From contig NZ_JABEKU010000001.1 in assembly GCF_013283665.1 (NCBI RefSeq), forward strand, positions 1,798,001 through 1,862,000: a stretch of 64,000 nucleotides of DNA, given 5' to 3'. Positions 1-64,000 of this stretch are shown here, one piece after another; position 1 is the first letter of the stretch, and every line of letters begins with the position of its first letter. The position numbers and the translations under genes were made by a program. The notes beneath the pieces were generated by a model. It worked only from the letters and a program-made list of their open reading frames with translations, was not told the origin of the DNA and searched no databases. This DNA is from Ensifer sesbaniae (lineage in GTDB: Bacteria; Pseudomonadota; Alphaproteobacteria; Rhizobiales; Rhizobiaceae).

Positions 1-570
1 GTGCGTCTCACCGACCAACAGACGACCACCTATGAAGACCTGAAGAGCGGCAACTTCCGCTTCCTGACACGTTCCTTCACAGACGAGAAACTGGATAAGG
101 AAGTGCGCGGCACGGCGCACGAGGAAAAGGCCGGCGTCAAGGTCGAGCTGACCGCGCCCGACAAGCGTGAGGTGGAACTCGCGGCCAGCCGGTTCCCTAC
201 CGCCCACATGATGGAAGTGATCTCGCGGGCGAAGAAGGGGGAAAGCCTGTTCGAGGCGCGCATCTTCGACGGTTCCGACTCGGGCGACAAGACGCTGATC
301 ACCTCGACCTTCGTCGGCAAATCGCGCAAGCCCACCGCCGACGAGCCGGATGCGGGCAAAGCCGGCAAGTTCGGTAGCGAAAGCTATTGGCCGGTGACGA
401 TCTCCTATTTCAACGACGACAAGAGCGGCGATGCCCTGCCGATCTACCGCATGTCATTCAAGCTCTATGAAAACGGGATCACCCGCGACCTGACGATGGA
501 CTACGGCGATTTTGTCCTCAGCGGAAAGCTCGCTGACCTCGAAGTCTTCAATTCCGAGGACTGCAAATAG
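1..570 (+). CDS. eipB: EipB-like periplasmic protein (DUF1849), 3' part
   Basis: The last 189 codons of a DUF1849 protein; the reading frame is open at the window edge, so the GTG at base 1 is probably an internal Val codon. Full-length family members are about 270-280 residues, so roughly a third is missing upstream. EipB (known from Brucella) is a secreted periplasmic beta-spiral protein needed for cell envelope integrity, and it has a conserved disulfide between an N-terminal Cys and one close to the C-terminus. The single Cys visible here, second from last in NSEDCK, fits that C-terminal partner. The signal peptide lies outside the window. The next gene is rpsB, 184 bp downstream. The family call is from sequence character (SYWPVTISYF, PIYRMSFKLYENG). 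Confidence 0.75.
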   Translation: MRLTDQQTTTYEDLKSGNFRFLTRSFTDEKLDKEVRGTAHEEKAGVKVELTAPDKREVELAASRFPTAHMMEVISRAKKGESLFEARIFDGSDSGDKTLITSTFVGKSRKPTADEPDAGKAGKFGSESYWPVTISYFNDDKSGDALPIYRMSFKLYENGITRDLTMDYGDFVLSGKLADLEVFNSEDCK

Positions 571-754
571 GCGATCCCGCCAAAAAGCGGCTTTCGCGTC
601 TTGATTTCTCGGGCAGTTGAGGTTAAGGGGCTGCCCATTCCACACGTGAAGCATGGGATGTTCCGGGAGAAATCCGGATCGTTCCGCCGGTGGGTCGGTC
701 GAAAGACCATGCTCGACGCTTCGCGGAGGTTCAACCGGAAAAGGAGAAAAAGGC

Positions 755-1522
755 ATGGCATTGCCTGATTTTACCATGCGTCAGCTTCTGGAAGCTGGCG
801 TTCACTTCGGCCACCAGACGCACCGCTGGAACCCGAAGATGAAGCCGTACATTTTCGGCGATCGTAACAACGTTCACATCATCGACCTCGCTCAGACCGT
901 GCCGATGCTGTCGCGCGCCCTGCAGGTCGTCAGCGACACCGTTGCCAACGGCGGCCGCGTTCTGTTCGTCGGCACCAAGCGCCAGGCTTCGGAAATCATC
1001 GCTGACGCCGCCAAGCGTTCGGCCCAGTACTACGTCAACGCTCGCTGGCTCGGCGGCATGATGACCAACTGGAAGACGATTTCGAACTCGATCCAGCGCC
1101 TGCGCAAGCTCGACGAAATCCTCGCTTCGGAAGCTTCGGGCTTCACCAAGAAGGAACGCCTGAACCTCGAGCGTGAGCGCGAAAAGCTGAACCGCGCACT
1201 CGGCGGTATCCGCGACATGGGCGGCACCCCGGACCTGATGTTCATCATCGACACCAACAAGGAATCGATCGCGATCGACGAAGCCAAGCGCCTCGGCATC
1301 CCGGTGGTCGCCGTCATCGACTCGAACTGCGATCCGGACCAGATCGACTATCCGATCCCGGGCAACGACGACGCTTCGCGCGCCATCGCTCTCTACTGCG
1401 ACCTCATCGCTCGCGCTGCCATCGACGGCATCGCACGCCAGCAGGGCGCAGCAGGCCGCGACCTCGGCGCCTCTGCCGAAGTTCCGGTCGAGCCGGCACT
1501 CGACGAGGCCACCGACGCCTGA
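755..1522 (+). CDS. rpsB: 30S ribosomal protein S2
   Basis: Ribosomal protein S2, 255 residues, a component of the 30S head/body junction. The N-terminus [20 protein letters not shown] and the motifs [25 protein letters not shown] and [12 protein letters not shown] are diagnostic of the family. The ATG at 755 is chosen over the longer frame from 653 because AAGGAG at 741-746 is well placed and the family starts at this Met. The C-terminal ~25 residues are an Ala/Glu-rich tail typical of alphaproteobacteria. It starts the translation-factor cluster with tsf. The 184-bp leader contains GGGCAG/CTGCCC inverted repeats (611-616 and 631-636). S2 is known to autoregulate rpsB-tsf in enterobacteria, but whether this leader does so is unknown. 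Confidence 0.98.
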
Positions 1523-1573
1523 TCGGGCTCTGGCGGCAGATAACCCTGTCGCCCCCAATGAAATGTCGGGACG

Positions 1574-1613
1574 AGGCCGTTTGTGATGAAAGTCTGAACG
1601 GCCTTGTTCTTTT
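1574..1613 (+). terminator. Terminator-like hairpin between rpsB and tsf
   Basis: AGGCCGTT (1574-1581) pairs with AACGGCCT (1597-1604) around a 15-nt loop and is followed by TGTTCTTTT. It lies in the rpsB-tsf gap and would act as an attenuator that lowers tsf relative to rpsB rather than a complete stop. The loop is larger than in a strong terminator. Confidence 0.5.
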
Positions 1614-1774
1614 CAGCCGGGGATGGCGCCGATCCGTTCGGATCGTTGGATCCGAGCAACATCAGCGTGATGCATTCATCACGGTGTCACATTGAAAAGC
1701 CATTCCCTGCCAAACCTCCTGGCATCGCGCCATGCGCGGGTACGCCCCGCCAAACAGACAAAGAGGCAAAAAAG

Positions 1775-2698
1775 ATGACTGTGACTGCAGCAATGGTGAA
1801 GGAACTGCGCGAAAAGAGCGGCGCAGGCATGATGGATTGCAAGAAGGCACTTGCTGAAACCAACGGCGACATGGAAGCAGCGATCGACTGGCTGCGCGCC
1901 AAGGGTATCGCGAAGGCCGACAAGAAGTCGGGTCGTACGGCTGCCGAAGGCCTCGTCGGCATCGTCAGCGGCGGCACCAAGGCCGTCGTCGTCGAAATCA
2001 ACTCCGAAACCGACTTCGTTGCCCGTAACGAAGCCTTCCAGGAACTCGTTCGCGGCGTCGCCAACGTAGCGCTCGGCACCGACGGCACGGTTGAAGCCAT
2101 TGCAGCCGCAAACTATCCGGCGACCGGCAAGTCGGTCGACGAATCGATCAAGGACGCGATTGCCACGATCGGCGAGAACATGACGCTGCGTCGCGCGGCT
2201 CTGCTCAAGGTCGAAGACGGCGTTGTCGCAACCTACATCCACAACGCTGCCGGCGACGGCATCGGCAAGCTCGGCGTTCTCGTCGCGCTGAAGTCGGTCG
2301 GCGACAAGGAAGTGCTGTACTCGGTCGGCCGCCAGATTGCCATGCACATCGCTGCGACCAACCCGCTGGCGATCCGCGCCGAAGAAGTCGACGCTGCTGT
2401 CGCCGAGCGCGAGCGCAACGTCTTCATCGAACAGTCGCGCGCTTCGGGCAAGCCGGACAACATCATCGAAAAGATGGTCGAAGGCCGCATGCGCAAGTTC
2501 TTCGAAGAAGTCGCCCTGCTGTCGCAGGCCTTCGTCATGAACCCGGAAATCACCGTCGGTCAGGCCGTCAAGGACGCTGAAAAGCTTGCTGGCGCACCGA
2601 TCGAAGTGACCGGCATGGCTCGCCTGCTGCTCGGCGAAGGCGTCGAGAAGGAAGAGTCCGACTTCGCTGCAGAAGTCGCGGCCGTCGCCAAGGGCTGA
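1775..2698 (+). CDS. tsf: Elongation factor Ts
   Basis: EF-Ts, 307 residues, the nucleotide exchange factor that recycles EF-Tu-GDP to EF-Tu-GTP in the cytoplasm. The N-terminal UBA-like domain ([20 protein letters not shown]) is followed by the conserved TDFVARNE motif around residues 80-87 that contacts EF-Tu, and then the dimerisation core. ATG 1775 is chosen over the longer open frame from 1604 because AAGAGG lies at 1761-1766 and [12 protein letters not shown] is the family N-terminus. Length is normal for alphaproteobacteria. It follows rpsB as in most bacteria, with an attenuator-like hairpin between them. Confidence 0.98.
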
Positions 2699-2726
2699 TT
2701 TCTTCACCCATATTGGGAAAACCTCG

Positions 2727-2757
2727 GGGCATCGCGTGACAACGCGGTGCCCTTCGT
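2727..2757 (+). terminator. Probable terminator after tsf
   Basis: GGGCATCGCG (2727-2736) pairs with CGCGGTGCCC (2743-2752) over 10 bp including one G-T pair, with the loop TGACAA. The following TTCGTGT is a poor U-tract, so termination may be partial. It separates rpsB-tsf from pyrH. Confidence 0.5.
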
Positions 2758-2887
2758 GTATCGGGCTTCGTCAATGCGCCGGACCCGCCGGAAATGACTC
2801 CGCAGCGGTTGAAACCGGAGAGCGCAATATGTCCTTATGCGCTGTGCGCCGCCGTCGTGCGCACGCGCACCGATCTGATCAGGAGCG

Positions 2888-3613
2888 ATGATGCCGGCCG
2901 AGCCAATCTACAAGCGTGTTCTCCTCAAAGCCTCCGGTGAAGCCCTGATGGGCAGCCAGGGCTTCGGTATCGACGTGGCGGTCGCCGACCGCATCGCCGC
3001 CGACATCGCCGAAGCGCGCGCCATGGGCGTCGAAGTCGGTGTCGTCGTCGGTGGCGGCAACATCTTCCGCGGCGTCGCGGTGGCCTCCAAGGGTGGAGAC
3101 CGGGTGACCGGCGACCACATGGGCATGCTGGCAACGGTCATCAACGCGCTGGCGCTGGCAACCTCGCTGCGCAAGCTCGACATCGACACGGTCGTGCTTT
3201 CGGCAATCGCGATGCCGGAGATCTGCGAAAGCTTCTCGCAGCGCGCAACGCTTCATCATCTTTCGCTCGGCCGCGTCGTGATCTTCGCCGGCGGCACCGG
3301 CAATCCCTTCTTTACGACGGACTCGGCTGCGGCGCTGCGCGCGGCGGAAATGGGGGCTCAGGCCATTTTCAAGGGCACTCAGGTCGATGGTATCTATTCC
3401 GCCGACCCGAAGAAGGATCCGACTGCGACCCGCTTCGATCGCTTGACCCACAGCGAGGTCCTTGAAAAGGGCCTTGCCGTCATGGATGTTGCCGCCGTTG
3501 CGCTTGCACGCGAAAATACCATTCCGATCGTCGTCTTCTCGATCCACGAAAAGGGTGGTTTCGCGGAAATCTTGACCGGCAGCGGTCGCGCGACCATCGT
3601 CACAGACAACTAA
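2888..3613 (+). CDS. pyrH: UMP kinase
   Basis: Uridylate kinase, 241 residues, which phosphorylates UMP to UDP in pyrimidine nucleotide synthesis and acts as a hexamer of the amino-acid kinase fold. The motifs KRVLLKASGEALMG (phosphate-binding), VVVGGGNIFRG, GGTGNPFFTTD and DGIYSADPKKDP are all present. Two adjacent ATG codons (2888 and 2891) share the AGGAG at 2881-2885; spacing slightly favours 2891, which would remove only the first Met. It is followed by frr 54 bp downstream, the usual pyrH-frr pair. Confidence 0.97.
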   Translation: MMPAEPIYKRVLLKASGEALMGSQGFGIDVAVADRIAADIAEARAMGVEVGVVVGGGNIFRGVAVASKGGDRVTGDHMGMLATVINALALATSLRKLDIDTVVLSAIAMPEICESFSQRATLHHLSLGRVVIFAGGTGNPFFTTDSAAALRAAEMGAQAIFKGTQVDGIYSADPKKDPTATRFDRLTHSEVLEKGLAVMDVAAVALARENTIPIVVFSIHEKGGFAEILTGSGRATIVTDN

Positions 3614-3667
3614 GTACGCCGCAGAACGGCCCTCGGGCCGGCGAATGATAGAACGGGAGTTTCGACC

Positions 3668-4228
3668 ATGAGTGAAGGTGTTGAACTGAAGGAACTGAAG
3701 CGTCGCATGGATGGCGCCATTTCCGCATTCAAGAGCGATATTGCATCGCTTCGTACCGGCCGGGCGTCGGCGAATGTTCTCGACCCGGTGACCGTTGAAG
3801 CCTACGGCTCGCGCGTACCGCTCAACCAGGTTGCCAACATCACCGTTCCCGAGCCGCGCATGCTGTCCGTTTCGGTCTGGGACAAGCAGATGGTTGGCGC
3901 CGTCGATCGCGGCATTCGCGAATCGAACCTCGGCCTCAATCCGATCATCGACGGCCAGAACCTGCGCATTCCGTTGCCCGAGCTCAACGAAGAGCGCCGC
4001 AAGTCGCTGGTCAAGGTGGCCCACGATTACGCTGAAAAAGCCAAGGTAGCCGTACGTCACGTGCGCCGCGACGGTATGGATGACCTGAAAAAAGCCGAAA
4101 AGGATGGCGAAATCGGTCAGGATATCAGCCGTTCTCAGTCCGAGCGCGTGCAAAAGATGACCGACGAAACGATTTCCGAGATCGACCGCTTGCTCGCCGA
4201 GAAGGAAAAGGAAATCATGCAGGTCTGA
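3668..4228 (+). CDS. frr: Ribosome recycling factor
   Basis: RRF, 186 residues, which with EF-G splits post-termination ribosomes. The N-terminal helix ([20 protein letters not shown]), the RTGRAS motif (about residues 30-35) and the C-terminal helix ending in [13 protein letters not shown] match the family along its full length. GGGAG lies about 9 bp before the start. It is placed between pyrH and uppS as in many bacteria and is probably co-transcribed with both. Confidence 0.98.
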
Positions 4229-4265
4229 TCTGCTCGTGATCTGAGTCTCCTTTCGCGGACGCCTT

Positions 4266-5009
4266 ATGCAAAACCTCATCTCCACGACCGTTCCTGAACA
4301 TGTTGCCATCATCATGGATGGCAACGGGCGTTGGGCTAACGCGCGTGGGCTACCGCGCACCATGGGGCATCGCAAAGGCGTCGAGACCGTTCGCGATGCC
4401 GTCAAGACGGCGGCCCAGTTGGGTATTCGCTATCTGACGCTTTTTGCGTTCTCCTCGGAAAACTGGAGCCGGCCGGAGCCGGAGGTGAGCGACCTCATGG
4501 GGCTGCTCAAGACCTTCATCCGCCGGGATCTCGCCGACCTGCATCGCGAGAACGTCCGCATCCGTGTCATCGGCGACCGCTCCAACCTGCGCGGCGACAT
4601 CCTGCCCTTGTTGATAGAGGCCGAGGAAACGACGCGGGCGAATACCGGAATTACCCTGGTTATCGCCTTCAACTACGGCGCGCGGGACGAGTTGAGCCGC
4701 GCGATGCGTCGCCTCGCCGTCGATGTCGCCGAAGGGCGCTTGCGCCCGGAGGACATCAACCAGGAACGCATTGCGGCTGCGCTGGACACTGCCGATATAC
4801 CTGATCCGGACCTCATCATCCGTACGAGCGGCGAAGAGCGTCTATCGAACTTCCTGCTCTGGCAGGGCGCCTATTCCGAGCTGATCTTCGTTCCCGAACT
4901 GTGGCCGGATTTCACACGTGAGACCTTCCTGGCGGCTCTGGAGAAGTATGCTTGCCGGGAGCGCCGTTTTGGCGGATTGGTCGAGCCGACGCGGGCGGTT
5001 GGTTCCTGA
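4266..5009 (+). CDS. uppS: Undecaprenyl diphosphate synthase (cis-prenyltransferase)
   Basis: 247 residues. Condenses eight isopentenyl diphosphates onto farnesyl diphosphate to give C55 undecaprenyl diphosphate, the lipid carrier for peptidoglycan and O-antigen. The catalytic motif [18 protein letters not shown] near residue 15 and the C-terminal [20 protein letters not shown] motif are intact. The stop codon overlaps the cdsA start (TGATG), indicating translational coupling and an operon for lipid precursor synthesis. Confidence 0.97.
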
Positions 5010-5842
5010 TGCAAACTGAACTCAAGCTTCGCATCGCTTCGGGGGTGGTGCTCGCAGCGGTCGCTCTCGCTGCGACTTGGTTCGGCGGGCTCGCTTTCCA
5101 GTTCCTTTCCGTCCTGATCGCGCTTCTCGTCTACTACGAGTGGTCGACGATCACCGGCCTGGTTGAGCGCGATTTCCAGGGCAATGCCTTCGGTTGGCTC
5201 TCCATGGCGGTGATCGCAGGTCTGGTCGTCACCGGCTACATCGGCTACAGCCTTCCCTTCCTGGCGTTCGGCATCGGCGCCGCATTGCTTTGGGTCCTTG
5301 TTCAAAAGACGAGCTGGTGGCTGCCCGGAGGCATTGCCTATGCGGGCCTCACCGGCATCTCGCTGGCCGCACTGCGTGGCGCCGACGATCTCGGCCTGAT
5401 CGCGACGCTGTTCGTCTTTGCCGTGGTATGGGCAACCGACATTTTCGCCTATTTCACCGGTCGTGCGATCGGTGGCCCGAAGCTTGCGCCGCGCATATCG
5501 CCCGGCAAGACCTGGTCGGGCGCCATCGGCGGCACGATTTGTGGCATCCTCGCCGGTATTGCCGTTTTTATGGCATACTTTTCGCTGCAAGATCTTCGGA
5601 TCCCGATTATTGCCCTGGTGCTTTCGGTTGCCAGCCAGATTGGGGATCTGTTCGAGTCCTTCATCAAGCGGCGCTTTGGCGTGAAGGATTCGAGTCGTCT
5701 CATTCCGGGGCACGGCGGAGTCATGGATCGAGTCGACGGTTTGATATTCGCCTGCATCGCGGCGTTGATTCTGGTCATGATTCAGTATTTCGTCAGCGAC
5801 GGGCGCCAGATCGCCTTCGGTTCGGTCCTGCTCGGCCCTTGA
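5009..5842 (+). CDS. cdsA: Phosphatidate cytidylyltransferase (CDP-diacylglycerol synthase)
   Basis: 277-residue polytopic inner-membrane enzyme making CDP-diacylglycerol from phosphatidate and CTP, the branch point of phospholipid synthesis. The C-terminal CDS signature is clear: SFIKRRFGVKDSSRLIPGHG followed by GVMDRVDG. About seven or eight hydrophobic segments can be read. ATG 5009 overlaps the uppS stop; the longer frame starting at 4952 lies inside uppS and is rejected. It is followed 29 bp later by rseP. Confidence 0.96.
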   Translation: MQTELKLRIASGVVLAAVALAATWFGGLAFQFLSVLIALLVYYEWSTITGLVERDFQGNAFGWLSMAVIAGLVVTGYIGYSLPFLAFGIGAALLWVLVQKTSWWLPGGIAYAGLTGISLAALRGADDLGLIATLFVFAVVWATDIFAYFTGRAIGGPKLAPRISPGKTWSGAIGGTICGILAGIAVFMAYFSLQDLRIPIIALVLSVASQIGDLFESFIKRRFGVKDSSRLIPGHGGVMDRVDGLIFACIAALILVMIQYFVSDGRQIAFGSVLLGP

Positions 5843-5871
5843 TGCCGACCGCAGGGACTTGAGGAACGTTC

Positions 5872-7005
5872 ATGACCTATCTGCTCGATGCCTTTCAGTT
5901 TCTGACCGGCTATATCATCCCCTTCCTTCTCGTGCTGACCTTGCTGGTCTTCGTACACGAGATGGGGCACTACCTCGTCGGCCGCTGGTCGGGAATACGC
6001 ATCCTTGCCTTTTCGATCGGCTTCGGTCCCGAACTGTTCGGCTGGACCGATCGACGCGGAACACGCTGGAAATTGTCGGCGATCCCGCTCGGTGGCTACG
6101 TCAAGTTCTTCGGCGACGAGGACGCTGCGAGCGTGCCGGACTACAAGCGCCTGGAGGCGATCGCGCCGGAAGAGCGCGGCAAGACCTTTGTTGGCGCCAA
6201 GCTCTGGAAGCGTGCGGCCACCGTTGCCGCAGGGCCGATCGCCAACTTCATCCTCGCGATTGCGATCTTCGCCGTTCTGTTCTCCGTTTACGGCCGCCAG
6301 GTCGCCGATCCGGTGGTGGCGCGGGTGAACGAAAACAGCGCAGCAGCGCAGGCGGGCGTCATCCCGGGCGATCGGCTGATCTCGATCGACGGCACGCCGG
6401 TGACGACCTTCGACGACGTTCGCCGCTATGTCAGCGTGCGGCCCGAACTGAAGATCACGATCCGAATCGAGCGCAATGGCGCGATACTCGATCTGCCGAT
6501 GGTGCCTCAGCGGACGGAACTCGCCGACCAGTTCGGCAACAAGATGGAGATTGGCATCATCGGCATCCTGACCGACCAGGAAGCCGGCAATTTCCGCACC
6601 GTCACCTATGGCCCGATCGAGGCCGTGGGCCAGGGCGTCCTGCAAAGCTGGCACGTGATCACGGGCACCTTCGACTACCTGGGCAACGTACTGACCGGAC
6701 GGATGAAGGCGGACCAGATCGGTGGACCGATCCGCGTCGCCAAGGTCTCCGGACAGATGGCGACGCTCGGTATTCCATTCCTGCTGAATATCGCTGCGAT
6801 CCTGTCAGTTTCCATAGGATTGCTTAACCTCATGCCCGTGCCGGTGCTTGATGGCGGCCATTTGATGTTCTATGCGATTGAGGCCTTGCGCGGGAAGCCT
6901 GTCGGTCCTGCCGCGCAGGATGTCGCCTATCGGATCGGCTTTGCCATGGTTTTGATGCTCATGGTCTTTGCCACCTGGAACGACATATCGATGTTCTTCG
7001 GCTAG
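5872..7005 (+). CDS. rseP: Site-2 protease RseP (M50 family intramembrane metalloprotease)
   Basis: 377-residue intramembrane zinc protease that cuts anti-sigma factors and leftover signal peptides. The HEMGH zinc motif lies in the first membrane segment (about residues 27-31), one PDZ domain spans roughly residues 125-205 (VNENSAAAQAGVIPGD), and the second metal motif LMPVPVLDGGHL is near residue 320. There is a single PDZ domain, rather than the two of E. coli RseP. GAGGA at 5861-5865 fixes the start. Its position between cdsA and bamA is the classic order. Confidence 0.95.
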   Translation: MTYLLDAFQFLTGYIIPFLLVLTLLVFVHEMGHYLVGRWSGIRILAFSIGFGPELFGWTDRRGTRWKLSAIPLGGYVKFFGDEDAASVPDYKRLEAIAPEERGKTFVGAKLWKRAATVAAGPIANFILAIAIFAVLFSVYGRQVADPVVARVNENSAAAQAGVIPGDRLISIDGTPVTTFDDVRRYVSVRPELKITIRIERNGAILDLPMVPQRTELADQFGNKMEIGIIGILTDQEAGNFRTVTYGPIEAVGQGVLQSWHVITGTFDYLGNVLTGRMKADQIGGPIRVAKVSGQMATLGIPFLLNIAAILSVSIGLLNLMPVPVLDGGHLMFYAIEALRGKPVGPAAQDVAYRIGFAMVLMLMVFATWNDISMFFG

Positions 7006-7254
7006 CGTTCGGTCGGGGAAAGGCGAGGGGGAATTCGGCGGACACTGTGAACGATTGGTTTTCAACGGCCTGCGAAGAAAGGTTTTGTTTACGATAACTC
7101 GAGGCTGTAGTGGCCGTTAAGCCACGGTTCGAATTGAAGTAAACAGAAATTAACGAGCTGGCTTGCTTGTATGGGAAAAGCGGTTAAAACGGCAACCGTG
7201 ACCGGAGTCGGCACGAAACTGCCGCGCGACGTTTGGAAAAGGTAAGATTTGAAC

Positions 7255-9588
7255 ATGAAAGCTGGTTCAAGGTTTTTGAACGCGGTGTCGGCGGCTGCGC
7301 TGTCAACAAGCATTGTTGTTTCCGGCGCTGGAGTTGGGTTGCTCGCAGGCACGTCTGTCGCAGAAGCTGCGGTCATCAATCGTGTCGAAGTGCGCGGGGC
7401 AACGCGCGTCAGCGCGGAGACCGTCCGTGCGAACATCACGATCGTTCCGGGCAAGGCCTTCAGCAACACTGACATCGACGCTTCCGTGAAGCGCCTCTAT
7501 GCCACCGGCTACTTTTCCGACGTCAGCATCAATGTCGCCGGCGGTACACTGGTCGTCAACGTGAGCGAGAACCAGCTGGTCAACCAGGTCGTCTTCAACG
7601 GCAACCGCAAGATCAAGGACGACAAGCTGCAGGGCGTCGTCCGTACGCAGCCGCTCGGCCCGTACAGCGAAGCGACGGTCGAAACGGACATTCAGGCAAT
7701 CAAGGACGCCTATGCTGCCATCGGCCGCAGCGACATCACGGTGACGACGCAGGTCGTTCCGGTTGCCGAAGGACGTGTCAACCTTGCCTTCGTGATTAAT
7801 GAAGGCGAGCGCACCAAGATCTCCCAGATCAATTTCGTCGGTAACGAGGCCTATAGCGACGGCCGTCTTCAGTCGGTCATCGCGACGAAGGAATCGGGCA
7901 TCTTCTCGTTCATCACGCGCAAGGACGTCTACAATCCGGACAAGCTTCGCGCCGACGAGGAGCTGCTGCGCCAGTTCTATTACAACCGCGGTTACGCGGA
8001 CTTCCAGGTCGTTTCCTCTGACGCGACGCTCAATGAGGCGACCAACGAGTACACGGTGACGATCACCGTCGAAGAAGGTCCGCGTTATGACTTCGGCGCC
8101 GTCAATGTCGAATCGACCGTCGAGGGCATCAATGCCGAAGAGCTGAAGGGTCTCGTCGTGAGCCGTGAAGGCTCGGTCTACAAGGCCAAGGACGTTCAGG
8201 CGACGATGAGCGAGATTTCGAAGCGCGTCGCTTCGGCTGGTTATCCTTTTGCGCGCGTTACGCCGCGCGGCAACCGCGACCTCGCCAACCACACGATCGC
8301 CGTCGACTACCTCGTCGACCAGGGCGACCGAGCCTACGTCGAGCGCATCGAGATCCGCGGCAACACCCGCACGCGTGACTACGTCATCCGTCGCGAATTC
8401 GACATGGGTGAAGGCGATGCCTTCAACCAGGAGATGGTTGCGCGCGCCAAGCGTCGCCTGGAGGCCCTCGGCTACTTCTCGAGCGTCAATATCTCGACTG
8501 CACCGGGCAGCGCTGCTGACCGCGTCGTCGTGATTGTCGATGTTCAGGATCAATCGACCGGTTCGTTCGGTATCGGTGCTGGCTACTCCGCCGGTAGCGG
8601 TGGCGGCTTCCTGGTCGAGGCGTCGATCGAAGAGAAGAACTTCCTGGGTCGCGGTCAGTATATTCGCGTCGCTGCCGGTCGCGGTGACGAGAGCCGGACC
8701 TACAACGTTTCGTTCACCGAGCCGTACTTCCTTGGTTATCGTCTGGCTGCTGGCTTCGACGTGTTCAAGAACGAGAACGATTTCGACGACGACAACTACA
8801 GCTACGAAGATCAGGGCTTCAGCCTGCGCGTAACGGCGCCGATCACCGAAAACCTGTCGACCACGCTGCGCTACAACTTCACGCAGTTCGACTATAGCGG
8901 CAACGTTGCGAAGCTGTCGTCGCCCTACGTTCGCGCGGTCGAGGGTGGAAACTGGGTTCGTTCGTCGGTATCGCAGTCGATCACCTACAACACGCTCGAC
9001 GATGCGCAGCTGCCGCATGACGGTATCCTGGCGACCTTCACGCACGAGTTTGCAGGCCTCGGTGGCGACTCCGATTTCTACAAGATGACCGGCAAGGCCA
9101 AGTGGTACTACACCGTCAACGACGAGGCGGACATTATCGCGTCGCTCGGTGGTAGCGCCGGTCACATCTTCGAAACCGGCAGCGATCTTCAGGTCTTCGA
9201 CCAGTTCCAGCTCGGTTCTAACGACATCCGCGGCTTCGAGCGCAACGGTATCGGCCCGCGCGACAAGGCTACGGGCGATTCACTCGGCGGCACGACCTAC
9301 TTCACGGCTTCGGCCGAGGCGACGTTCCCGCTTCCGGGTATCCCGCGTGACAGCGGCTTCCGTGGTGCGGTCTTCGCCGATGCCGGCACGCTCTACAGCA
9401 ACAAGGTCACGATGGCGCCGGGCGAAACGGTTGAGGGCAACGACTCCTCGCTGCGCGCATCGGTCGGTATCGGCCTGATCTGGGCTTCGCCGTTCGGTCC
9501 GCTGCGTGTCGATTACGCCTGGCCGGTTGCCAAGGAAGACTTCGACCGGGTACAGAACCTGAAGTTCGGTATTTCCTCGTCGTTCTGA
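7255..9588 (+). CDS. bamA: Outer membrane protein assembly factor BamA (Omp85)
   Basis: 777 residues: signal peptide to about residue 35, five POTRA repeats over about residues 40-420 (first starts [20 protein letters not shown]), then a 16-stranded beta-barrel ending in Phe (GISSSF), the outer-membrane beta-signal. It is the essential core of the BAM complex that folds outer membrane proteins. The barrel motif around [18 protein letters not shown] contains the conserved VRGF/Y-like lock. A TTG at 7249, two codons upstream, sits at better distance from the AAAAGG at 7237-7242, so the protein may be two residues longer. The Skp gene found next to bamA in many proteobacteria is absent here. Confidence 0.97.
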
Positions 9589-9599
9589 TAAACGAGCAG

Positions 9600-9629
9600 T
9601 CCAGAACTGCCAGAAAAGATCGTTCTGGA
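9600..9629 (+). promoter_or_regulatory. Inverted repeat sequestering the lpxD ribosome binding site
   Basis: TCCAGAAC (9600-9607) is fully complementary to GTTCTGGA (9622-9629) across a 14-nt loop. The right arm contains the GGA of GGAG (9627-9630), the only Shine-Dalgarno sequence for lpxD. The hairpin lies in the 47-bp bamA-lpxD gap and lacks a U-tract, so it looks like a translation control or RNA-processing element rather than a terminator. Function is inferred. Confidence 0.5.
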
Positions 9630-9635
9630 GTGTCC

Positions 9636-10703
9636 ATGGAACAGAACTGGTTTTTTCCGCCCCATGAAGGGATTCGCCTGGGCGACCTGGCCGATCAAAT
9701 TGGGGCGGAGTTGGTGGATGTCGCGGTCGCAGACCGCGCCGTCCGTTCGGTAGCGCCGGTCTATCGGGCAAAGCCCGGTGACGTCTGCTACATGTTGTCT
9801 CGCAAGAGCCGCGCCGAGCTTGATACGTGTCAGGCATCCGCGATCATCTGCGACAAGACGATCTCCAGCCTTGTACCTGCCCATATCCCGGTCCTGCTGA
9901 CGGCTCGCCCGCATACGGCCTTTGCTCTTGCCGGTACGTTGCTGCACGAGGTCGCGATGCGCCCCGCGCGCAACACCAGCCTCAAGGGCGTGGCGCCGGG
10001 CGCTTTCGTGGATCCGACCGCGCGTCTCGAAGACGGTGTCGAAGTCGAGCCGATGGCGGTCGTCGGAGCCGGCGCGGAAATCGGTCGCGGCACCCGCATT
10101 GCTGCCGGCGCGGTCATCGGCCCGGGTGTGCGCATCGGCCGCGACTGTACGATTGCCTCAGGCGCAAGCGTGCTCTGTGCTCTCGTCGGCAACAGCGTGA
10201 TCATCCATCCAGGCGCCCGTATTGGGCAGGACGGGTTTGGCTATGCCCCGGGTCCGAAGGGCGGAATGATCAAGATCGTTCAGGTTGGGCGCGTGATCAT
10301 TCAGGATCACGTGGAGATCGGCGCCAACACGACGATCGACCGTGGCACGATGGATGACACGGTGATTGGCGAAGGGACGAAGATCGACAATCTCGTCCAG
10401 ATTGGCCACAACGTGCGCATTGGCCGCTATTGTGGCATCGTCAGCCAGGTCGGAATTGCAGGCAGCACGAAGATCGGCGACGGCGTGATGATCGGCGGCG
10501 GTAGCGGCGTCAATGGTCATATCACGGTCGGCGATGGCGTGCAGATCGCGGCGATGAGCGGCGTGGCAAGCGATATTCCCGCCGGCGAACGTTATGGTGG
10601 TATTCCAGCGCGCCCGATGCGCGATTTCCTGCGCGACGTCGCGGAGATGGCGATGCGGGCAAGCGACAGACAGAAAAAGAAGAAGGGCGGCTCGAATGAG
10701 TGA
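9636..10703 (+). CDS. lpxD: UDP-3-O-acylglucosamine N-acyltransferase
   Basis: 355 residues. Third step of lipid A synthesis: transfers a hydroxyacyl chain from ACP to the 2-amino group of UDP-3-O-acyl-glucosamine. An N-terminal uridine-binding domain (to ~residue 100) is followed by hexapeptide repeats forming a left-handed beta-helix, then a C-terminal helix ([15 protein letters not shown]). The catalytic His lies in [12 protein letters not shown] 9636 is 5 bp after GGAG (9627-9630); the GTG at 9630 overlaps that site and is rejected. It overlaps fabZ by 8 bp. Confidence 0.96.
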
Positions 10704-11160
10704 GGCAGCAACGGTTCTCGGTACGGCGGACATTCAGGAAATCCTGAAGCTGCTCCCGCATCGTTATCCATTTCTGCTCGTCGATCGGATCATCGAGATC
10801 GACGGCGACAATTCGGCGATCGGCATCAAGAACGTCTCGGCGAACGAACCGCATTTCACCGGTCACTTTCCCGAACAGCCGATCATGCCCGGCGTTTTGC
10901 TCGTCGAGGGCATGGCTCAGACGGCCGGTGCGATCTGTGCCCGCAAGGTGGGAACCGGAACAAACCTCGTTTATTTCATGACCATCGACAATGCGCGGTT
11001 CCGCAAGCCGGTCGTTCCGGGCGATCGCGTCGAATTCCATGTCGTGAAGCAGAAGCAGCGCGGCAATATCTGGAAATTTCACTGTGATGCAAAAGTTGAC
11101 GGGCAACTGGTCGCAGAAGCTGATATCGGCGCAATGATCGTCAGCAAGGAAGACGCCTGA
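10696..11160 (+). CDS. fabZ: 3-hydroxyacyl-ACP dehydratase FabZ
   Basis: 154-residue hot-dog fold dehydratase of fatty acid synthesis. [14 protein letters not shown] carries the catalytic His, and [20 protein letters not shown] the catalytic Glu. It shares 3-hydroxyacyl-ACP substrates with LpxA and LpxD, which flank it, so the operon balances membrane phospholipid and lipid A supply. ATG 10696 lies inside the end of lpxD (8-bp overlap); the longer frame from 10594 is only the lpxD overlap. Confidence 0.96.
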
Positions 11161-11162
11161 AC

Positions 11163-11972
11163 ATGATTGCAGCAACAGCGAAGATCCACCCGTCCTCGAT
11201 CATCGAAGACGGCGCTGTGGTCGGCGAAAACGTCAAGATCGGCCCTTTTTGCCACGTGGGTCCTAAAGTCGTTCTCGGCGACGATATTGAGCTTCACAGT
11301 CATGTCGTGGTGACCGGCCGTACAACCATCGGCAAGGGGTCCAAGATCTTCCCGCAGGCTGTGATCGGCGCCGACTCGCAGAGTGTTCATCATAGCGCCG
11401 TCGATACGGAACTGCTGATCGGCACGAATTGCACGATCCGCGAAGGCGTGACGATGAACACGGGCACCGTCGAACATGGCGGCAAGACGGTCGTCGGCAA
11501 CAACAATCTCTTCCTGGCCTATTCGCACGTGGCGCATGATTGCCGGCTCGGCAACAATATCATCCTGTCGAACAACGTGATGCTGGCGGGCCATGTCACG
11601 GTCGAAGACCGCGCCATTCTTGGCGGCGGCTGCGCCGTGCACCAGTTTACCCGTGTCGGCCGCCAGGCCTTCATCGGGGGCCTCTCCGCCGTCAGCTATG
11701 ACGTCATTCCCTACGGCATGCTCAACGGCAATCCGGGTGTGCTGAGCGGGCTGAACGTTGTCGGCATGACGAGAGCCGGGATCGACCGCGCAACGATCCA
11801 CGTCGTTCGTCGTGCTTACAAGCAGATCTTTGAAGGCCCGGAGTCGATCCGCGCCAATGCGGCCGCCATTCGCGAAGAATACGCCGACTGCGCACCGGTC
11901 GTCGAAATCCTCGATTTCATCGCGGCCGAGAGCGACAGGGCACTATCGTCGCCGTCCCGCGGCAAGGCGTGA
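11163..11972 (+). CDS. lpxA: UDP-N-acetylglucosamine O-acyltransferase
   Basis: 269-residue acyltransferase catalysing the first step of lipid A synthesis. It has left-handed beta-helix hexapeptide repeats from the N-terminus ([20 protein letters not shown]) to about residue 190 and an alpha-helical C-terminus. The catalytic His is in SHVAHDC (about residue 120) and the family motif AVHQFTRVG is present. It begins 2 bp after fabZ and its stop overlaps the lpxI start, so it is tightly coupled in the lpx operon. Confidence 0.96.
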
Positions 11973-12865
11973 GCGTGATGTCGGCTGCTGCGAGCCACGC
12001 AGCGACCGGCGGTCGGCTCGCAATCATCGCCGGCGGGGGCGCGCTGCCGCACCATGTGGCCGAGGCCGTCCGGGCGCGCGGCGAAGATCCTTTCATCATC
12101 GCGTTGTCGCGAGAGGCGGAAGAGGCCGATTGGGTCGGCTTCGATCATTCCGTGCTGGGAATCGGCGACTTTGCCAATATCAGCCGTACCTTCAGGGAAG
12201 AGGGGATCGATCGCGTCGTCCTGTCGGGCTGGGTTCGCCGCCGGCCCGAATGGCGTGATATTCGCCCGACGCTCAGAACGCTCGCAAAGATCCCGGCTGT
12301 GTTGAAGACGTTGGTATCCGGTGGAGACGATGCCGTGCTGCGCATGGCCATGGCGCTGATCGAGGCAAGCGGAGCCCATGTCATTGGCGTCCATGAAGTG
12401 GTGCCCAATCTCTTGGCGGAACCGGGGCCGATCGGTGCAGTCACGCCCGATGCCGACGACCGCCGCGACATAGAGGCCGGCATTGCCGCTGCCAATGCCC
12501 TCGGCGCTCTGGATGTGGGGCAGGGTGCTGTGGCCGTCGGCGGGCGCGTCGTGGCGCTGGAGGGCGCTGAAGGTACCGATGCAATGCTGGAGCGTGTCGT
12601 CGCCTTGAAGGCCGAGGGCCGTGTCTCTTCTCGCCGGCGGGGGGTCCTCGTCAAACTCTGCAAACCGGGGCAGGATCTTCGCGCCGACTTGCCGTCGATC
12701 GGGCCCTCTACCGTGGCGCTTGCAGAAAGGGCCGGTCTCGCAGGCATCGCCGTTGAAGCTGGTAGGGCGCTGGTGCTGGAACGCGCCGACGTGATCGACG
12801 TCGCCAATCGCTCCGGTCTGTTTGTCGCCGGGGTCGAGCGATCGGCCAGGGGAGCCGAGCGATGA
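11969..12865 (+). CDS. lpxI: UDP-2,3-diacylglucosamine pyrophosphatase LpxI
   Basis: 298 residues, the alphaproteobacterial LpxI (former DUF1009) that cleaves UDP-2,3-diacylglucosamine to lipid X and UMP. It replaces the metallophosphoesterase LpxH of gamma-proteobacteria. The N-terminal domain starts [18 protein letters not shown]; the C-terminal domain holds [20 protein letters not shown] and [20 protein letters not shown]. The start is the GTG at 11969, overlapping the lpxA stop; ATG 11978 is an alternative. The 3' end overlaps lpxB by 4 bp (ATGA). Its place between lpxA and lpxB is the usual one for this family. Confidence 0.93.
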
Positions 12866-14037
12866 GCGCGTCCAGCTACAAACTCGCGGTGATCGTGGGG
12901 GAGGTTTCAGGAGACCTTCTGGGCGGCGATCTCGTCCGGGCGCTTCGGACCCAAAGCAGCAGGCCGATAGAGCTCGTTGGTGTCGGCGGCGAGGCGTTGG
13001 AGGCCGAAGGCCTTCGCTCCCTCTTCGACTATTCCGAACTATCCATCATGGGCTTCACCCAGGTGTTGGCAAGATTGCCGAAGCTCATCATGCGCATTCG
13101 CCAGACGGCGCAGGCGATCATTGCCGCGCGTCCCGACGCGTTGCTGATCATCGACAGCCCGGACTTTACCCACCGCGTGGCGCGGAAAGTCCGTGCGGCA
13201 CTGCCGGATGTGCCTGTCATCAACTATGTCTGCCCGAGCGTCTGGGCCTGGAAGCCGGAGCGCGCGCCGCGCATGCGCGGCTATGTCGATCACGTTTTGG
13301 CCGTGTTGCCGTTCGAACCGGAGGCGATGCAGAGGCTGCAGGGCCCTCCGACGACCTATGTCGGTCATCGCCTCGCAAGCGATGCGAATGTGCTTGCGGT
13401 TCGGGCAAGCCGCCAGCAGCGCCTTGCCGGCGCCATGGATGGGCGCGTGTCGACATGCCTCCTTCTGCCGGGCTCCCGTTCCAGTGAGGTTGGCCGCCTG
13501 TTGCCAATCTTTGGCCGGGTGGTCGAGGAGCTTGCTAGCCGGCATCCTGGCATCCGCTTCCTGTTGCCGACCGTTTCGCGGCAGGAGAAGCTGGTGCGCG
13601 AAATCACCGCATCTTGGCCCATCCAGCCGGAGATCACCGTGGGGGCGGCGGAAAAATGGGCCGCCTTCGATCAGGCCGATGCGGCGATCGCTGCCTCGGG
13701 AACGGTTCTCCTGGAACTGGCGCTGGCCGGCGTTCCCGTCGTTTCGACCTACGATCCCGATTTCCTGGTGAAGCTTTTGCACAAGCGCATCCGCATCTGG
13801 AGCGGCGCCTTGCCGAATTTGATCGCGGACTTCCCGATCGTCCCGGAATACTTCAACCAGGCAATCCGCCCCGGTGCCTTGACGCGTTGGATGGAGCGGC
13901 TTTCCGGTGCAACGGCGCAGCGCGCCTCGATGCTGGATGGCTACGCAGTGGTACAGCGGCGCATGGCGACGAGCCGCCCGCCGGGAGAGATGGCGGCCGA
14001 GATTGTTCTCGGCTATCTCCAGAAGGCCAATAGGTAA
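12862..14037 (+). CDS. lpxB: Lipid-A-disaccharide synthase
   Basis: 391-residue GT19 glycosyltransferase joining UDP-2,3-diacylglucosamine to lipid X to form the tetra-acylated disaccharide 1-phosphate. The N-terminal motif AVIVGEVSGDLLGGDLVRAL, the YVCPSVWAWKPERAPRM motif and the C-terminal ASGTVLLELALAGVPVVSTY motif are intact. ATGA overlap with lpxI couples translation. It is the last gene of the lpx cluster; a bidirectional terminator follows at 14201. Confidence 0.96.
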   Translation: MSASSYKLAVIVGEVSGDLLGGDLVRALRTQSSRPIELVGVGGEALEAEGLRSLFDYSELSIMGFTQVLARLPKLIMRIRQTAQAIIAARPDALLIIDSPDFTHRVARKVRAALPDVPVINYVCPSVWAWKPERAPRMRGYVDHVLAVLPFEPEAMQRLQGPPTTYVGHRLASDANVLAVRASRQQRLAGAMDGRVSTCLLLPGSRSSEVGRLLPIFGRVVEELASRHPGIRFLLPTVSRQEKLVREITASWPIQPEITVGAAEKWAAFDQADAAIAASGTVLLELALAGVPVVSTYDPDFLVKLLHKRIRIWSGALPNLIADFPIVPEYFNQAIRPGALTRWMERLSGATAQRASMLDGYAVVQRRMATSRPPGEMAAEIVLGYLQKANR

Positions 14038-14197
14038 GCTTCACAGTCCCCTGAGCGCGCAGGATGCATCCCTCGATGCGCCGACGCCGCCGAAACTATG
14101 CGCTGGGCTTCCGCCCGCCGTGGCCAGTTTGCGACCGGCATTGCTTGCAGCCAGTCTGATGGAAACGCGTACGAGCCGATGTCGCGGCCCCATAAAC

Positions 14198-14232
14198 AAG
14201 AGCCCGGTCATCGCTGACCGGGCTTTGCTTTC
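14198..14232. terminator. Bidirectional terminator between lpxB and gltA
   Basis: AGCCCGGTCA (14201-14210) and TGACCGGGCT (14215-14224) form a perfect 10-bp stem with the tetraloop TCGC. On the + strand the tail is TTGCTTTCT; on the minus strand it is CTTGTTTATG. It can therefore end both lpxB (+) and gltA (-), which converge here. Confidence 0.85.
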
Positions 14233-14246
14233 TGGTCTGAAACCGA

Positions 14247-15536
14247 TCAGCGCTTGGAGACCGGCACGTAGTCGCGCTGCGGAGCGCCGACATAGAGCTG
14301 GCGCGGGCGGCCGATGCGCTGCTCCGGATCTTCGATCATCTCGTTCCACTGCGCGATCCAGCCGACGGTGCGGGCGAGCGCGAAGAGCACGGTGAACATG
14401 GTGGTGGGGAAGCCCAGCGCCTTCAGCGTGATGCCGGAGTAGAAGTCGATGTTCGGATAGAGCTTCTTCTCGATGAAATACTCGTCCGTGAGTGCGATGC
14501 GCTCGAGTTCCATCGCGACCTCGAGCAGCGGATCGTCCTTGTGGCCGAGTTCCGCCAGCACCTCATGCGTGGTCTTCTGCATGATCTTGGCGCGCGGGTC
14601 GTAGTTCTTGTAGACGCGGTGGCCGAAGCCCATCAGGCGGAACGGATCGTTCTTGTCCTTGGCCTTGGCGATATATTCCGGAATACGGTCGGCCGTGCCG
14701 ATTTCGGCGAGCATGTTGAGCGCCGCTTCGTTGGCGCCACCATGTGCCGGGCCCCAGAGGCAGGCGATACCGGCAGCGATGCAGGCGAACGGGTTGGCGC
14801 CCGACGAACCGGCGAGACGAACCGTCGAGGTCGACGCGTTCTGCTCGTGGTCGGCATGCAGGATGAAGATGCGGTCCATGGCGCGCGACAGGACCGGGTT
14901 GACGACATATTCCTCGCACGGAACGGCGAAGCACATGCGCAGGAAGTTCGAGGCGTAGTCGAGGTCGTTCTTCGGGTAAACGAAGGGCTGGCCGATGTGG
15001 TACTTATAGGCCATGGCCGCGATCGTCGGCATCTTGGCGATCATGCGCAGCGAAGCGACCATGCGCTGATGCGGATCGGTGATGTCGGTCGAGTCGTGAT
15101 AGAAGGCCGACAACGCGCCGACGCAGCCGCACATGACGGCCATCGGGTGCGCGTCGCGGCGGAAGCCGGTGAAGAAGCGCGACATCTGCTCATGCACCAT
15201 GGTGTGGTGCGTTACGCGATAATCGAAGTCGGCCTTCTGTGCCTTCGTCGGCAGTTCGCCGTAGAGCAGCAGGTAGCAGACTTCCAGGAAGTCGCCGTGT
15301 TCTGCAAGTTGCTCGATCGGATAGCCGCGGTGCAGAAGCACGCCTTCGTCGCCGTCGATATAGGTGATCTTGGATTCGCACGACGCCGTGGAGGTGAAGC
15401 CCGGGTCGTAAGTGAACATCTTCGTCTGCTTGTAAAGCGAGCCGATGTCCACGACGTCAGGGCCGATGGACCCCGATCGCACCGGAAGATCCGCCGACTT
15501 TCCATCGAGTGTTACAACCGCGGTTTTTTCAGTCAT
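14247..15536 (-). CDS. gltA: Citrate synthase (type II)
   Basis: 429 residues, hexameric type II citrate synthase condensing acetyl-CoA and oxaloacetate at the entry of the TCA cycle. The catalytic His regions [15 protein letters not shown] and [16 protein letters not shown] are present, and the C-terminal [16 protein letters not shown] is typical of alphaproteobacteria. The start ATG at 15536 follows GGAGGG (minus strand, 15541-15546); the ten residues further upstream in the open frame are not used. An 8-bp perfect hairpin lies in the leader. It is divergent from the ComEC-like gene. Confidence 0.97.
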
Positions 15537-15853
15537 CGGACCCTCCGTCTTATGGCAACGTGGCACCGAGACGTGCCACGAAAATGAACGTTGCGAATTT
15601 GCTATATGATTTATTTTCGACTGCCAAGCTGTACGAAAGGCAAATTGTGCGATGCGAAAATGTGCATATGGCGACGCAACAATGGCATGTTACGGGCAAT
15701 AAGTCCAAGCAGATCAACAATCGCGTCGGATGATGGTGCGGTACCATTCTATATAGGTTTGCCGCTTTTTTCAGCAGATAGCGCAGCGGTTGCGGTTGTG
15801 TGCCTTTGGTTGCATGATCGGGCGCATATTCGGGGGGAAAGAGCGCTGGCGCA
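15537..15853. other. Divergent intergenic region gltA / comEC
   Basis: This 317-bp region is more AT-rich than its neighbours and must hold the promoters of gltA (-) and the ComEC-like gene (+). Apart from the gltA leader hairpin at 15559-15580 I see no RNA gene or clear operator. Short open frames here look like chance. Confidence 0.6.
15559..15580 (-). promoter_or_regulatory. Leader hairpin upstream of gltA
   Basis: CGTGGCAC (15559-15566) and GTGCCACG (15573-15580) form a perfect 8-bp stem with a 6-nt loop. It lies 12 nt before the gltA Shine-Dalgarno on the minus strand and has no U-tract. It could be an operator palindrome (22 bp overall) or an mRNA 5' stabiliser; the role is inferred. 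Confidence 0.4.
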
Positions 15854-18334
15854 ATGAACGATACTGAAGGGCGGTATGCGTCGCACGACGCGGAGCGCGG
15901 CAGCTTCCTGTTGTCCGGTTCCGATCCTGCCAATGCCGTTGCAGTCCTTGCTCCCAATGCGCCGCCCGCCTTGCTCTCGACACGGGTGAAGCGCGGGATA
16001 TCCATATTCTCGGCTCACCTCAGCCCGCGTCTGGTCAAGGTGTCTTTCGCCTCCGCGATCGAAGACGAGCGCGCGTTCGGTCACGGCTTCGTGTTGATAC
16101 CGGTACTGCTGAGCTTCGGTGTCCTCACTTGGCTGTCGCTCCCATTTGATGTCGGAATCGCCAAACTTGCACTGCTGCTTTGCGTTTTTGGCATGGCGAC
16201 GGTGGCTTGCGTTGGAAAATCTGCATTGCTGCGGGCACCGCTGATCGCGGCGATGCTGTTTGTAGCGGGAATGGTGCTGATCGCGGCCGAGACGGCGCGC
16301 ATCGATACAATTATCCTCGATGCACCGGTGACGACGAATGTGCGGGGCGTGGTGTTCTCCCGCGAACAGGACGACCGGGGCCAATGGCGCTACGGGGTAG
16401 AGGTTCGAGAGACCACCAAGCCGCGCCTGCGCCGCCAACCAACGAGAATAACGCTGGTAGCGCGAGGTCGGGACGAGCCGCTGCCGATAGGGGCGACCAT
16501 CGAGGGCAGGGCGCGGCTGTCGCCGCCGTCCGGCCCGGCACTGCCGGGGCTGAACGACTTTGCATTTGACAGCTACTTCAGGGGCATCGGCGCAGTCGGC
16601 TTCTTCTATGGTTCGCCGACGGGCGGAAAAGCGCCTGCGGCCGGAGAATTGGAGGCGACCCTTTCCTTCGGCTCATCCTTGGCGACCAGCATCGCCTCGA
16701 TACGAGAGGCAGTCGGAGAGCGCATCCGCACCGCGATCGGCGGCGATACCGGAGCACTTGCCGCTGCACTGGTGACGGCGGAAGAGCGTGCCATCAGCCG
16801 CGAGACGGTCGAGGTGTTGCGGCAAGCCGGCCTTGCCCATGTGCTGGCGATCTCGGGCCTCAACATGGCACTTGCCGCCGGAACCTTTCTGATCGGCGCC
16901 CGCACTGTCCTCAGCATGGTCCCTGGCCTGGCCCATCGTGTGCCGGTCAAGAAGGTCGCGGCGGCCGGCGCGCTGCTGATGGTCTGTCTCTACATTCTCA
17001 TCGCCGGTGGCGCCGTGTCGGCATTGCGCGCCTGGATCATGATTTCGATCATGCTCGTGGCGGTGTTTTTCGATCGCATGTCGATCAGCCTGCGCAACGT
17101 TGCGCTTGCGGCGATCGTCATCGTCTCCTTAACGCCGTCGGCGGTTGCCGGACCTGGTTTTCAGATGTCGTTCGCCGCGACCCTTGCGCTCGTTGCCGGT
17201 TATGCGCGCTGGCGCGAGCGGCGGGAAACGGAGCTACCGGCAGCGGAAAGGCGAAGCAAGGGAAGGGGGCTGGTCACGGGCGTAGTCGCCGGTGTCGTCA
17301 TCACCTCGCTGATTGGCGGGTTGGCGACATCGGTCTATTCGATCGCCTATTTCCACAGGTTGCCGGCTTACGGCCTGCTCGCCAATGTTCTCACCATGCC
17401 GGTGATCAGCATCGTGATCATGCCGTTCGGCCTGTTCGCCATGCTTCTGATGCCACTGGGGCTTGAACACTATCCGCTGGTGGCAATGGCATGGGGTCTC
17501 GACCGGATGCTTGACATCGCCCGCTTCGTAACCTCGCTTGATGGCGAGATCGTCACCGGTCGCATCGGGCATCTCGGCTTTGTGCTGATTGCCGCGGGCG
17601 GTATTCTGGTCTGTGTATTGCGGAGCTGGCTGGCGCTGTCGGGTGCCCTGCTGATCTGCGCCGGTCTTGTCAGCCTCGCCGTGGAGCGCGACCGTCTTCC
17701 CGACGTCGTAATAGCCGAAGATGGCCGCCTCATCGGTCTCGTCGCGAACGGCGCGATCGCGACCAACAGGACGCGCCCGTCGGATTTCGTGTTTTCACAA
17801 TGGCAGCGAGCACTCGCGGTGGGAAGACATCTTGCGCCGGTGACGCTTGCGCCGCCAGCTTTTGCCGATCCTTATCCGGCTACGGAGCCGAACGGGAAGG
17901 GCGCTCCGCCGCTCGAAGAGGCAAAGGTGGCCGCAATCCGCGCGGATCTGTCGTCGGCGATCGAGGCGAATGCTGCGGGTGTCTTCATCTGCCGGGAAAA
18001 GCAATGGTGTGCGGCGCGCAACACTTACGGCTGGACGATCATCGCGCTCGAGAACCCGCGTCTGTTTCCAGCCTTGTGCGGCCTGGCGGATTTGGTGATG
18101 ACCGCCGCCCGGGTTGATGGCGCGACGTGCCCGAGCGATCGCGCCCACATTGTGAATGCACGGACGCTGCGTCGTACGGGTGCGATCGAAATACGAGCGC
18201 AGCCGGATACGGAGCAAGCGCCGCCGCCAATGCAGTTTCGGACGGCATTCACGACTCTTGCCCGCCCGTGGGAACGGCACCGCGCCTATGACTGGCGGAC
18301 GGCTACCTTCACGGATGATCCGCCAGGCATTTGA
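15854..18334 (+). CDS. comEC: ComEC/Rec2-family membrane protein without a metallo-hydrolase domain
   Basis: 826 residues. After a hydrophilic ~70-residue N-terminus come membrane segments and a DUF4131-type OB-like domain (about residues 130-270), then the polytopic Competence core with the family motif HVLAISGLNMALAAG near residue 322. In naturally competent bacteria ComEC forms the inner-membrane channel for incoming single-stranded DNA. The C-terminal ~200 residues do not contain the HxHxDH metallo-beta-lactamase motif found in full-length ComEC, which suggests the nuclease-like domain is lost or very divergent. Whether this organism is transformable cannot be read from the sequence. Confidence 0.85.
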   Translation: MNDTEGRYASHDAERGSFLLSGSDPANAVAVLAPNAPPALLSTRVKRGISIFSAHLSPRLVKVSFASAIEDERAFGHGFVLIPVLLSFGVLTWLSLPFDVGIAKLALLLCVFGMATVACVGKSALLRAPLIAAMLFVAGMVLIAAETARIDTIILDAPVTTNVRGVVFSREQDDRGQWRYGVEVRETTKPRLRRQPTRITLVARGRDEPLPIGATIEGRARLSPPSGPALPGLNDFAFDSYFRGIGAVGFFYGSPTGGKAPAAGELEATLSFGSSLATSIASIREAVGERIRTAIGGDTGALAAALVTAEERAISRETVEVLRQAGLAHVLAISGLNMALAAGTFLIGARTVLSMVPGLAHRVPVKKVAAAGALLMVCLYILIAGGAVSALRAWIMISIMLVAVFFDRMSISLRNVALAAIVIVSLTPSAVAGPGFQMSFAATLALVAGYARWRERRETELPAAERRSKGRGLVTGVVAGVVITSLIGGLATSVYSIAYFHRLPAYGLLANVLTMPVISIVIMPFGLFAMLLMPLGLEHYPLVAMAWGLDRMLDIARFVTSLDGEIVTGRIGHLGFVLIAAGGILVCVLRSWLALSGALLICAGLVSLAVERDRLPDVVIAEDGRLIGLVANGAIATNRTRPSDFVFSQWQRALAVGRHLAPVTLAPPAFADPYPATEPNGKGAPPLEEAKVAAIRADLSSAIEANAAGVFICREKQWCAARNTYGWTIIALENPRLFPALCGLADLVMTAARVDGATCPSDRAHIVNARTLRRTGAIEIRAQPDTEQAPPPMQFRTAFTTLARPWERHRAYDWRTATFTDDPPGI

Positions 18335-18523
18335 CGGCAGTTCCAGTGCGTGTCCTGGCCGCCGGGTCGGTTGCGAAATTATTCTTGATTGATAAACTCC
18401 ACAAATCCTTGTCATTCGGCTCCCCCTTGCGTAAAGAACCCAAAAAGCACGCAAGGGATGCAGCGGGTGACGACCTTCCCTTCGCTCTGAAACGACGAAA
18501 CGGACCAGTACGTGAGGAACAAG

Positions 18524-19591
18524 ATGCCGAACCGAGCGCGATCGACGATCAATCTGCTGGCAGCCGCGATGCTCGGTCTGTCATCGGCTGCTTTGCCTGC
18601 GGTTGCGTTCGCTCAATCAGCGAGTGAAGGCGCATCGTCAGTCCCGGTCACGAGCGGCAATCAGGAAACCGTCATGGGTTCGCCCGCGCAGGCGCCGATC
18701 GCAGAGGGCCAGACCGCCGGCAGCGCACCGGTAAACCAGGCGGCTCCGGCCGCGCAGGGGCAGCCCGCAGCGCAGGCTACGTCGCCCGAGACCGCCCCCG
18801 TAACGGTGGAAGGCGCCGCCACGACTGAGGGTGCGGCGAGCCCGGTGCTGCCGCATGATCTCTCGCCGATTGGCATGTTCATGGCTGCAGACGTGGTCGT
18901 CAAAGGCGTAATGATCGGCCTGGCAGTGGCGTCCATCGCCACCTGGGCCATCTTCCTGGTCAAGGCACTGGAGCTTTTCGGTGCGAAGGCACGCCTTACC
19001 CGCGCGGTTCGTCTCCTGTCAGCCGCCAACGGCCTCGCGGATGTCAAGAATGCATTCGATGGCAAGTCGGGCCCCGCGCCTGAGATGGTGGCGGCGGCGA
19101 TCGACGAAATGGTGCGTTCGGAGGCGGTGGTCGACCATGCGCCCTTAAGCGGTATCAAGGAACGCGTCTCTTCGCTGCTGAACCGCATCGAGGTTCGTGC
19201 CGGCAAGCGCGTGGCCAGTGGAACCGGCATTCTGGCCTCGATCGGCTCGGTCGGTCCCTTCGTCGGCCTCTTCGGCACGGTGTGGGGAATCATGAATTCC
19301 TTCATCGGCATCAGTAAGGCGCAGACGACCAATCTTGCGATCGTCGCACCCGGTATTGCCGAAGCGTTGCTCGCCACTGCGATCGGCCTCGTCGCAGCCA
19401 TTCCGGCGGTGGTGATCTACAACTACTTCGCCCGTTCGGTGGGCGGCTACAAGGTGATCCTTGCCGATGCGGCGGCCGCCGTGGAGCGGCTCGTCAGCCG
19501 TGACCTCGACCACCGTCTGGTCCGCAAGGCGCAGCCCCGCCGTCAGGAAGGCTTCGTCCATGCCGAGACAACCATCGCACGGATCGGGTGA
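18524..19591 (+). CDS. exbB: TonB-system energiser ExbB
   Basis: 355 residues. A signal-like N-terminus (to ~residue 32) and a long Ala/Pro/Gln-rich periplasmic stretch (~30-105) precede three membrane segments (about 115-140, 235-260 and 275-300). The MotA/TolQ/ExbB channel motif is clear: GTGILASIGSVGPFVGLFGT followed by VWGIMNSFIGIS. With ExbD it uses the proton gradient to drive TonB-dependent uptake of iron chelates and similar ligands. The extended N-terminus is typical of rhizobial ExbB. ATG 18524 has GAGG at 18514-18517; a GTG at 18512 overlaps that site. No TonB gene is in the window. The 5' region is AT-rich, but no convincing RirA or Irr box was seen. Confidence 0.93.
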   Translation: MPNRARSTINLLAAAMLGLSSAALPAVAFAQSASEGASSVPVTSGNQETVMGSPAQAPIAEGQTAGSAPVNQAAPAAQGQPAAQATSPETAPVTVEGAATTEGAASPVLPHDLSPIGMFMAADVVVKGVMIGLAVASIATWAIFLVKALELFGAKARLTRAVRLLSAANGLADVKNAFDGKSGPAPEMVAAAIDEMVRSEAVVDHAPLSGIKERVSSLLNRIEVRAGKRVASGTGILASIGSVGPFVGLFGTVWGIMNSFIGISKAQTTNLAIVAPGIAEALLATAIGLVAAIPAVVIYNYFARSVGGYKVILADAAAAVERLVSRDLDHRLVRKAQPRRQEGFVHAETTIARIG

Positions 19592-19594
19592 CCC

Positions 19595-20020
19595 ATGGCC
19601 GGAAAGGTAAGCCAGGACGGCGGCGATCTCGACGAGAACAGCGAAATCAACGTCACGCCCTTCATCGACGTCATGCTTGTACTCCTGATCATCTTCATGG
19701 TGGCGGCGCCGCTCGCCACGGTGGACATGAAGGTGGATCTGCCGCAATCGGCGGCAAAGCCCACACCGCGCGACGACAAGCCGGTCTTCGTGACCTTGAA
19801 GGCGGATCTGGCGCTTGCGATCGGCAACGAAGAAACGGCCCGCGAGACCTTCGCCGACGAGCTGAAGCGCCTGACCGAGGGCAACACCGAGACGCGTGTG
19901 CTGCTGAGGGCCGACAAGGCCGTGGACTACGGCGAGCTGATGGCCGTCATGAACCTCATCCAGAACGCCGGCTATACCAAGATCGCCCTCGTCGGCCTGG
20001 AAGGCGCAGCCGGGCGCTGA
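19595..20020 (+). CDS. exbD: TonB-system energiser ExbD
   Basis: 141 residues: a short cytoplasmic N-terminus (ENSEINVTPFIDVMLVLLII), one membrane segment carrying the proton-conducting Asp (FIDVMLVLL), and a periplasmic domain ending in the ExbD/TolR fold (YTKIALVGLEG). It begins 3 bp after exbB, so the two are co-transcribed and translated together. It acts as the partner of ExbB in the TonB motor. Confidence 0.95.
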   Translation: MAGKVSQDGGDLDENSEINVTPFIDVMLVLLIIFMVAAPLATVDMKVDLPQSAAKPTPRDDKPVFVTLKADLALAIGNEETARETFADELKRLTEGNTETRVLLRADKAVDYGELMAVMNLIQNAGYTKIALVGLEGAAGR

Positions 20021-20255
20021 CCCAGCCCGGGTCAATACCTCAACGATGCGTCGCACCTTGTCCGCGCGCCGCCGCGCTTGGCCGATCAGTCCCTTCTTCC
20101 CCGTTTTTCCGGCGCAATTTGCCGCTGTCGCTTGAATCCGGCGGGGCGGCGATTTAAGAGCTTACGTCAAAGGCTTTCCGTTGAGAGCCACAAGACGATC
20201 GCGCGGGCTTCTCCGAAAAGCGGCGCCGCGCCTATCCGGATACGAGGGCACTAGC

Positions 20256-20921
20256 ATGAATTTCGAAGCAGCGCGTACCAAGATGGTGGACAACCAGATC
20301 CGCACGACGGATGTGACGTCCCACTCGGTCTTGTCCGCCTTCCTCACCGTGCCGCGCGAGGAGTTCGTGCCCGCCAAGATGAAGGAGCTCGCCTATATCG
20401 ACACCGACATCGCGCTTGAAGGCACCAACGGTGCAGCCCCGCGATTCCTGATGGAGCCTTCGCCGCTCGCCAAGCTTCTGCAGCTTGCCGAGATCGCCAA
20501 GTCCGACGTCGTGCTCGAGATCGGCTGTGGCACCGGCTACGCTTCGGCGCTGTTGTCGCTGATCGCCGGTTCGGTCGTGGCGCTCGAAAGCGATCAGGGT
20601 CTTGCCGCCACCGCCACCGAGACCCTGGCGCGTCTCGGCTATGACAATATCGCCGTCGTCACCGGCGAACTCGAGAAGGGTTACGCTGCCGAAGCGCCCT
20701 ACGACGTCATCTTCGTCCACGGTGCGGTGGAAGTGTTGCCTGCGGGGCTGTTCGAACAATTGCGCGATGGCGGCCGGCTCGTCGTGGTCGAAGGATTTGG
20801 CAACGCTTCGCGCGCTAAACTCTATGTGCACGAGCACGGAAGAACCTCCGAGCGTGCCGATTTCAACACTGCGGTGAAGCCGCTTCCAGGCTTCCGCCGC
20901 GAGCAGGAATTTGTTTTTTGA
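20256..20921 (+). CDS. Pcm-like methyltransferase (protein-L-isoaspartate O-methyltransferase family)
   Basis: 221 residues. The SAM-binding motif VVLEIGCGTGYASALLSLIA (about residues 80-100) and the overall fold match PCMT. However, the substrate motif of true Pcm (GQTISQP-like, before the SAM site) is replaced by GAAPRFLMEPSP. It may therefore modify a different substrate or have lost isoaspartyl repair activity. ATG 20256 follows GAGGG and matches the family N-terminus (MNFEAARTKMVDNQIRTTDV). It lies upstream of tolC with the same orientation, an order I recall in other rhizobia. Confidence 0.85.
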   Translation: MNFEAARTKMVDNQIRTTDVTSHSVLSAFLTVPREEFVPAKMKELAYIDTDIALEGTNGAAPRFLMEPSPLAKLLQLAEIAKSDVVLEIGCGTGYASALLSLIAGSVVALESDQGLAATATETLARLGYDNIAVVTGELEKGYAAEAPYDVIFVHGAVEVLPAGLFEQLRDGGRLVVVEGFGNASRAKLYVHEHGRTSERADFNTAVKPLPGFRREQEFVF

Positions 20922-21017
20922 GGTCCCGCTTATTGAGGGATATCAGCATTCAAAATGCACTGCTAAAATAACAATGTTGCCAATTCGCAACGGGGGGCGT
21001 GTTTCTTTTTGAAATGC

Positions 21018-21040
21018 CTGCGCAGAGTAGGTCTGCGCAG
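21018..21040. repeat. Paired CTGCGCAG palindromes upstream of tolC
   Basis: The 8-bp palindrome CTGCGCAG occurs at 21018-21025 and again at 21033-21040. The two copies can pair as an 8-bp hairpin with a 7-nt loop, or act as two protein sites 15 bp apart. It lies between the Pcm-like gene and tolC, 170 bp before the tolC start. Confidence 0.45.
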
Positions 21041-21209
21041 TTGTCGGAATCTGGAATCCGGGTTTCAAAGAGTGCAGTGGTAGTGATTTGCTCACCAGTG
21101 GGCGGTGTGAGCGCTTCATCGCCGTATCTAGGCAGCGCCGTTTTATTACGAGGACGGCGCCGCGGAAAATAGAGGGCAGGCTCTGCCGCCCCGATCGGAG
21201 AGAGAAGTA

Positions 21210-22583
21210 ATGGTGTCGATTGTCCGTAAAGCGGCTCTGTGGGCCGCCGTTTCGACGAGTGTACTGGTTGCCCCGCATGCAGTACTGGCCGAGACGATAT
21301 TCGGCGCAATGGCCAAAGCCTACGAGAACAACCCGGATCTGAATGCTGCACGTGCGGGTCTGCGCGCGACGGACGAGAGTGTGCCGATCGCCAAGTCTGG
21401 CTTTCGGCCCCAAGTGGCAGCTTTCGCAACAGGAACGCTTACGACTGTCGATAGAGAGAAAACCAGGTCACAAGACTTTCATCAGGGACAGGTCGGTGTC
21501 TCCGTAACGCAGATGGTCTTCGACGGCTTTCAGACGCTGAACAACGTTCGCGCGGCCGAAGCGAACGTATTCGCGACCCGCGAATCGCTGCGTGCCGACG
21601 AAATGCAGATCCTGCTCTCGGCTGCAACCATTTACTCCAACATCGCCCGCGATCAGCAGCTGGTCTCTATCCGCAAGCAGAACATCGCCTTCCTGCAGGA
21701 ACAGGTGAACGCCGCCAAGGCGCGCCTGGACGTGGGCGAAGGCACGCGCACGGACGTGAGCCTTGCCGAGGCATCGCTCGCCAACGCGCAGTCGCAGCTC
21801 ATCGTGGCCGTCGCTCAGCTGAAGCAGAGCGAAGCGACCTATGTACAGATCGTCGGCGACGTGCCGAAGGGCATCAAGCAGGCTTCGCCCGCCTCGAAGG
21901 GCCTGCCACGCTCGCTCGATCAGGCTGTCGCAATGGGCCTGCGCGAGCATCCGACGATTCTGGCCGCGCAATACTCGGTCGACTCGGCCGGTTACCAGGT
22001 GAAGTCTGCGGAAGGCACGATGCTGCCTGGCGTGACGCTTCAAGGCGAGGTCAGCCGCACCACCGGTAATGCCAGCACCAACGGTCTCGACAACAACACC
22101 TCGAGCATAACGGCGCGGCTGGAAGTTCCGATCTATCAGGGCGGCGCCGAATACGGCCAGATCCGCCAGGCAAAGGAACGCCTGGGGCAGCAGCGTATCC
22201 TGGTCGATTCGGCTCGCGCGGCCATTCAGCAGACGATCGTTTCCGCCTATGCGCAGCTTGAAGCCGCGATTGCCCGTATTTCCGCCAACAAGGCGCAGAT
22301 CTCCGCCGCCAAACTGGCATTGGACGGCGTTATCGAAGAGCGCAAGGTCGGCCAGCGTACGACCTTGGACGTTCTCGATTCGCAGCAGGACGTGCTTCAG
22401 GCGCAGGAACTGCTGGCCCTCGCACAGCGCGACGCCGTCGTAGCCAGCTACACGTTGCTTGCGGCTGCCGCGAATCTTACGGTGAAGAGCCAAGGGTTGC
22501 AGGTTGCGGAGTATCGCGCCGAGCAACACTACGAGGCGGTCAAGGACAAATGGTTCGGTCTTCGAACCGTCGACGGTCGCTGA
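21210..22583 (+). CDS. tolC: TolC-family outer membrane efflux/secretion channel
   Basis: 457 residues: signal peptide (cleavage near HAVLA/ETIF, residue 27) and two repeats of the outer membrane factor domain (about 30-240 and 250-430), rich in heptad-like Ala/Gln/Arg helices. AKARLDVGEGTRTDVSLAEA and EERKVGQRTTLDVLDSQQDV are the paired family motifs. It forms the trimeric exit duct for type I secretion (for example exopolysaccharide-processing glycanases and other RTX-type substrates in rhizobia) and RND efflux. CGGAGAGAGA at 21196 serves the ATG. An IS remnant lies directly downstream. Confidence 0.95.
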   Translation: MVSIVRKAALWAAVSTSVLVAPHAVLAETIFGAMAKAYENNPDLNAARAGLRATDESVPIAKSGFRPQVAAFATGTLTTVDREKTRSQDFHQGQVGVSVTQMVFDGFQTLNNVRAAEANVFATRESLRADEMQILLSAATIYSNIARDQQLVSIRKQNIAFLQEQVNAAKARLDVGEGTRTDVSLAEASLANAQSQLIVAVAQLKQSEATYVQIVGDVPKGIKQASPASKGLPRSLDQAVAMGLREHPTILAAQYSVDSAGYQVKSAEGTMLPGVTLQGEVSRTTGNASTNGLDNNTSSITARLEVPIYQGGAEYGQIRQAKERLGQQRILVDSARAAIQQTIVSAYAQLEAAIARISANKAQISAAKLALDGVIEERKVGQRTTLDVLDSQQDVLQAQELLALAQRDAVVASYTLLAAAANLTVKSQGLQVAEYRAEQHYEAVKDKWFGLRTVDGR

Positions 22584-22600
22584 AGAAAACGCCCCGGTCT

Positions 22601-22890
22601 TGAACTGACCCCAAAAGGTTGGACGATTGCTGGGCTAGGATAATAGGGACTGAGTTCTGTATTGCACAGGACTCAGTCCTTTCAGTTTCAGCTTGATGCG
22701 CTGATGATTGAAATAGTGGATGTAGGCTTTGATGCCGTCCTTCAGGCTCTGGATGCTGTCGAACCTGTTGGGATGGAGGAACTCGGATTTGAGCACGGCA
22801 AGAAGCTTTCCATGGCGGCGTTGTCGAGGCAGTTGCCTTTGCGTGACATGCTCTGGGCGACGTCCCGCGCCTTGAGCCGGCGCTGACGTT
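22601..22890 (-). pseudogene. Remnant of an IS3-family (IS150-like) element: transposase OrfB C-terminus
   Basis: Read on the minus strand, this encodes the end of an IS3-family transposase: DVAQSMSRKGNCLDNAAMES in one frame, then VLKSEFLHPNRFDSIQSLKD and ending VQYRTQSLLS in another. One base is missing after GAAAGCTTCTT, which breaks the frame at the DDE glutamate region. The left end, TGAACTGACCCCAAAAGG at 22601, resembles IS150-group terminal repeats. The rest of orfB, all of orfA and the other end are absent. It is a dead fragment between tolC and popZ. Confidence 0.85.
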
Positions 22891-23040
22891 TCTATTTTTT
22901 CCCCTGAAAACAAATCTGTGCAAGAATCTGAGTGGCTGATTCGTGGCGTTTGTTTCGTCCGCGAACTCACATAAGGTTTGTCGGAAATCGGCGCATGTCT
23001 CGTTCTGAAGCACATGCCGGCCGTGCAAACGAGGATGAAA

Positions 23041-23865
23041 ATGGCACAGCTCAATGTCGCGCGTGAACCTTCGATGGATGAGATCCTGGCATCCATTCGC
23101 AAGATCATCGAGAGCAATGAGCCTGGGCAGGCCGGGCTTTCGCCGCAGCAGCACTTCGAGGACGAGGCGGGCGACGAGATCGAACTGACGATCGACCGCG
23201 AGATCGAGACGGTTGCCTTCGGACGACGCGAGGAGCCGACAGAAACAGCACCAAGGGCCGTACCAGCGGCGCCGTCCGTAGAGCTTTCCATCGTTCCGTC
23301 CGAGGCTGGTACGGTGTCCGCGCAGCCGCCGCTCTCCCTGGCTGATGTCGCAGCACGCGTTCGCGCGGCGTCGGAGCGTCACGCGACAGGGTTTGCCCCG
23401 CGTGACACGCAGCCAGTCGCGCCGGCGGCAGCGCCGGTGGTCCAGGACAGCCCTGTCGTAACGTCACGCATGGCTGCGGTATCGGCACCCAAGGCTCCGG
23501 CTGCTCAGCCGATTGCAGCCTCCGAAACACGCGCGGATGTGGAGGCCGTCGCTGCCCCCGGTTCATCGGAGCGTCGCGACAATTCCGAATCGCCCGCACA
23601 GGCAGCGGCACCGGTGGCCGACACGCTGGCACCCGAGAAGGCGATCGCAGCCATCGTCTCTCCGGAAGTCGGCCGGAAGGTCGCGCAATCCTTCGACAAT
23701 CTCGCTCTGGCGGTCGATCAGGGTGCGAGGCGTTCGTTTGACGAAATCGCCCAGGAGATGCTGCGGCCGATGCTGCAGGAATGGCTGGACGACAATCTGC
23801 CGACACTCGTCGAACGGCTGGTTCGCGAGGAAATCGAGCGTGTTGCCCGCGGACCGCGTCGCTGA
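23041..23865 (+). CDS. popZ: PopZ-like polar organising protein (DUF2497)
   Basis: 274 residues. The N-terminal motif REPSMDEILASIRKIIES and the C-terminal helical module (VARKVAQSF-like, QEMLRPMLQEWLDDNLPTLV, ERLVREEIERVARG) are diagnostic of DUF2497. Between them is a ~150-residue acidic, Pro/Ala-rich disordered linker. PopZ assembles into a polar matrix; in Rhizobiales it marks the growth pole and anchors chromosome segregation proteins. ATG 23041 has GAGG at 23031-23034; earlier Met codons in frame lack a ribosome binding site. The upstream region is the IS remnant; a strong terminator follows. Confidence 0.9.
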   Translation: MAQLNVAREPSMDEILASIRKIIESNEPGQAGLSPQQHFEDEAGDEIELTIDREIETVAFGRREEPTETAPRAVPAAPSVELSIVPSEAGTVSAQPPLSLADVAARVRAASERHATGFAPRDTQPVAPAAAPVVQDSPVVTSRMAAVSAPKAPAAQPIAASETRADVEAVAAPGSSERRDNSESPAQAAAPVADTLAPEKAIAAIVSPEVGRKVAQSFDNLALAVDQGARRSFDEIAQEMLRPMLQEWLDDNLPTLVERLVREEIERVARGPRR

Positions 23866-23889
23866 AATTCAGACCGTTTGACGCATGGG

Positions 23890-23914
23890 GCCGCGGCGAC
23901 CGTCGCGGCTTTTT
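23890..23914 (+). terminator. Terminator after popZ
   Basis: GCCGCGGC (23890-23897) pairs with GTCGCGGC (23902-23909), with one G-T pair and a GACC loop, followed by TTTTT. It is a standard Rho-independent terminator before valS. Confidence 0.8.
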
Positions 23915-23987
23915 GCGTTCGTGTTGACTTGCACCGGCCGTTCCGGTTTACAAGACACAGACATCACTCTCCTAAATTGGCTCCAAA

Positions 23988-26828
23988 ATGCTTGATAAGA
24001 CCTACGATTCCGCATCCGTCGATCCACGTATCGCCAAGAAGTGGGACGAAGAAAACGCGTTTCGTGCAGGCGCGGGTGCCAAGCCCGGCGCCGACAGCTT
24101 CTGTATCGTGATTCCGCCGCCGAACGTGACCGGCTCGCTGCACATGGGCCACGCGCTCAACAACACGCTTCAGGACATCATGGTCCGCTTCGAGCGCATG
24201 CGCGGCAAGGACGTGCTGTGGCAGCCGGGCATGGACCATGCCGGCATTGCGACCCAGATGGTGGTCGAGCGCAAGCTCATGGAAACCCAGCAGCACCGTC
24301 GCCAGATGGGGCGTGAGGCCTTCATCGAGAAGGTCTGGGAGTGGAAGGCCGAATCCGGCGGATTGATCTTCAACCAGTTGAAACGGCTTGGCGCATCCTG
24401 CGACTGGTCGCGTGAACGCTTCACCATGGACGACGGTCTGTCGGAGGCGGTTCTGGAAGTCTTTGTCTCGCTCTACAAGGAAGGGCTGATCTACAAGGAC
24501 AAGCGCCTGGTCAACTGGGACCCGAAGCTTCTGACGGCGATTTCCGATCTGGAAGTCGAGCAGCACGAGATCAATGGCAATCTCTGGTATCTGCGCTATC
24601 CGCTCGAGCCGGGTGTCACTTATGAACATCCGGTTGCCTTCGACGAGGAAGGCAAGGCGACCGAATGGGAGAAGCGTGACTATCTGGTCGTCGCGACCAC
24701 CCGCCCGGAAACGATGCTCGGGGACAGCGGCATTGCCGTCAATCCGGACGATGAGCGCTACAAGCCGCTCCTCGGCAAGCATGTCATCCTGCCGATCGTC
24801 GGCCGGCGCATTCCCATTGTCGCCGACAGCTATGCGGACCCGACGGCCGGCACCGGCGCGGTGAAGGTCACGCCTGCGCACGACTTCAACGACTTCGACG
24901 TCGGCAAGCGTGCAGGCTTGCGCGCGATCAACATCATGACGATCGACGGCCGCATCACCGTCAAGGACAACGAGGAGTTCCTCGAAGGGCTTACCGACCC
25001 GGCCGCCTTGCATGGCGCATGGGACGAGCTCGAAGGCAAGGACCGGTTCGAGGCTCGCAAGATCATCGTCCGCATCTTCGAAGAGGCTGGCCTGCTCGAC
25101 AAGATCGAACCGCACAAGCACATGGTCCCCCATGGCGACCGTGGCGGTGTGCCGATCGAACCGCGCCTGACGGAACAATGGTACGTCGACGCCAAGACGC
25201 TGGCGAAGCCGGCGATTGCCGCGGTCAAGGAAGGTCGGACGAATTTCGTTCCGAAGAACTGGGAGAAGACCTACTTCGAGTGGATGGAGAACATCCAGCC
25301 CTGGTGCGTCTCGCGTCAGCTCTGGTGGGGGCATCAGATCCCGGCCTGGTACGGCCCCGACGGTCAGGTCTTCGTCGAGAAGACAGAGGAAGAGGCGCTG
25401 CACGCCGCGATCCAGCATTATCTTGCGCATGAAGGTCCGATGAAGGCCTATGTCGAGGACCTGCTCGAGAACTTCAAGCCGGGCGAAATCCTGACGCGCG
25501 ACGAAGACGTGCTCGACACCTGGTTCTCTTCGGCGCTCTGGCCATTCTCGACGCTCGGCTGGCCGAACGAGACGCCGGAACTGGAGAAGTATTACCAGAC
25601 CGACGTGCTGGTGACCGGCTTCGACATCATCTTCTTCTGGGTTGCCCGCATGATGATGATGGGCCTGCACTTCATGAAGGATGCAGACGGCACCCCGGTC
25701 GAGCCGTTCCATACCGTCTATGTCCATGCGCTCGTTCGCGACAAGAACGGCCAGAAGATGTCGAAGTCGAAGGGCAACGTCATCGACCCGCTCGAACTCA
25801 TCGACGAATACGGCGCCGATGCTCTGCGCTTCACGCTGGCGATCATGGCCGCGCAGGGCCGCGACGTGAAGCTCGATCCCGCTCGTATCGCCGGTTACCG
25901 CAACTTCGGCACGAAGCTCTGGAACGCGACGCGCTTTGCCCAGATGAACGGCGTGGTCGACAGCGAAGGCTTCATTCCCGAAGCCGCATCGCTGACCATC
26001 AACCGCTGGATCCTGACCGAGCTCTCGCGCACAATCCGTGACGTCACCGAGGCGATCGAGGCCTATCGATTCAACGAAGCGGCCGGCAGCCTCTACCGTT
26101 TCGTCTGGAACCAGTTCTGTGACTGGTACCTCGAACTGCTGAAGCCGGTCTTCAATGGCGAGGACGAGGCGGCCAAGCGCGAGTCGCAGGCCTGCGTCGC
26201 CTACGTCCTCGACGAGATCTACAAGCTGCTTCATCCCTTCATGCCGTTCATGACCGAGGAACTCTGGGGGCAGACGGCGGGCGAGGGCCGCGAACGCGAG
26301 ACGCTGCTTTGCCACGCCGAATGGCCGGCGGCTTCCTATGCCGACGACGCCGCTGCCGATGAGATCAACTGGCTGATTGACCTCGTTTCGGGCATTCGCT
26401 CGGTCCGTTCGGAGATGAATGTTCCGCCGGCAGCAACCGCGCCGCTGATTGTCGTCGGTGCCAACAACCTGACGCGCGAGCGGCTGCAGCAGCATGCCCC
26501 GGCGATCGCCCGCCTGGCGCGTGTCGAACACATCGACCATGCGGCTGTCGCTCCGCGCGGCAGTGCTCAGATCGTCGTCGGCGAGGCGACCGCGTGCCTG
26601 CCGCTTGGCAACCTGATCGATCTGACCGCCGAGAAGTCGCGCCTGGAGAAGGCGATCACCAAGGTGGAGGCAGAGCGCGAGCGTATTCTTGGCAAATTGG
26701 CCAATGAAAAGTTCGTCGCGAACGCAAAGCCTGAGCTGGTGGAAGCCGAGCGTGAGCGTCTGGTGGAGCTCGATCTTCAGAAGGAATCGCTTGGCGTTGC
26801 TCTCACCCGCGTAGCGGAAGCCGGCTAG
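23988..26828 (+). CDS. valS: Valyl-tRNA synthetase
   Basis: 946-residue class Ia synthetase. PPPNVTGSLHMGHALNNTLQ carries the HIGH motif (HMGH, about residue 45), a CP1 editing domain spans about 190-340 (VVATTRPETMLGD), KMSKSKGN lies near residue 590, then the anticodon-binding domain and a C-terminal coiled-coil arm (EKSRLEKAITKVEAERERIL). All functional motifs are intact and the length is normal for alphaproteobacteria. A strong terminator follows at 26881. Confidence 0.98.
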   Translation: MLDKTYDSASVDPRIAKKWDEENAFRAGAGAKPGADSFCIVIPPPNVTGSLHMGHALNNTLQDIMVRFERMRGKDVLWQPGMDHAGIATQMVVERKLMETQQHRRQMGREAFIEKVWEWKAESGGLIFNQLKRLGASCDWSRERFTMDDGLSEAVLEVFVSLYKEGLIYKDKRLVNWDPKLLTAISDLEVEQHEINGNLWYLRYPLEPGVTYEHPVAFDEEGKATEWEKRDYLVVATTRPETMLGDSGIAVNPDDERYKPLLGKHVILPIVGRRIPIVADSYADPTAGTGAVKVTPAHDFNDFDVGKRAGLRAINIMTIDGRITVKDNEEFLEGLTDPAALHGAWDELEGKDRFEARKIIVRIFEEAGLLDKIEPHKHMVPHGDRGGVPIEPRLTEQWYVDAKTLAKPAIAAVKEGRTNFVPKNWEKTYFEWMENIQPWCVSRQLWWGHQIPAWYGPDGQVFVEKTEEEALHAAIQHYLAHEGPMKAYVEDLLENFKPGEILTRDEDVLDTWFSSALWPFSTLGWPNETPELEKYYQTDVLVTGFDIIFFWVARMMMMGLHFMKDADGTPVEPFHTVYVHALVRDKNGQKMSKSKGNVIDPLELIDEYGADALRFTLAIMAAQGRDVKLDPARIAGYRNFGTKLWNATRFAQMNGVVDSEGFIPEAASLTINRWILTELSRTIRDVTEAIEAYRFNEAAGSLYRFVWNQFCDWYLELLKPVFNGEDEAAKRESQACVAYVLDEIYKLLHPFMPFMTEELWGQTAGEGRERETLLCHAEWPAASYADDAAADEINWLIDLVSGIRSVRSEMNVPPAATAPLIVVGANNLTRERLQQHAPAIARLARVEHIDHAAVAPRGSAQIVVGEATACLPLGNLIDLTAEKSRLEKAITKVEAERERILGKLANEKFVANAKPELVEAERERLVELDLQKESLGVALTRVAEAG

Positions 26829-26880
26829 GAAACACGCTAGGGGTGTATCCGCCCCAGGATCGGTCGATCAAGGAAATCGG

Positions 26881-26917
26881 AATCCGCGACAGCACTGTCG
26901 CGGATTTTGTATTTTAG
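26881..26917 (+). terminator. Terminator after valS
   Basis: AATCCGCGACA (26881-26891) and TGTCGCGGATT (26896-26906) form a perfect 11-bp stem with loop GCAC, followed by TTGTATTTTA. Confidence 0.88.
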
Positions 26918-27314
26918 CATATCAGGATATACTTGCGCGCACGAGCTTCGGGATCGAATCGCCGGGCCGAATACTGTAGACCGTTCACGAAATCGCTTGG
27001 CATGTGCCGGCGGAGTTTCAATGGCCATTTTTGTGGCCTCCAGCAAAAACCAATATTGTTGTCTCCGCGACACAGCTTTCGCGAGTGTTGGAAGTTTTTC
27101 CTATTTTATTGGCTTATTTACCTATTTCCCGGAATATCATTCCGGAAATGCGCGAATGTGTCTAAATCATGAGAATCTTACGTAAATCATGTGACCCATA
27201 GTGTCGCACCACCTCAGCCTCTGGCATTTGCGATTTCACATGTTCGTGAGAATACTTTCGCCACACGCGGCATGAGGTGGAATGTCGCAGAGTGCAGTGC
27301 AGGGGAGGAGCTTG
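26918..27314. other. Long AT-rich leader region of the fadL-like gene
   Basis: Between the valS terminator and the fadL-like start are ~400 bp with lower GC than the genes. They contain the palindrome CCGGAAT-ATC-ATTCCGG (27129-27145). No gene with a ribosome binding site and coding character is seen; the 92-codon frame from 26907 starts inside the terminator and is not credible. The region probably holds the fadL promoter and operator. Confidence 0.55.
27129..27145. promoter_or_regulatory. Palindrome upstream of the fadL-like gene
   Basis: CCGGAAT (27129-27135) and ATTCCGG (27139-27145) are perfect inverted repeats separated by ATC, 170 bp before the start codon. The size fits an operator for a dimeric regulator; which regulator is unknown. 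Confidence 0.4.
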
Positions 27315-28559
27315 ATGGCTCACATGAATTTTAAGCGTGGCGTCCTGACGGTGGCGGCTGGTTTGCTGTTTGCGTCGGCGGCCCACGCCGGCGGTCTCGA
27401 GCGCGGTGGCTACAACATCGACCTGCTCTTCGACCCGTCGGACTACGCGGCAGAAGCGTCGGCGACCTACGTCAATCCGCAGCGCGAACTCAACAACGTC
27501 GTCGATCTCAACCCGTTGAACGGTACGCCTGGTGGTCCGTCCGATGGCGTTCGCGATACCGAGAGCTATTGGGTGCCGCGCGTCGGCATCAAGGCCGGGA
27601 TCGGCGAAGGCTTCGACTGTATGGCTGATTATTCGCAGCCGTGGGGCGCGCACTCGAAACCAGGATTTAACTGGGCAGGCGCCAATGATAACGCCGAAAC
27701 GAAGGTCGAAAGTGACAACTATGCTGCGACCTGCTCTTACAAATGGGCAGTGGGGCCTGGTCAACTGCGTGTGATCGGTGGTGTGTTCTACCAGGAGGTT
27801 GGCGGGTTCAAGGAACGGCAGGTCGTGCCGGCATTCGGCACCTTTGATGGCTCTGGTCGACTTGATCTTGAAGGTACAGGCTGGGGATGGCGCACGGGTG
27901 TCGCCTACGAAATTCCCGAGTATGCTGTGCGGGCTAGCCTCGTTTACAACAGTGCAGTCGATCTGGATGACCTTTCTGGCTCGATCGATCTGCGGGACGC
28001 GGCGCTTCCGGCATTCATCCCGGGCGTTGGACTGGTGCGGATACCGGGCACCAAATACGATGTTTTCGGCAACGCTTCCATGCCGGATTCGCTGGAATTG
28101 AAGGTGCAGTCGGGTATCGCTCCGGATTGGGTGGCGTTCGGGTCGGTCAAGTGGACCGATTGGAGCCAACTCCAGGTTCTGAGTTTCTGCCCGCGTACGG
28201 CCAATCCTCTCACGCCCTGCACCAGCCTCAACTTGCTCTACCGTGACGGCTGGACGATCTCGGGCGGTGTCGGCCACAAGTTTACCGACAAGCTTAGCGG
28301 TGCAGCCAGCATCACCTGGGATCGTGGGACGAGCCACGGCTTCGGCACGCAGACCGACACCTGGACCTTCGGCACCGGGCTTTCCTATGCCGCAACCGAG
28401 AACCTCGAGTTCCGCCTCGCCGGAGCGGTCGGTATTCTGACGGGCGGCAGCTCCGGTCCGCAAGTGTATCAGGGGCAGCCCGTCGGTACCGACGTGAAGT
28501 ACGATTTCGACGACGACTTCTTCGCGGCCGTCTCGACCTCGATCAAGATCAAGTTCTGA
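27315..28559 (+). CDS. fadL: FadL-family outer membrane transporter (OMPP1/FadL/TodX)
   Basis: 414 residues: signal peptide cleaved near AHA/GGLE (residue ~25), an N-terminal hatch region (GGLERGGYNIDLLFD), and a 14-strand-type barrel ending STSIKIKF with a terminal Phe. FadL proteins import long-chain fatty acids and other hydrophobic ligands; in Sinorhizobium the homologue also helps uptake of long-chain acyl-homoserine lactones. ATG 27315 is preceded by GGGGAGGAG (27302-27310), an unusually strong ribosome binding site. Cys pairs (DCMADYS, CSYKW, FCPRTANPLTPC) may form periplasmic or extracellular disulfides. It is monocistronic, with its own terminator. Confidence 0.88.
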   Translation: MAHMNFKRGVLTVAAGLLFASAAHAGGLERGGYNIDLLFDPSDYAAEASATYVNPQRELNNVVDLNPLNGTPGGPSDGVRDTESYWVPRVGIKAGIGEGFDCMADYSQPWGAHSKPGFNWAGANDNAETKVESDNYAATCSYKWAVGPGQLRVIGGVFYQEVGGFKERQVVPAFGTFDGSGRLDLEGTGWGWRTGVAYEIPEYAVRASLVYNSAVDLDDLSGSIDLRDAALPAFIPGVGLVRIPGTKYDVFGNASMPDSLELKVQSGIAPDWVAFGSVKWTDWSQLQVLSFCPRTANPLTPCTSLNLLYRDGWTISGGVGHKFTDKLSGAASITWDRGTSHGFGTQTDTWTFGTGLSYAATENLEFRLAGAVGILTGGSSGPQVYQGQPVGTDVKYDFDDDFFAAVSTSIKIKF

Positions 28560-28583
28560 TCCTCCGTTAATCTTACTGTTCAG

Positions 28584-28611
28584 GGCCCGGTTTCAACCGG
28601 GCCTTTCTTTT
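28584..28611 (+). terminator. Terminator after the fadL-like gene
   Basis: GGCCCGGT (28584-28591) pairs with ACCGGGCC (28596-28603) around TTCA, followed by TTTCTTTT. Confidence 0.88.
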
Positions 28612-28675
28612 GGTGTGGAGTGTTTAACCAAGCGCCAGCAGCGTCCCGCAATGTGACGATTCAGCAACACATTTA

Positions 28676-28695
28676 ATGCTAGAGTTTGTTAGCAT
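28676..28695. promoter_or_regulatory. Inverted repeat ATGCTA-N8-TAGCAT upstream of exoR
   Basis: ATGCTA (28676-28681) and TAGCAT (28690-28695) form a 20-bp dyad about 340 bp before exoR. It may be an operator. No bound protein can be named. Confidence 0.35.
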
Positions 28696-28755
28696 CGGAC
28701 TCGTCCCGGCTATGTCCATTTCCCGCCACAAACAGGGAGCAGCGATAGTAGGGAC

Positions 28756-28788
28756 AAACCTGCAACGTGAAAACGAAACCTGCAGCGT
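28756..28788 (+). repeat. 13-bp direct repeat, 20-bp period, upstream of exoR
   Basis: AAACCTGCAACGT (28756-28768) is repeated as AAACCTGCAGCGT (28776-28788), one mismatch, start-to-start distance exactly 20 bp (two helical turns). OmpR-type regulators commonly bind direct repeats, and exoR is reported to be under feedback control by the ExoS/ChvI system in Sinorhizobium. A ChvI site is therefore a reasonable hypothesis, not a demonstrated one. Confidence 0.45.
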
Positions 28789-29031
28789 TTGGTGTGAAAT
28801 GAAACTTGGACAGTCGATGTTCATGTCAGATGTGGCCTCCGGTACTTTGGTGCAAGTGGCCGACTGAAATGGTCTTTTGGCGGATGTGTCGAAGTTTCGT
28901 TCTGGAATGGTCGCGTCGATGCAGTCGACGGATGTGATGAAGTTTTGGGCGGCGGCGGGTCGCCCGGGTGTTTGTGTTTGCAGCGGTGATGAGTTCGGCG
29001 TGGCCGGCTGGAACGGAAGAATTAGACTGTG

Positions 29032-29838
29032 ATGCTTGCGGGTGAACTGAAGTCACTGAAGGTTGCGATACTCGGCGTGTCGCTGGCGGTCTGCGGGACC
29101 ATCACCATGCCGGCTCTTGCCTTTGATCCAGGGGCAGGCGTTACGAAGGAATCCGGCCCCTTCGCGCTCTTCAAGTTCGGCTTCTCCGCTTACAAGAACG
29201 GTCGCAAGGATGAGGCCATCGAAGCCTACAAATACGCGGCGGAGAAGGGACATACCGGCTCCCGCTGGGCTCTGGCCAATATGTATGCCTATGGCGACGG
29301 CGTCACCGAGAACGACCTCGAAGCCTTCAAGATCTATAGCGAGATCGCCCAGCAGGGCGTGGAACCGGGCTCCGAGGATACCGGTTACTTCGTCAACGCA
29401 TTGATCTCTCTTGCCGGCTACTACCGACGCGGCATTCCCGACAGCCCGATCAAGTCGGATATGGCCCAGGCACGGCAACTCTATTTCCAGGCGGCGTCGA
29501 CCTTTGGGGTCGCCGAGGCGCAGTTCCAGCTCGCGCGCATGCTGCTCTCGGGCGAGGGCGGCAGTGTCAACGTTCAGCAAGCCAAGAAGTGGCTCAATCG
29601 GGCCCGCAAGAGCGGCCATGCCGGTGCCATGGGTGTCTTCGGCAACGTGATTTTCCAGGAAGGCCAGACCGTCCGTGGTCTCGCCTATATGACCGCCGCG
29701 CTCGACCAGTGTTCGCCGAAGGATCGGCCGTGGATGCAGTCGATGCAGGAGCAAGCGTTCTCGCTGGCGAGCGAGGACGACCGCCGTACGGCAATCGCCC
29801 TGTCGCAAAACCTGCACATGCAGGGCGACGACGACTGA
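29032..29838 (+). CDS. exoR: ExoR, periplasmic regulator of the ExoS/ChvI system
   Basis: 268 residues, the length I recall for Sinorhizobium ExoR. The signal peptide is cleaved near PALA/FDPG, followed by a chain of Sel1-like helical repeats (for example SRWALANMYAYGDGVTENDL, AEAQFQLARMLLSGEGG, KKWLNRARKSGHAGAMGVFG). In rhizobia ExoR binds the sensor kinase ExoS in the periplasm and holds it off; its proteolysis under acid or stress activates ChvI, raising exopolysaccharide synthesis and lowering motility. ATG 29032 is preferred to the GTG at 29029. It converges with xthA. The assignment rests on length, N-terminus and repeat layout. Confidence 0.88.
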   Translation: MLAGELKSLKVAILGVSLAVCGTITMPALAFDPGAGVTKESGPFALFKFGFSAYKNGRKDEAIEAYKYAAEKGHTGSRWALANMYAYGDGVTENDLEAFKIYSEIAQQGVEPGSEDTGYFVNALISLAGYYRRGIPDSPIKSDMAQARQLYFQAASTFGVAEAQFQLARMLLSGEGGSVNVQQAKKWLNRARKSGHAGAMGVFGNVIFQEGQTVRGLAYMTAALDQCSPKDRPWMQSMQEQAFSLASEDDRRTAIALSQNLHMQGDDD

Positions 29839-29906
29839 TCGCGTCGCGGGACAATCCCAAAAAACAGCGGCACTGATACGGAAGAGCCGAACGGCAGTTC
29901 CGCGCC

Positions 29907-30698
29907 TCAAGCCGCGGCGAAGGCAAACTCGCCGATGACGGGGACGTGGTCCGAGGGCTTTTCCCAGGCGCGCACATGCTTGTCGATCGATGTCGAAACC
30001 AAACGATCGGCCGCCTCCGGCGACAGCATCAGATGGTCGATGCGAATGCCGAAATTCTTGGGCCAGCAACCGGCCTGATAATCCCAGAACGTATAGAGCG
30101 GGACTGCGTCCGATGTCGCCCGCACGGCGTCGGTGAAACCGAGATTGCGCAGGCGCCGAAAGGCCGCGCGTGTTTCAGGCAGGAAGAGAGCGTCGTTCTG
30201 CCAGACCTTGATGTCCCAGCAATCATGCTCCTCCTGGATGACATTGTAGTCACCGGCCAGGATGAAGGGCTCTTCGAGCAGAAGGCGCTGCTCGGCGTAG
30301 GCCGCAAGCCGGCGCATCCAGGAAAGCTTGTAGGGATACTTCTCGCTATCGACGGGATTGCCGTTCGGCAGGTAGAGCGAGCAGACGCGGATCACGCCGC
30401 CGGCAACCGAGAACACACCTTCGATGAAACGGGACTGCTCGTCCGAATCGTCTCCGGGCAGTCCGCGGGTGACTTCGTCCGGCCGCAGCTTGGAGAGGAG
30501 GGCGACACCGTTGAAGCCCTTCTGGCCGTGAGTCTCGACATGGTAGCCGAGCGCCTCGATTTCCAGACGAGGGAAGCCGTCGTCGACAGTTTTGATTTCC
30601 TGGAGGCAGACGATGTCCGGATTGGCTTCCTTCAGCCACGCCAAGAGGCTGTCGATTCGCGCCTTGACGCCATTGATGTTCCAGGTCGCAATCTTCAT
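29907..30698 (-). CDS. xthA: Exodeoxyribonuclease III / AP endonuclease
   Basis: 263-residue EEP-fold nuclease of base excision repair that cuts DNA 5' to abasic sites and trims 3' ends. MKIATWNINGVKARIDSLLA, the metal-binding Glu in DIVCLQEIK, AGDYNV, RIDHLMLSPEA and the C-terminal SDHVPVIGEF are all present. The start at 30698 matches the family N-terminus; the 62 extra codons upstream in frame lack family similarity. It is divergent from the cardiolipin synthase-like gene. Confidence 0.95.
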   Translation of the reverse strand: MKIATWNINGVKARIDSLLAWLKEANPDIVCLQEIKTVDDGFPRLEIEALGYHVETHGQKGFNGVALLSKLRPDEVTRGLPGDDSDEQSRFIEGVFSVAGGVIRVCSLYLPNGNPVDSEKYPYKLSWMRRLAAYAEQRLLLEEPFILAGDYNVIQEEHDCWDIKVWQNDALFLPETRAAFRRLRNLGFTDAVRATSDAVPLYTFWDYQAGCWPKNFGIRIDHLMLSPEAADRLVSTSIDKHVRAWEKPSDHVPVIGEFAFAAA

Positions 30699-30904
30699 GG
30701 CTCGAAACGCCCTTCCATGTCGGTGAGTCCTTGACGCCGAGAATCTTCTAGCCGCTCCGGATTCTTTTGACAAATCCGATACCTGCGGCCTTTCAGGCCG
30801 GTGGGAAAGGTGCAACGACGGCGTGCGGCGCCGACCACAGTTTATACGGTATGGGTGCGGGTGCTCGAATTGATTCCGGTTCATGGCCGGCTATAGTCCG
30901 GCGC

Positions 30905-32368
30905 ATGATCGATCTCGTGCAGAACTACTGGCCGCATATCCTGGCGCTATTGTCCTTCGTGCTTGGCATCCCGGCTGCCATTCACGCCGCCATGACCAAG
31001 GACGACGTTCGCGCGGCCGCCGGCTGGGTCGGTGTCGTTCTGCTCTCGCCGATCGTCGGGGCATTGCTTTATGCCGTTGCCGGTATCAACCGTATCCGCC
31101 GCTCCTCGATAGGCTCGCAGCGCGCGCTGTTGCGCGGGCAGGGCCCCGACCAGTTCGGCAGGTTCGATATCTCTGAAACGGATATTGCCGGACGCTTCGG
31201 GAATCGCTTTGCCGCGATGAAAATTCTCGGGGATCGTGTTTCCCGCCATCGCATGTGTTCCGGTAACGGCATCGAGGTTCTGGCCGGTGGAGACGCCGCT
31301 TATGCGGCCATGCTGACGGCGATCGCCGGTGCGCAGCGCAGCATCCTGATGGAGAGCTACATCTTCGATCGCGACGTGGTCGGCCTTCGCTTCGCGGATG
31401 CCTTGATCGCCGCGGCCGCGCGCGGCGTCGAGGTGCGCGTGCTGATCGACGCGGTCGGCGCACGCTACTCCGTCCCAAGCATCGTCGGTCATTTGAAGGC
31501 CGCCGGCGTTCCGACGGCCGTCTTTAACGGCAATATCATCATGGGGCTGCGGCTACCCTATGCCAATCTGCGCACGCACCGGAAGATCCTCGTCGTCGAC
31601 GGCCGGGTTGCCTTTGCTGGTGGCATGAACATCCGCGCCGGCTTTACCAACGAGATCGCCGGCGAAATACCGGCGCTCGATACGCATTTTCGCGTGAGCG
31701 GCCCGGTGGTCGCCGACATCTTTCAGGTTGCCGCCGAGGACTGGCAATTTTCCAGCGGCGAGATGCTGACGGGCAGCGCCTGGACGCTCGAAGACATGCC
31801 CCCGCCGGCAGATGCGCCTTCCGTGCTGATGCGCGCCGTACCTTCAGGCCCGGACGCTACGAACGAGACCAATCACAAGATACTGATGGGGGCATTCTCG
31901 GTGGCGCGGAAGAACATCCGCGTGATGTCGCCCTATTTCCTTCCGGACCGCGAGCTGATCAGCGCTTTGGTTACTGCGGCCCGCAGGGGCGTCGACGTCG
32001 ATATCATCGTCCCCGCGGTCAACAACCTGCTCTTGGTCGATCGCGCGATGACCGCGCAATTCGACCAGGTCCTGAAAGGCCACTGCCGCGTCTGGCGCGC
32101 CGCGGGCGCCTTCAACCATTCGAAGCTCTTGATCGTGGATGAGCGCTGGGCCTATGTCGGATCGACCAATCTCGACCCGCGCTCGCTGCGGCTCAACTTC
32201 GAGTTCGATCTCGAAGTGCTGGACGACGGTTTCGCCCATACGATCGGCGGCATGATATCGGATGTTCAGGCCTCGGCCGAGCCCGTCACGCTCGAGGCAT
32301 TGCGCGCCAAGCCGCTCGTCGATCGGCTGGCGAACCGTTTGCTTTGGCTGGGGTCGCCATATCTCTGA
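30905..32368 (+). CDS. cls: Cardiolipin synthase-like phospholipase D family protein
   Basis: 487 residues: two N-terminal membrane segments (about 8-28 and 40-60), then two PLD domains with complete HKD motifs, HRKILVVDGRVAFAGGMN (about residue 223) and HSKLLIVDERWAYVGSTN (about residue 405). Such proteins condense two phosphatidylglycerols to cardiolipin at the inner membrane. ATG 30905 begins the first membrane helix; the 46 codons upstream in frame are not typical of the family. It converges with erpA over a 31-bp gap, with no obvious terminator. Confidence 0.88.
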   Translation: MIDLVQNYWPHILALLSFVLGIPAAIHAAMTKDDVRAAAGWVGVVLLSPIVGALLYAVAGINRIRRSSIGSQRALLRGQGPDQFGRFDISETDIAGRFGNRFAAMKILGDRVSRHRMCSGNGIEVLAGGDAAYAAMLTAIAGAQRSILMESYIFDRDVVGLRFADALIAAAARGVEVRVLIDAVGARYSVPSIVGHLKAAGVPTAVFNGNIIMGLRLPYANLRTHRKILVVDGRVAFAGGMNIRAGFTNEIAGEIPALDTHFRVSGPVVADIFQVAAEDWQFSSGEMLTGSAWTLEDMPPPADAPSVLMRAVPSGPDATNETNHKILMGAFSVARKNIRVMSPYFLPDRELISALVTAARRGVDVDIIVPAVNNLLLVDRAMTAQFDQVLKGHCRVWRAAGAFNHSKLLIVDERWAYVGSTNLDPRSLRLNFEFDLEVLDDGFAHTIGGMISDVQASAEPVTLEALRAKPLVDRLANRLLWLGSPYL

Positions 32369-32399
32369 TGGCGACCACGATCAGGTGCATCTGGCCGTG

Positions 32400-32732
32400 T
32401 CAGATGGAAAAACTCGTTCCGCATCCGCAGCTTGCGACCGCGTTCGGATTCTTGATCTGAAACGACTGGCCGAGCAGGTTGTCGACGAAGTCGATTTCCG
32501 AACCGCCCATATAGACGAGCGAAAGGCTGTCGATCAGAACCTTGGCGTCGTCCTTCTCCAGCACCAGGTCGTCGTCGTTTGCGCTATCGACCAGGTCGAA
32601 CTTGTAGGAGAATCCCGAGCAGCCGCCGCCCTCCACGGATACTCGCATGGCATTGTTGTGACTGTCCGAACGAAGGATCGTGGCGATCCGCTTTGCAGCA
32701 GCGTCCGAAATGGTCACGGTTTCTTGCGTCAT
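32400..32732 (-). CDS. erpA: Iron-sulfur cluster insertion protein ErpA (A-type carrier)
   Basis: 110-residue HesB/IscA-type carrier. The three cluster-binding Cys are present: one in EGGGCSGFSY (about residue 38) and two in ASCGCGTSFSI at the C-terminus. It delivers Fe-S clusters to apo-enzymes. It is divergent from dgt and converges with the cls-like gene. ErpA is preferred over IscA because of its overall sequence and isolation from any isc/suf cluster. Confidence 0.9.
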   Translation of the reverse strand: MTQETVTISDAAAKRIATILRSDSHNNAMRVSVEGGGCSGFSYKFDLVDSANDDDLVLEKDDAKVLIDSLSLVYMGGSEIDFVDNLLGQSFQIKNPNAVASCGCGTSFSI

Positions 32733-32944
32733 ATCTGCCTCCTGCCGGGGTCAAGAACCGGAGAGATTGGATTGTTGTTCCAGCAATGTCGCGCCCGGCT
32801 CCGGAGGTGGTTTCAACCCCCGCGGCCAAGCCATTGCTTTCGCTTGCGGAATCGGTCGATGCTTGCGCGACGCGTTTCCGTGGCTTTCACTATAGGTATG
32901 AAGGCTTCAATGTCCCGTCAATGGGATGACGATTTGGGTGGAAA

Positions 32945-34162
32945 ATGACATTCGACAAAACTGCGCTGGGCTTCGGTTATGGTGAACACGCGCCGTTCGC
33001 GTCGAATCCCTGGGCGACGCGCGGCAGGCTCTATCCGGAAGCATCGAGCGCGACACGTTCGGATTTCCAGCGCGATCGCGACCGCATCGTGCACACGACC
33101 GCCTTTCGCCGGCTGAAGCACAAGACGCAGGTCTTCATCGCTGCCGACGGCGACCATTACCGCACGCGGCTGACGCATACGATCGAAGTGGCGCAGATCG
33201 CTCGCGCACTCGCACGCGCGCTCAAGCTCGACGAGGATCTCGCCGAAGGGGTCGCCCTCGTCCACGATTTTGGTCACACGCCATTCGGGCATACGGGCGA
33301 GGATGCCTTGCATGAGATGCTGGAGCCCTACGGCGGCTTCGATCACAACGCCCAGTCGCTGCGCATCGTCACGAAACTCGAACGGCGTTATGCCGAATTT
33401 GACGGGCTGAACCTGACCTGGGAAAGCCTGGAGGGATTGGTCAAGCACAATGGACCGCTGCTGACGCCCGACGGGCAGGGCACGCGCGGACCGGTGCCGC
33501 AGCCGATCCTCGATTATTGCGCACTGTACGATCTGGAGCTGGCGAGTTATGCGAGCCTTGAAGCGCAGGTCGCGGCCATCGCCGACGACATCGCCTATAA
33601 CACGCACGATATCGACGACGGCCTGAGGGCCGGCTATCTGACCTTCGAGATGCTGGAAGACGTGCCGTTCCTTGCCCGTCTGATGCGCGAGGTCCACGAC
33701 CGCTATCCCGGCCTTGAAAGCAGCCGCTTCACGCACGAGATCATGCGTCGCCAGATCACGGCAATGGTCGAGGACGTGATCGGTGTCGCCCAGAAACGCA
33801 TCGCGGACATTCGCCCGGAGAGCGCAACCGAGGTGCGGCAGGCGGGTACGGTCATGGCGACCTTCTCCGACGAGATGAGCGAGACCGACAAACAGATAAA
33901 GCGCCTGCTGATGACCCGCATCTACCGGCACCCCGAAGTGATGCGGGTGCGGGAGGGCGCGGCGTCGATCGTCTGCGATCTCTACCATGCCTTCATGGAT
34001 GACCCGCAATTGATGCGGGAGCACTATTGGGTCGATCAGATTGCCGGCATGGCCGAACCGGCGCGAGCCCGTCATGTCGGCGACTATCTTGCCGGCATGA
34101 CCGATACCTTCGCAATCAGCGTGCACAAGCGCTTGTTTGACCACACGCCGGATTTGCGGTAG
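32945..34162 (+). CDS. dgt: Deoxyguanosinetriphosphate triphosphohydrolase-like protein
   Basis: 405-residue HD-domain phosphohydrolase of the Dgt type 2 (dNTPase, SAMHD1-like) group, which removes triphosphate from dNTPs. [20 protein letters not shown], the metal-binding [13 protein letters not shown] and [19 protein letters not shown] are intact. Length fits the shorter type 2 group rather than E. coli Dgt (about 505 residues). It is divergent from erpA and is followed by a strong terminator. Confidence 0.92.
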
Positions 34163-34175
34163 GGACGCCCCGCCC

Positions 34176-34212
34176 GGAGGCTTGCGGTTCGACCGAACCG
34201 AGCCTCCTTTTT
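34176..34212 (+). terminator. Terminator after dgt
   Basis: GGAGGCT (34176-34182) pairs with AGCCTCC (34201-34207), enclosing a second stem CGGTTC/GAACCG with GACC loop, followed by TTTTT. Confidence 0.88.
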
Positions 34213-34258
34213 GAGTTTTGCGCCGGTCACATGTGGTCGGGAAAAGCGGACGGATCAG

Positions 34259-36019
34259 ATGAATCTCTTCACGGACTTCGAATCAAGAATTAAGGACATT
34301 CTCGAAACGCTTGAAAGCGTTCGAGAAAAGCGATCCGAGCTTGACTTCGGCCGTGTCAATGTCGAGCCGCCGCGCGATCCGAGCCACGGCGACGTCGCGA
34401 CCAATGCCGCCATGGTGCTGGCCAAGCCGCTCGGCCTGAACCCGCGGGCGCTTGCCGAACTCATCGTTGAAAAGCTCAAACAGGACCCGGAAGTCACCGA
34501 AGTGACTGTTGCCGGCCCGGGCTTCATCAATGTCCGGCTTTCGGTATCCTATTGGCAGAAGCTGTTGTCGAGCGTGGTGCGGGCGGGCCTTGACTATGGC
34601 CGCAGCACCGTCGGTTCGGGCCGCAAGGTCAACGTCGAATATGTCTCGGCCAACCCGACGGGACCGATGCATGTCGGCCACTGCCGTGGCGCCGTCGTCG
34701 GCGACGCGCTTGCCAACCTGCTGGCCTTTGCCGGCTATGCGGTGACCAAGGAATACTACATCAACGATGCCGGCTCGCAGATCGACGTTCTCGCGCGTTC
34801 CGCCTTCATGCGGTATCGCCAGGCGCTTGGCGAGGACATCGGGGAGATCCCGGCGGGTCTTTATCCGGGCGACTATCTCGTTCCGGTCGGCGAAGCGCTC
34901 GCCGATGAATTCGGCACGAGCCTGCGCCTGATGCCCGAAGACAGGTGGATGCCGCTCGTCAAGGACCGGACGATCGATGCCATGATGGCGATGATCCGCG
35001 AAGATCTCGCGGCGTTGAACGTCAATCACGACGTCTTCTTCTCCGAACGGACGCTGCACGCCAATGGAGCGGCTGCGATTCGCACCGCGATCAACGACCT
35101 GACCTTCAAGGGGCACGTCTACAAGGGCACGCTGCCGCCGCCGAAGGGGCAGCTCCCGGAGGATTGGGAAGATCGCGAGCAGACGCTATTCCGCTCGACG
35201 GAGGTTGGTGACGACATCGACCGGCCGCTGATCAAGTCCGATGGCAGCTACACCTATTTCGCCGCCGACGTCGCCTACTTCAAGGATAAGTTCGATCGCG
35301 GCTTCGACGAGATGATCTATGTGCTGGGCGCCGACCATGGCGGTTACGTCAAGCGGCTCGAAGCACTGGCACGCGCCGTATCAGGCGGTTCGTCAAAACT
35401 TACGGTTCTGCTTTGCCAACTGGTCAAGCTCTTCCGCAACGGCGAACCGGTGAAGATGTCGAAGCGCTCCGGCGATTTCGTCACGCTGCGCGACGTCGTC
35501 GATGAAGTCGGCCGTGATCCGGTTCGTTTCATGATGATCTATCGGAAGAATTCCGAGCCGCTCGACTTCGATTTTGCTAAGGTTACAGAACAGTCCAAGG
35601 ATAACCCAGTCTTCTACGTGCAGTATGCTCATGCACGTTGCCGATCGGTGTTCCGTCAGGCGGCGGAAGCTTTCCCGGATCTGGATATCGAATCGCTCGA
35701 CTTTGCCGGTGCCGTACAGGGGCAGATCGAGGATCCGACGGAACTTCAGCTCGTCGCCAAGCTCGCAGAATATCCGCGAGTGATCGAGGCGGCGGCACTG
35801 GCTCAGGAGCCGCATCGCATCGCGTTTTACCTGTACGATCTTGCCGCTGCCTTCCACGGACACTGGAACAAAGGTAAAGAGAATCCGGAATTACGTTTTG
35901 TTAACGATAAAAATAGAGAATTAAGTACTGCCAGACTCGGGCTGGTGCATGCTGTCGCTTCGGTATTGAAGTCCGGCCTGTCTATAACAGGCACCTCCGC
36001 ACCGGAGGAAATGCGATAA
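34259..36019 (+). CDS. argS: Arginyl-tRNA synthetase
   Basis: 586-residue class I synthetase. The N-terminal additional domain (to ~residue 115) is followed by [20 protein letters not shown] carrying the HIGH motif (HVGH), the catalytic domain, a [14 protein letters not shown] motif near residue 400, and the DALR anticodon-binding domain. ATG 34259 fits the family start ([16 protein letters not shown]); the 16 codons upstream in frame cross the leader. It heads the argS-SPOR-nagZ-scpAB series. Confidence 0.97.
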
Positions 36020-36082
36020 GTATTGTCACCATTTTCCCACAATGCACTGGCACATAAATACAGGCAATTGTGAGTGGAGAGC

Positions 36083-38956
36083 ATGGCAGACAAACAATTC
36101 GCACGAAGCGGGCCGGCTGAATTCGACGTATTGGCAGACGATGATCCGTTGGCCGAACTCGCCCGGATCGTCGGTTACGATGCCCGGCCGGCCGTACAGC
36201 AATTGCAAGAGCTGCAGCGACATCAGGAGGCGGTCCGTCAGGATCCCGCCTTCGATCTCGAGGACGAACTTCTTCGCGCCTTCGATAGCTATGATGCGCC
36301 CCGCGCTGTGCAGCAGCCTGCTGTGGAGCCGGTTTCGGCGCCGCAGCCGGTTGAAGAGGCCCGGATCGAGCCGGTAGCCGATCTCGCGGAAGAATACGAC
36401 GCGCCGACATTCCGTCAGCCGGAGCCGGTCGCAGCGCCAGCCGCTGTCGTCGAAGAGGAGCCCGAGCAGGCTTTCGAAGTGCAATCGTTCTCGGCCGCCC
36501 CTCCGGTTGCAGAAGGCGATGGCGCGGACTTCGGCGCCGATGAGCCGGCGTTCGATCTGGAGCGTGAACTCGAATTGTCGCTCGGCGAAGCCGATCTGTT
36601 GCCGTTCGAAGAAGAGCCGACATCCGAGGCGAAGGAACAGGTTGCGGATGGCTGGCAAGCGCCGGCCGCGGAACCCTCTGCCGCTTGGGCCGAGCCTGCC
36701 CCTGTCGCCGAGCCGTTCCCGGTCTACGACGAGCCGAGCCTTGATGTCGTGCAAGAGGCGCACGCTGACGAGACCGCTCACGCGAACGAGACGATCCCGG
36801 AAGAGCCCGCGGGCCATGAAACTGTCCGCGACGAGCTTCTCGCGGATGTCGAGCGCTTCCCGGTTCCGCCGGTCGCTGCCGTCGTTGCCGCTGCCGTGCA
36901 GTCTCATCCGGCGCTTCATGCAACGGAACAGCCGGTCATTGCGCCTGCCGCCGCCCCGGCAAATACGGTCGCGACGCCGGCGAAGAAGAGCCCCTATCCC
37001 TTTACGCCGACCTTCAGTCGGGCGACGCCTGTCGCTTCGCCGACCGGCGCCAGCCAGCAGCGCGCCTTTGCCGGCCCGCTCGTATCCCAGGCCGCGCCGG
37101 TTGCTGCTGCCGCGGTCGCCACACCTGCCGTTACGCCGGTGGTCGAGGCCGCCCAGCCAGCACAGCCCGTCGCGGAGCCGGAAAACGAGCCCGGCTTCGA
37201 CATCGAGAACTTCGAGTTGGAGCTCTCCGATGCCGCGCTGAAGCTCGACCTCGCCGACCTCGGCCCGACCGAACCCGTTGCCGCAGCCCCTGCGGCCGTG
37301 CCGCAGGCTGCTGTGCAGCCGGTCGCCGAGACCGCTGCTCCGCAGCGCGAACCGGAACGCTCCGTCGAGACTTTCGCCGCTCCGGCCCCGGCTGAGCAGC
37401 AGGACGCACAGCCCGAAAGCGCGCTGCCTTTCGATCCCTCGATGATTGCCGAAGCCGAGAATGGCGTTGCACCGATCGCCGACATGGAGGTGCCGCAACT
37501 GCCGGTCATCGAAACGGAAAAGCCGGTCGCCTATCCGGCGGATTACGATCTCGATATCGACGCGGAAATGGCGCAACTGTTCGGCACGCCGGCTCCGGCC
37601 GTCAAGGAAGCCCGTCCGGCGGCCGTTGAAAAGGCCGAGGCGGTTCGTCCTGCCCCAGCCGCAAATGCAAGTCCGTCGTTCGGTGCCGGCGCGCTCGATG
37701 ATTTTGACGAGTTCGAAAAGGCGATGGAGGAGGATTTCCGCCGCTCCATGACCGAACGGCAGTCTCCGGCGCGCGATGCCGAGCGGGTTTCCGCGGCGCA
37801 GGGCCAGGACGATGCGGGCGACTATCGCGATTACGGCTCGGGCCGGCGGTCGCAGCGCACGATGCTGCTTGCCGCAAGCGTTGCTGGCGTCATCATTCTC
37901 GGCGGCGCGGCTGTTTACGCCTGGATGGGCGGCAGCGATGCCGTAACTTCGGCCGAGGGCCCCAAGATCATTCTCGCCGACAAGGGGCCGGTTAAGGTCG
38001 TGCCGGAAGAAAAGGGCGGCAAGACTGTGCCGAACCAGGACAAGGCGGTTTACGATCGTGTCGCTGGAGCCCAGGCCGGTGCGCCGCAGCAGGAAGCGCT
38101 GGTTTCCTCGACCGAAGAGCCGATGGACGTCGTTCAGAAGACGCTGACGCCGGAAACGCTGCCGCTCGAAGGCAGTGACGACGCGGATGGCCCGCAGGCC
38201 AGCCTGCCTGCCGAGGACGAGGATGGCGCTCGCCTGCTGCCGGACGGCGGCGCCCCGACGGCCGCTCAGGAAGAAGACAAGGCGCCTGCCGTCGCACCGC
38301 GCAAGGTACGCACGATGATCGTCAAGCCGGACGGCACGCTGGTTGCTCGTGAAGAGCCGGTTGCCGCGCCTGCGACCGATGTTGCCGGAGCAACGCAGCC
38401 GCTGCCGGAAACGCCCTCGAAGGAAGTCGCCTCGGCTGAGGTCAGCGCTGCCGGTCAGGCATCGGCCAATGACGACCAGGTCGCGCTTGCCGCGACGGGC
38501 AACGCCAATCTCGAAGAGGTTCCGGTTCGCAGCGTGACGACCACGGCACCGGCCGAGAAGGCGCCGACGCCGCAGGCGCGTCCGGCCGAGCAGCCGGCCA
38601 AAGTGGCCGCTGCGGCCGCAGAGGGTGGCAATGTTCGCCCGGCTGAAGAGCAGGCCGCCGCCACGCCGGAAGCGCAGCCGCCGCAGCAGGTGGCAACGGC
38701 CTCGGTTCCGACCGGCGGATACTACATCCAGGTCGCGTCCCTGCCGTCGGAAGCTGAGGCGCAGAAGTCGTACAACAGCCTTTCCAGCAAGTTCGGAAGC
38801 GTCATCGGCGGCCGCGGCGTCGATATCCGCAAGGCGGAGATCGCCGGCAAGGGGACCTACTATCGCGTCCGTATCCCGGCCGGATCCAAGGAAGAGGCAA
38901 ACGCCCTGTGCTCCAAGTACAAGGGCGCTGGCGGAAGCTGCCTGGTGACCAAGTAA
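36083..38956 (+). CDS. Large SPOR-domain bitopic membrane protein
   Basis: 957 residues. Residues ~1-590 are cytoplasmic, strongly acidic and Ala/Pro/Glu-rich, with short conserved islands (ADDDPLAELARIVGY, DPAFDLEDELLRAFD, DYDLDIDAEMAQLFG, DDFDEFEKAMEEDFRRSM). One membrane segment lies near 592-614 (MLLAASVAGVIILGGAAVYA). A ~260-residue disordered periplasmic linker leads to a C-terminal SPOR domain from about 878 (GGYYIQVASLPSEAEAQ). SPOR domains bind denuded glycan strands at division or growth sites. ATG 36083 follows GGAGA; a GTG at 36074 is possible. It sits between argS and nagZ, a conserved rhizobial arrangement. Exact function is unknown. Confidence 0.88.
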   Translation: MADKQFARSGPAEFDVLADDDPLAELARIVGYDARPAVQQLQELQRHQEAVRQDPAFDLEDELLRAFDSYDAPRAVQQPAVEPVSAPQPVEEARIEPVADLAEEYDAPTFRQPEPVAAPAAVVEEEPEQAFEVQSFSAAPPVAEGDGADFGADEPAFDLERELELSLGEADLLPFEEEPTSEAKEQVADGWQAPAAEPSAAWAEPAPVAEPFPVYDEPSLDVVQEAHADETAHANETIPEEPAGHETVRDELLADVERFPVPPVAAVVAAAVQSHPALHATEQPVIAPAAAPANTVATPAKKSPYPFTPTFSRATPVASPTGASQQRAFAGPLVSQAAPVAAAAVATPAVTPVVEAAQPAQPVAEPENEPGFDIENFELELSDAALKLDLADLGPTEPVAAAPAAVPQAAVQPVAETAAPQREPERSVETFAAPAPAEQQDAQPESALPFDPSMIAEAENGVAPIADMEVPQLPVIETEKPVAYPADYDLDIDAEMAQLFGTPAPAVKEARPAAVEKAEAVRPAPAANASPSFGAGALDDFDEFEKAMEEDFRRSMTERQSPARDAERVSAAQGQDDAGDYRDYGSGRRSQRTMLLAASVAGVIILGGAAVYAWMGGSDAVTSAEGPKIILADKGPVKVVPEEKGGKTVPNQDKAVYDRVAGAQAGAPQQEALVSSTEEPMDVVQKTLTPETLPLEGSDDADGPQASLPAEDEDGARLLPDGGAPTAAQEEDKAPAVAPRKVRTMIVKPDGTLVAREEPVAAPATDVAGATQPLPETPSKEVASAEVSAAGQASANDDQVALAATGNANLEEVPVRSVTTTAPAEKAPTPQARPAEQPAKVAAAAAEGGNVRPAEEQAAATPEAQPPQQVATASVPTGGYYIQVASLPSEAEAQKSYNSLSSKFGSVIGGRGVDIRKAEIAGKGTYYRVRIPAGSKEEANALCSKYKGAGGSCLVTK

Positions 38957-38983
38957 GCCTGGCACATCGATAGAGTTTGAGGA

Positions 38984-39012
38984 GGGCGCGGCTCGGGGGC
39001 CGCGCCCTTCGC
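38984..39012 (+). terminator. GC-rich hairpin after the SPOR gene
   Basis: GGGCGCGGC (38984-38992) and GCCGCGCCC (38999-39007) form a 9-bp stem; the tail TTCGCATTT is weak. Probably a partial terminator, allowing some read-through to nagZ. Confidence 0.6.
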
Positions 39013-39110
39013 ATTTCAGGGATTTCGATCGCCCCATGGCCCTGTGCATGAGCGACGGGACTTCGTCTTTGTGGCTTCGCGCCGGGCGGCGCCCGCTCTA
39101 TGCTCTCCCA

Positions 39111-40127
39111 ATGAGCGAATCAAAAGCATTTATCTCGGGCTGCAAGGGCCTTTCTCTCACGACCGGCGAACGCCAGTTCTTTGCCGGCGAGCGGCCATGG
39201 GGCTTCATCTTGTTCGGGCGCAACATCGGCGAGGAGCAGCAGATCTCCGATCTGGTGGCGTCGCTTCGCGACAGCATTGGCAATCCGAACGCGCCGGTGC
39301 TCATCGACCAGGAAGGTGGACGCGTGCAACGCATCCGGCCACCGCTCGTCCAGCAATATCCGAACGGCGCGGCGATCGGTGAAATCTACCGCCGCGACGC
39401 CGAACTGGGTCTGCGCGCGGCCTGGCTCATGGGGCGCCTGCATGCCTTCGACCTGATGCGTTTCGGCATCACCGTCGACTGCCTGCCGGTGCTGGATGTG
39501 CCGGTGCCCGGAAGCCACGATGTCATCGGCAATCGTGCCTACGGTCATGACCCTGAGACTGTCGCGGCGATCGGTCGGGCGATGGGCGAGGGCTTGAAGG
39601 CCGGAGGCATGCTGCCTGTCATGAAGCACATGCCCGGTCACGGCCGCACCTTCGTCGACTCGCACCACAATCTGCCCGTAGTCAGCGCGACTTTCGATGA
39701 ACTCGCCGCCAGCGACTTCCTGCCCTTTGTCGCGATGAAGGACGAGGTGATGGCGATGTCGGCGCACATGGTCTTCACGACGATCGATCCGGACAATCCG
39801 GCGACCACCTCGGCGAAGGTCGTGCGCGAGGTCATTCGCGGTCACATCGGTTTCGACGGTCTTTTGATGTCGGACGACGTCTCGATGAACGCGCTTGCCG
39901 GCGACATGACCACGCGCGCGCGCAACATCATTGCCGCGGGGCTTGATCTCGTCTTGCATTGTCATGGCATAATGGAAGAAATGAAGGCCGTCGCCGACGT
40001 CGTACCGGTTCTCGCTGGCGAGAGCCTGCGTCGGGCAAGGATCGCCGAGGCAGCCTTCCGGACGCCTGACGATGCGAACGAAAGCGATCTGCGGGCCGAG
40101 TTCAACGGTCTGTTCGCAACAGCGTAA
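39111..40127 (+). CDS. nagZ: Beta-N-acetylhexosaminidase NagZ
   Basis: 338-residue GH3 enzyme that removes GlcNAc from anhydro-muropeptides during peptidoglycan recycling in the cytoplasm. The GH3 motifs are present: LIDQEGGRVQRI, PVMKHMPGHGRTFVDSHHNL (catalytic His/Asp loop) and GLLMSDDVSMNAL (catalytic Asp). ATG 39111 matches the usual length; the 25 codons upstream in frame lack family features. It starts ~100 bp after the SPOR gene, linking recycling to a glycan-binding protein. It is followed by scpA after 30 bp. Confidence 0.94.
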   Translation: MSESKAFISGCKGLSLTTGERQFFAGERPWGFILFGRNIGEEQQISDLVASLRDSIGNPNAPVLIDQEGGRVQRIRPPLVQQYPNGAAIGEIYRRDAELGLRAAWLMGRLHAFDLMRFGITVDCLPVLDVPVPGSHDVIGNRAYGHDPETVAAIGRAMGEGLKAGGMLPVMKHMPGHGRTFVDSHHNLPVVSATFDELAASDFLPFVAMKDEVMAMSAHMVFTTIDPDNPATTSAKVVREVIRGHIGFDGLLMSDDVSMNALAGDMTTRARNIIAAGLDLVLHCHGIMEEMKAVADVVPVLAGESLRRARIAEAAFRTPDDANESDLRAEFNGLFATA

Positions 40128-40157
40128 GGCAGGCGCGGCCAGCGGGAAAGGATCGGA

Positions 40158-41030
40158 TTGTCAGTGAGCAATGCGGGCGAAAGACAAGGTAAGCCTGCGT
40201 CGAAGGCGCCGATGGAGCCCCTGTGGCAGGAAGAGACTGCCGAGCGCGGGCTGCATGAAGAAGCGCTGGTGGTCGATCTCGCCGGTTTCGAGGGGCCACT
40301 CGATCTCTTGCTTCATCTCGCCCGCAGCCAGCGGGTCGATCTTTCGCGCATCTCCGTACTGGCACTCGCCGAGCAATATATCGCCTTCATCGAGCGGGCG
40401 CGCAGCATCCGCATCGAACTCGCCGCCGACTATCTCGTCATGGCGGCATGGCTTGCCTATCTGAAGTCGCGGCTGCTGATTCCGCAGCAGGTGAAGGACG
40501 ATGGTCCGACTGGCGAGGAAATGGCCTCGGCCCTGGCCTTCCGGCTGAAACGGCTGGAGGCGATGCGTGAGGCGGCAACGCGGCTCGTCAACAGAAACCG
40601 GCTTGGCCGGGACGTCTTCGTTCGCGGTGCGCCGGAACATATCGTCACTGAGAAGAAGTCCGGTTTCGATGCCTCGCTCTATGATCTCCTGAGCGCCTAT
40701 GCGAGCCTGCGGCAGCGCCAGGCGATCACGCAGGTGACCATCGAGAAGCGCCACGTATGGTCTCTCGCCGACGCACGCCTGATTCTGGCGCGCATGATCG
40801 GCGAGCTCGATGACTGGACAGCGCTCGATCATTTTCTTATCCGCTACATGACGACGCCGAAGGAGCGGGCAACGGCGATCGCCAGCTCCTTTGCCGCCTC
40901 GCTCGAAATGGTCCGCGAGGGCCGGCTGGAGATCCGTCAGGAAGAGGCGTTTGCGCCGATCTATCTTCGGCGCGGACCAAATCCGATCGATGCGGAGACG
41001 CTTGCCGAAATGGAGGCAGCCCGTGGCTGA
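40158..41030 (+). CDS. scpA: Segregation and condensation protein A (kleisin)
   Basis: 290 residues. The kleisin N-terminal motif FEGPLDLLLHLARSQRVDLS (about residues 43-62) and KSRLLIPQ are intact, and the C-terminal winged helix (IRYMTTPKERATAIASSFAA) follows. It bridges SMC heads in chromosome condensation. The start is taken as TTG 40158, 5 bp after AAAGGA; GTG 40164 is the alternative. It overlaps scpB by 8 bp. Confidence 0.93.
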   Translation: MSVSNAGERQGKPASKAPMEPLWQEETAERGLHEEALVVDLAGFEGPLDLLLHLARSQRVDLSRISVLALAEQYIAFIERARSIRIELAADYLVMAAWLAYLKSRLLIPQQVKDDGPTGEEMASALAFRLKRLEAMREAATRLVNRNRLGRDVFVRGAPEHIVTEKKSGFDASLYDLLSAYASLRQRQAITQVTIEKRHVWSLADARLILARMIGELDDWTALDHFLIRYMTTPKERATAIASSFAASLEMVREGRLEIRQEEAFAPIYLRRGPNPIDAETLAEMEAARG

Positions 41031-41754
41031 AGCCCAAAAATACATACCAGACACTCCTGACGAGGATGACGAAATCGATACGACGCCGTCCTTCGATCCG
41101 CGGCTGGAGCAAGAAGCCGAGCGGATCGCGGAGGCCTTGGTCTTTGCCTCGGCGCAGCCTGTGTCGGAGGCCTATATCGAAAGCAGGCTGCCGCGTGGTG
41201 CCGATGTCAGGCGGATCATGGGGCGCCTGAAGGCGCTCTATGCGACGCGCGGCGTCAACCTTGTCCAGATCGCCGACCATTGGGCCTTCCGCACGGCCGC
41301 CGATCTCTCCTTCGTGGTGCAGACCGACGAGCAGGAGGTCCGCAAGCTCTCGCGCGCTGCGCTCGAGGTCCTCGCCATCATTGCCTACCATCAGCCGGTA
41401 ACCCGCGCCGAGATCGAGGATATCCGCGGTGTCCAAACATCGAAGGGCACGCTCGACGTCCTGATGGAGGCAGGCTGGGTTCGCTTCAGGGGACGCCGGC
41501 GTACGCCGGGCAGGCCGGTGACCTTCGGCACCACCCGCGACTTTCTCGATCACTTCGGCCTCGAGGAACTGCGCGATCTGCCGGGTATCGAGGAACTGAA
41601 GGGGGCAGGGCTGCTTTCCGGCCGCGTGCCGTCCAATCTCAATATTCCCGTTCCCGTGGGCGAAGACGAGCTTGCCGAGAACGAGGACCCCATCACCCAG
41701 CTTGACCTTGAAGAACTGGGGCTCTTGACACCGAAGGGCGAAGAAGCCGATTAA
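41023..41754 (+). CDS. scpB: Segregation and condensation protein B
   Basis: 243 residues with two winged-helix domains. EAERIAEALVFASAQPVSEA and LEVLAIIAYHQPVTRAEIED with RGVQTSKGTLDVLMEAGWV are the family core. It binds ScpA and regulates the SMC complex. The start is GTG 41023, placed 7 bp after GGAGG (41012-41016) and overlapping scpA by 8 bp; the open frame extends to 40891 inside scpA, but that part has no ScpB similarity. The acidic tails at both ends are usual. Confidence 0.92.
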   Translation: MAEAQKYIPDTPDEDDEIDTTPSFDPRLEQEAERIAEALVFASAQPVSEAYIESRLPRGADVRRIMGRLKALYATRGVNLVQIADHWAFRTAADLSFVVQTDEQEVRKLSRAALEVLAIIAYHQPVTRAEIEDIRGVQTSKGTLDVLMEAGWVRFRGRRRTPGRPVTFGTTRDFLDHFGLEELRDLPGIEELKGAGLLSGRVPSNLNIPVPVGEDELAENEDPITQLDLEELGLLTPKGEEAD

Positions 41755-41831
41755 AAACCTGAATGGGGATATCGGCTTTCCCCGGCGCCCGACAGTTTTG
41801 ACGGGCACGACTGGTGTCAAGGAATGCAAGC

Positions 41832-42941
<1,110 letters not shown>

Positions 42942-43031
42942 GTTCTGTCGCAAAGAAGGGCGTGTTTAGCGCGCGCCTGAAAATTGACATGTGAAAGAGC
43001 CTATATCGGGAAGGCTCAGAGGAGTAAGAGC

Positions 43032-43238
43032 ATGGGTTCCTTTAGCATTTGGCACTGGCTGATCGTTTTGGTCGTGGTGCTGCTCTTGTTCGGTCGTGGC
43101 AAGATTCCCGAACTGATGGGCGATGTTGCGAAGGGCATTAAGAACTTCAAGAAGGGCATGAGCGACGAGGAAGCGGGCGCGACCGACAAGACGCTCGACA
43201 GCAAGACCGTTGACCACAAGTCCGACGAAGTTCGCTAA
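43032..43238 (+). CDS. tatA: Sec-independent protein translocase TatA
   Basis: 68 residues: a short N-terminal membrane helix ([20 protein letters not shown]), an [23 protein letters not shown] amphipathic helix and an acidic/polar tail. TatA oligomers form the pore for folded twin-arginine substrates. GAGGAG at 43018-43023 fixes the ATG; longer frames start in the leader. A CTATAT at 43001 could be a -10 box, but the nearest TTGACA (42984) is too close for a standard promoter. Confidence 0.95.
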
Positions 43239-43259
43239 CGGTCTGGCGTCGGTGGAGCC

Positions 43260-43281
43260 GGTCCGGTATCGGTACCGGACC
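43260..43281 (+). promoter_or_regulatory. Intercistronic hairpin tatA-tatB
   Basis: GGTCCGGTA (43260-43268) pairs perfectly with TACCGGACC (43273-43281) around TCGG. There is no U-tract, and tatB starts 31 bp later. It most resembles an mRNA-stabilising or processing hairpin that could keep TatA in excess over TatB. Role inferred. Confidence 0.5.
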
Positions 43282-43312
43282 AGTTCCCATCACGGGTTGC
43301 AGGACATTTCGA

Positions 43313-43990
43313 ATGCTTGATATCGGCTGGACCGAGCTTGTCGTCATCGCCATCGTTTTGATCGTCGTTGTCGGGCCGAAAGATCTTCCGCCTATGCTGC
43401 GGGCCTTTGGCCGCATGACGGCGAAGATGCGCGGCATGGCCTCGGAGTTCCGCCAGCAATTCGACGAAGCGCTGCGCGAAGCGGACCTCGACGAGGTTCG
43501 CAAGACGATCAGCGATGCGCAGAGCCTCAACCCGGCCAATGCGCTCAGGGATGCGATGAATCCGCTTCGCCAGATCGGCAGCGAGATCAAGTCGGACCTG
43601 CAGAAGGCTGCGACGCCCGACAAGCCGGTCACGCCAAGCGCTGTCGAGCCCGCGACTGCGGAGGTGGCTGCGGCTGCCCCGGTGGCGGCGACGGAAGCGA
43701 AGCCCGCGGATGCGGTTGCCGCAGCCGCCCTGGGCTCAGCCACCCGCCAGTTGGAGCGCGCCGAAGCAGCCATCCCGGCCGAGAAGCCCAAGCGGGCGCC
43801 AAGGGCGAAGGCCGATCCGGCGCCGGCGGCGAAGAAGGCCGCAACGCCCAAGGCGGCGGCACCCAAAACTTCGGCAAAGGCGCCCGCAAAAGCGGTGGCC
43901 GAGAAGACGTCGTCGAAGCCCGCTTCAGCCGAGCAGGCTGCCAGGACGTCCAAGCCGCGCGCCAGCACGCGCAAGAAAGGTGAAGCATGA
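43313..43990 (+). CDS. tatB: Sec-independent protein translocase TatB
   Basis: 225 residues. MLDIGWTELVVIAIVLIVVV is the N-terminal membrane helix, followed by GPKDLPPMLRAFGRMTAKMR with the conserved Pro and the amphipathic helix to ~residue 100. The C-terminal ~100 residues are a Lys/Ala/Pro-rich tail (AKADPAPAAKKAATPKAAAP), longer than in E. coli TatB. With TatC it forms the receptor for twin-arginine signal peptides. Overlaps tatC by 4 bp (ATGA). Confidence 0.94.
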   Translation: MLDIGWTELVVIAIVLIVVVGPKDLPPMLRAFGRMTAKMRGMASEFRQQFDEALREADLDEVRKTISDAQSLNPANALRDAMNPLRQIGSEIKSDLQKAATPDKPVTPSAVEPATAEVAAAAPVAATEAKPADAVAAAALGSATRQLERAEAAIPAEKPKRAPRAKADPAPAAKKAATPKAAAPKTSAKAPAKAVAEKTSSKPASAEQAARTSKPRASTRKKGEA

Positions 43991-44829
43991 GCGGCGATAT
44001 CGAGGACCGGCCGCAGCCGCTGATCGAGCACCTGATCGAATTGCGCAGGCGCCTGATGTGGGCCGTCGGCGCCTTCTTCGTGGCGTTCCTCGTCTGCTTC
44101 TACTTCGCCAAGGGTCTCTTCAATCTCCTGGTGCTGCCGTTCAAATGGGCAGTGAGCTGGGCCGGCCTGAATCATCGCAATGTCGAGCTGATCTACACGG
44201 CCCCGCAGGAGTTCTTCTTTACGCAGATCAAGGTGGCGATGTTCGGTGCGCTGGTCATCGCCTTTCCGGTAATCGCTGCGCAGATTTACAAATTCGTGGC
44301 TCCGGGCCTTTACAAGAACGAGCGTGCCGCGTTTCTGCCGTTCCTGATCGCGTCGCCGATCCTCTTTCTGCTTGGCGGCGCCCTGGTCTACTTCTTCTTC
44401 ACGCCGATGGTGATGTGGTTCTTCCTGGCGATGGAGCAGGGCGGCGGCGAAGGGCAGGTGGCCATTCAGCTTCTGCCGAAGGTCTCGGAATATCTGAGCC
44501 TGATCATGTCGCTGGTCTTTGCCTTCGGTCTGGTTTTTCAGCTCCCGGTGATCACGACGCTTCTCGCACGCGTCGGCTTCGTCACGTCGCAGGGCCTGGC
44601 CGAGAAGCGGAAGTACGCGATCGTGATTGCCTTCGTGGTTGCAGCCGTGCTCACGCCGCCTGACCCGGTTTCCCAGATCGGCCTTGCACTGCCAGCCATC
44701 CTTCTCTACGAAATTTCGATCTATACGGCGCGACTCGTCGAAAGACAGCGGGCAGCGGACGCGCTCAAGAGCGAAGTTGCCGAGTCGCAGGAAGGATCTT
44801 CCGGAGAGGTCGGCCCCGCCAAGGGCTGA
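43987..44829 (+). CDS. tatC: Sec-independent protein translocase TatC
   Basis: 280-residue inner-membrane protein with six helices. The N-terminal PLIEHLIELRRRLMWAVGAF, the first periplasmic loop with YTAPQEFFFTQIKVA, and ALLxPPDPVSQIGLALP-like sequence near residue 225 are family hallmarks. It recognises the twin-arginine motif. The tatABC-serS-surE-pcm order is conserved in alphaproteobacteria. Confidence 0.96.
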   Translation: MSGDIEDRPQPLIEHLIELRRRLMWAVGAFFVAFLVCFYFAKGLFNLLVLPFKWAVSWAGLNHRNVELIYTAPQEFFFTQIKVAMFGALVIAFPVIAAQIYKFVAPGLYKNERAAFLPFLIASPILFLLGGALVYFFFTPMVMWFFLAMEQGGGEGQVAIQLLPKVSEYLSLIMSLVFAFGLVFQLPVITTLLARVGFVTSQGLAEKRKYAIVIAFVVAAVLTPPDPVSQIGLALPAILLYEISIYTARLVERQRAADALKSEVAESQEGSSGEVGPAKG

Positions 44830-44875
44830 GCATTCGAGATTTCGCGCCGTGAGTTGACCAACGCGTGGAACGACA

Positions 44876-46159
44876 ATGCTTGATATCAAATGGATCCGTG
44901 AAAATGCCGAGATGCTGGACGCCGCCCTGGCGAAGCGGGGCGCGGAGCCTTTGTCGGCGTCGCTGATCGCGCTCGACGAACGCCGCCGCTCGATCCTTCA
45001 GTCGCTGCAGGACATGCAGTCGCGCCGCAACGCTGCCTCGAAGGATATCGGCGCGGCCATGGCGCAGAAGAATGCCGAGCTCGCCGAAATGCTGAAGGCC
45101 GAGGTGGCCGAACTCAAGAACGCCATGCCGGCGCTCGAGGAAGACAGCCGCAAGGTGGAAGCCGAGCTCAGCGACGCGCTTTCCCGCATTCCGAACATCC
45201 CGCTCGAGGACGTTCCGGTCGGCGAGGATGAGACCGGCAACGTGGTCAAGCGCGTGGTCGGCAACAAGCCCACCTGGAACCACCAGCCGCGCGAGCATTT
45301 CGAAATCGGCGAGGCGCTCGGCCTCATGGATTTCGAGGGGGCCGCCCGCATTTCCGGTTCGCGTTTCACGATCCTCAAGGGACAGCTGGCCCGGCTCGAG
45401 CGTGCGCTCGGCCAGTTCATGCTCGACCTGCACACCCAGGAGCACGGCTACACCGAGGTGCAGCCGCCGCTTCTGGTGCGCGACGACGCCATGTACGGCA
45501 CCGGCCAGTTGCCGAAATTTGCCGAAGATCTGTTCCGGACCACGGATGATCGCTGGCTGATCCCGACTGCGGAAGTGCCGCTTACCAACATCGTTCGCGA
45601 GCAGATCCTCGAAGGCGAAAAGCTGCCGTTGCGCTTCACCGCGCTGACGCCGTCCTTCCGCTCGGAGGCCGGTTCGGCCGGTCGCGACACCCGCGGCATG
45701 CTGCGCCAGCACCAGTTCAATAAGGTCGAACTGGTTTCGATCACCGATGCCGAAACCTCGATCGACGAGCACGAGCGCATGACCGCCTGCGCGGAAGAGG
45801 TGCTGAAGCGCCTCGGTCTGCACTACCGCGTGATGACGCTCTGCACCGGCGACATGGGCTTCGGCGCTCGCAAGACCTATGATCTGGAAGTATGGTTGCC
45901 GGGACAGGACACCTATCGCGAGATCTCGTCCTGCTCCGTCTGCGGCGACTTCCAGGCGCGCCGGATGAATGCGCGCTACCGCACCAAGGAAGACAAGGGA
46001 ACGCGTTTCGTTCACTCGTTGAATGGTTCCGGTGTCGCCGTCGGGCGCGCGCTGATCGCCGTAATCGAAAACTATCTGAACGAAGACGGTTCGGTGTCGG
46101 TGCCGGATGTGCTGGTGCCCTACATGGGCGGCCAGAAGCGCATCGAGAAGGCGGACTGA
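44876..46159 (+). CDS. serS: Seryl-tRNA synthetase
   Basis: 427-residue class II synthetase. N-terminal long coiled-coil arm (about residues 30-105, [20 protein letters not shown]) that grips tRNA-Ser, then the catalytic core with [20 protein letters not shown] (motif 2), the [19 protein letters not shown] segment, and [17 protein letters not shown] (motif 3). Length is typical. It follows tatC by 46 bp and surE comes 27 bp later. Confidence 0.97.
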
Positions 46160-46186
46160 ACGGACGTCAAGGGAAGGACGGCATCC

Positions 46187-46954
46187 ATGCGGATCCTGCT
46201 GACAAACGATGACGGCATTCATGCTGAAGGCCTCGCCGTGCTCGAAAGGGTGGCCCGGACGATTTCGGACGATGTCTGGGTCGTGGCGCCCGAGGCGGAC
46301 CAGAGCGGCTTGGCGCATTCGCTGACCCTGTCGGAACCCCTGCGGCTGCGCCAGATCACGGAGAGGCGCTTTGCGCTGCGGGGGACGCCGACGGATTGCG
46401 TCATCATGGCCGTCCGCAAGGTGCTGGACCGCAAGCCCGATCTCGTGCTCTCGGGCGTCAACATTGGTGCCAACATGGCCGATGACGTGACCTATTCCGG
46501 CACGGTGGCGGGCGCCATCGAGGGGACGTTGCAGGGCATTCGCTCCATCGCACTCAGCCAGGCCTATCACCACGCCGTCGGCAAGACCGTGCCTTGGGAT
46601 GTGGTGGAGACGCATGCGCCGGGTCTGATCCGCAAGCTGATGGCCGTGGAACTGCCCGATGGCACGCTTCTCAACGTCAATTTCCCGAACTGCTCAGCCG
46701 ACACCGTTGCAGGGGTCGAGGTAACGTCACAAGGCAAGCTCGACTTCGGCCTGTCGATCGATGAGCGCACTGACGGCCGTGGTTTTCCTTATTTCTGGCT
46801 GCGCTTCGGTGAGCGGTTCGGCGATTTCCGCGCCGGAACCGACATTCATGCACTGCGCGAGAACCACATCTCCGTAACGCCGCTCAAGCTCGACTTGACG
46901 GACTATACCGTCCAGGACCGTCTGATGCGGGCATTGAACGAAGGGGCTCATTGA
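46187..46954 (+). CDS. surE: 5'/3'-nucleotidase SurE
   Basis: 255-residue metal-dependent phosphatase for nucleoside monophosphates, linked to stationary-phase survival. [20 protein letters not shown] carries the conserved metal-binding [18 protein letters not shown] the phosphate loop, and [20 protein letters not shown] the third motif. It is preceded by GGGAAGGA. The pcm-like gene begins immediately at its stop, as in the classical surE-pcm pair. Confidence 0.96.
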
Positions 46955-47608
46955 TTGAGCGTGCGCGCTTCGGAACAGGAAGGCTTTGCCAAGATGGTGC
47001 TGCGGCTGCGCGCCGCAGGCATCAGCAATCACGATCTCCTCAAGGCGGTCGAGCAGACCCCGCGCGGCCTGTTCGCGCCGCCGCAATATCAGGCCGAGGC
47101 CTATTCGCAGCGGACGATTCCGCTCGATTGCGGCTCGTTCATGGAAGGCTATGATTTTGCCGTGCGGTTGCTGCACTGTCTGAACCTGAAGACAGGGCAG
47201 CGCATCCTCGAGGTCGGAACCGGCAGCGGCTTTACCGCGGCGGTGATGGGGCGGGTGGCCGAGCGTGTCCTGACGATCGACCGCTATCAGACACTTGTCG
47301 GTACGGCGCAGAAGAACCTCGAGAAATCAGGCGTTCGCAACGTCATCGTCCGCCATGCCGACGGCAGCGCCGGCGTGCCGGGCGAGGGTACCTTCGACCG
47401 CATCCTGATCACGGCCGCCTTCAACAGCCTGCCGCGCATGTTTTCCGATCATCTCGTCTCGGGCGGAACCCTGGTGGTGCCGATCATGATGAGCGAGACC
47501 CATTGCCGGGTCGTCCGGGTCAATCGAACGGGAAGCCGCTTCGACCGCGAGGATCTGTTCGACGCGCCCTACCTTCCGATCGTCCCGCAGCTCGCTTCGT
47601 TCCTGTAA
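46955..47608 (+). CDS. pcm: Protein-L-isoaspartate O-methyltransferase family protein (surE-linked)
   Basis: 217 residues. The SAM motif RILEVGTGSGFTAAVMGRVA (about residues 76-95) and the trailing DRILITAAFNSLPRMFSDHL plus GGTLVVPIM match Pcm, which methylates isoaspartyl residues in aged proteins. The usual GQT(I/M)(S/P)QP substrate loop is altered to RTIPLDCGSFMEGYDFAV. The start is TTG 46955, directly abutting the surE stop and 8 bp after AAGGGG. By position it is the surE-pcm partner; a second family member is at 20256. Confidence 0.88.
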   Translation: MSVRASEQEGFAKMVLRLRAAGISNHDLLKAVEQTPRGLFAPPQYQAEAYSQRTIPLDCGSFMEGYDFAVRLLHCLNLKTGQRILEVGTGSGFTAAVMGRVAERVLTIDRYQTLVGTAQKNLEKSGVRNVIVRHADGSAGVPGEGTFDRILITAAFNSLPRMFSDHLVSGGTLVVPIMMSETHCRVVRVNRTGSRFDREDLFDAPYLPIVPQLASFL

Positions 47609-47624
47609 TACTGTCGCTGTCGAA

Positions 47625-47666
47625 CGTCTCAGCTGGCGCGTTAATCGTCTCAGCTGGCGCGTTAAG
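47625..47666 (+). repeat. Tandem duplication of a 21-bp unit
   Basis: CGTCTCAGCTGGCGCGTTAA plus T (47625-47645) is immediately repeated (47646-47666) with one difference in the last base. It lies just after the pcm stop. Whether the number varies between strains is unknown. Confidence 0.8.
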
Positions 47667-47802
47667 AGATTCTTAACTGTATCCAGCCTCGCGCAAGCCT
47701 CGGGCCATACGCCTCCACTGCACGATGGGTTCCTCCCGCGAGTCGTTGCTCTTGCTCGACCAGGGTGTTGCTGCCGGATCGTGAGATTGACGGAGACGGC
47801 AA

Positions 47803-48447
47803 ATGCAGATCGCGAACAGGCTGACGGCTGCAGCATCGGGCGACGGGCTGAATAATCTTGCCGGGCGCAGCTCCGGCCAGGCGAATTCCGGCGGCAAGGA
47901 CGAACAGGCCGCGCAGGCTCTTGCGGCGAGCTTCTTCGACCCCACACCGCGCATCTCCCTTTCCGCCGACGCTCTGCTTTATCTCAGCCAGACGAAGAAG
48001 GCATCGGATGGGCAGCCGCCGCTCAGCCGGGACGAGTGGAACAATCGTCTGACCCCGCAGTTGGCGTCGCGCGAATACCAGGCCTTCGGCAGGTTTCTGG
48101 ATGCCGGGGACCATGAGGCCTATTACAAGAACTTCATCGACTATTACGACAGCCTCCGCCCCGAAGATCAGGACAGCCTGCGCTATTTTGGGACGCGCGA
48201 GGCCGCCGTCGCCGGTCTGCGGTCGCTCGAGTATGAGCGGGCGAGCGGAGCCGATGGCGAGGCAACGTTCCAGACACTGGTGAGCGTCCTGCTCGAAGAA
48301 GACAAGACCGCTCAGTCCGAAACTCCCGTCCGTCCTGAGGGACGTCCGATCTTCGCCTGGGATCTGACGAGCATCAGCTATGAAGATGAACCAACGGAGC
48401 GGTGTTCGGTTTCCGAAATCGAGCGTCTCTATTCCGAACTGAGCTAA
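47803..48447 (+). CDS. Conserved-looking hypothetical protein
   Basis: 214 residues, not recognised. It has no signal peptide or membrane segment. It is acidic, with a disordered first ~40 residues (SGDGLNNLAGRSSGQANSGG), a helical middle part (EYQAFGRFLDAGDHEAYYKN) and YDSLRPEDQDSLRYFGTREA. GGAGACGG precedes ATG 47803. It lies between pcm and the LytM lipoprotein gene in the same orientation. Codon use is like its neighbours, so it is probably real. The N-terminus resembles the flexible start of some rhizobial cytoplasmic regulators, but no function should be assigned. Confidence 0.7.
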   Translation: MQIANRLTAAASGDGLNNLAGRSSGQANSGGKDEQAAQALAASFFDPTPRISLSADALLYLSQTKKASDGQPPLSRDEWNNRLTPQLASREYQAFGRFLDAGDHEAYYKNFIDYYDSLRPEDQDSLRYFGTREAAVAGLRSLEYERASGADGEATFQTLVSVLLEEDKTAQSETPVRPEGRPIFAWDLTSISYEDEPTERCSVSEIERLYSELS

Positions 48448-48628
48448 AACTCGTCGCGCAAGAGTGCGCGGTCACCAGGCTTGTTCGGCGCTATTGATGC
48501 GACGAGCCGGCGCCTATGGTTAGCGTTTCGTCAAATTAGTCCATTGGTGGTACCGACCTTAACCGGGCGGTAACTCTAATACGTTTTAATCATCCCACAT
48601 CGAGTTGCGTTCGGAGTGGGTAAGCGTC

Positions 48629-50188
48629 ATGCGTCAGTTTGTATCTCCCGGGGTTGGAAAGTCTACGATCCGCCTGTGTGTGGCGGTCCTGCTTGCAGGC
48701 GTCGCAACGGGCTGCAGCTCGGATGCCAGCCGATTTGACGGCCTGTTCTCCCGGTCGGACAACATCACCACAAATTCAATTCCACGCGATGCGACACCGG
48801 TACCGCGCGGTGACGTGGCGGTCGGCCAGATGGCTGCCCCTTCTGCGGATTCGCGCAATATGGCTCTCGGTCAACCTTATCCGACAGCAGGCACGCAGGG
48901 TGGCTATGATCCGGTGAATACCGCTTCCACTCCGGTGTCTACGGCCCGTGGCGCATCGACGCCGATCTCCGTTCAGCGCACGACCCTGGCCGACCCGAGC
49001 TCGACGGCACGCCAGCGCCCCGAAGCGCAGCCGTTCCCCGCTGCACGTCAGCAGCAGGCGGCAATCGCGACGCAGCAGACGCTTCCGGCGGCCGTCAAGG
49101 AGACCGCCAGCAAGAGTGGCTGGACGACGCAGAACGCCCCGACGATCATGGTTCGCCCCGGCGACAACGTCGCGGTCCTCTCCAAGCGCTTCGGTGTTCC
49201 CGAGAAGGAAATTCTGAAGGCCAACGGTCTGCAGTCCGCCGCTCAGGTCGAAACCGGTCAGCGGCTGGTGATCCCGACCTTTGGTTCCGTGGGCAGCCCG
49301 GCAAAGGCCGCTGCGACCAACTCGATTGCCGGTCTCGATGGCAACAAGCGCCAGCCTTCGCCCTTGCCCAACGATCACCGTGACGCTGCGATCCTGCCTG
49401 GCTCTGCCCAGTCCCGCGAAAAGGGTGCAGGCAAGACCGATGTCGTTGCCGGCAAGCCGGCGACGAACGGCGAAGGTAACGGCGGTGGAACCTATACCGT
49501 CAAGCCAGGTGACTCGCTCAATCGCATCGCCAAGGCGACGGGCGTGTCCGTCTCTGCACTCAAGCAGGCGAACGGCCTGACTGCGGAATCGATCCGCGTC
49601 GGGCAGACGCTGCAGCTGCCGGGCACAGCCGGCGCCGCGCCGGACCAGGTCAAGACCGCATCGGTTCCGAGCAAGAAGGCCGAGCAGCCGCAGGTTGCTT
49701 CGCTCGAAAAGAACAAGCCGGCAGAGTACCAGCCGCCGGCTGCCAAGCAGAGCGTTACGGACGTTGCGGCCATCAAGACGGATGTCGACGAGGACTCGCC
49801 GAAGTCGACGGGCATCAGCAAATATCGCTGGCCGGTGCGCGGCGCGGTGGTTGCCGGTTACGGCGCCAACGTCGACGGCAACCGCAACGACGGCATCAAT
49901 ATCTCGGTGCCCGAGGGCACGCCAATCAAGGCGGCCGAAAACGGCGTCGTCATCTATTCGGGCAGCAGCCTGAAGGAACTCGGCAATGCCGTCCTGGTGC
50001 GCCACGACGACGGCACGGTCACGGTCTACGGCAACGCTTCCGAGCTCAAGGTTCAGCGCGGCCAGAAGGTTCAGCGCGGCCAGACGCTCGCGGCGTCGGG
50101 CATGACCGGTCGCGCCAGCCAGCCGCAGGTGCACTTCGAGGTCCGCAAGAACGCCACGGCGGTAAACCCGGCGACCTTCCTCGAATAG
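48629..50188 (+). CDS. NlpD/DipM-like lipoprotein with two LysM domains and a degenerate LytM (M23) domain
   Basis: 519 residues: a lipoprotein-type signal (CVAVLLAGVATGCSS, Cys about residue 29), two LysM glycan-binding domains (about 173-220, ending GQRLVIPTF, and 289-333, TYTVKPGDSLNRIAKATGVS), and a C-terminal LytM domain (~400-519). The zinc residues of active M23 peptidases are mostly lost: the HxGIDI motif reads NDGINI and the YxHL motif reads YGNAS; only the last His (QVHFEVRKN) remains. It is therefore probably an activator of amidases rather than an enzyme, like NlpD/EnvC. The surE-pcm-nlpD order supports this. ATG 48629 is chosen; upstream in-frame codons begin with TTG. Confidence 0.88.
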   Translation: MRQFVSPGVGKSTIRLCVAVLLAGVATGCSSDASRFDGLFSRSDNITTNSIPRDATPVPRGDVAVGQMAAPSADSRNMALGQPYPTAGTQGGYDPVNTASTPVSTARGASTPISVQRTTLADPSSTARQRPEAQPFPAARQQQAAIATQQTLPAAVKETASKSGWTTQNAPTIMVRPGDNVAVLSKRFGVPEKEILKANGLQSAAQVETGQRLVIPTFGSVGSPAKAAATNSIAGLDGNKRQPSPLPNDHRDAAILPGSAQSREKGAGKTDVVAGKPATNGEGNGGGTYTVKPGDSLNRIAKATGVSVSALKQANGLTAESIRVGQTLQLPGTAGAAPDQVKTASVPSKKAEQPQVASLEKNKPAEYQPPAAKQSVTDVAAIKTDVDEDSPKSTGISKYRWPVRGAVVAGYGANVDGNRNDGINISVPEGTPIKAAENGVVIYSGSSLKELGNAVLVRHDDGTVTVYGNASELKVQRGQKVQRGQTLAASGMTGRASQPQVHFEVRKNATAVNPATFLE

Positions 50189-50234
50189 TCCGCAGCCGTT
50201 TCCTTGGTCGGGCGCGATCGAGGCCGAAAAGTCA

Positions 50235-50271
50235 AATACCGCCTGTCGGGGCCGACAGGCGGTATTTTTTG
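50235..50271 (+). terminator. Strong terminator after the LytM lipoprotein gene
   Basis: ATACCGCCTGTC (50236-50247) pairs perfectly with GACAGGCGGTAT (50254-50265), followed by TTTTT. The gap to the convergent DUF815 gene end is ~40 bp, so it may serve mainly the + strand. Confidence 0.9.
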
Positions 50272-50310
50272 CTAGAAGAGCAGATTTGACCAGGGATGCG
50301 ATCGCGCAGC

Positions 50311-51180
50311 CTATGCGTCGAGGCGATGGCGCATGCGTCCGGCAAGATCCTGAATGAACTGCCAGGCGACGCGGCCGGACCTTGCACCGCGTGTCGTTGC
50401 CCATTCGAGCGCTTCCGCGTGCAAGGTCTCGGCCTCGACGGCGAAGCCGTAGTGCTTGGCATAGCCATCGATCATGGCGAGGTAGTCGTCTTGGCTGCAC
50501 TTGTGAAAGCCGAGCCACAGGCCGAAGCGGTCGGACAGCGAAACCTTTTCCTCGACGGCCTCGGAAGGGTTGATGGCGGTCGACTGCTCGTTTTCCATCA
50601 TGTGGCGCGGCAGCAGATGGCGACGGTTCGATGTCGCATAGAGCAGCACGTTCGACGGACGACCTTCGACGCCACCGTCGAGCACGGCCTTCAGCGATTT
50701 GTAGGACGTATCGTCATGATCGAAGGACAGGTCGTCGCAGAAGACGATCACCGGGACTGGCGCAGTCTTGAGGATGTCCATCAGTGTGGGCAGAGTGGCG
50801 ATATCCTCGCGATGCACCTCGACGAGCTTGATGGCAACCCCGGTCTCGCGGGCCACCTGCGCATGCACCGACTTCACCAGCGATGACTTGCCCATGCCGC
50901 GCGCGCCCCAGAGCAGCACGTTGTTGGCAGGAAAGCCCTCGGCGAAGCGCAGCGTGTTGTCGAGCAGAATGTCACGGACGTGGTCGACACCTGATATCAA
51001 CGACAGTTCGATACGGTTGGGCTTGGCGACCGGCTGCAGGTGATGCGTGGCGGGTGCCCAGACGAAGCATTCGGCGGCGTTCCAATCATTGCTTGCTGCG
51101 GCTGGACCGGCCATGCGTTCGATCGCTGCGGAAAGCTTCTGCATTTCCCGGATGAGAACGTCGATCTTTGCTTCCGGCAT
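50311..51180 (-). CDS. DUF815-family AAA+ ATPase
   Basis: 289 residues. VLLWGARGMGKSSLVKSVHA is Walker A (about residue 90), VIVFCDDLSFDHDDTSYKSL the Walker B region, and LLYATSNRRHLLPRHMMENE the sensor region; all are hallmarks of DUF815. The cellular role of this family is not established. The start at 51180 has GGAG 8 bp upstream on the minus strand; the two Met codons further upstream lack a site. It is isolated, divergent from yajC. Confidence 0.85.
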   Translation of the reverse strand: MPEAKIDVLIREMQKLSAAIERMAGPAAASNDWNAAECFVWAPATHHLQPVAKPNRIELSLISGVDHVRDILLDNTLRFAEGFPANNVLLWGARGMGKSSLVKSVHAQVARETGVAIKLVEVHREDIATLPTLMDILKTAPVPVIVFCDDLSFDHDDTSYKSLKAVLDGGVEGRPSNVLLYATSNRRHLLPRHMMENEQSTAINPSEAVEEKVSLSDRFGLWLGFHKCSQDDYLAMIDGYAKHYGFAVEAETLHAEALEWATTRGARSGRVAWQFIQDLAGRMRHRLDA

Positions 51181-51470
51181 CTGTCTATCTCCAGCAACTG
51201 AATCAATCATTTGGTCGCGCCGCAGGGACGAAGGCCGCATGAATCGGCACGCGATTGCGACTGTACGGTCAACTGACACCCGGTAGCACGCAGGTTTGCG
51301 CTGGAAAAGGCCGCAGAGCCTCGCGCGGGGGGTTCTACTCTTGTCGAAATTGTGTCAGAGGCACAGGAACGGGTAAGGGTGCCGCTGCTTTGCAGAGCCG
51401 CCGCGCGCCCCTATATTCCGGCCGATTTGGTGCGGAGGAACCGCCGATATTTGAACTCAAGGAGTGATCG

Positions 51471-51806
51471 ATGTTCATTACCGAAGCTTTTGCGCAGACA
51501 GCCGGCGCCCCCTCCGCTGGCGGCGCGGACATTCTCATGTCCATCCTGCCGTTCCTGCTGATTTTTGTCGTTATGTATTTTCTGATCATCCGTCCGCAGC
51601 GCGCCCAGATGAAGCGCCGCGAGGAGCTGTTGAAGAACATCCGTCGTGGTGATCAGGTGGTGACCGGCGGCGGCATCGTCGGCAAGGTTACGAAGGTCGT
51701 CGATGACAACGAGCTCGAAGTCGAAATTGCCGAAGGCGTGAAGATCCGCGTCGTTCGCAGCGGCGTATCTGAAGTTCGCGTCAAAGGCGAACCTGTGAAA
51801 GAATAA
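51471..51806 (+). CDS. yajC: Sec translocon accessory protein YajC
   Basis: 111 residues: one membrane segment (SILPFLLIFVVMYFLIIRPQ) followed by the family motif RAQMKRREELLKNIRRGDQV and a small beta domain (TGGGIVGKVTKVVDDNELEV). It joins SecDF in the accessory complex of the Sec translocon. AAGGAG precedes ATG 51471, and secDF starts 47 bp later. Confidence 0.95.
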   Translation: MFITEAFAQTAGAPSAGGADILMSILPFLLIFVVMYFLIIRPQRAQMKRREELLKNIRRGDQVVTGGGIVGKVTKVVDDNELEVEIAEGVKIRVVRSGVSEVRVKGEPVKE

Positions 51807-51853
51807 GGGACGCGGACAGTCACCATCCGACGAACAACTGGAGCGTTTGAGGC

Positions 51854-54424
51854 ATGCGCAGATTTCCGCCATTGAAACGTATCCTCGTCTGGTTGGTGGC
51901 TCTCGCCGGCATCGCCTTTGCCTTGCCGAATGTTCTAACGCGCGAGGAGGCGGCGGGACTACCGTCCTGGATGCCTCATCGCCAGGTGGCGCTCGGCCTC
52001 GATCTCCAGGGAGGCTCGCACTTCATGCTGCGGGCCGCGCGCAGCGATATCGTCGCTGAAAGGCTCGAAACGGTCGCCAGCGAAGTCGGCAAATCGCTGC
52101 GCGACGCCGATATCGCCTATATCGGCCTTTCGGGGGAAGGGCAGTCGATTTCGTTCCGGGTTCGGGACCGTGTGCAACTTTCGGCCGCTCGCGACAAACT
52201 GAAGACGCTGACGGCGCCGGTCGAAATCGGTGGCTTTGGCGGAGGGGCAATTTCAGAAGTCGTGTTTGACAGCGCCGCCGAGGATGAGCTCGTCCGTCTC
52301 CGCCTGACCGACGAAGGGATCGACTACCGGCTGTCCCTGGCTCTTGATCAGTCTATCGACGTGGTGCGCAGCCGTGTCGCCGAAGTTGGCGTGCTGGAGC
52401 CGTTGATCCAGAGGCGCGGCAAGGATCGCCTCATCGTCCAGGTGCCGGGTCTCGACGACCCGCAACGACTGAAAGACTTGCTCAGCCAAAGCGCTCTTCT
52501 GACATTCAGATTGCTGGATACGTCCGTATCGGTTGAGCGGGCCGTCGAGGGGCAAGTGCCGGCGGGCGCAGAAGTCCTCTATTCCTATGACGACCCGCCA
52601 GTTCCCTATCTGGTCCAGAAAGAGCCGCTGCTGGCGACGGGCAATTTTCTCGCCGCGCTGCCCGAAGCGGATGCTGCCGGCGATACGGCGTCGGTCGCGG
52701 TCAAGCTCGATGCGGCCTCGCAACAGCGCGTCGCCGCGGTCACGGGGCAGCAGCCGCAGGCGAAGATTGCGATCGTCCTTGATGGCCAGGTAGCTGCAAC
52801 GCCGAAACTTTCGGACGCGGTCAAGGGCGACACGGTGCGCATTTCTGCCGATCTGCCGGCCGACTCCGCTGCGGATCTCGCCGCCCTCATCAGGACCGGA
52901 CCGCTCCCGACCCCGCTGACCTTCGTCGAGGAGCGGACAGTCGGCCCCGGGGTCGGTAACGACGCGATTGCCGATGGGCTCAAGGCTGGTCTTGTTGCCG
53001 CGATTGCCGTGGCCGCCTCGATGATCTTCTTCTACGGCGTTTTCGGCGTCTTTGCCGTGATCGCGCTCGCCTTGAACATCGTCCTGATCCTTGCCGCACT
53101 TTCTGCGTCAGGCGCGACGCTGACCCTGCCGGGGATTGCCGGCATCATCCTGACGATCGGCGTCGCGGTCGATTCGAACGTGCTGATTTACGAGCGCCTG
53201 CGTGAGGAGGTTCGTGGTGGTGAGCCGCTGCGCCGCACGATCAACAACGCCTTCTCCCGCGTCTTCAGCAGCATCTTCGACGCCAACCTGACGATGCTGA
53301 TCGCCAGCGCCATCCTGTTCTACCTCGGTTCCGGTCCGGTGCGCGGTTTCGCCGTAACGCTGGCGATCGGCAGTGTCACGACGCTATTCACCGCCTATAC
53401 CGTGACCCGCCTGATCGTGAAGCGCTGGCTTCGGCAGTGGAAGTCGGAACGTTTGCCGAAGGGCATTCGGACCGGTCGCTTCAGCAATCTGGACATCCGC
53501 TTCATGCGGATACGCAATCCGGCGTTCATCCTGATGGCCGCCTTGTCGGCCGCCTCCGTACTCCTGCTTGCGGGCATCGGGCTCAATCTGGGTGTGGACT
53601 TCAAGGGCGGCTCGATCATCGAGCTGCACTCCAAGGGCGGTGCGGTCAACGTTGCCGACCTCCGCACCCGCCTCGACGAACTGAACTTCGGCGAAGTACA
53701 GGTGCAGCAACTGGGCTCGGGCGAGGACGTGCTCGTTCGGGTGCCGTCCCAAGAGGCGGGCGACAATGCCGAGCAGACCGCAGCCGGCGTCATCCGGACG
53801 GAGCTGGCCGACGAATACGAGTTCCGCCGGGTGGAAGTGGTCGGCCCCGTCGTTTCGGGCGAGCTGACACGTGCCGGAACGATCGGGCTCGCGATTTCCT
53901 TCGTGGCGATCCTGCTCTATGTCTGGCTACGTTTCGAGTGGCGCTTCGCCGTCGGCGCGATCATCGCGACCGTGCACGACGTGCTGCTGACGATCGGCTT
54001 CCTGGTGCTGACCGGCATCGAGTTCAATCTCGGCAGCATCGCCGCCGTTCTCACGATCGTCGGCTATTCGTTGAACGATACGGTGGTGATCTACGATCGC
54101 ATCCGCGAGAATCTCGGCCGCTATCCGCGCATGCCGCTTTCGGTGCTGATCGATACGTCGATCAACCAAACACTCTCGCGCACGATCCTGACGGCACTGA
54201 CGACCATTCTGGCGCTTGCTGCGCTCTATCTCTTCGGTGGCGGCCTCATCCGTTCCTTCAGCGTCACCATGCTGTTTGGTGTCGCCGTCGGGACGTTCTC
54301 CTCTATCTACATCGCCGGCCCGGTCCTCATCCTCTTCAGGAAGCGGACCGACCACATTCCGGGGGACGAAAACGCGTCCGGCGCGGATACGGGTGCTGCC
54401 GGCGCGGCAAAGGGTACAGTTTGA
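51854..54424 (+). CDS. secDF: Fused SecD-SecF protein translocase subunit
   Basis: 856 residues, SecD and SecF in one chain with twelve membrane segments expected. SecD part: N-terminal helix, QVALGLDLQGGSHFMLRAAR (about residue 45), periplasmic P1 domain, and GVAVDSNVLIYERLREEVRG (about residue 435). SecF part: RIRNPAFILMAALSAASVLL, LGVDFKGGSIIELHSKGGAV (about residue 580) and TIVGYSLNDTVVIYDRIREN (about residue 735). It uses the proton gradient to pull secreted chains outward. Fusion is usual in Rhizobiales. Starts 47 bp after yajC; the next gene begins 1 bp after the stop. Confidence 0.96.
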   Translation: MRRFPPLKRILVWLVALAGIAFALPNVLTREEAAGLPSWMPHRQVALGLDLQGGSHFMLRAARSDIVAERLETVASEVGKSLRDADIAYIGLSGEGQSISFRVRDRVQLSAARDKLKTLTAPVEIGGFGGGAISEVVFDSAAEDELVRLRLTDEGIDYRLSLALDQSIDVVRSRVAEVGVLEPLIQRRGKDRLIVQVPGLDDPQRLKDLLSQSALLTFRLLDTSVSVERAVEGQVPAGAEVLYSYDDPPVPYLVQKEPLLATGNFLAALPEADAAGDTASVAVKLDAASQQRVAAVTGQQPQAKIAIVLDGQVAATPKLSDAVKGDTVRISADLPADSAADLAALIRTGPLPTPLTFVEERTVGPGVGNDAIADGLKAGLVAAIAVAASMIFFYGVFGVFAVIALALNIVLILAALSASGATLTLPGIAGIILTIGVAVDSNVLIYERLREEVRGGEPLRRTINNAFSRVFSSIFDANLTMLIASAILFYLGSGPVRGFAVTLAIGSVTTLFTAYTVTRLIVKRWLRQWKSERLPKGIRTGRFSNLDIRFMRIRNPAFILMAALSAASVLLLAGIGLNLGVDFKGGSIIELHSKGGAVNVADLRTRLDELNFGEVQVQQLGSGEDVLVRVPSQEAGDNAEQTAAGVIRTELADEYEFRRVEVVGPVVSGELTRAGTIGLAISFVAILLYVWLRFEWRFAVGAIIATVHDVLLTIGFLVLTGIEFNLGSIAAVLTIVGYSLNDTVVIYDRIRENLGRYPRMPLSVLIDTSINQTLSRTILTALTTILALAALYLFGGGLIRSFSVTMLFGVAVGTFSSIYIAGPVLILFRKRTDHIPGDENASGADTGAAGAAKGTV

Positions 54425-54425
54425 A

Positions 54426-54812
54426 ATGCCCAAGGGTATTGAAATCCGCGAAGCGCATTTTCCGGGCCGTGCGCCTATCGATGCTTATGGCAACGGCGGT
54501 TTTCGCTTTGCGGACATGTCGCATCGCGGCTCGATCCTGATGCTGCCCTCGGGCGTCTATGCATGGGACGTGGTGGAAGGCGATCCCTTGGCGGTCGAGA
54601 AATTCCGTAAAGTCATCGATGAGGCGAAAGACATCGAAGTGCTGTTGGTCGGTACCGGCAAGGACATCCGCCCGCTGCCCGCGGACCTGAAGGCGGCATT
54701 GCGTGCCGTCAACGTATCCTCGGATCCGATGAGTACCGGGGCTGCGGTTCGCACCTACAATGTGATGCTGGCCGAATCGCGTGCAGTCGCCGTCGCGCTG
54801 ATCGCCGTTTGA
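54426..54812 (+). CDS. Mth938/NDUFAF3-family (DUF498) protein
   Basis: 128 residues, single Mth938-like alpha/beta domain: IEIREAHFPGRAPIDAYGNG at the N-terminus, SILMLPSGVYAWDV, and the core VLLVGTGKDIRPLPADLKAA (about residues 74-93) with MSTGAAVRTYNVMLAESRAV at the end. The family includes the mitochondrial complex I assembly factor NDUFAF3; the bacterial role is not established. It begins 1 bp after the secDF stop and is followed 21 bp later by an NDUFAF6-like gene, suggesting membrane-complex assembly. The longer frame from 54216 lies inside secDF and is rejected. Confidence 0.88.
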   Translation: MPKGIEIREAHFPGRAPIDAYGNGGFRFADMSHRGSILMLPSGVYAWDVVEGDPLAVEKFRKVIDEAKDIEVLLVGTGKDIRPLPADLKAALRAVNVSSDPMSTGAAVRTYNVMLAESRAVAVALIAV

Positions 54813-54833
54813 TCGGGATCCGAGGAAGACGAC

Positions 54834-55676
54834 GTGCAAGACATTTCCGCTCAGATCCTGGCCGACCTCCGGGACACGGACCGCGACCGCTATCTCGCCT
54901 GCCTGCTGGCGCCCGCCGACAAGCAGCGCTCGCTCGCCGCGCTTTATGCCTTCAATGCCGAGATCGCTCGAATTCGCGATCTCGTGCATGAGCCGATTCC
55001 AGGCGAAATCCGCATGCAATGGTGGCGCGATCTCATTGGCAACAGCGCAGGCTCCGGCGAGGGGCATCCGCTTGCCGAAGCCATTCTCCAGTGTATTCGC
55101 GAGCATCGGCTGCCGGTCTCGGTGCTGCAGAACATGATCGACGCCCGGATTTTCGATCTCTATGACGATCCGATGGAAGACCGCTCGGCACTCGAGGGCT
55201 ATGCCGGCGAGACCGCCTCGGCCCTGATCCAGCTCTCGTCGCTGGTGCTCGATCCGCAGAATGCTGCAAAGTCCGCGGAAGCCGCCGGCCACGCTGGCGT
55301 CGCGCAGACGGTCGCCGGCCTCCTGATGCTGTTGCCGCTGCATCTGAGACGCGGTCAGGTCTATTTGCCGGCAGAACTGCTGCGCGCGACCGGCCTCGAT
55401 CGAGAAGGGCTCATCGCCGGGGAGGACACCGACGGAATCAGCCGGGCCATTCGGGCCTTCGCCGGGTTCGGACGGGACCACCTTGCCAGGGCTCGAGCGC
55501 AAATGGCGACGATCTCGCCGCAGAACTTTCCGGCCTTCGTGCCGCTTGCGTTGGCCGAGCCGGTCTTCGATCGGGCCGAGGCGGCTGGCGCCAGGCTTTT
55601 GAAGACACCCATTCGTCCGGCGCAATGGCGGCGGCAATGGTGGATGTGGCGCGCCGCTCGGCGCCGTCGCTTCTAA
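54834..55676 (+). CDS. Squalene/phytoene synthase-like protein (NDUFAF6-type)
   Basis: 280 residues with the all-helical trans-prenyltransferase fold: DRDRYLACLLAPADKQRSLA, ALYAFNAEIARIRDLVHEPI and GEIRMQWWRDLIG match NDUFAF6/C8orf38 relatives. True squalene and phytoene synthases have a second Asp-rich motif (LRDVxED) before RGRVYLP; here the region reads LLMLLPLHLRRGQVYLPAEL with no Asp. The protein is therefore probably non-catalytic for head-to-head condensation. GTG 54834 has CGAGGAAG upstream. The C-terminus is Arg/Trp-rich (RRQWWMWRAARRRRF). Complex I assembly is inferred from human NDUFAF6 and from the NDUFAF3-like neighbour. Confidence 0.85.
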   Translation: MQDISAQILADLRDTDRDRYLACLLAPADKQRSLAALYAFNAEIARIRDLVHEPIPGEIRMQWWRDLIGNSAGSGEGHPLAEAILQCIREHRLPVSVLQNMIDARIFDLYDDPMEDRSALEGYAGETASALIQLSSLVLDPQNAAKSAEAAGHAGVAQTVAGLLMLLPLHLRRGQVYLPAELLRATGLDREGLIAGEDTDGISRAIRAFAGFGRDHLARARAQMATISPQNFPAFVPLALAEPVFDRAEAAGARLLKTPIRPAQWRRQWWMWRAARRRRF

Positions 55677-55829
55677 CCGTCAAGGCAGCCGGTCGATGTA
55701 GGCGGCTACCCGTCAAAAGCCTGATGCGTTCGGCTTAGTCGCCCCGACGGGACGACACGTTGGCACAAGCCTCGCAGCGTATGGAAGCGCTTTATCGGCG
55801 TTACGCCGAGCGAAGGGGAGCACCCGCGG

Positions 55830-56297
55830 ATGCTTTGGTTATTGCTCATCGCCGTCATCGTGCTGGCCGGCGCATTCTACATGTGGATGAACGCCCGCGC
55901 CGAGCGGGATTGGGACAAGCCCGATGCGGGCTCTGCGATGGTTGAATTCGGCCGTGCTTTTCCGGACGAGGCGATCCGTGCGCTGCATTCCACCGCGGAT
56001 TGGAAGGCGATATTCCTGCGGCTGCACGACGGCAAGGCGGGCTTCATCCAATCGCATGGTACGCACTATGTCTGCCACGTGATCCAGCCTGGAAAGGTGC
56101 GGGTGAACAGCTCCGAGACCGGCCGTGGGCTGATCGTGCATTTCCCCGACTTTGCCTATCTGGACAACGCCTTCGAGTTTCAAAACGCAGGCGAAGCGGC
56201 CGAGGTTTCCTTGTGGCTGCTCGGTAGCTTCAATCCGAAATCGGAATTCACGCATGCCGATTCCGAACCGTCCCCGACGGCGCGGGCGAGCGAGTAG
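55830..56297 (+). CDS. Small membrane-anchored hypothetical protein
   Basis: 155 residues: an N-terminal membrane helix (MLWLLLIAVIVLAGAFYMWM), then a soluble domain beginning NARAERDWDKPDAGSAMVEF with LRLHDGKAGFIQSHGTHYVC and GRGLIVHFPDFAYLDNAFEF. I do not recognise the family. AGGGGAG lies 9-15 bp before ATG 55830. It is same-strand with the NDUFAF6-like gene, 153 bp downstream of it; an overlapping 61-codon frame from 55760 is considered spurious. It ends at a bidirectional terminator. Confidence 0.7.
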   Translation: MLWLLLIAVIVLAGAFYMWMNARAERDWDKPDAGSAMVEFGRAFPDEAIRALHSTADWKAIFLRLHDGKAGFIQSHGTHYVCHVIQPGKVRVNSSETGRGLIVHFPDFAYLDNAFEFQNAGEAAEVSLWLLGSFNPKSEFTHADSEPSPTARASE

Positions 56298-56302
56298 CGG
56301 TT

Positions 56303-56350
56303 CAAAAGAAACGGCCCGCTGGCGTCATCGCGAGCGGGCCGTTCGTTGTC
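56303..56350. terminator. Bidirectional terminator between the 155-aa gene and trmFO
   Basis: AACGGCCCGCT (56310-56320) pairs perfectly with AGCGGGCCGTT (56333-56343) over 11 bp. The minus-strand tail is TTCTTTTGAACC, good for ending trmFO; the + strand tail CGTTGTC is weaker. Confidence 0.8.
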
Positions 56351-56367
56351 TGGCTCCTCGTTCGCCG

Positions 56368-57786
56368 TCAGGCGGACTTGCCGAGCCATGCGGCGCAATC
56401 GGCGAGGGCGCGTGATGCCGTTGCCTGCTTCTTGGCAACGGCCTTTTCCTTGCCGCGGAAGCGCTTGGCGCCCTCCGGCTTGGTGATTGCGCCCGGTTCG
56501 AGCGGTGGGAACAGGCCGAAATTGACGTTCATCGGCTGGAACGAACGCTTGCCCGGCTCATCGTCGGAGACGATGTGCCCGCCGGTGATGTGGTTGAGCA
56601 GGGCGCCGAAGGCGGTGGTGGCCGGCGGTGCAGCCAATGCCTCGCCCTTGCGCTCGGCAGCGGCGAAGCGGCCGGCAAGGAGGCCGATGCTGGCGCTTTC
56701 GACATAGCCTTCGCAGCCGGTGATCTGTCCGGCAAAGCGCAGGCCCGGCCGCGATTTCAGCGTCAATGTTGCGTCAAGCAGCGTCGGCGAGTTGATGTAG
56801 GTGTTGCGGTGCAAGCCGCCGAGGCGGGCGAACTCGGCATTCTCCAGGCCCGGGATCATGCGGAAGACTTCCGCCTGGGCGCCGTACTTCAGCTTCGTCT
56901 GGAAGCCGACCATGTTGTAGAGCGTGCCAAGCGCATTGTCCTGGCGCAGCTGTACGACGGCATAGGGCTTGACCGTGGGGTTGTGGGCATTGGTGAGGCC
57001 CATCGGCTTCATCGGCCCGTGGCGCAGCGTCTCGCGGCCGCGCTCGGCCATCACCTCGATCGGCAGGCAGCCGTCGAAATAGGGCGTGCCTTCCCATTCC
57101 TTGAAGCCGGTCTTGTCGCCGGCGATCAGCGCGTCGACGAAGGCGTTGTACTGCTCCTCGGTCATCGGGCAGTTGATGTAGTCCTTGCCGGTGCCGCCGG
57201 GGCCGACCTTGTCGTAGCGCGACTGGTACCAGCAGACATCCATGTCGATCGTCTCGGTGTAGACGATCGGCGCGATGGCATCGAAGAAGGCAAGCGCGTC
57301 GGCGCCCGTTTCCTTACGGATCGCTTCGGCAAGATCCGGCGCCGTCAGCGGGCCGGTTGCGATGACGGCCAGGTCCCACTCCTTCGGCGGCAGGCCGGTG
57401 ATTTCTTCTCGCACGACCGTGATCAGCGGATGGGCCGCGATCGCCGCGCTGACCGCGTCGGAAAAGCCGTCCCGGTCCACCGCAAGCGCGCCGCCGGCCG
57501 GAACCTGGTTGGCGTCGGCGGATTTCATGATCAGCGAGCCGGCGAGGCGCATTTCCGCGTGCAGGACGCCCACCGCATTGCTGGTCGCGTCATCCGAGCG
57601 GAACGAGTTGGAACAGACGAGTTCGGCAAGGCCGTCGGTCTTGTGCGCGTCGGTGCCGCGCACGCCGCGCATCTCATGCAGGATGACCGGTACGCCGGCC
57701 TCGGCGATCTGCCAGGCGGCTTCCGAGCCGGCAAGGCCGCCGCCGATGACATGGATGGGGGAGTGGGAAGTGGTGTCTTTGCTCAT
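56368..57786 (-). CDS. trmFO: Methylenetetrahydrofolate-tRNA-(uracil-5-)-methyltransferase TrmFO
   Basis: 472-residue FAD-dependent enzyme making 5-methyluridine at position 54 of tRNA with methylene-tetrahydrofolate. The FAD-binding [20 protein letters not shown] begins at residue 11; the two catalytic Cys regions, [20 protein letters not shown] (about residue 58) and [15 protein letters not shown], are present. [11 protein letters not shown] and [20 protein letters not shown] match the GidA/TrmFO family; TrmFO is preferred over MnmG by length and position of these Cys. It lies downstream of two DUF1127 mini-genes that have their own terminators. Confidence 0.95.
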
Positions 57787-57829
57787 GGCCGGTTTCCTAT
57801 CACGGCTCGGCCCTTCGTTCCAATGTCAA

Positions 57830-57866
57830 TAAACGAAAACGGCGCCCCGAAGGACGCCGTTTTGAA
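57830..57866 (-). terminator. Terminator of the first DUF1127 gene
   Basis: AAAACGGCG (57836-57844) and CGCCGTTTT (57855-57863) form a 9-bp stem with a loop that can pair further (CC/GG). On the minus strand it ends in TTTTCGTTTA. Confidence 0.85.
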
Positions 57867-57887
57867 AGTCAGTTCGAACCGTTCGGA

Positions 57888-58031
57888 TTAACGGAAGGAA
57901 CGGGCCGCAATGTTGCGGATGTCGTAGCGGGTGATGCCGATGTCATTGAGAGCGTGGTTCGACAGGTTGCCGAGCTCGCTGACGGTGCGGCGGTAGTTGA
58001 TCCAGCTTTTTGCGATACGAATCGGGTTCAT
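57888..58031 (-). CDS. DUF1127 mini-protein 1
   Basis: 47 residues. YRRTVSELGNLSNHALNDIG and ITRYDIRNIAARSF form the DUF1127 (YjiS-like) motif, a single Arg-rich domain. Related mini-proteins in Rhodobacter (CcaF1) and Agrobacterium bind RNA or affect RNA turnover and central metabolism; in Brucella several are activated by the LysR regulator VtlR. GAGGAA lies 7 bp before the ATG (minus strand). It is separately terminated. A TGCACAAAT-containing dyad lies ~110 bp upstream (58138-58168). Confidence 0.9.
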   Translation of the reverse strand: MNPIRIAKSWINYRRTVSELGNLSNHALNDIGITRYDIRNIAARSFR

Positions 58032-58137
58032 GGTCTTTTCCTCAAAATCAGTTTGTCGCGACAGCCATCTGTCTGCGTCGTTGAGGTTCTTATACGCTTG
58101 TCTAATTAGAAGGTGGAGTGCAAAGAAAATGCAGCTG

Positions 58138-58168
58138 CTATGCATTTGTGCAGTGCATCGCCGCATAG
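58138..58168 (-). promoter_or_regulatory. Candidate operator upstream of DUF1127 gene 1
   Basis: An outer inverted repeat, CTATGC (58138-58143) and GCATAG (58163-58168), encloses ATTTGTGCAGTGCA (58144-58157; minus strand TGCACTGCACAAAT). The 14-mer recurs exactly at 59371-59384 before the first small RNA. It fits a LysR-type (T-N11-A) binding region; the regulator (VtlR/LsrB?) is inferred. Confidence 0.5.
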
Positions 58169-58392
58169 ATGGGCACCGCTTCAAAAGACGGCATCGATTA
58201 ACGATTGGTTAAAATGCTATTCTCTCTGCGCTAAGCATATGTGTTTTAAATGTTCTCTGAAATCGTGGACGCGCCGCTCACGGCGCCTTTGACGAGCGTG
58301 GCTCGTGTTATTCCGCCGGGCGTTGTCGACCAGATCTCAGGTTCATCTCGCACGTGCGAAGGCGCGTTGGGATATCCGCGGATTGGGCAACG
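58169..58392. other. Spacer between the two DUF1127 units
   Basis: About 220 bp with no credible gene between the candidate operator of DUF1127 gene 1 and the terminator of DUF1127 gene 2. The 66-codon frame from 58250 runs through that terminator and lacks a ribosome binding site. Confidence 0.5.
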
Positions 58393-58430
58393 AAAAACGC
58401 CCCCCGGAATGAACCGGAAGGCGTTTTTAC
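58390..58430 (-). terminator. Terminator of the second DUF1127 gene
   Basis: AAAAACGCC (58393-58401) and GGCGTTTTT (58420-58428) pair, with an inner CCGG/CCGG stem (58404-58407, 58414-58417). Flanking A and T runs make it work on either strand. Confidence 0.85.
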
Positions 58431-58463
58431 TGGAGGCCGGTTGCACTTGAAGCGCAGCCTGAA

Positions 58464-58607
58464 TTACTTGATCGCCTGGCGAGCAACGTACGGGATGTCG
58501 CCGCGGCCGATGCCGAGGTCGCTGAGCTCCCGGTCGCTCATGCGGCCGAGCTCGTTGCAGGTCTGACGATACTTGCGCCAATTGTTGAAAGAACGTGCGA
58601 GGTTCAT
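58464..58607 (-). CDS. DUF1127 mini-protein 2
   Basis: 47 residues. WRKYRQTCNELGRMSDRELS and DLGIGRGDIPYVARQAIK are the DUF1127 motif; the same length as mini-protein 1 but clearly divergent, so an old paralogue pair. AAAGGATAGG precedes the ATG on the minus strand, and a TATATT -10-like box lies ~70 bp upstream. It sits directly downstream of the tandem small RNA genes on the same strand, an association similar to the CcaF1-CcsR locus of Rhodobacter, though there the gene order is reversed. Confidence 0.9.
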   Translation of the reverse strand: MNLARSFNNWRKYRQTCNELGRMSDRELSDLGIGRGDIPYVARQAIK

Positions 58608-58832
58608 GATCCTATCCTTTCTAGGGTCGTTTGCCAGCGCTCTATCTCTCTTGCTGGCCGTCATCTGATGGTCTGGAATATAATCGTTTTGAGCAGAAGT
58701 TACAGAGATAATGCTGCATCGCACCCATGCATCAGGTGCAAGCCTGGGCGCGGTCGCCGGGCCACGAACGGCGCTCGATGCGCATCGTGCAATCGGGTTG
58801 TGGTGGTGAAAGTCTCGACCGAAATCCGGGGG

Positions 58833-58970
58833 GCAAAAACAAACAACGCTCGCTGGGGGAGGAGGTCCAGCGAGCGTCGCTTTGTTCTGATCGGCAACCG
58901 GGAGGAGGAGTGTCGCCGATCCAAATCGAGGGGCGCTGGGAGGAGGAGTGCGCCGCCCCGATCGATGAGT
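58833..58970 (-). ncRNA. Alpha-r14 ('cuckoo', NfeR1-like) small RNA, copy B
   Basis: On the minus strand three hairpins follow each other: H1 (58925-58964, stem GGGGCG/CGCCCC), H2 (58889-58921, 10-bp stem GATCGGCGAC/GTTGCCGATC) and H3 (58846-58877, 11-bp stem ACGCTCGCTGG/CCAGCGAGCGT) followed by TGTTTGTTTTTG, a Rho-independent terminator. All three loops expose CTCCTCC-type sequence (ACTCCTCCTCCC in H1/H2, ACCTCCTCCC in H3), complementary to Shine-Dalgarno sites. This is the hallmark of the alpha-r14/CCUCCUCCC sRNA family, which represses mRNAs such as ABC transporter messages in Sinorhizobium. A possible -10 box, CATACTAT, is just upstream. Start point uncertain. Confidence 0.85.
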
Positions 58971-59028
58971 TGAAGATAGTATGGAGCCGGGCGGAAGGGT
59001 AGAGCTGTTCCAGAATGGCACCTATGCG

Positions 59029-59037
59029 ATCTGTGCA
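59029..59037 (-). promoter_or_regulatory. TGCACAGAT motif upstream of small RNA copy B
   Basis: The minus strand reads TGCACAGAT, one base from the TGCACAAAT before copy A and DUF1127 gene 1. CTATGC (59022-59027) also precedes it on the + strand, as at 58138. A related TGCACAATAT is at 59073-59082. Probably a shared regulator site; inferred. Confidence 0.4.
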
Positions 59038-59121
59038 TGGCTCCGGGCGCGCGCGACCGGAACGTGCACGAATATTGTGCAATTGCTCGACGTGCTGGCT
59101 TTCTTGTGGGGAGGAGAGCTG

Positions 59122-59250
59122 AAAAACAATAACGCCCGCTGGGGGAGGAGGTCCAGCGAGCGTCATTTGAAGTGACTGGCAACCGGGAGGAGGAGTGTTG
59201 CCAATCTGATCGGAGGAGCGTTGGGAGGAGGAGTACGCTCATCCGAATTC
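59122..59250 (-). ncRNA. Alpha-r14 ('cuckoo', NfeR1-like) small RNA, copy A
   Basis: Minus-strand core of three hairpins: H1 (59212-59243, stem GAGCGT/ACGCTC), H2 (59177-59203, stem TGGCAAC/GTTGCCA) and terminator H3 (59132-59163, ACGCTCGCTGG/CCAGCGGGCGT with one U-G pair) followed by TATTGTTTTTC. Loops again carry ACTCCTCCTCCC (H1/H2) and ACCTCCTCCC (H3). Against copy B the loops and the H3 stem are nearly identical, while the H1 and H2 stems differ by compensated changes, which supports real RNA structure. If the promoter at 59352-59380 is used, the transcript has ~100 nt of extra 5' sequence. Confidence 0.87.
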
Positions 59251-59548
59251 TGTCGGGTTTTGCCCGGGCCCTTCCCAGTATCCTGAGGCGGTTGGCCAGT
59301 TCCGCTGGCGATCGTCTGGCTTGCTGCCTTCGTTCGCCTTTGATGATTTGAATATAGGGGCCTTAAATCGATTTGTGCAGTGCAATATCCGCATGGAAGA
59401 TATGCGCATCGCGCAAGCCGTTCAGCAGTCCCTATCGGTGCAGGAGCCGCGCTCGCGACAGAGCGGTTGTATTTCCGCGCCGATACGTGGTTAGTTGGTG
59501 ATGAACCCGGATCATTTCAAGCATCGGATGCTTAAGGCTGAGGGCAGC
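59251..59548. other. Region between small RNA copy A and the DUF2157 gene
   Basis: About 300 bp of divergent promoter space. It holds the minus-strand promoter at 59352-59380 and presumably the + strand promoter of the DUF2157 gene; nothing else could be recognised. Confidence 0.5.
59352..59380 (-). promoter_or_regulatory. Sigma-70-like promoter for small RNA copy A, with overlapping TGCACAAAT motif
   Basis: The minus strand reads CTGCAC (59380-59375), 17 nt, CTATAT (59357-59352), close to the rhizobial CTTGAC-N17-CTATAT consensus. The -35 hexamer lies inside TGCACTGCACAAAT (59371-59384), shared with the DUF1127 gene 1 operator, so a regulator bound there would contact RNA polymerase. Confidence 0.5.
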
Positions 59549-60658
59549 ATGTACCGCGCGCGTCTCGAGCGAGACTTCAAGCACTGGATCGACAAGGGCC
59601 TGCTGCAGGACAATGCCGCACGCGCCATGCTGGCCGAGTATGACGGACGGGAGTCGACCTTCCGAGCCGGGCGCGTCCTGCTCATCCTCGCCGCCCTCCT
59701 GCTATCCGCGTCGATCCTGTTGCTTGTCGCCGCCAATTGGGAGGCGCTGCCCCGTCTGGCGCGGGTTGCCGGCATCGTTGCTCTGATCTGGGGCTTCCAT
59801 TTTGCCGCCGGCTGGCTGTTGCGCGCCGGCAGGGCGGCCTTTGCCGCCGCAGCGCTGGTCCTGGGGGCGGCGGCCTTTGGCGGCGGTATCGCCCTCATCG
59901 GGCAGATGTACCACCTGTCGGGCGATGCGGCTGATGCTGCGCTGCTGTGGTTCGTCGGCGCCAGTCTCTCGGCATTCGCATTTCGCTCGGCGGCGATGGC
60001 AACCGCCGCCGGCGGGCTCGCGTGGTTTTATTTCGGTACGATGTTGACGGAAGGTGCGTTCCCCACGATCTCCGACTGGCACTTGTGGTCCGTGCCGGTC
60101 CTGGCCGTGATCGTCGTTCTCCTGGTTCGTTTCACGGAAGCGGGCAGGGCTCGCCATCTTGCCTATCTGCTCGTTCTTTCCTGGCTGGCCTGGCTCTACC
60201 TGGATAGCCCGTCGCTTGCTTTCGCCGCTGGCCTCGCTGTTCTCGGTCTTGCGGCCTTCCTGGTGGCGACCCTGCCGGGTTCGCCGGTGCGCCAACTTGC
60301 GCTCGATGCCGGTTCGGCGCCCGCCTTCTATTCCTTTGCGCTCGCCCTACTTGGTTTCACCGGGCTCCAATATGAGGCGGTCGGTCTGACGACGGAGATC
60401 GCGGCCGGAGCGGGCACATTGCTGGTGGCGCTCCTCGGCATTGCGCTTGCCGGAGCGCAGAATGGGGCGGTGCGCTATCTCGGCTATGTCGCCTTTGCCG
60501 GAGAGCTTCTCTACCTCGCCTTTGAAACCCTGGGATCGATGCTCGGCACATCGGGCTTCTTCCTGATTTCGGGGCTGGTCGTCGCGTGCATCGCGTGGCT
60601 GGTCATTCGCATCGAAGGGCACATGGCGCGGACGCGCCAGGCGGAGGTTTCGCGATGA
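59549..60658 (+). CDS. DUF2157 polytopic membrane protein
   Basis: 369 residues. The cytoplasmic start RARLERDFKHWIDKGLLQDN is the DUF2157 signature, followed by about eleven hydrophobic segments (LLILAALLLSASILLLVAAN and on). Function of the family is unknown. ATG 59549 has GAGGG at 59540-59544; an upstream ATG at 59501 in the same frame would add 16 residues but lacks a ribosome binding site. It overlaps the GDYXXLXY gene by 4 bp, so the pair is translated together. Confidence 0.82.
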   Translation: MYRARLERDFKHWIDKGLLQDNAARAMLAEYDGRESTFRAGRVLLILAALLLSASILLLVAANWEALPRLARVAGIVALIWGFHFAAGWLLRAGRAAFAAAALVLGAAAFGGGIALIGQMYHLSGDAADAALLWFVGASLSAFAFRSAAMATAAGGLAWFYFGTMLTEGAFPTISDWHLWSVPVLAVIVVLLVRFTEAGRARHLAYLLVLSWLAWLYLDSPSLAFAAGLAVLGLAAFLVATLPGSPVRQLALDAGSAPAFYSFALALLGFTGLQYEAVGLTTEIAAGAGTLLVALLGIALAGAQNGAVRYLGYVAFAGELLYLAFETLGSMLGTSGFFLISGLVVACIAWLVIRIEGHMARTRQAEVSR

Positions 60659-61242
60659 TCAGCGGCACATCGAATAAGCGTTGGCTGAATCCGCTGCTTG
60701 CCGCCCTGCTTGTCGCCGGCGTGCAGACGGCGGCACTCGGCTACATGATCGAGAGCAGGGCCTCGATCCTCCGAAGCGGGCGGGACGTGCTTCTGAAAAC
60801 CGTGCCCGTTGATCCGCGCGACCTGCTCAGGGGCGACTACGTGATTCTGAGCTACGATATTTCCAGGCTGCAGCCTGATCTGCTCAAGGGGGCGCTTCCG
60901 ACGCAATCGGGTGAAGCTGTGCTTTATGTCCGGCTGGAAAGGCAACCCGACGGTTTCTGGACGGCGACCGAAGCGTCGTTCCAACCCTTGCCGCCCGTTG
61001 GCGACAGCGTCGTACTCCGCTCGCTTCCATTCTCGTACTATCCGTCGTCGCCTCCTTCCGCGGTGAATGTCGACTACGGCATAGAGCGCTTCTACGTGCC
61101 GGAGGGCGAAGGGCGCACATTGGAGGAGGCGCGCAATGCCGAGGCGCTTTCCGTCAATATCCGCGTTGATGGAAAGGGCAGTGCGCAGATCCGCGAGATC
61201 GCGGTCAACGGAAGCCCGGTCTATGAAGAGCCGCTTTATTGA
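60655..61242 (+). CDS. GDYXXLXY-domain membrane protein
   Basis: 195 residues: one N-terminal membrane helix (LNPLLAALLVAGVQTAALGY) and a periplasmic domain whose core RDLLRGDYVILSYDISRL contains the GDYxxLxY motif. It ends IAVNGSPVYEEPLY. GDYXXLXY and DUF2157/DUF4401 genes are often neighbours, and here they overlap (ATGA). The role is unknown. GGAGG at 60642-60646 precedes the start. Confidence 0.85.
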   Translation: MISGTSNKRWLNPLLAALLVAGVQTAALGYMIESRASILRSGRDVLLKTVPVDPRDLLRGDYVILSYDISRLQPDLLKGALPTQSGEAVLYVRLERQPDGFWTATEASFQPLPPVGDSVVLRSLPFSYYPSSPPSAVNVDYGIERFYVPEGEGRTLEEARNAEALSVNIRVDGKGSAQIREIAVNGSPVYEEPLY

Positions 61243-61288
61243 AGCTCGGCAGGTCCTCCGGTCCGTCGTGGGAAATACGCATTTTCCC

Positions 61289-61317
61289 TTTGATCCCGCG
61301 AAAACGAGTGATATAGA
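61289..61317 (+). promoter_or_regulatory. Candidate promoter for tRNA-Leu
   Basis: TTTGAT (61289-61294), 17 nt, TATAGA (61312-61317). Start would fall ~100 nt before the tRNA. No experimental support. Confidence 0.35.
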
Positions 61318-61424
61318 GACGCCGCGCTCGGGAAAGCCGTAAACTTTCAGCATGCCCATTGTATCCGCGGGATTCCGCTGGTTGGACTTGCGGGAATACG
61401 ATCAGGCGGTGCGATTGTCTGAAC

Positions 61425-61509
<85 letters not shown>

Positions 61510-61687
61510 GACAGGGATCGCGCCTAAAGTCCGGATTCTGCAGGGATGAAGGGGGCTGGAGTGCCATTTTGCTTGCAAAACGGTTGCAGAACTGCGTAAA
61601 GCCACTCCCGGCAAATGGATCGGCTCACGTGCTCGCCAGACCTTATGAAGGGGAAGAGCACAGTCAACGTGAAATGAAGGTTTGAAC

Positions 61688-63166
61688 ATGCAGGTTATCG
61701 AAACGCTCGCTCAAGGGCTGAAGCGCGAACTCAAGGTCGTTATCCCGGCCAAGGACATGGAAGCTCGGATGAACGAGCGTCTGGCCGAAGTGAAGGACCG
61801 CGTTCGCATCAACGGCTTCCGTCCGGGCAAGGTGCCGGTTGCGCACCTGAAGAAGGTCTATGGCAAGTCGATCATGGCTGACCTCGTCAACGAGATCGTT
61901 CGTGACAAGCCGACCGAGATCCTGTCCGGCCGCGGCGAAAAGTCGGCGACCCAGCCGGAAATCGCGATGACCGAGGACGAGACCGAAGCCAACAAGATCC
62001 TCAACGCGGAAGCTGACCTCGAGTTCACCGTCGCCTACGAGATCATCCCGGCGATCGAACTCAAGGACGTCAGCGGCATCAAGGTGACCCGCGAAGTCGT
62101 CGAAATCGCTGACGAGGAAGTCAACGAACAGATCCTGCGTATCGCCGAAAGCGCCCGCAGCTACGAATCGAAGAAGGGCAAGGCTGCCAACGGTGACCGC
62201 GTCACGATCGATTACCTCGGCAAGGTCGACGGTGTTGCCTTCGACGGCGGCAAGGACGAAGACGCTGAGCTGGTTCTCGGCTCCAACCGCTTCATCCCAG
62301 GCTTCGAAGAGCAGCTCGTCGGCGTCAAGGCTGGCGACGAGAAGACGATTACCGTCACCTTCCCGGCTGACTACCCGGCTGCAAATCTCGCCGGCAAGGA
62401 AGCGACCTTCGACATCACCGTCAAGGACGTCGCTGCTGCCCAGGACATCGAAATCAACGACGAACTGGCCACCAAGCTCGGCCTCGAATCGGCTGACAAG
62501 CTGAAGGAAATCGTCCGCGGCCAGATCGAAAGCCAGTACGGCAACCTGACCCGTCAGAAGGTCAAGCGTCAGATCCTCGACCAGCTCGACGAACTCTACA
62601 AGTTCGAAACGCCGGAGCGCCTCGTCGAAGCCGAATTCGAAAACATCTGGCGCCAGATCAACACCGACCTGCAGCAGGCCGGCAAGACCTTCGCTGACGA
62701 AGAAACCACCGAAGAAGAAGCCCGCGCCGAATACCGCAAGCTCGCAGAGCGCCGCGTCCGCCTCGGCCTCGTTCTCTCGGAAATCGGCGAAAAGGCCGGC
62801 GTTCAGGTCAGCGACGACGAACTGCAGCGTTCGCTGTTCGAGCAGCTCCGCCAGTTCCCGGGCCAGGAAAAGCAGATCCTCGACTACTTCAAGAACACCC
62901 CCGGCGCTGCTGCATCGCTGCGCGCTCCGCTGTTCGAAGAAAAGGTCGTCGACCACCTGCTCGGCGAAATCTCGGTAACCGACAAAACGGTTTCCAAGGA
63001 AGAGCTGACGGCCGACGACGAAGAGGGCGAAGGCAAGGCTGCCAAGAAGGCTCCGGCCAAGAAGAAGGCTGCTGCCAAGGCTGAAGCCGCTGAAGGCGAA
63101 GAAGCCGCGGCTCCGAAGAAGAAGGCTCCGGCCAAGAAGAAGGCCGCTGAAGACAGCGCCGAGTAA
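61688..63166 (+). CDS. tig: Trigger factor
   Basis: 492 residues. Ribosome-binding domain with the signature [20 protein letters not shown] (about residues 43-62), PPIase FKBP-type domain (about 160-250, [20 protein letters not shown]), then the chaperone arms. The last ~45 residues are a Lys/Ala-rich tail ([20 protein letters not shown]) like that in other alphaproteobacterial Tig proteins but absent in E. coli. It is the first chaperone met by nascent chains. ATG 61688 is preferred to TTG 61682; AAGG is at 61676. Confidence 0.96.
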
Positions 63167-63190
63167 TCGGACCCAAGCCTTAGGAATCGA

Positions 63191-63225
63191 GAAGCCCTGC
63201 CGCTTGCGGCAGGGCTTCTTTCATT
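63191..63225 (+). terminator. Terminator after tig
   Basis: GAAGCCCTGCCG (63191-63202) and CGGCAGGGCTTC (63207-63218) form a perfect 12-bp stem with loop CTTG, followed by TTTCATT. Confidence 0.85.
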
Positions 63226-63272
63226 GGAGGCACGTCGCGGAGGCGGATCTATTCCGGTTTCAGCGGCGTGGC

Positions 63273-64000
63273 CTAGCCGATGTCGAGGAGCAGGGCGCGG
63301 TGGTCGGACACTTCCGGCTGCGCGACGACATCGAAGCGGGTGACATCGACGTCGCCGTTCACGAGCATGTAGTCGGCAAAGCGGCCGCTTTTCAGATAGT
63401 GCGACGTTCGAGTATCCGTGTGGCCACGGGAGACCACAAGGTCGATGAGCCCAAGCCGCCCGAGTGCCTGGAAGGTAACGCTGTCGGGAAGCACGTTGAA
63501 GTCGCCACATACGACGAGCCGCTCGTCGCCCGGCCAGACCTGACGGATGAGCGCCACAAGCGCATCCACTTGTGCGTGCCGCGCCGCCGTGTCGTTCTTG
63601 CCATTGATTTCTCTCAGTCCATGCATCTGCGCAATGGTGATCGCAGCGCCGATGTCGTGATCGAACAGGCGGATGCAATGCGCATTCCGCGCTCGTGGAT
63701 GTGGCCCCCAAGCATTGGATGAGAAGCTGCCATGCACGAAGCCGAGCGCCTGCCCGATGACGGAATGCGTCCGTCGGACGAAGGTTGCGAGCCCAAATTC
63801 CGAGGTCACGGACCTGTCGCCGTCGAAAAGCGTGCCGCGTGCCGTTGGGCAGAAGAAGCCATCATGCCCCGGAAGCACTGCCGCGATCTCGTCGAAGAGG
63901 TTTGCGCGCTGCGGCAATACGACATCCGCATCGCGATACGTCAGCCACTCGGCTTCCGTGGTCGGCGAACGCGCGATCTCCTGCAGGCACAGAACATCGG
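63273..64000 (-). CDS. Endonuclease/exonuclease/phosphatase family protein, 5' end outside the window
   Basis: The visible 241 codons are the C-terminal part of an EEP-fold hydrolase. DVLCLQEIARSPTTEAEWLT (metal-binding Glu) is at the window edge, followed by HGLREINGKNDTAARHAQVD, LVVCGDFNVLPDSVTFQALG (catalytic Asp/Asn) and ends VVAQPEVSDHRALLLDIG with the catalytic SDH. The reading frame remains open to base 64000. The substrate (DNA, phosphodiester or sphingomyelin-like) cannot be told from sequence alone. It converges with tig. Confidence 0.85.
   Translation of the reverse strand, partial: DVLCLQEIARSPTTEAEWLTYRDADVVLPQRANLFDEIAAVLPGHDGFFCPTARGTLFDGDRSVTSEFGLATFVRRTHSVIGQALGFVHGSFSSNAWGPHPRARNAHCIRLFDHDIGAAITIAQMHGLREINGKNDTAARHAQVDALVALIRQVWPGDERLVVCGDFNVLPDSVTFQALGRLGLIDLVVSRGHTDTRTSHYLKSGRFADYMLVNGDVDVTRFDVVAQPEVSDHRALLLDIG

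Follow-up and report, generated by a model that had tools for sequence, protein, structure and literature searches.

Organization of the locus

The window, the whole 64 kb stretch of Ensifer sesbaniae DNA analysed here, carries two copies of the small RNA ar14 (copies A and B) and two genes for small DUF1127 proteins. On the minus strand the order is ar14, ar14, DUF1127, DUF1127 and then the anchor gene of the locus, a PF01134 GidA-type gene which we take to be trmFO. The best segment of the window TrmFO shares 95% identity with the TrmFO of Ensifer adhaerens Lc04, which places the organism in the Sinorhizobium/Ensifer group. The features are given below in the direction of the minus strand.

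59352..59415, minus strand: predicted promoter of copy A (pattern match, relatives, genus genomes)
59415-59402, minus strand: LsrB-type box of copy A, TGCGCGATGCGCAT, with 1 mismatch (pattern match)
59385-59374, minus strand: element TTGCACTGCACA of the very conserved copy A promoter
59357-59352, minus strand: -10 of copy A, CTATAT (pattern match)
59252..59345, minus strand: structured 5′ leader of copy A with a predicted pseudoknot (alignment of 23 leaders, pair counts)
59127..59251, minus strand: ar14 copy A, three hairpins (RF02344 match, fold, loop positions)
59223-59231, 59185-59193 and 59143-59151, minus strand: loop motifs CCUCCUCCC of copy A (motif positions in the fold)
58974..59081, minus strand: predicted promoter of copy B (positions as in the published PnfeR1; genus genomes)
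59081-59065, minus strand: NtrC-type site of copy B, TGC-N11-GCA (pattern match)
59037-59024, minus strand: LsrB-type box of copy B, TGCA-N6-GCAT (pattern match)
58979-58974, minus strand: -10 of copy B, CTATCT (pattern match)
58841..58966, minus strand: ar14 copy B, the likely NfeR1/SmelC397 counterpart (RF02344 match, fold, promoter layout)
58938-58946, 58900-58908 and 58857-58865, minus strand: loop motifs of copy B (motif positions in the fold)
58678..58791, minus strand: predicted promoter region of DUF1127 no. 1 (box/-10 layout)
58791-58778 and 58740-58727, minus strand: LsrB-type boxes of DUF1127 no. 1 (pattern match)
58683-58678, minus strand: -10 of DUF1127 no. 1, TTATAT (pattern match)
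58464..58607, minus strand: DUF1127 no. 1, small protein of 47 aa (PF06568, 61 bits, cut-off 23.3)
58393..58428, minus strand: terminator-like hairpin 3′ of DUF1127 no. 1, the site of ar14 or its apparent remnants in some relatives
58144..58168, minus strand: box upstream of DUF1127 no. 2, similar to the VtlR motif known from Brucella (3 mismatches of 15)
57888..58031, minus strand: DUF1127 no. 2, 47 aa (PF06568, 53.6 bits)
56368..57786, minus strand: trmFO, anchor gene of the locus (PF01134)

A sequence-only reading had placed the element at 58833..59250. Both copies are indeed there, but the element is larger: a predicted leader of copy A, separate promoters and the two DUF1127 genes belong to the locus. 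Divergent plus-strand genes for a DUF2157 membrane protein and a GDYXXLXY protein (59495-61242) flank the locus, and DUF2157 also adjoins it in the genus genomes and in several other relatives. Elsewhere in the window, positions 641-753 of the plus strand match the Rfam rpsB sRNA family (40.9, cut-off 40).

Two tandem copies of the ar14 family

Both copies match the Rfam ar14 model (RF02344) over model positions 1-123. Copy A (59251-59127) scores 113.7 bits (E 2.8e-20) and copy B (58966-58841) scores 105.6 bits (E 1.8e-18), both above the curated cut-off of 58.8, and no other match in the 64 kb window exceeds this cut-off. A weak match at 50234-50320 was excluded from the sequences used. The covariance-model check thus confirmed two minus-strand copies of the ar14/NfeR1 class, as had been proposed from the letters alone. 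Also as proposed, CCTCCTCCC is present in six of six loops; its complement GGGAGGAGG occurs 6 times in 58801-59300, once per loop of A and B. A seventh CTCCTCCC lies at 59109-59116 on the minus strand, just 3′ of the T-rich end of copy A and outside both ar14 matches. The two copies are linked by direct repeats of 73 nt (79% identical) and 43 nt (91%), with spacings of 285 and 286.

The tandem pair occurs in all 16 genomes of the genus, and ar14 is found in 60 of the 61 genomes of the family sample. In the order sample, ar14 is present at E up to 0.001 in 78 of 249 genomes and exceeds the cut-off in 42; all these counts include the own genome. None of 14 control genomes has ar14. The host genome (6.9 Mb, 5 contigs) contains four ar14 copies in total. 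The two copies outside the window (L002 1501-1620 and L004 1501-1621) have different upstream sequences, show no match to the window DUF1127 proteins within 1500 nt and have 5 mismatches each to the box/-10 layout described below. The family and function class of the pair were already known from S. meliloti; ar14 membership, structure, covariation and promoter motifs with their conservation are established for this locus in the present analysis.

Predicted promoters and probable S. meliloti counterparts

The founding member of ar14 is NfeR1 (SmelC397, SmrC14), whose promoter has an NtrC site at -116 to -101 and an LsrB box TGCA-N6-GCAT at -72 to -60 (PMC10746234). With a start at 58966, copy B has an NtrC-type site at -115 to -99 and an LsrB-type box at -71 to -58, the positions expected of an NfeR1-orthologue promoter. 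Counted from the script's start, all 16 genus genomes have the NtrC-type site at -114 and their best LsrB-type box at -70. Together, box and -10 carry no more than 2 mismatches in 13 of these genomes and 3 or 4 in the other 3. The published -35 (CTTAGAC) is poorly matched 5′ of the copy B -10 in the window.

No NfeR1-like promoter directly adjoins copy A; a very conserved promoter sits farther upstream, and its layout is found with at most 2 mismatches in all 16 genus genomes. None of the 16 has an NtrC-type site 35-55 nt 5′ of the copy A box. The position of the -10 makes a copy A start near 59345 most likely and predicts a transcript of ~219 nt.

The LsrB box alone was rejected as evidence: the genome contains 259 TGCA-N6-GCAT sites (122 forward, 137 reverse) compared with 74 for a reversed control. 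Because the lone box is so frequent, we used the box and the -10 at fixed spacing instead: an LsrB-type box followed 56-59 nt further on by a CTATAT-like -10, the two having no more than 2 mismatches in total and lying within 260 nt upstream. This layout was found at 13 of 20 loci for copy A, 4 of 8 for copy B and 16 of 20 for DUF1127 no. 1, the window, where the layout was first noticed, being counted in each group. It turned up in 10 of the 4000 random stretches and in 6 of the 3000 shuffles that served as controls. Given this shared layout, one LsrB-type regulator probably controls copies A and B as well as DUF1127 no. 1. DUF1127 no. 2 was rejected from this class, since only 1 of 20 loci has at most 2 mismatches and its box is of another type; its box region has a 14-mer, ATTTGTGCAGTGCA, in common with the copy A promoter.

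For S. meliloti 1021, a published sequencing table gives SmelC397 (SmrC14, later NfeR1) at 1667491-1667614, minus strand, 124 nt, and SmelC398 (sra38, Sm7) at 1667766-1667982, minus strand, 217 nt (PMC2873474). Copy B is 126 nt long and copy A ~219 nt as predicted, and the gap between the copies is 160 nt here versus 151 nt in S. meliloti. Copy B resembles NfeR1 in that it matches the model over its full length, has three CCUCCUCCC hairpins, shows the same arrangement of NtrC and LsrB sites and lies in tandem. Copy A resembles SmelC398 as the 5′ neighbour of NfeR1 on the same strand with nearly the same size. Coordinates, order, strand, sizes and promoter layout, rather than sequence, thus fit B as the counterpart of NfeR1/SmelC397 and A as that of SmelC398/sra38. 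Searching by its names, we found no papers on SmelC398 beyond its entry in that table, as far as the accessible texts go.

It could be argued that B alone acts and that copy A is a duplicate in weak use or silent. Only one of six S. meliloti copies was reported to be detectable by northern blot under the conditions tested (PMC7143759), so copy A may be weakly expressed. We nevertheless consider this reading unlikely. SmelC398 is tabulated as a transcript in S. meliloti (PMC2873474), all 16 genus genomes retain the promoter layout and the three loops of copy A, and copy A has a higher ar14 model score than copy B.

DUF1127 genes and related small RNA systems

Tandem sRNAs adjoining a DUF1127 gene are also found in Rhodobacter (CcsR1-4 and CcaF1, CIN1 locus, cuckoo RNAs). 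CcaF1 is described as an RNA-binding DUF1127 protein that aids CcsR RNA maturation (PMC10253847). That system is transcribed as a single unit in which DUF1127 leads, and the transcript is processed by RNase E. The window could by analogy hold a CcaF1-CcsR-type operon whose sRNAs are cut by RNase E from a DUF1127 mRNA: the sRNA loop class is the same, two DUF1127 genes adjoin, and in 22 of 80 named trmFO loci DUF1127 precedes ar14 (one to six copies), with at most 80 nt between the ORF and ar14. In the window, however, ar14 lies upstream of both DUF1127 genes, no DUF1127 ORF is directly upstream as in the CIN1 type, and each copy has a promoter-like layout of its own, which makes such an operon very improbable here. 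The likeness to CcsR suggested by the sequence-only reading therefore holds for the class of RNA but not for the gene order.

AbcR1/2 (ar15) are likewise tandem trans-sRNAs with aSD motifs, and AbcR1 is LsrB-activated; they differ in belonging to another family, having two aSD motifs and binding Hfq, whereas NfeR1 is described as Hfq-independent. Identity with AbcR/ar15 was rejected, since the window has no RF00519 match at the gathering score. Among other DUF1127 proteins, small ones of Agrobacterium act on PhoR (PMC12501420). VtlR, the LsrB counterpart, activates Brucella DUF1127 genes and an orthologous Agrobacterium small protein (PMC12595884, PMC7486931, PMC11975290).

Structure of the copies and of the copy A leader

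Minus-strand folding gave the three hairpins per copy that had been claimed, with z values of -8.7 (A) and -6.4 (B), which none of 200 shuffles reached; on the plus strand they were -2.0 (A) and -0.7 (B). Hairpin 3 had also been called a terminator. T-rich DNA follows it, and this reading of the sequence suggests the label, but the terminator scan of the minus strand, which permits loops of at most 8, does not list it.

In the copy A register, 13 of 36 pairs differ between A and B. Four of them, two from H1 and one from each of the other hairpins, are changed on both sides yet keep pairing, in agreement with the compensatory stem changes that had been proposed. Five are changed on one side and still paired, and four H1 pairs are unpaired because B folds H1 in a shifted register. 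The example given for compensation, C-G to U-G in H3, is absent; the H3 differences are U-A to C-G, A-U to G-U and U-G to U-A.

The structure is also conserved in related genomes, a check that the sequence-only reading had named. In alignment A3 of 32 copies (19 of 32 available from the genus, plus 13 others), two-sided changes occur in 20 of 36 pairs (shuffled 8.6) and 95.7% of cells pair (shuffled mean 90.7), with 0 of 500 shuffles as high in either count; since the reference structure comes from copy A, the slid controls are biased in favour of the copy A structure. The loop cores are invariant and the stems variable among the 32 family sequences of alignment A1 (28 of 29 family loci and 4 own copies). 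Minus-strand open frames of 144 to 185 codons do cross the stretch, but the pairing-preserving changes across 32 sequences and the curated family match RF02344 leave practically no chance for a coding region or a chance repeat in place of an RNA gene, and a coding origin was rejected on this covariation.

The leader of copy A spans 94 nt from the predicted start to ar14. It contains no ATG in the strand read and has no Rfam match at E up to 1. We aligned 23 of 34 extracted leaders (alignment A2), excluding 8 that were short or hard to align and 3 with a DUF1127 ORF. The structure counted, which we named from the fold of L007 and inspection of the alignment, has four hairpins and a pseudoknot between a loop GGYC and a downstream GRCC. 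Across the 23 leaders, 87.4% of cells pair (shuffled 80.4) and 45 cells are changed on both sides (shuffled 16.7), with 0 of 500 shuffles as high in each case and the counts inflated by relatedness. One pseudoknot pair (columns 90-120) is U-A in 13, C-G in 9 and unpaired in 1 of the 23. Further pair types are at shuffle level (281 of 500 shuffles as high). RNAalifold on the same alignment gave 7 pairs only, with a covariation term of +0.19 and no bonus, leaving most of the model unrecovered. Folds of five single leaders had z values of -2.3 (window), -3.6, -3.4, -1.6 and -1.0. As modelled, the copy A leader looks like a conserved structured RNA without an Rfam match. In the part of the open literature that was searched, we found no prior description of this leader or of the unit-loss history discussed below.

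Proposed mechanism and targets

Copies A and B are very probably two trans-acting ar14 (NfeR1-type) sRNAs that form separate transcription units and block ribosome sites with their loops. The three CCUCCUCCC loops of each RNA would pair with G-rich Shine-Dalgarno regions and block the translation start of several mRNAs. Copy B would be transcribed from its own promoter, activated by LsrB at its box and repressed by NtrC at its site, and copy A from an LsrB-type promoter that has no NtrC site, with the pseudoknotted leader at its 5′ end. LsrB activation, NtrC repression and ribosome-site blocking are inferred by carrying over the S. meliloti work. There, NfeR1 is activated by LsrB and repressed by NtrC (PMC10746234), and its three CCUCCUCCC loops redundantly silence mRNAs at translation start (PMC10746234, PMC7143759). 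The action of this founding member supports the earlier guess that the loops pair with ribosome binding sites.

We rejected ntrB as a target here. With one assumed start codon and a simple duplex test, the ntrB start region shows no good loop pairing (longest match AGGA), and 495 of 500 shuffles pair with the loop at least as well. An ntrB pairing is thus not evident in the E. sesbaniae genome, in difference to NfeR1, and on this test an NtrBC feedback loop should not be assumed for this species. As a feature of the target rather than of the RNA, the missing pairing lowers the target claim only. The pattern GGGAGGAG-N5-10-ATG occurs 32 times in the own genome versus 5 times for the reversed pattern. 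These 32 sites are possible candidate targets; such an excess is expected of Shine-Dalgarno sequences generally and therefore names no target.

Evolution of the locus

We mapped the locus order on a quick TrmFO tree of 81 rows. DUF1127 ORFs were detected with a profile built from the two window proteins, and 72 of 85 ar14 matches were used (70 in named loci, 2 in the window), leaving out 12 weak or cut matches in named loci and the weak window match. The DUF1127-first order, with ar14 directly after the ORF as in CcaF1-CcsR, is that of the outgroups; these loci belong to Mesorhizobium, Phyllobacterium, Brucella, Aurantimonas, Oricola and others. The longest ar14 arrays among the named loci are in Aurantimonas, with six (L047 4083-4890) and four (L053 2193-2687) tandem copies after one DUF1127 ORF. 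The reverse order, ar14 before DUF1127, is found in 19 of 80 named trmFO loci and in the window. It lies in a starred group of 28 TrmFO rows (Rhizobium, Sinorhizobium, Shinella and kin, the window included) and in L034 just outside; in the starred group there are also 6 loci that have DUF1127 but no ar14, and 3 that lack both. Weak ar14-like matches just 3′ of DUF1127 in L071, L074, L081 and L082 were excluded, so the cut-off accounts for part of the DUF1127-only state of the outer clade.

Four loci look intermediate in architecture. In L102 and L111 the copy A element TTGCACTGCACA is followed by an intact DUF1127 ORF, ar14 and two more DUF1127 genes; in L097 and L034 the order is ar14, then DUF1127-ar14, then DUF1127. 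A second tree places all four close to the root of its Rhizobiaceae part, though with modest support (80 to 84), the genome of L097 being on a long branch; L144 and L049 are also flagged there as long branches. The site after DUF1127 no. 1 varies as well. L034 (Pararhizobium) has an intact ar14 there. L009, L012 and L013 have, by eye, an apparent hairpin 2 whose aSD loop is shortened, as well as a hairpin-3-like terminator that lacks this loop, and in the window, again by eye, the terminator alone remains.

There is about an even chance that the locus arose by duplication and complementary loss of a single LsrB-driven unit of promoter, DUF1127 ORF and ar14. In the lineage of the window, two units would have lost the ORF and become stand-alone sRNAs, with the pseudoknotted leader replacing the ORF in copy A, and two would have lost the sRNA and become plain small-protein genes. 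The activator site would have stayed common to three of the four units. A 3′-UTR sRNA would thereby have been freed from its mRNA and later gained signals of its own, such as the NtrC site of copy B. Against this order of events, the ar14-first loci L091 and L092, whose TrmFO rows are partial (27% and 25% of columns), lie outside the Rhizobiaceae group of the second tree at an open fork. Alternatively, the DUF1127 ORF may have been inserted in L102 and L111 instead of lost elsewhere.

Implications

As small RNAs, the two copies extend the known ar14 family, and the tandem pair itself is known from S. meliloti; the value of the finding is in the locus. The present analysis adds the promoter layouts of copies B and A, the copy A leader, the box/-10 layout that DUF1127 no. 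1 shares, and the DUF1127-ar14 intermediates. The promoter layouts predict a division of duties in which B responds to nitrogen through NtrC and A does not. The neighbourhood suggests a way in which such RNAs may have split off from a small-protein gene: it offers a plausible path by which a 3′-UTR sRNA bound to its mRNA, as in CcaF1-CcsR, could have given rise to stand-alone sRNAs, each with a promoter of its own. Such a history would explain the co-occurrence of DUF1127 proteins and ar14 RNAs.
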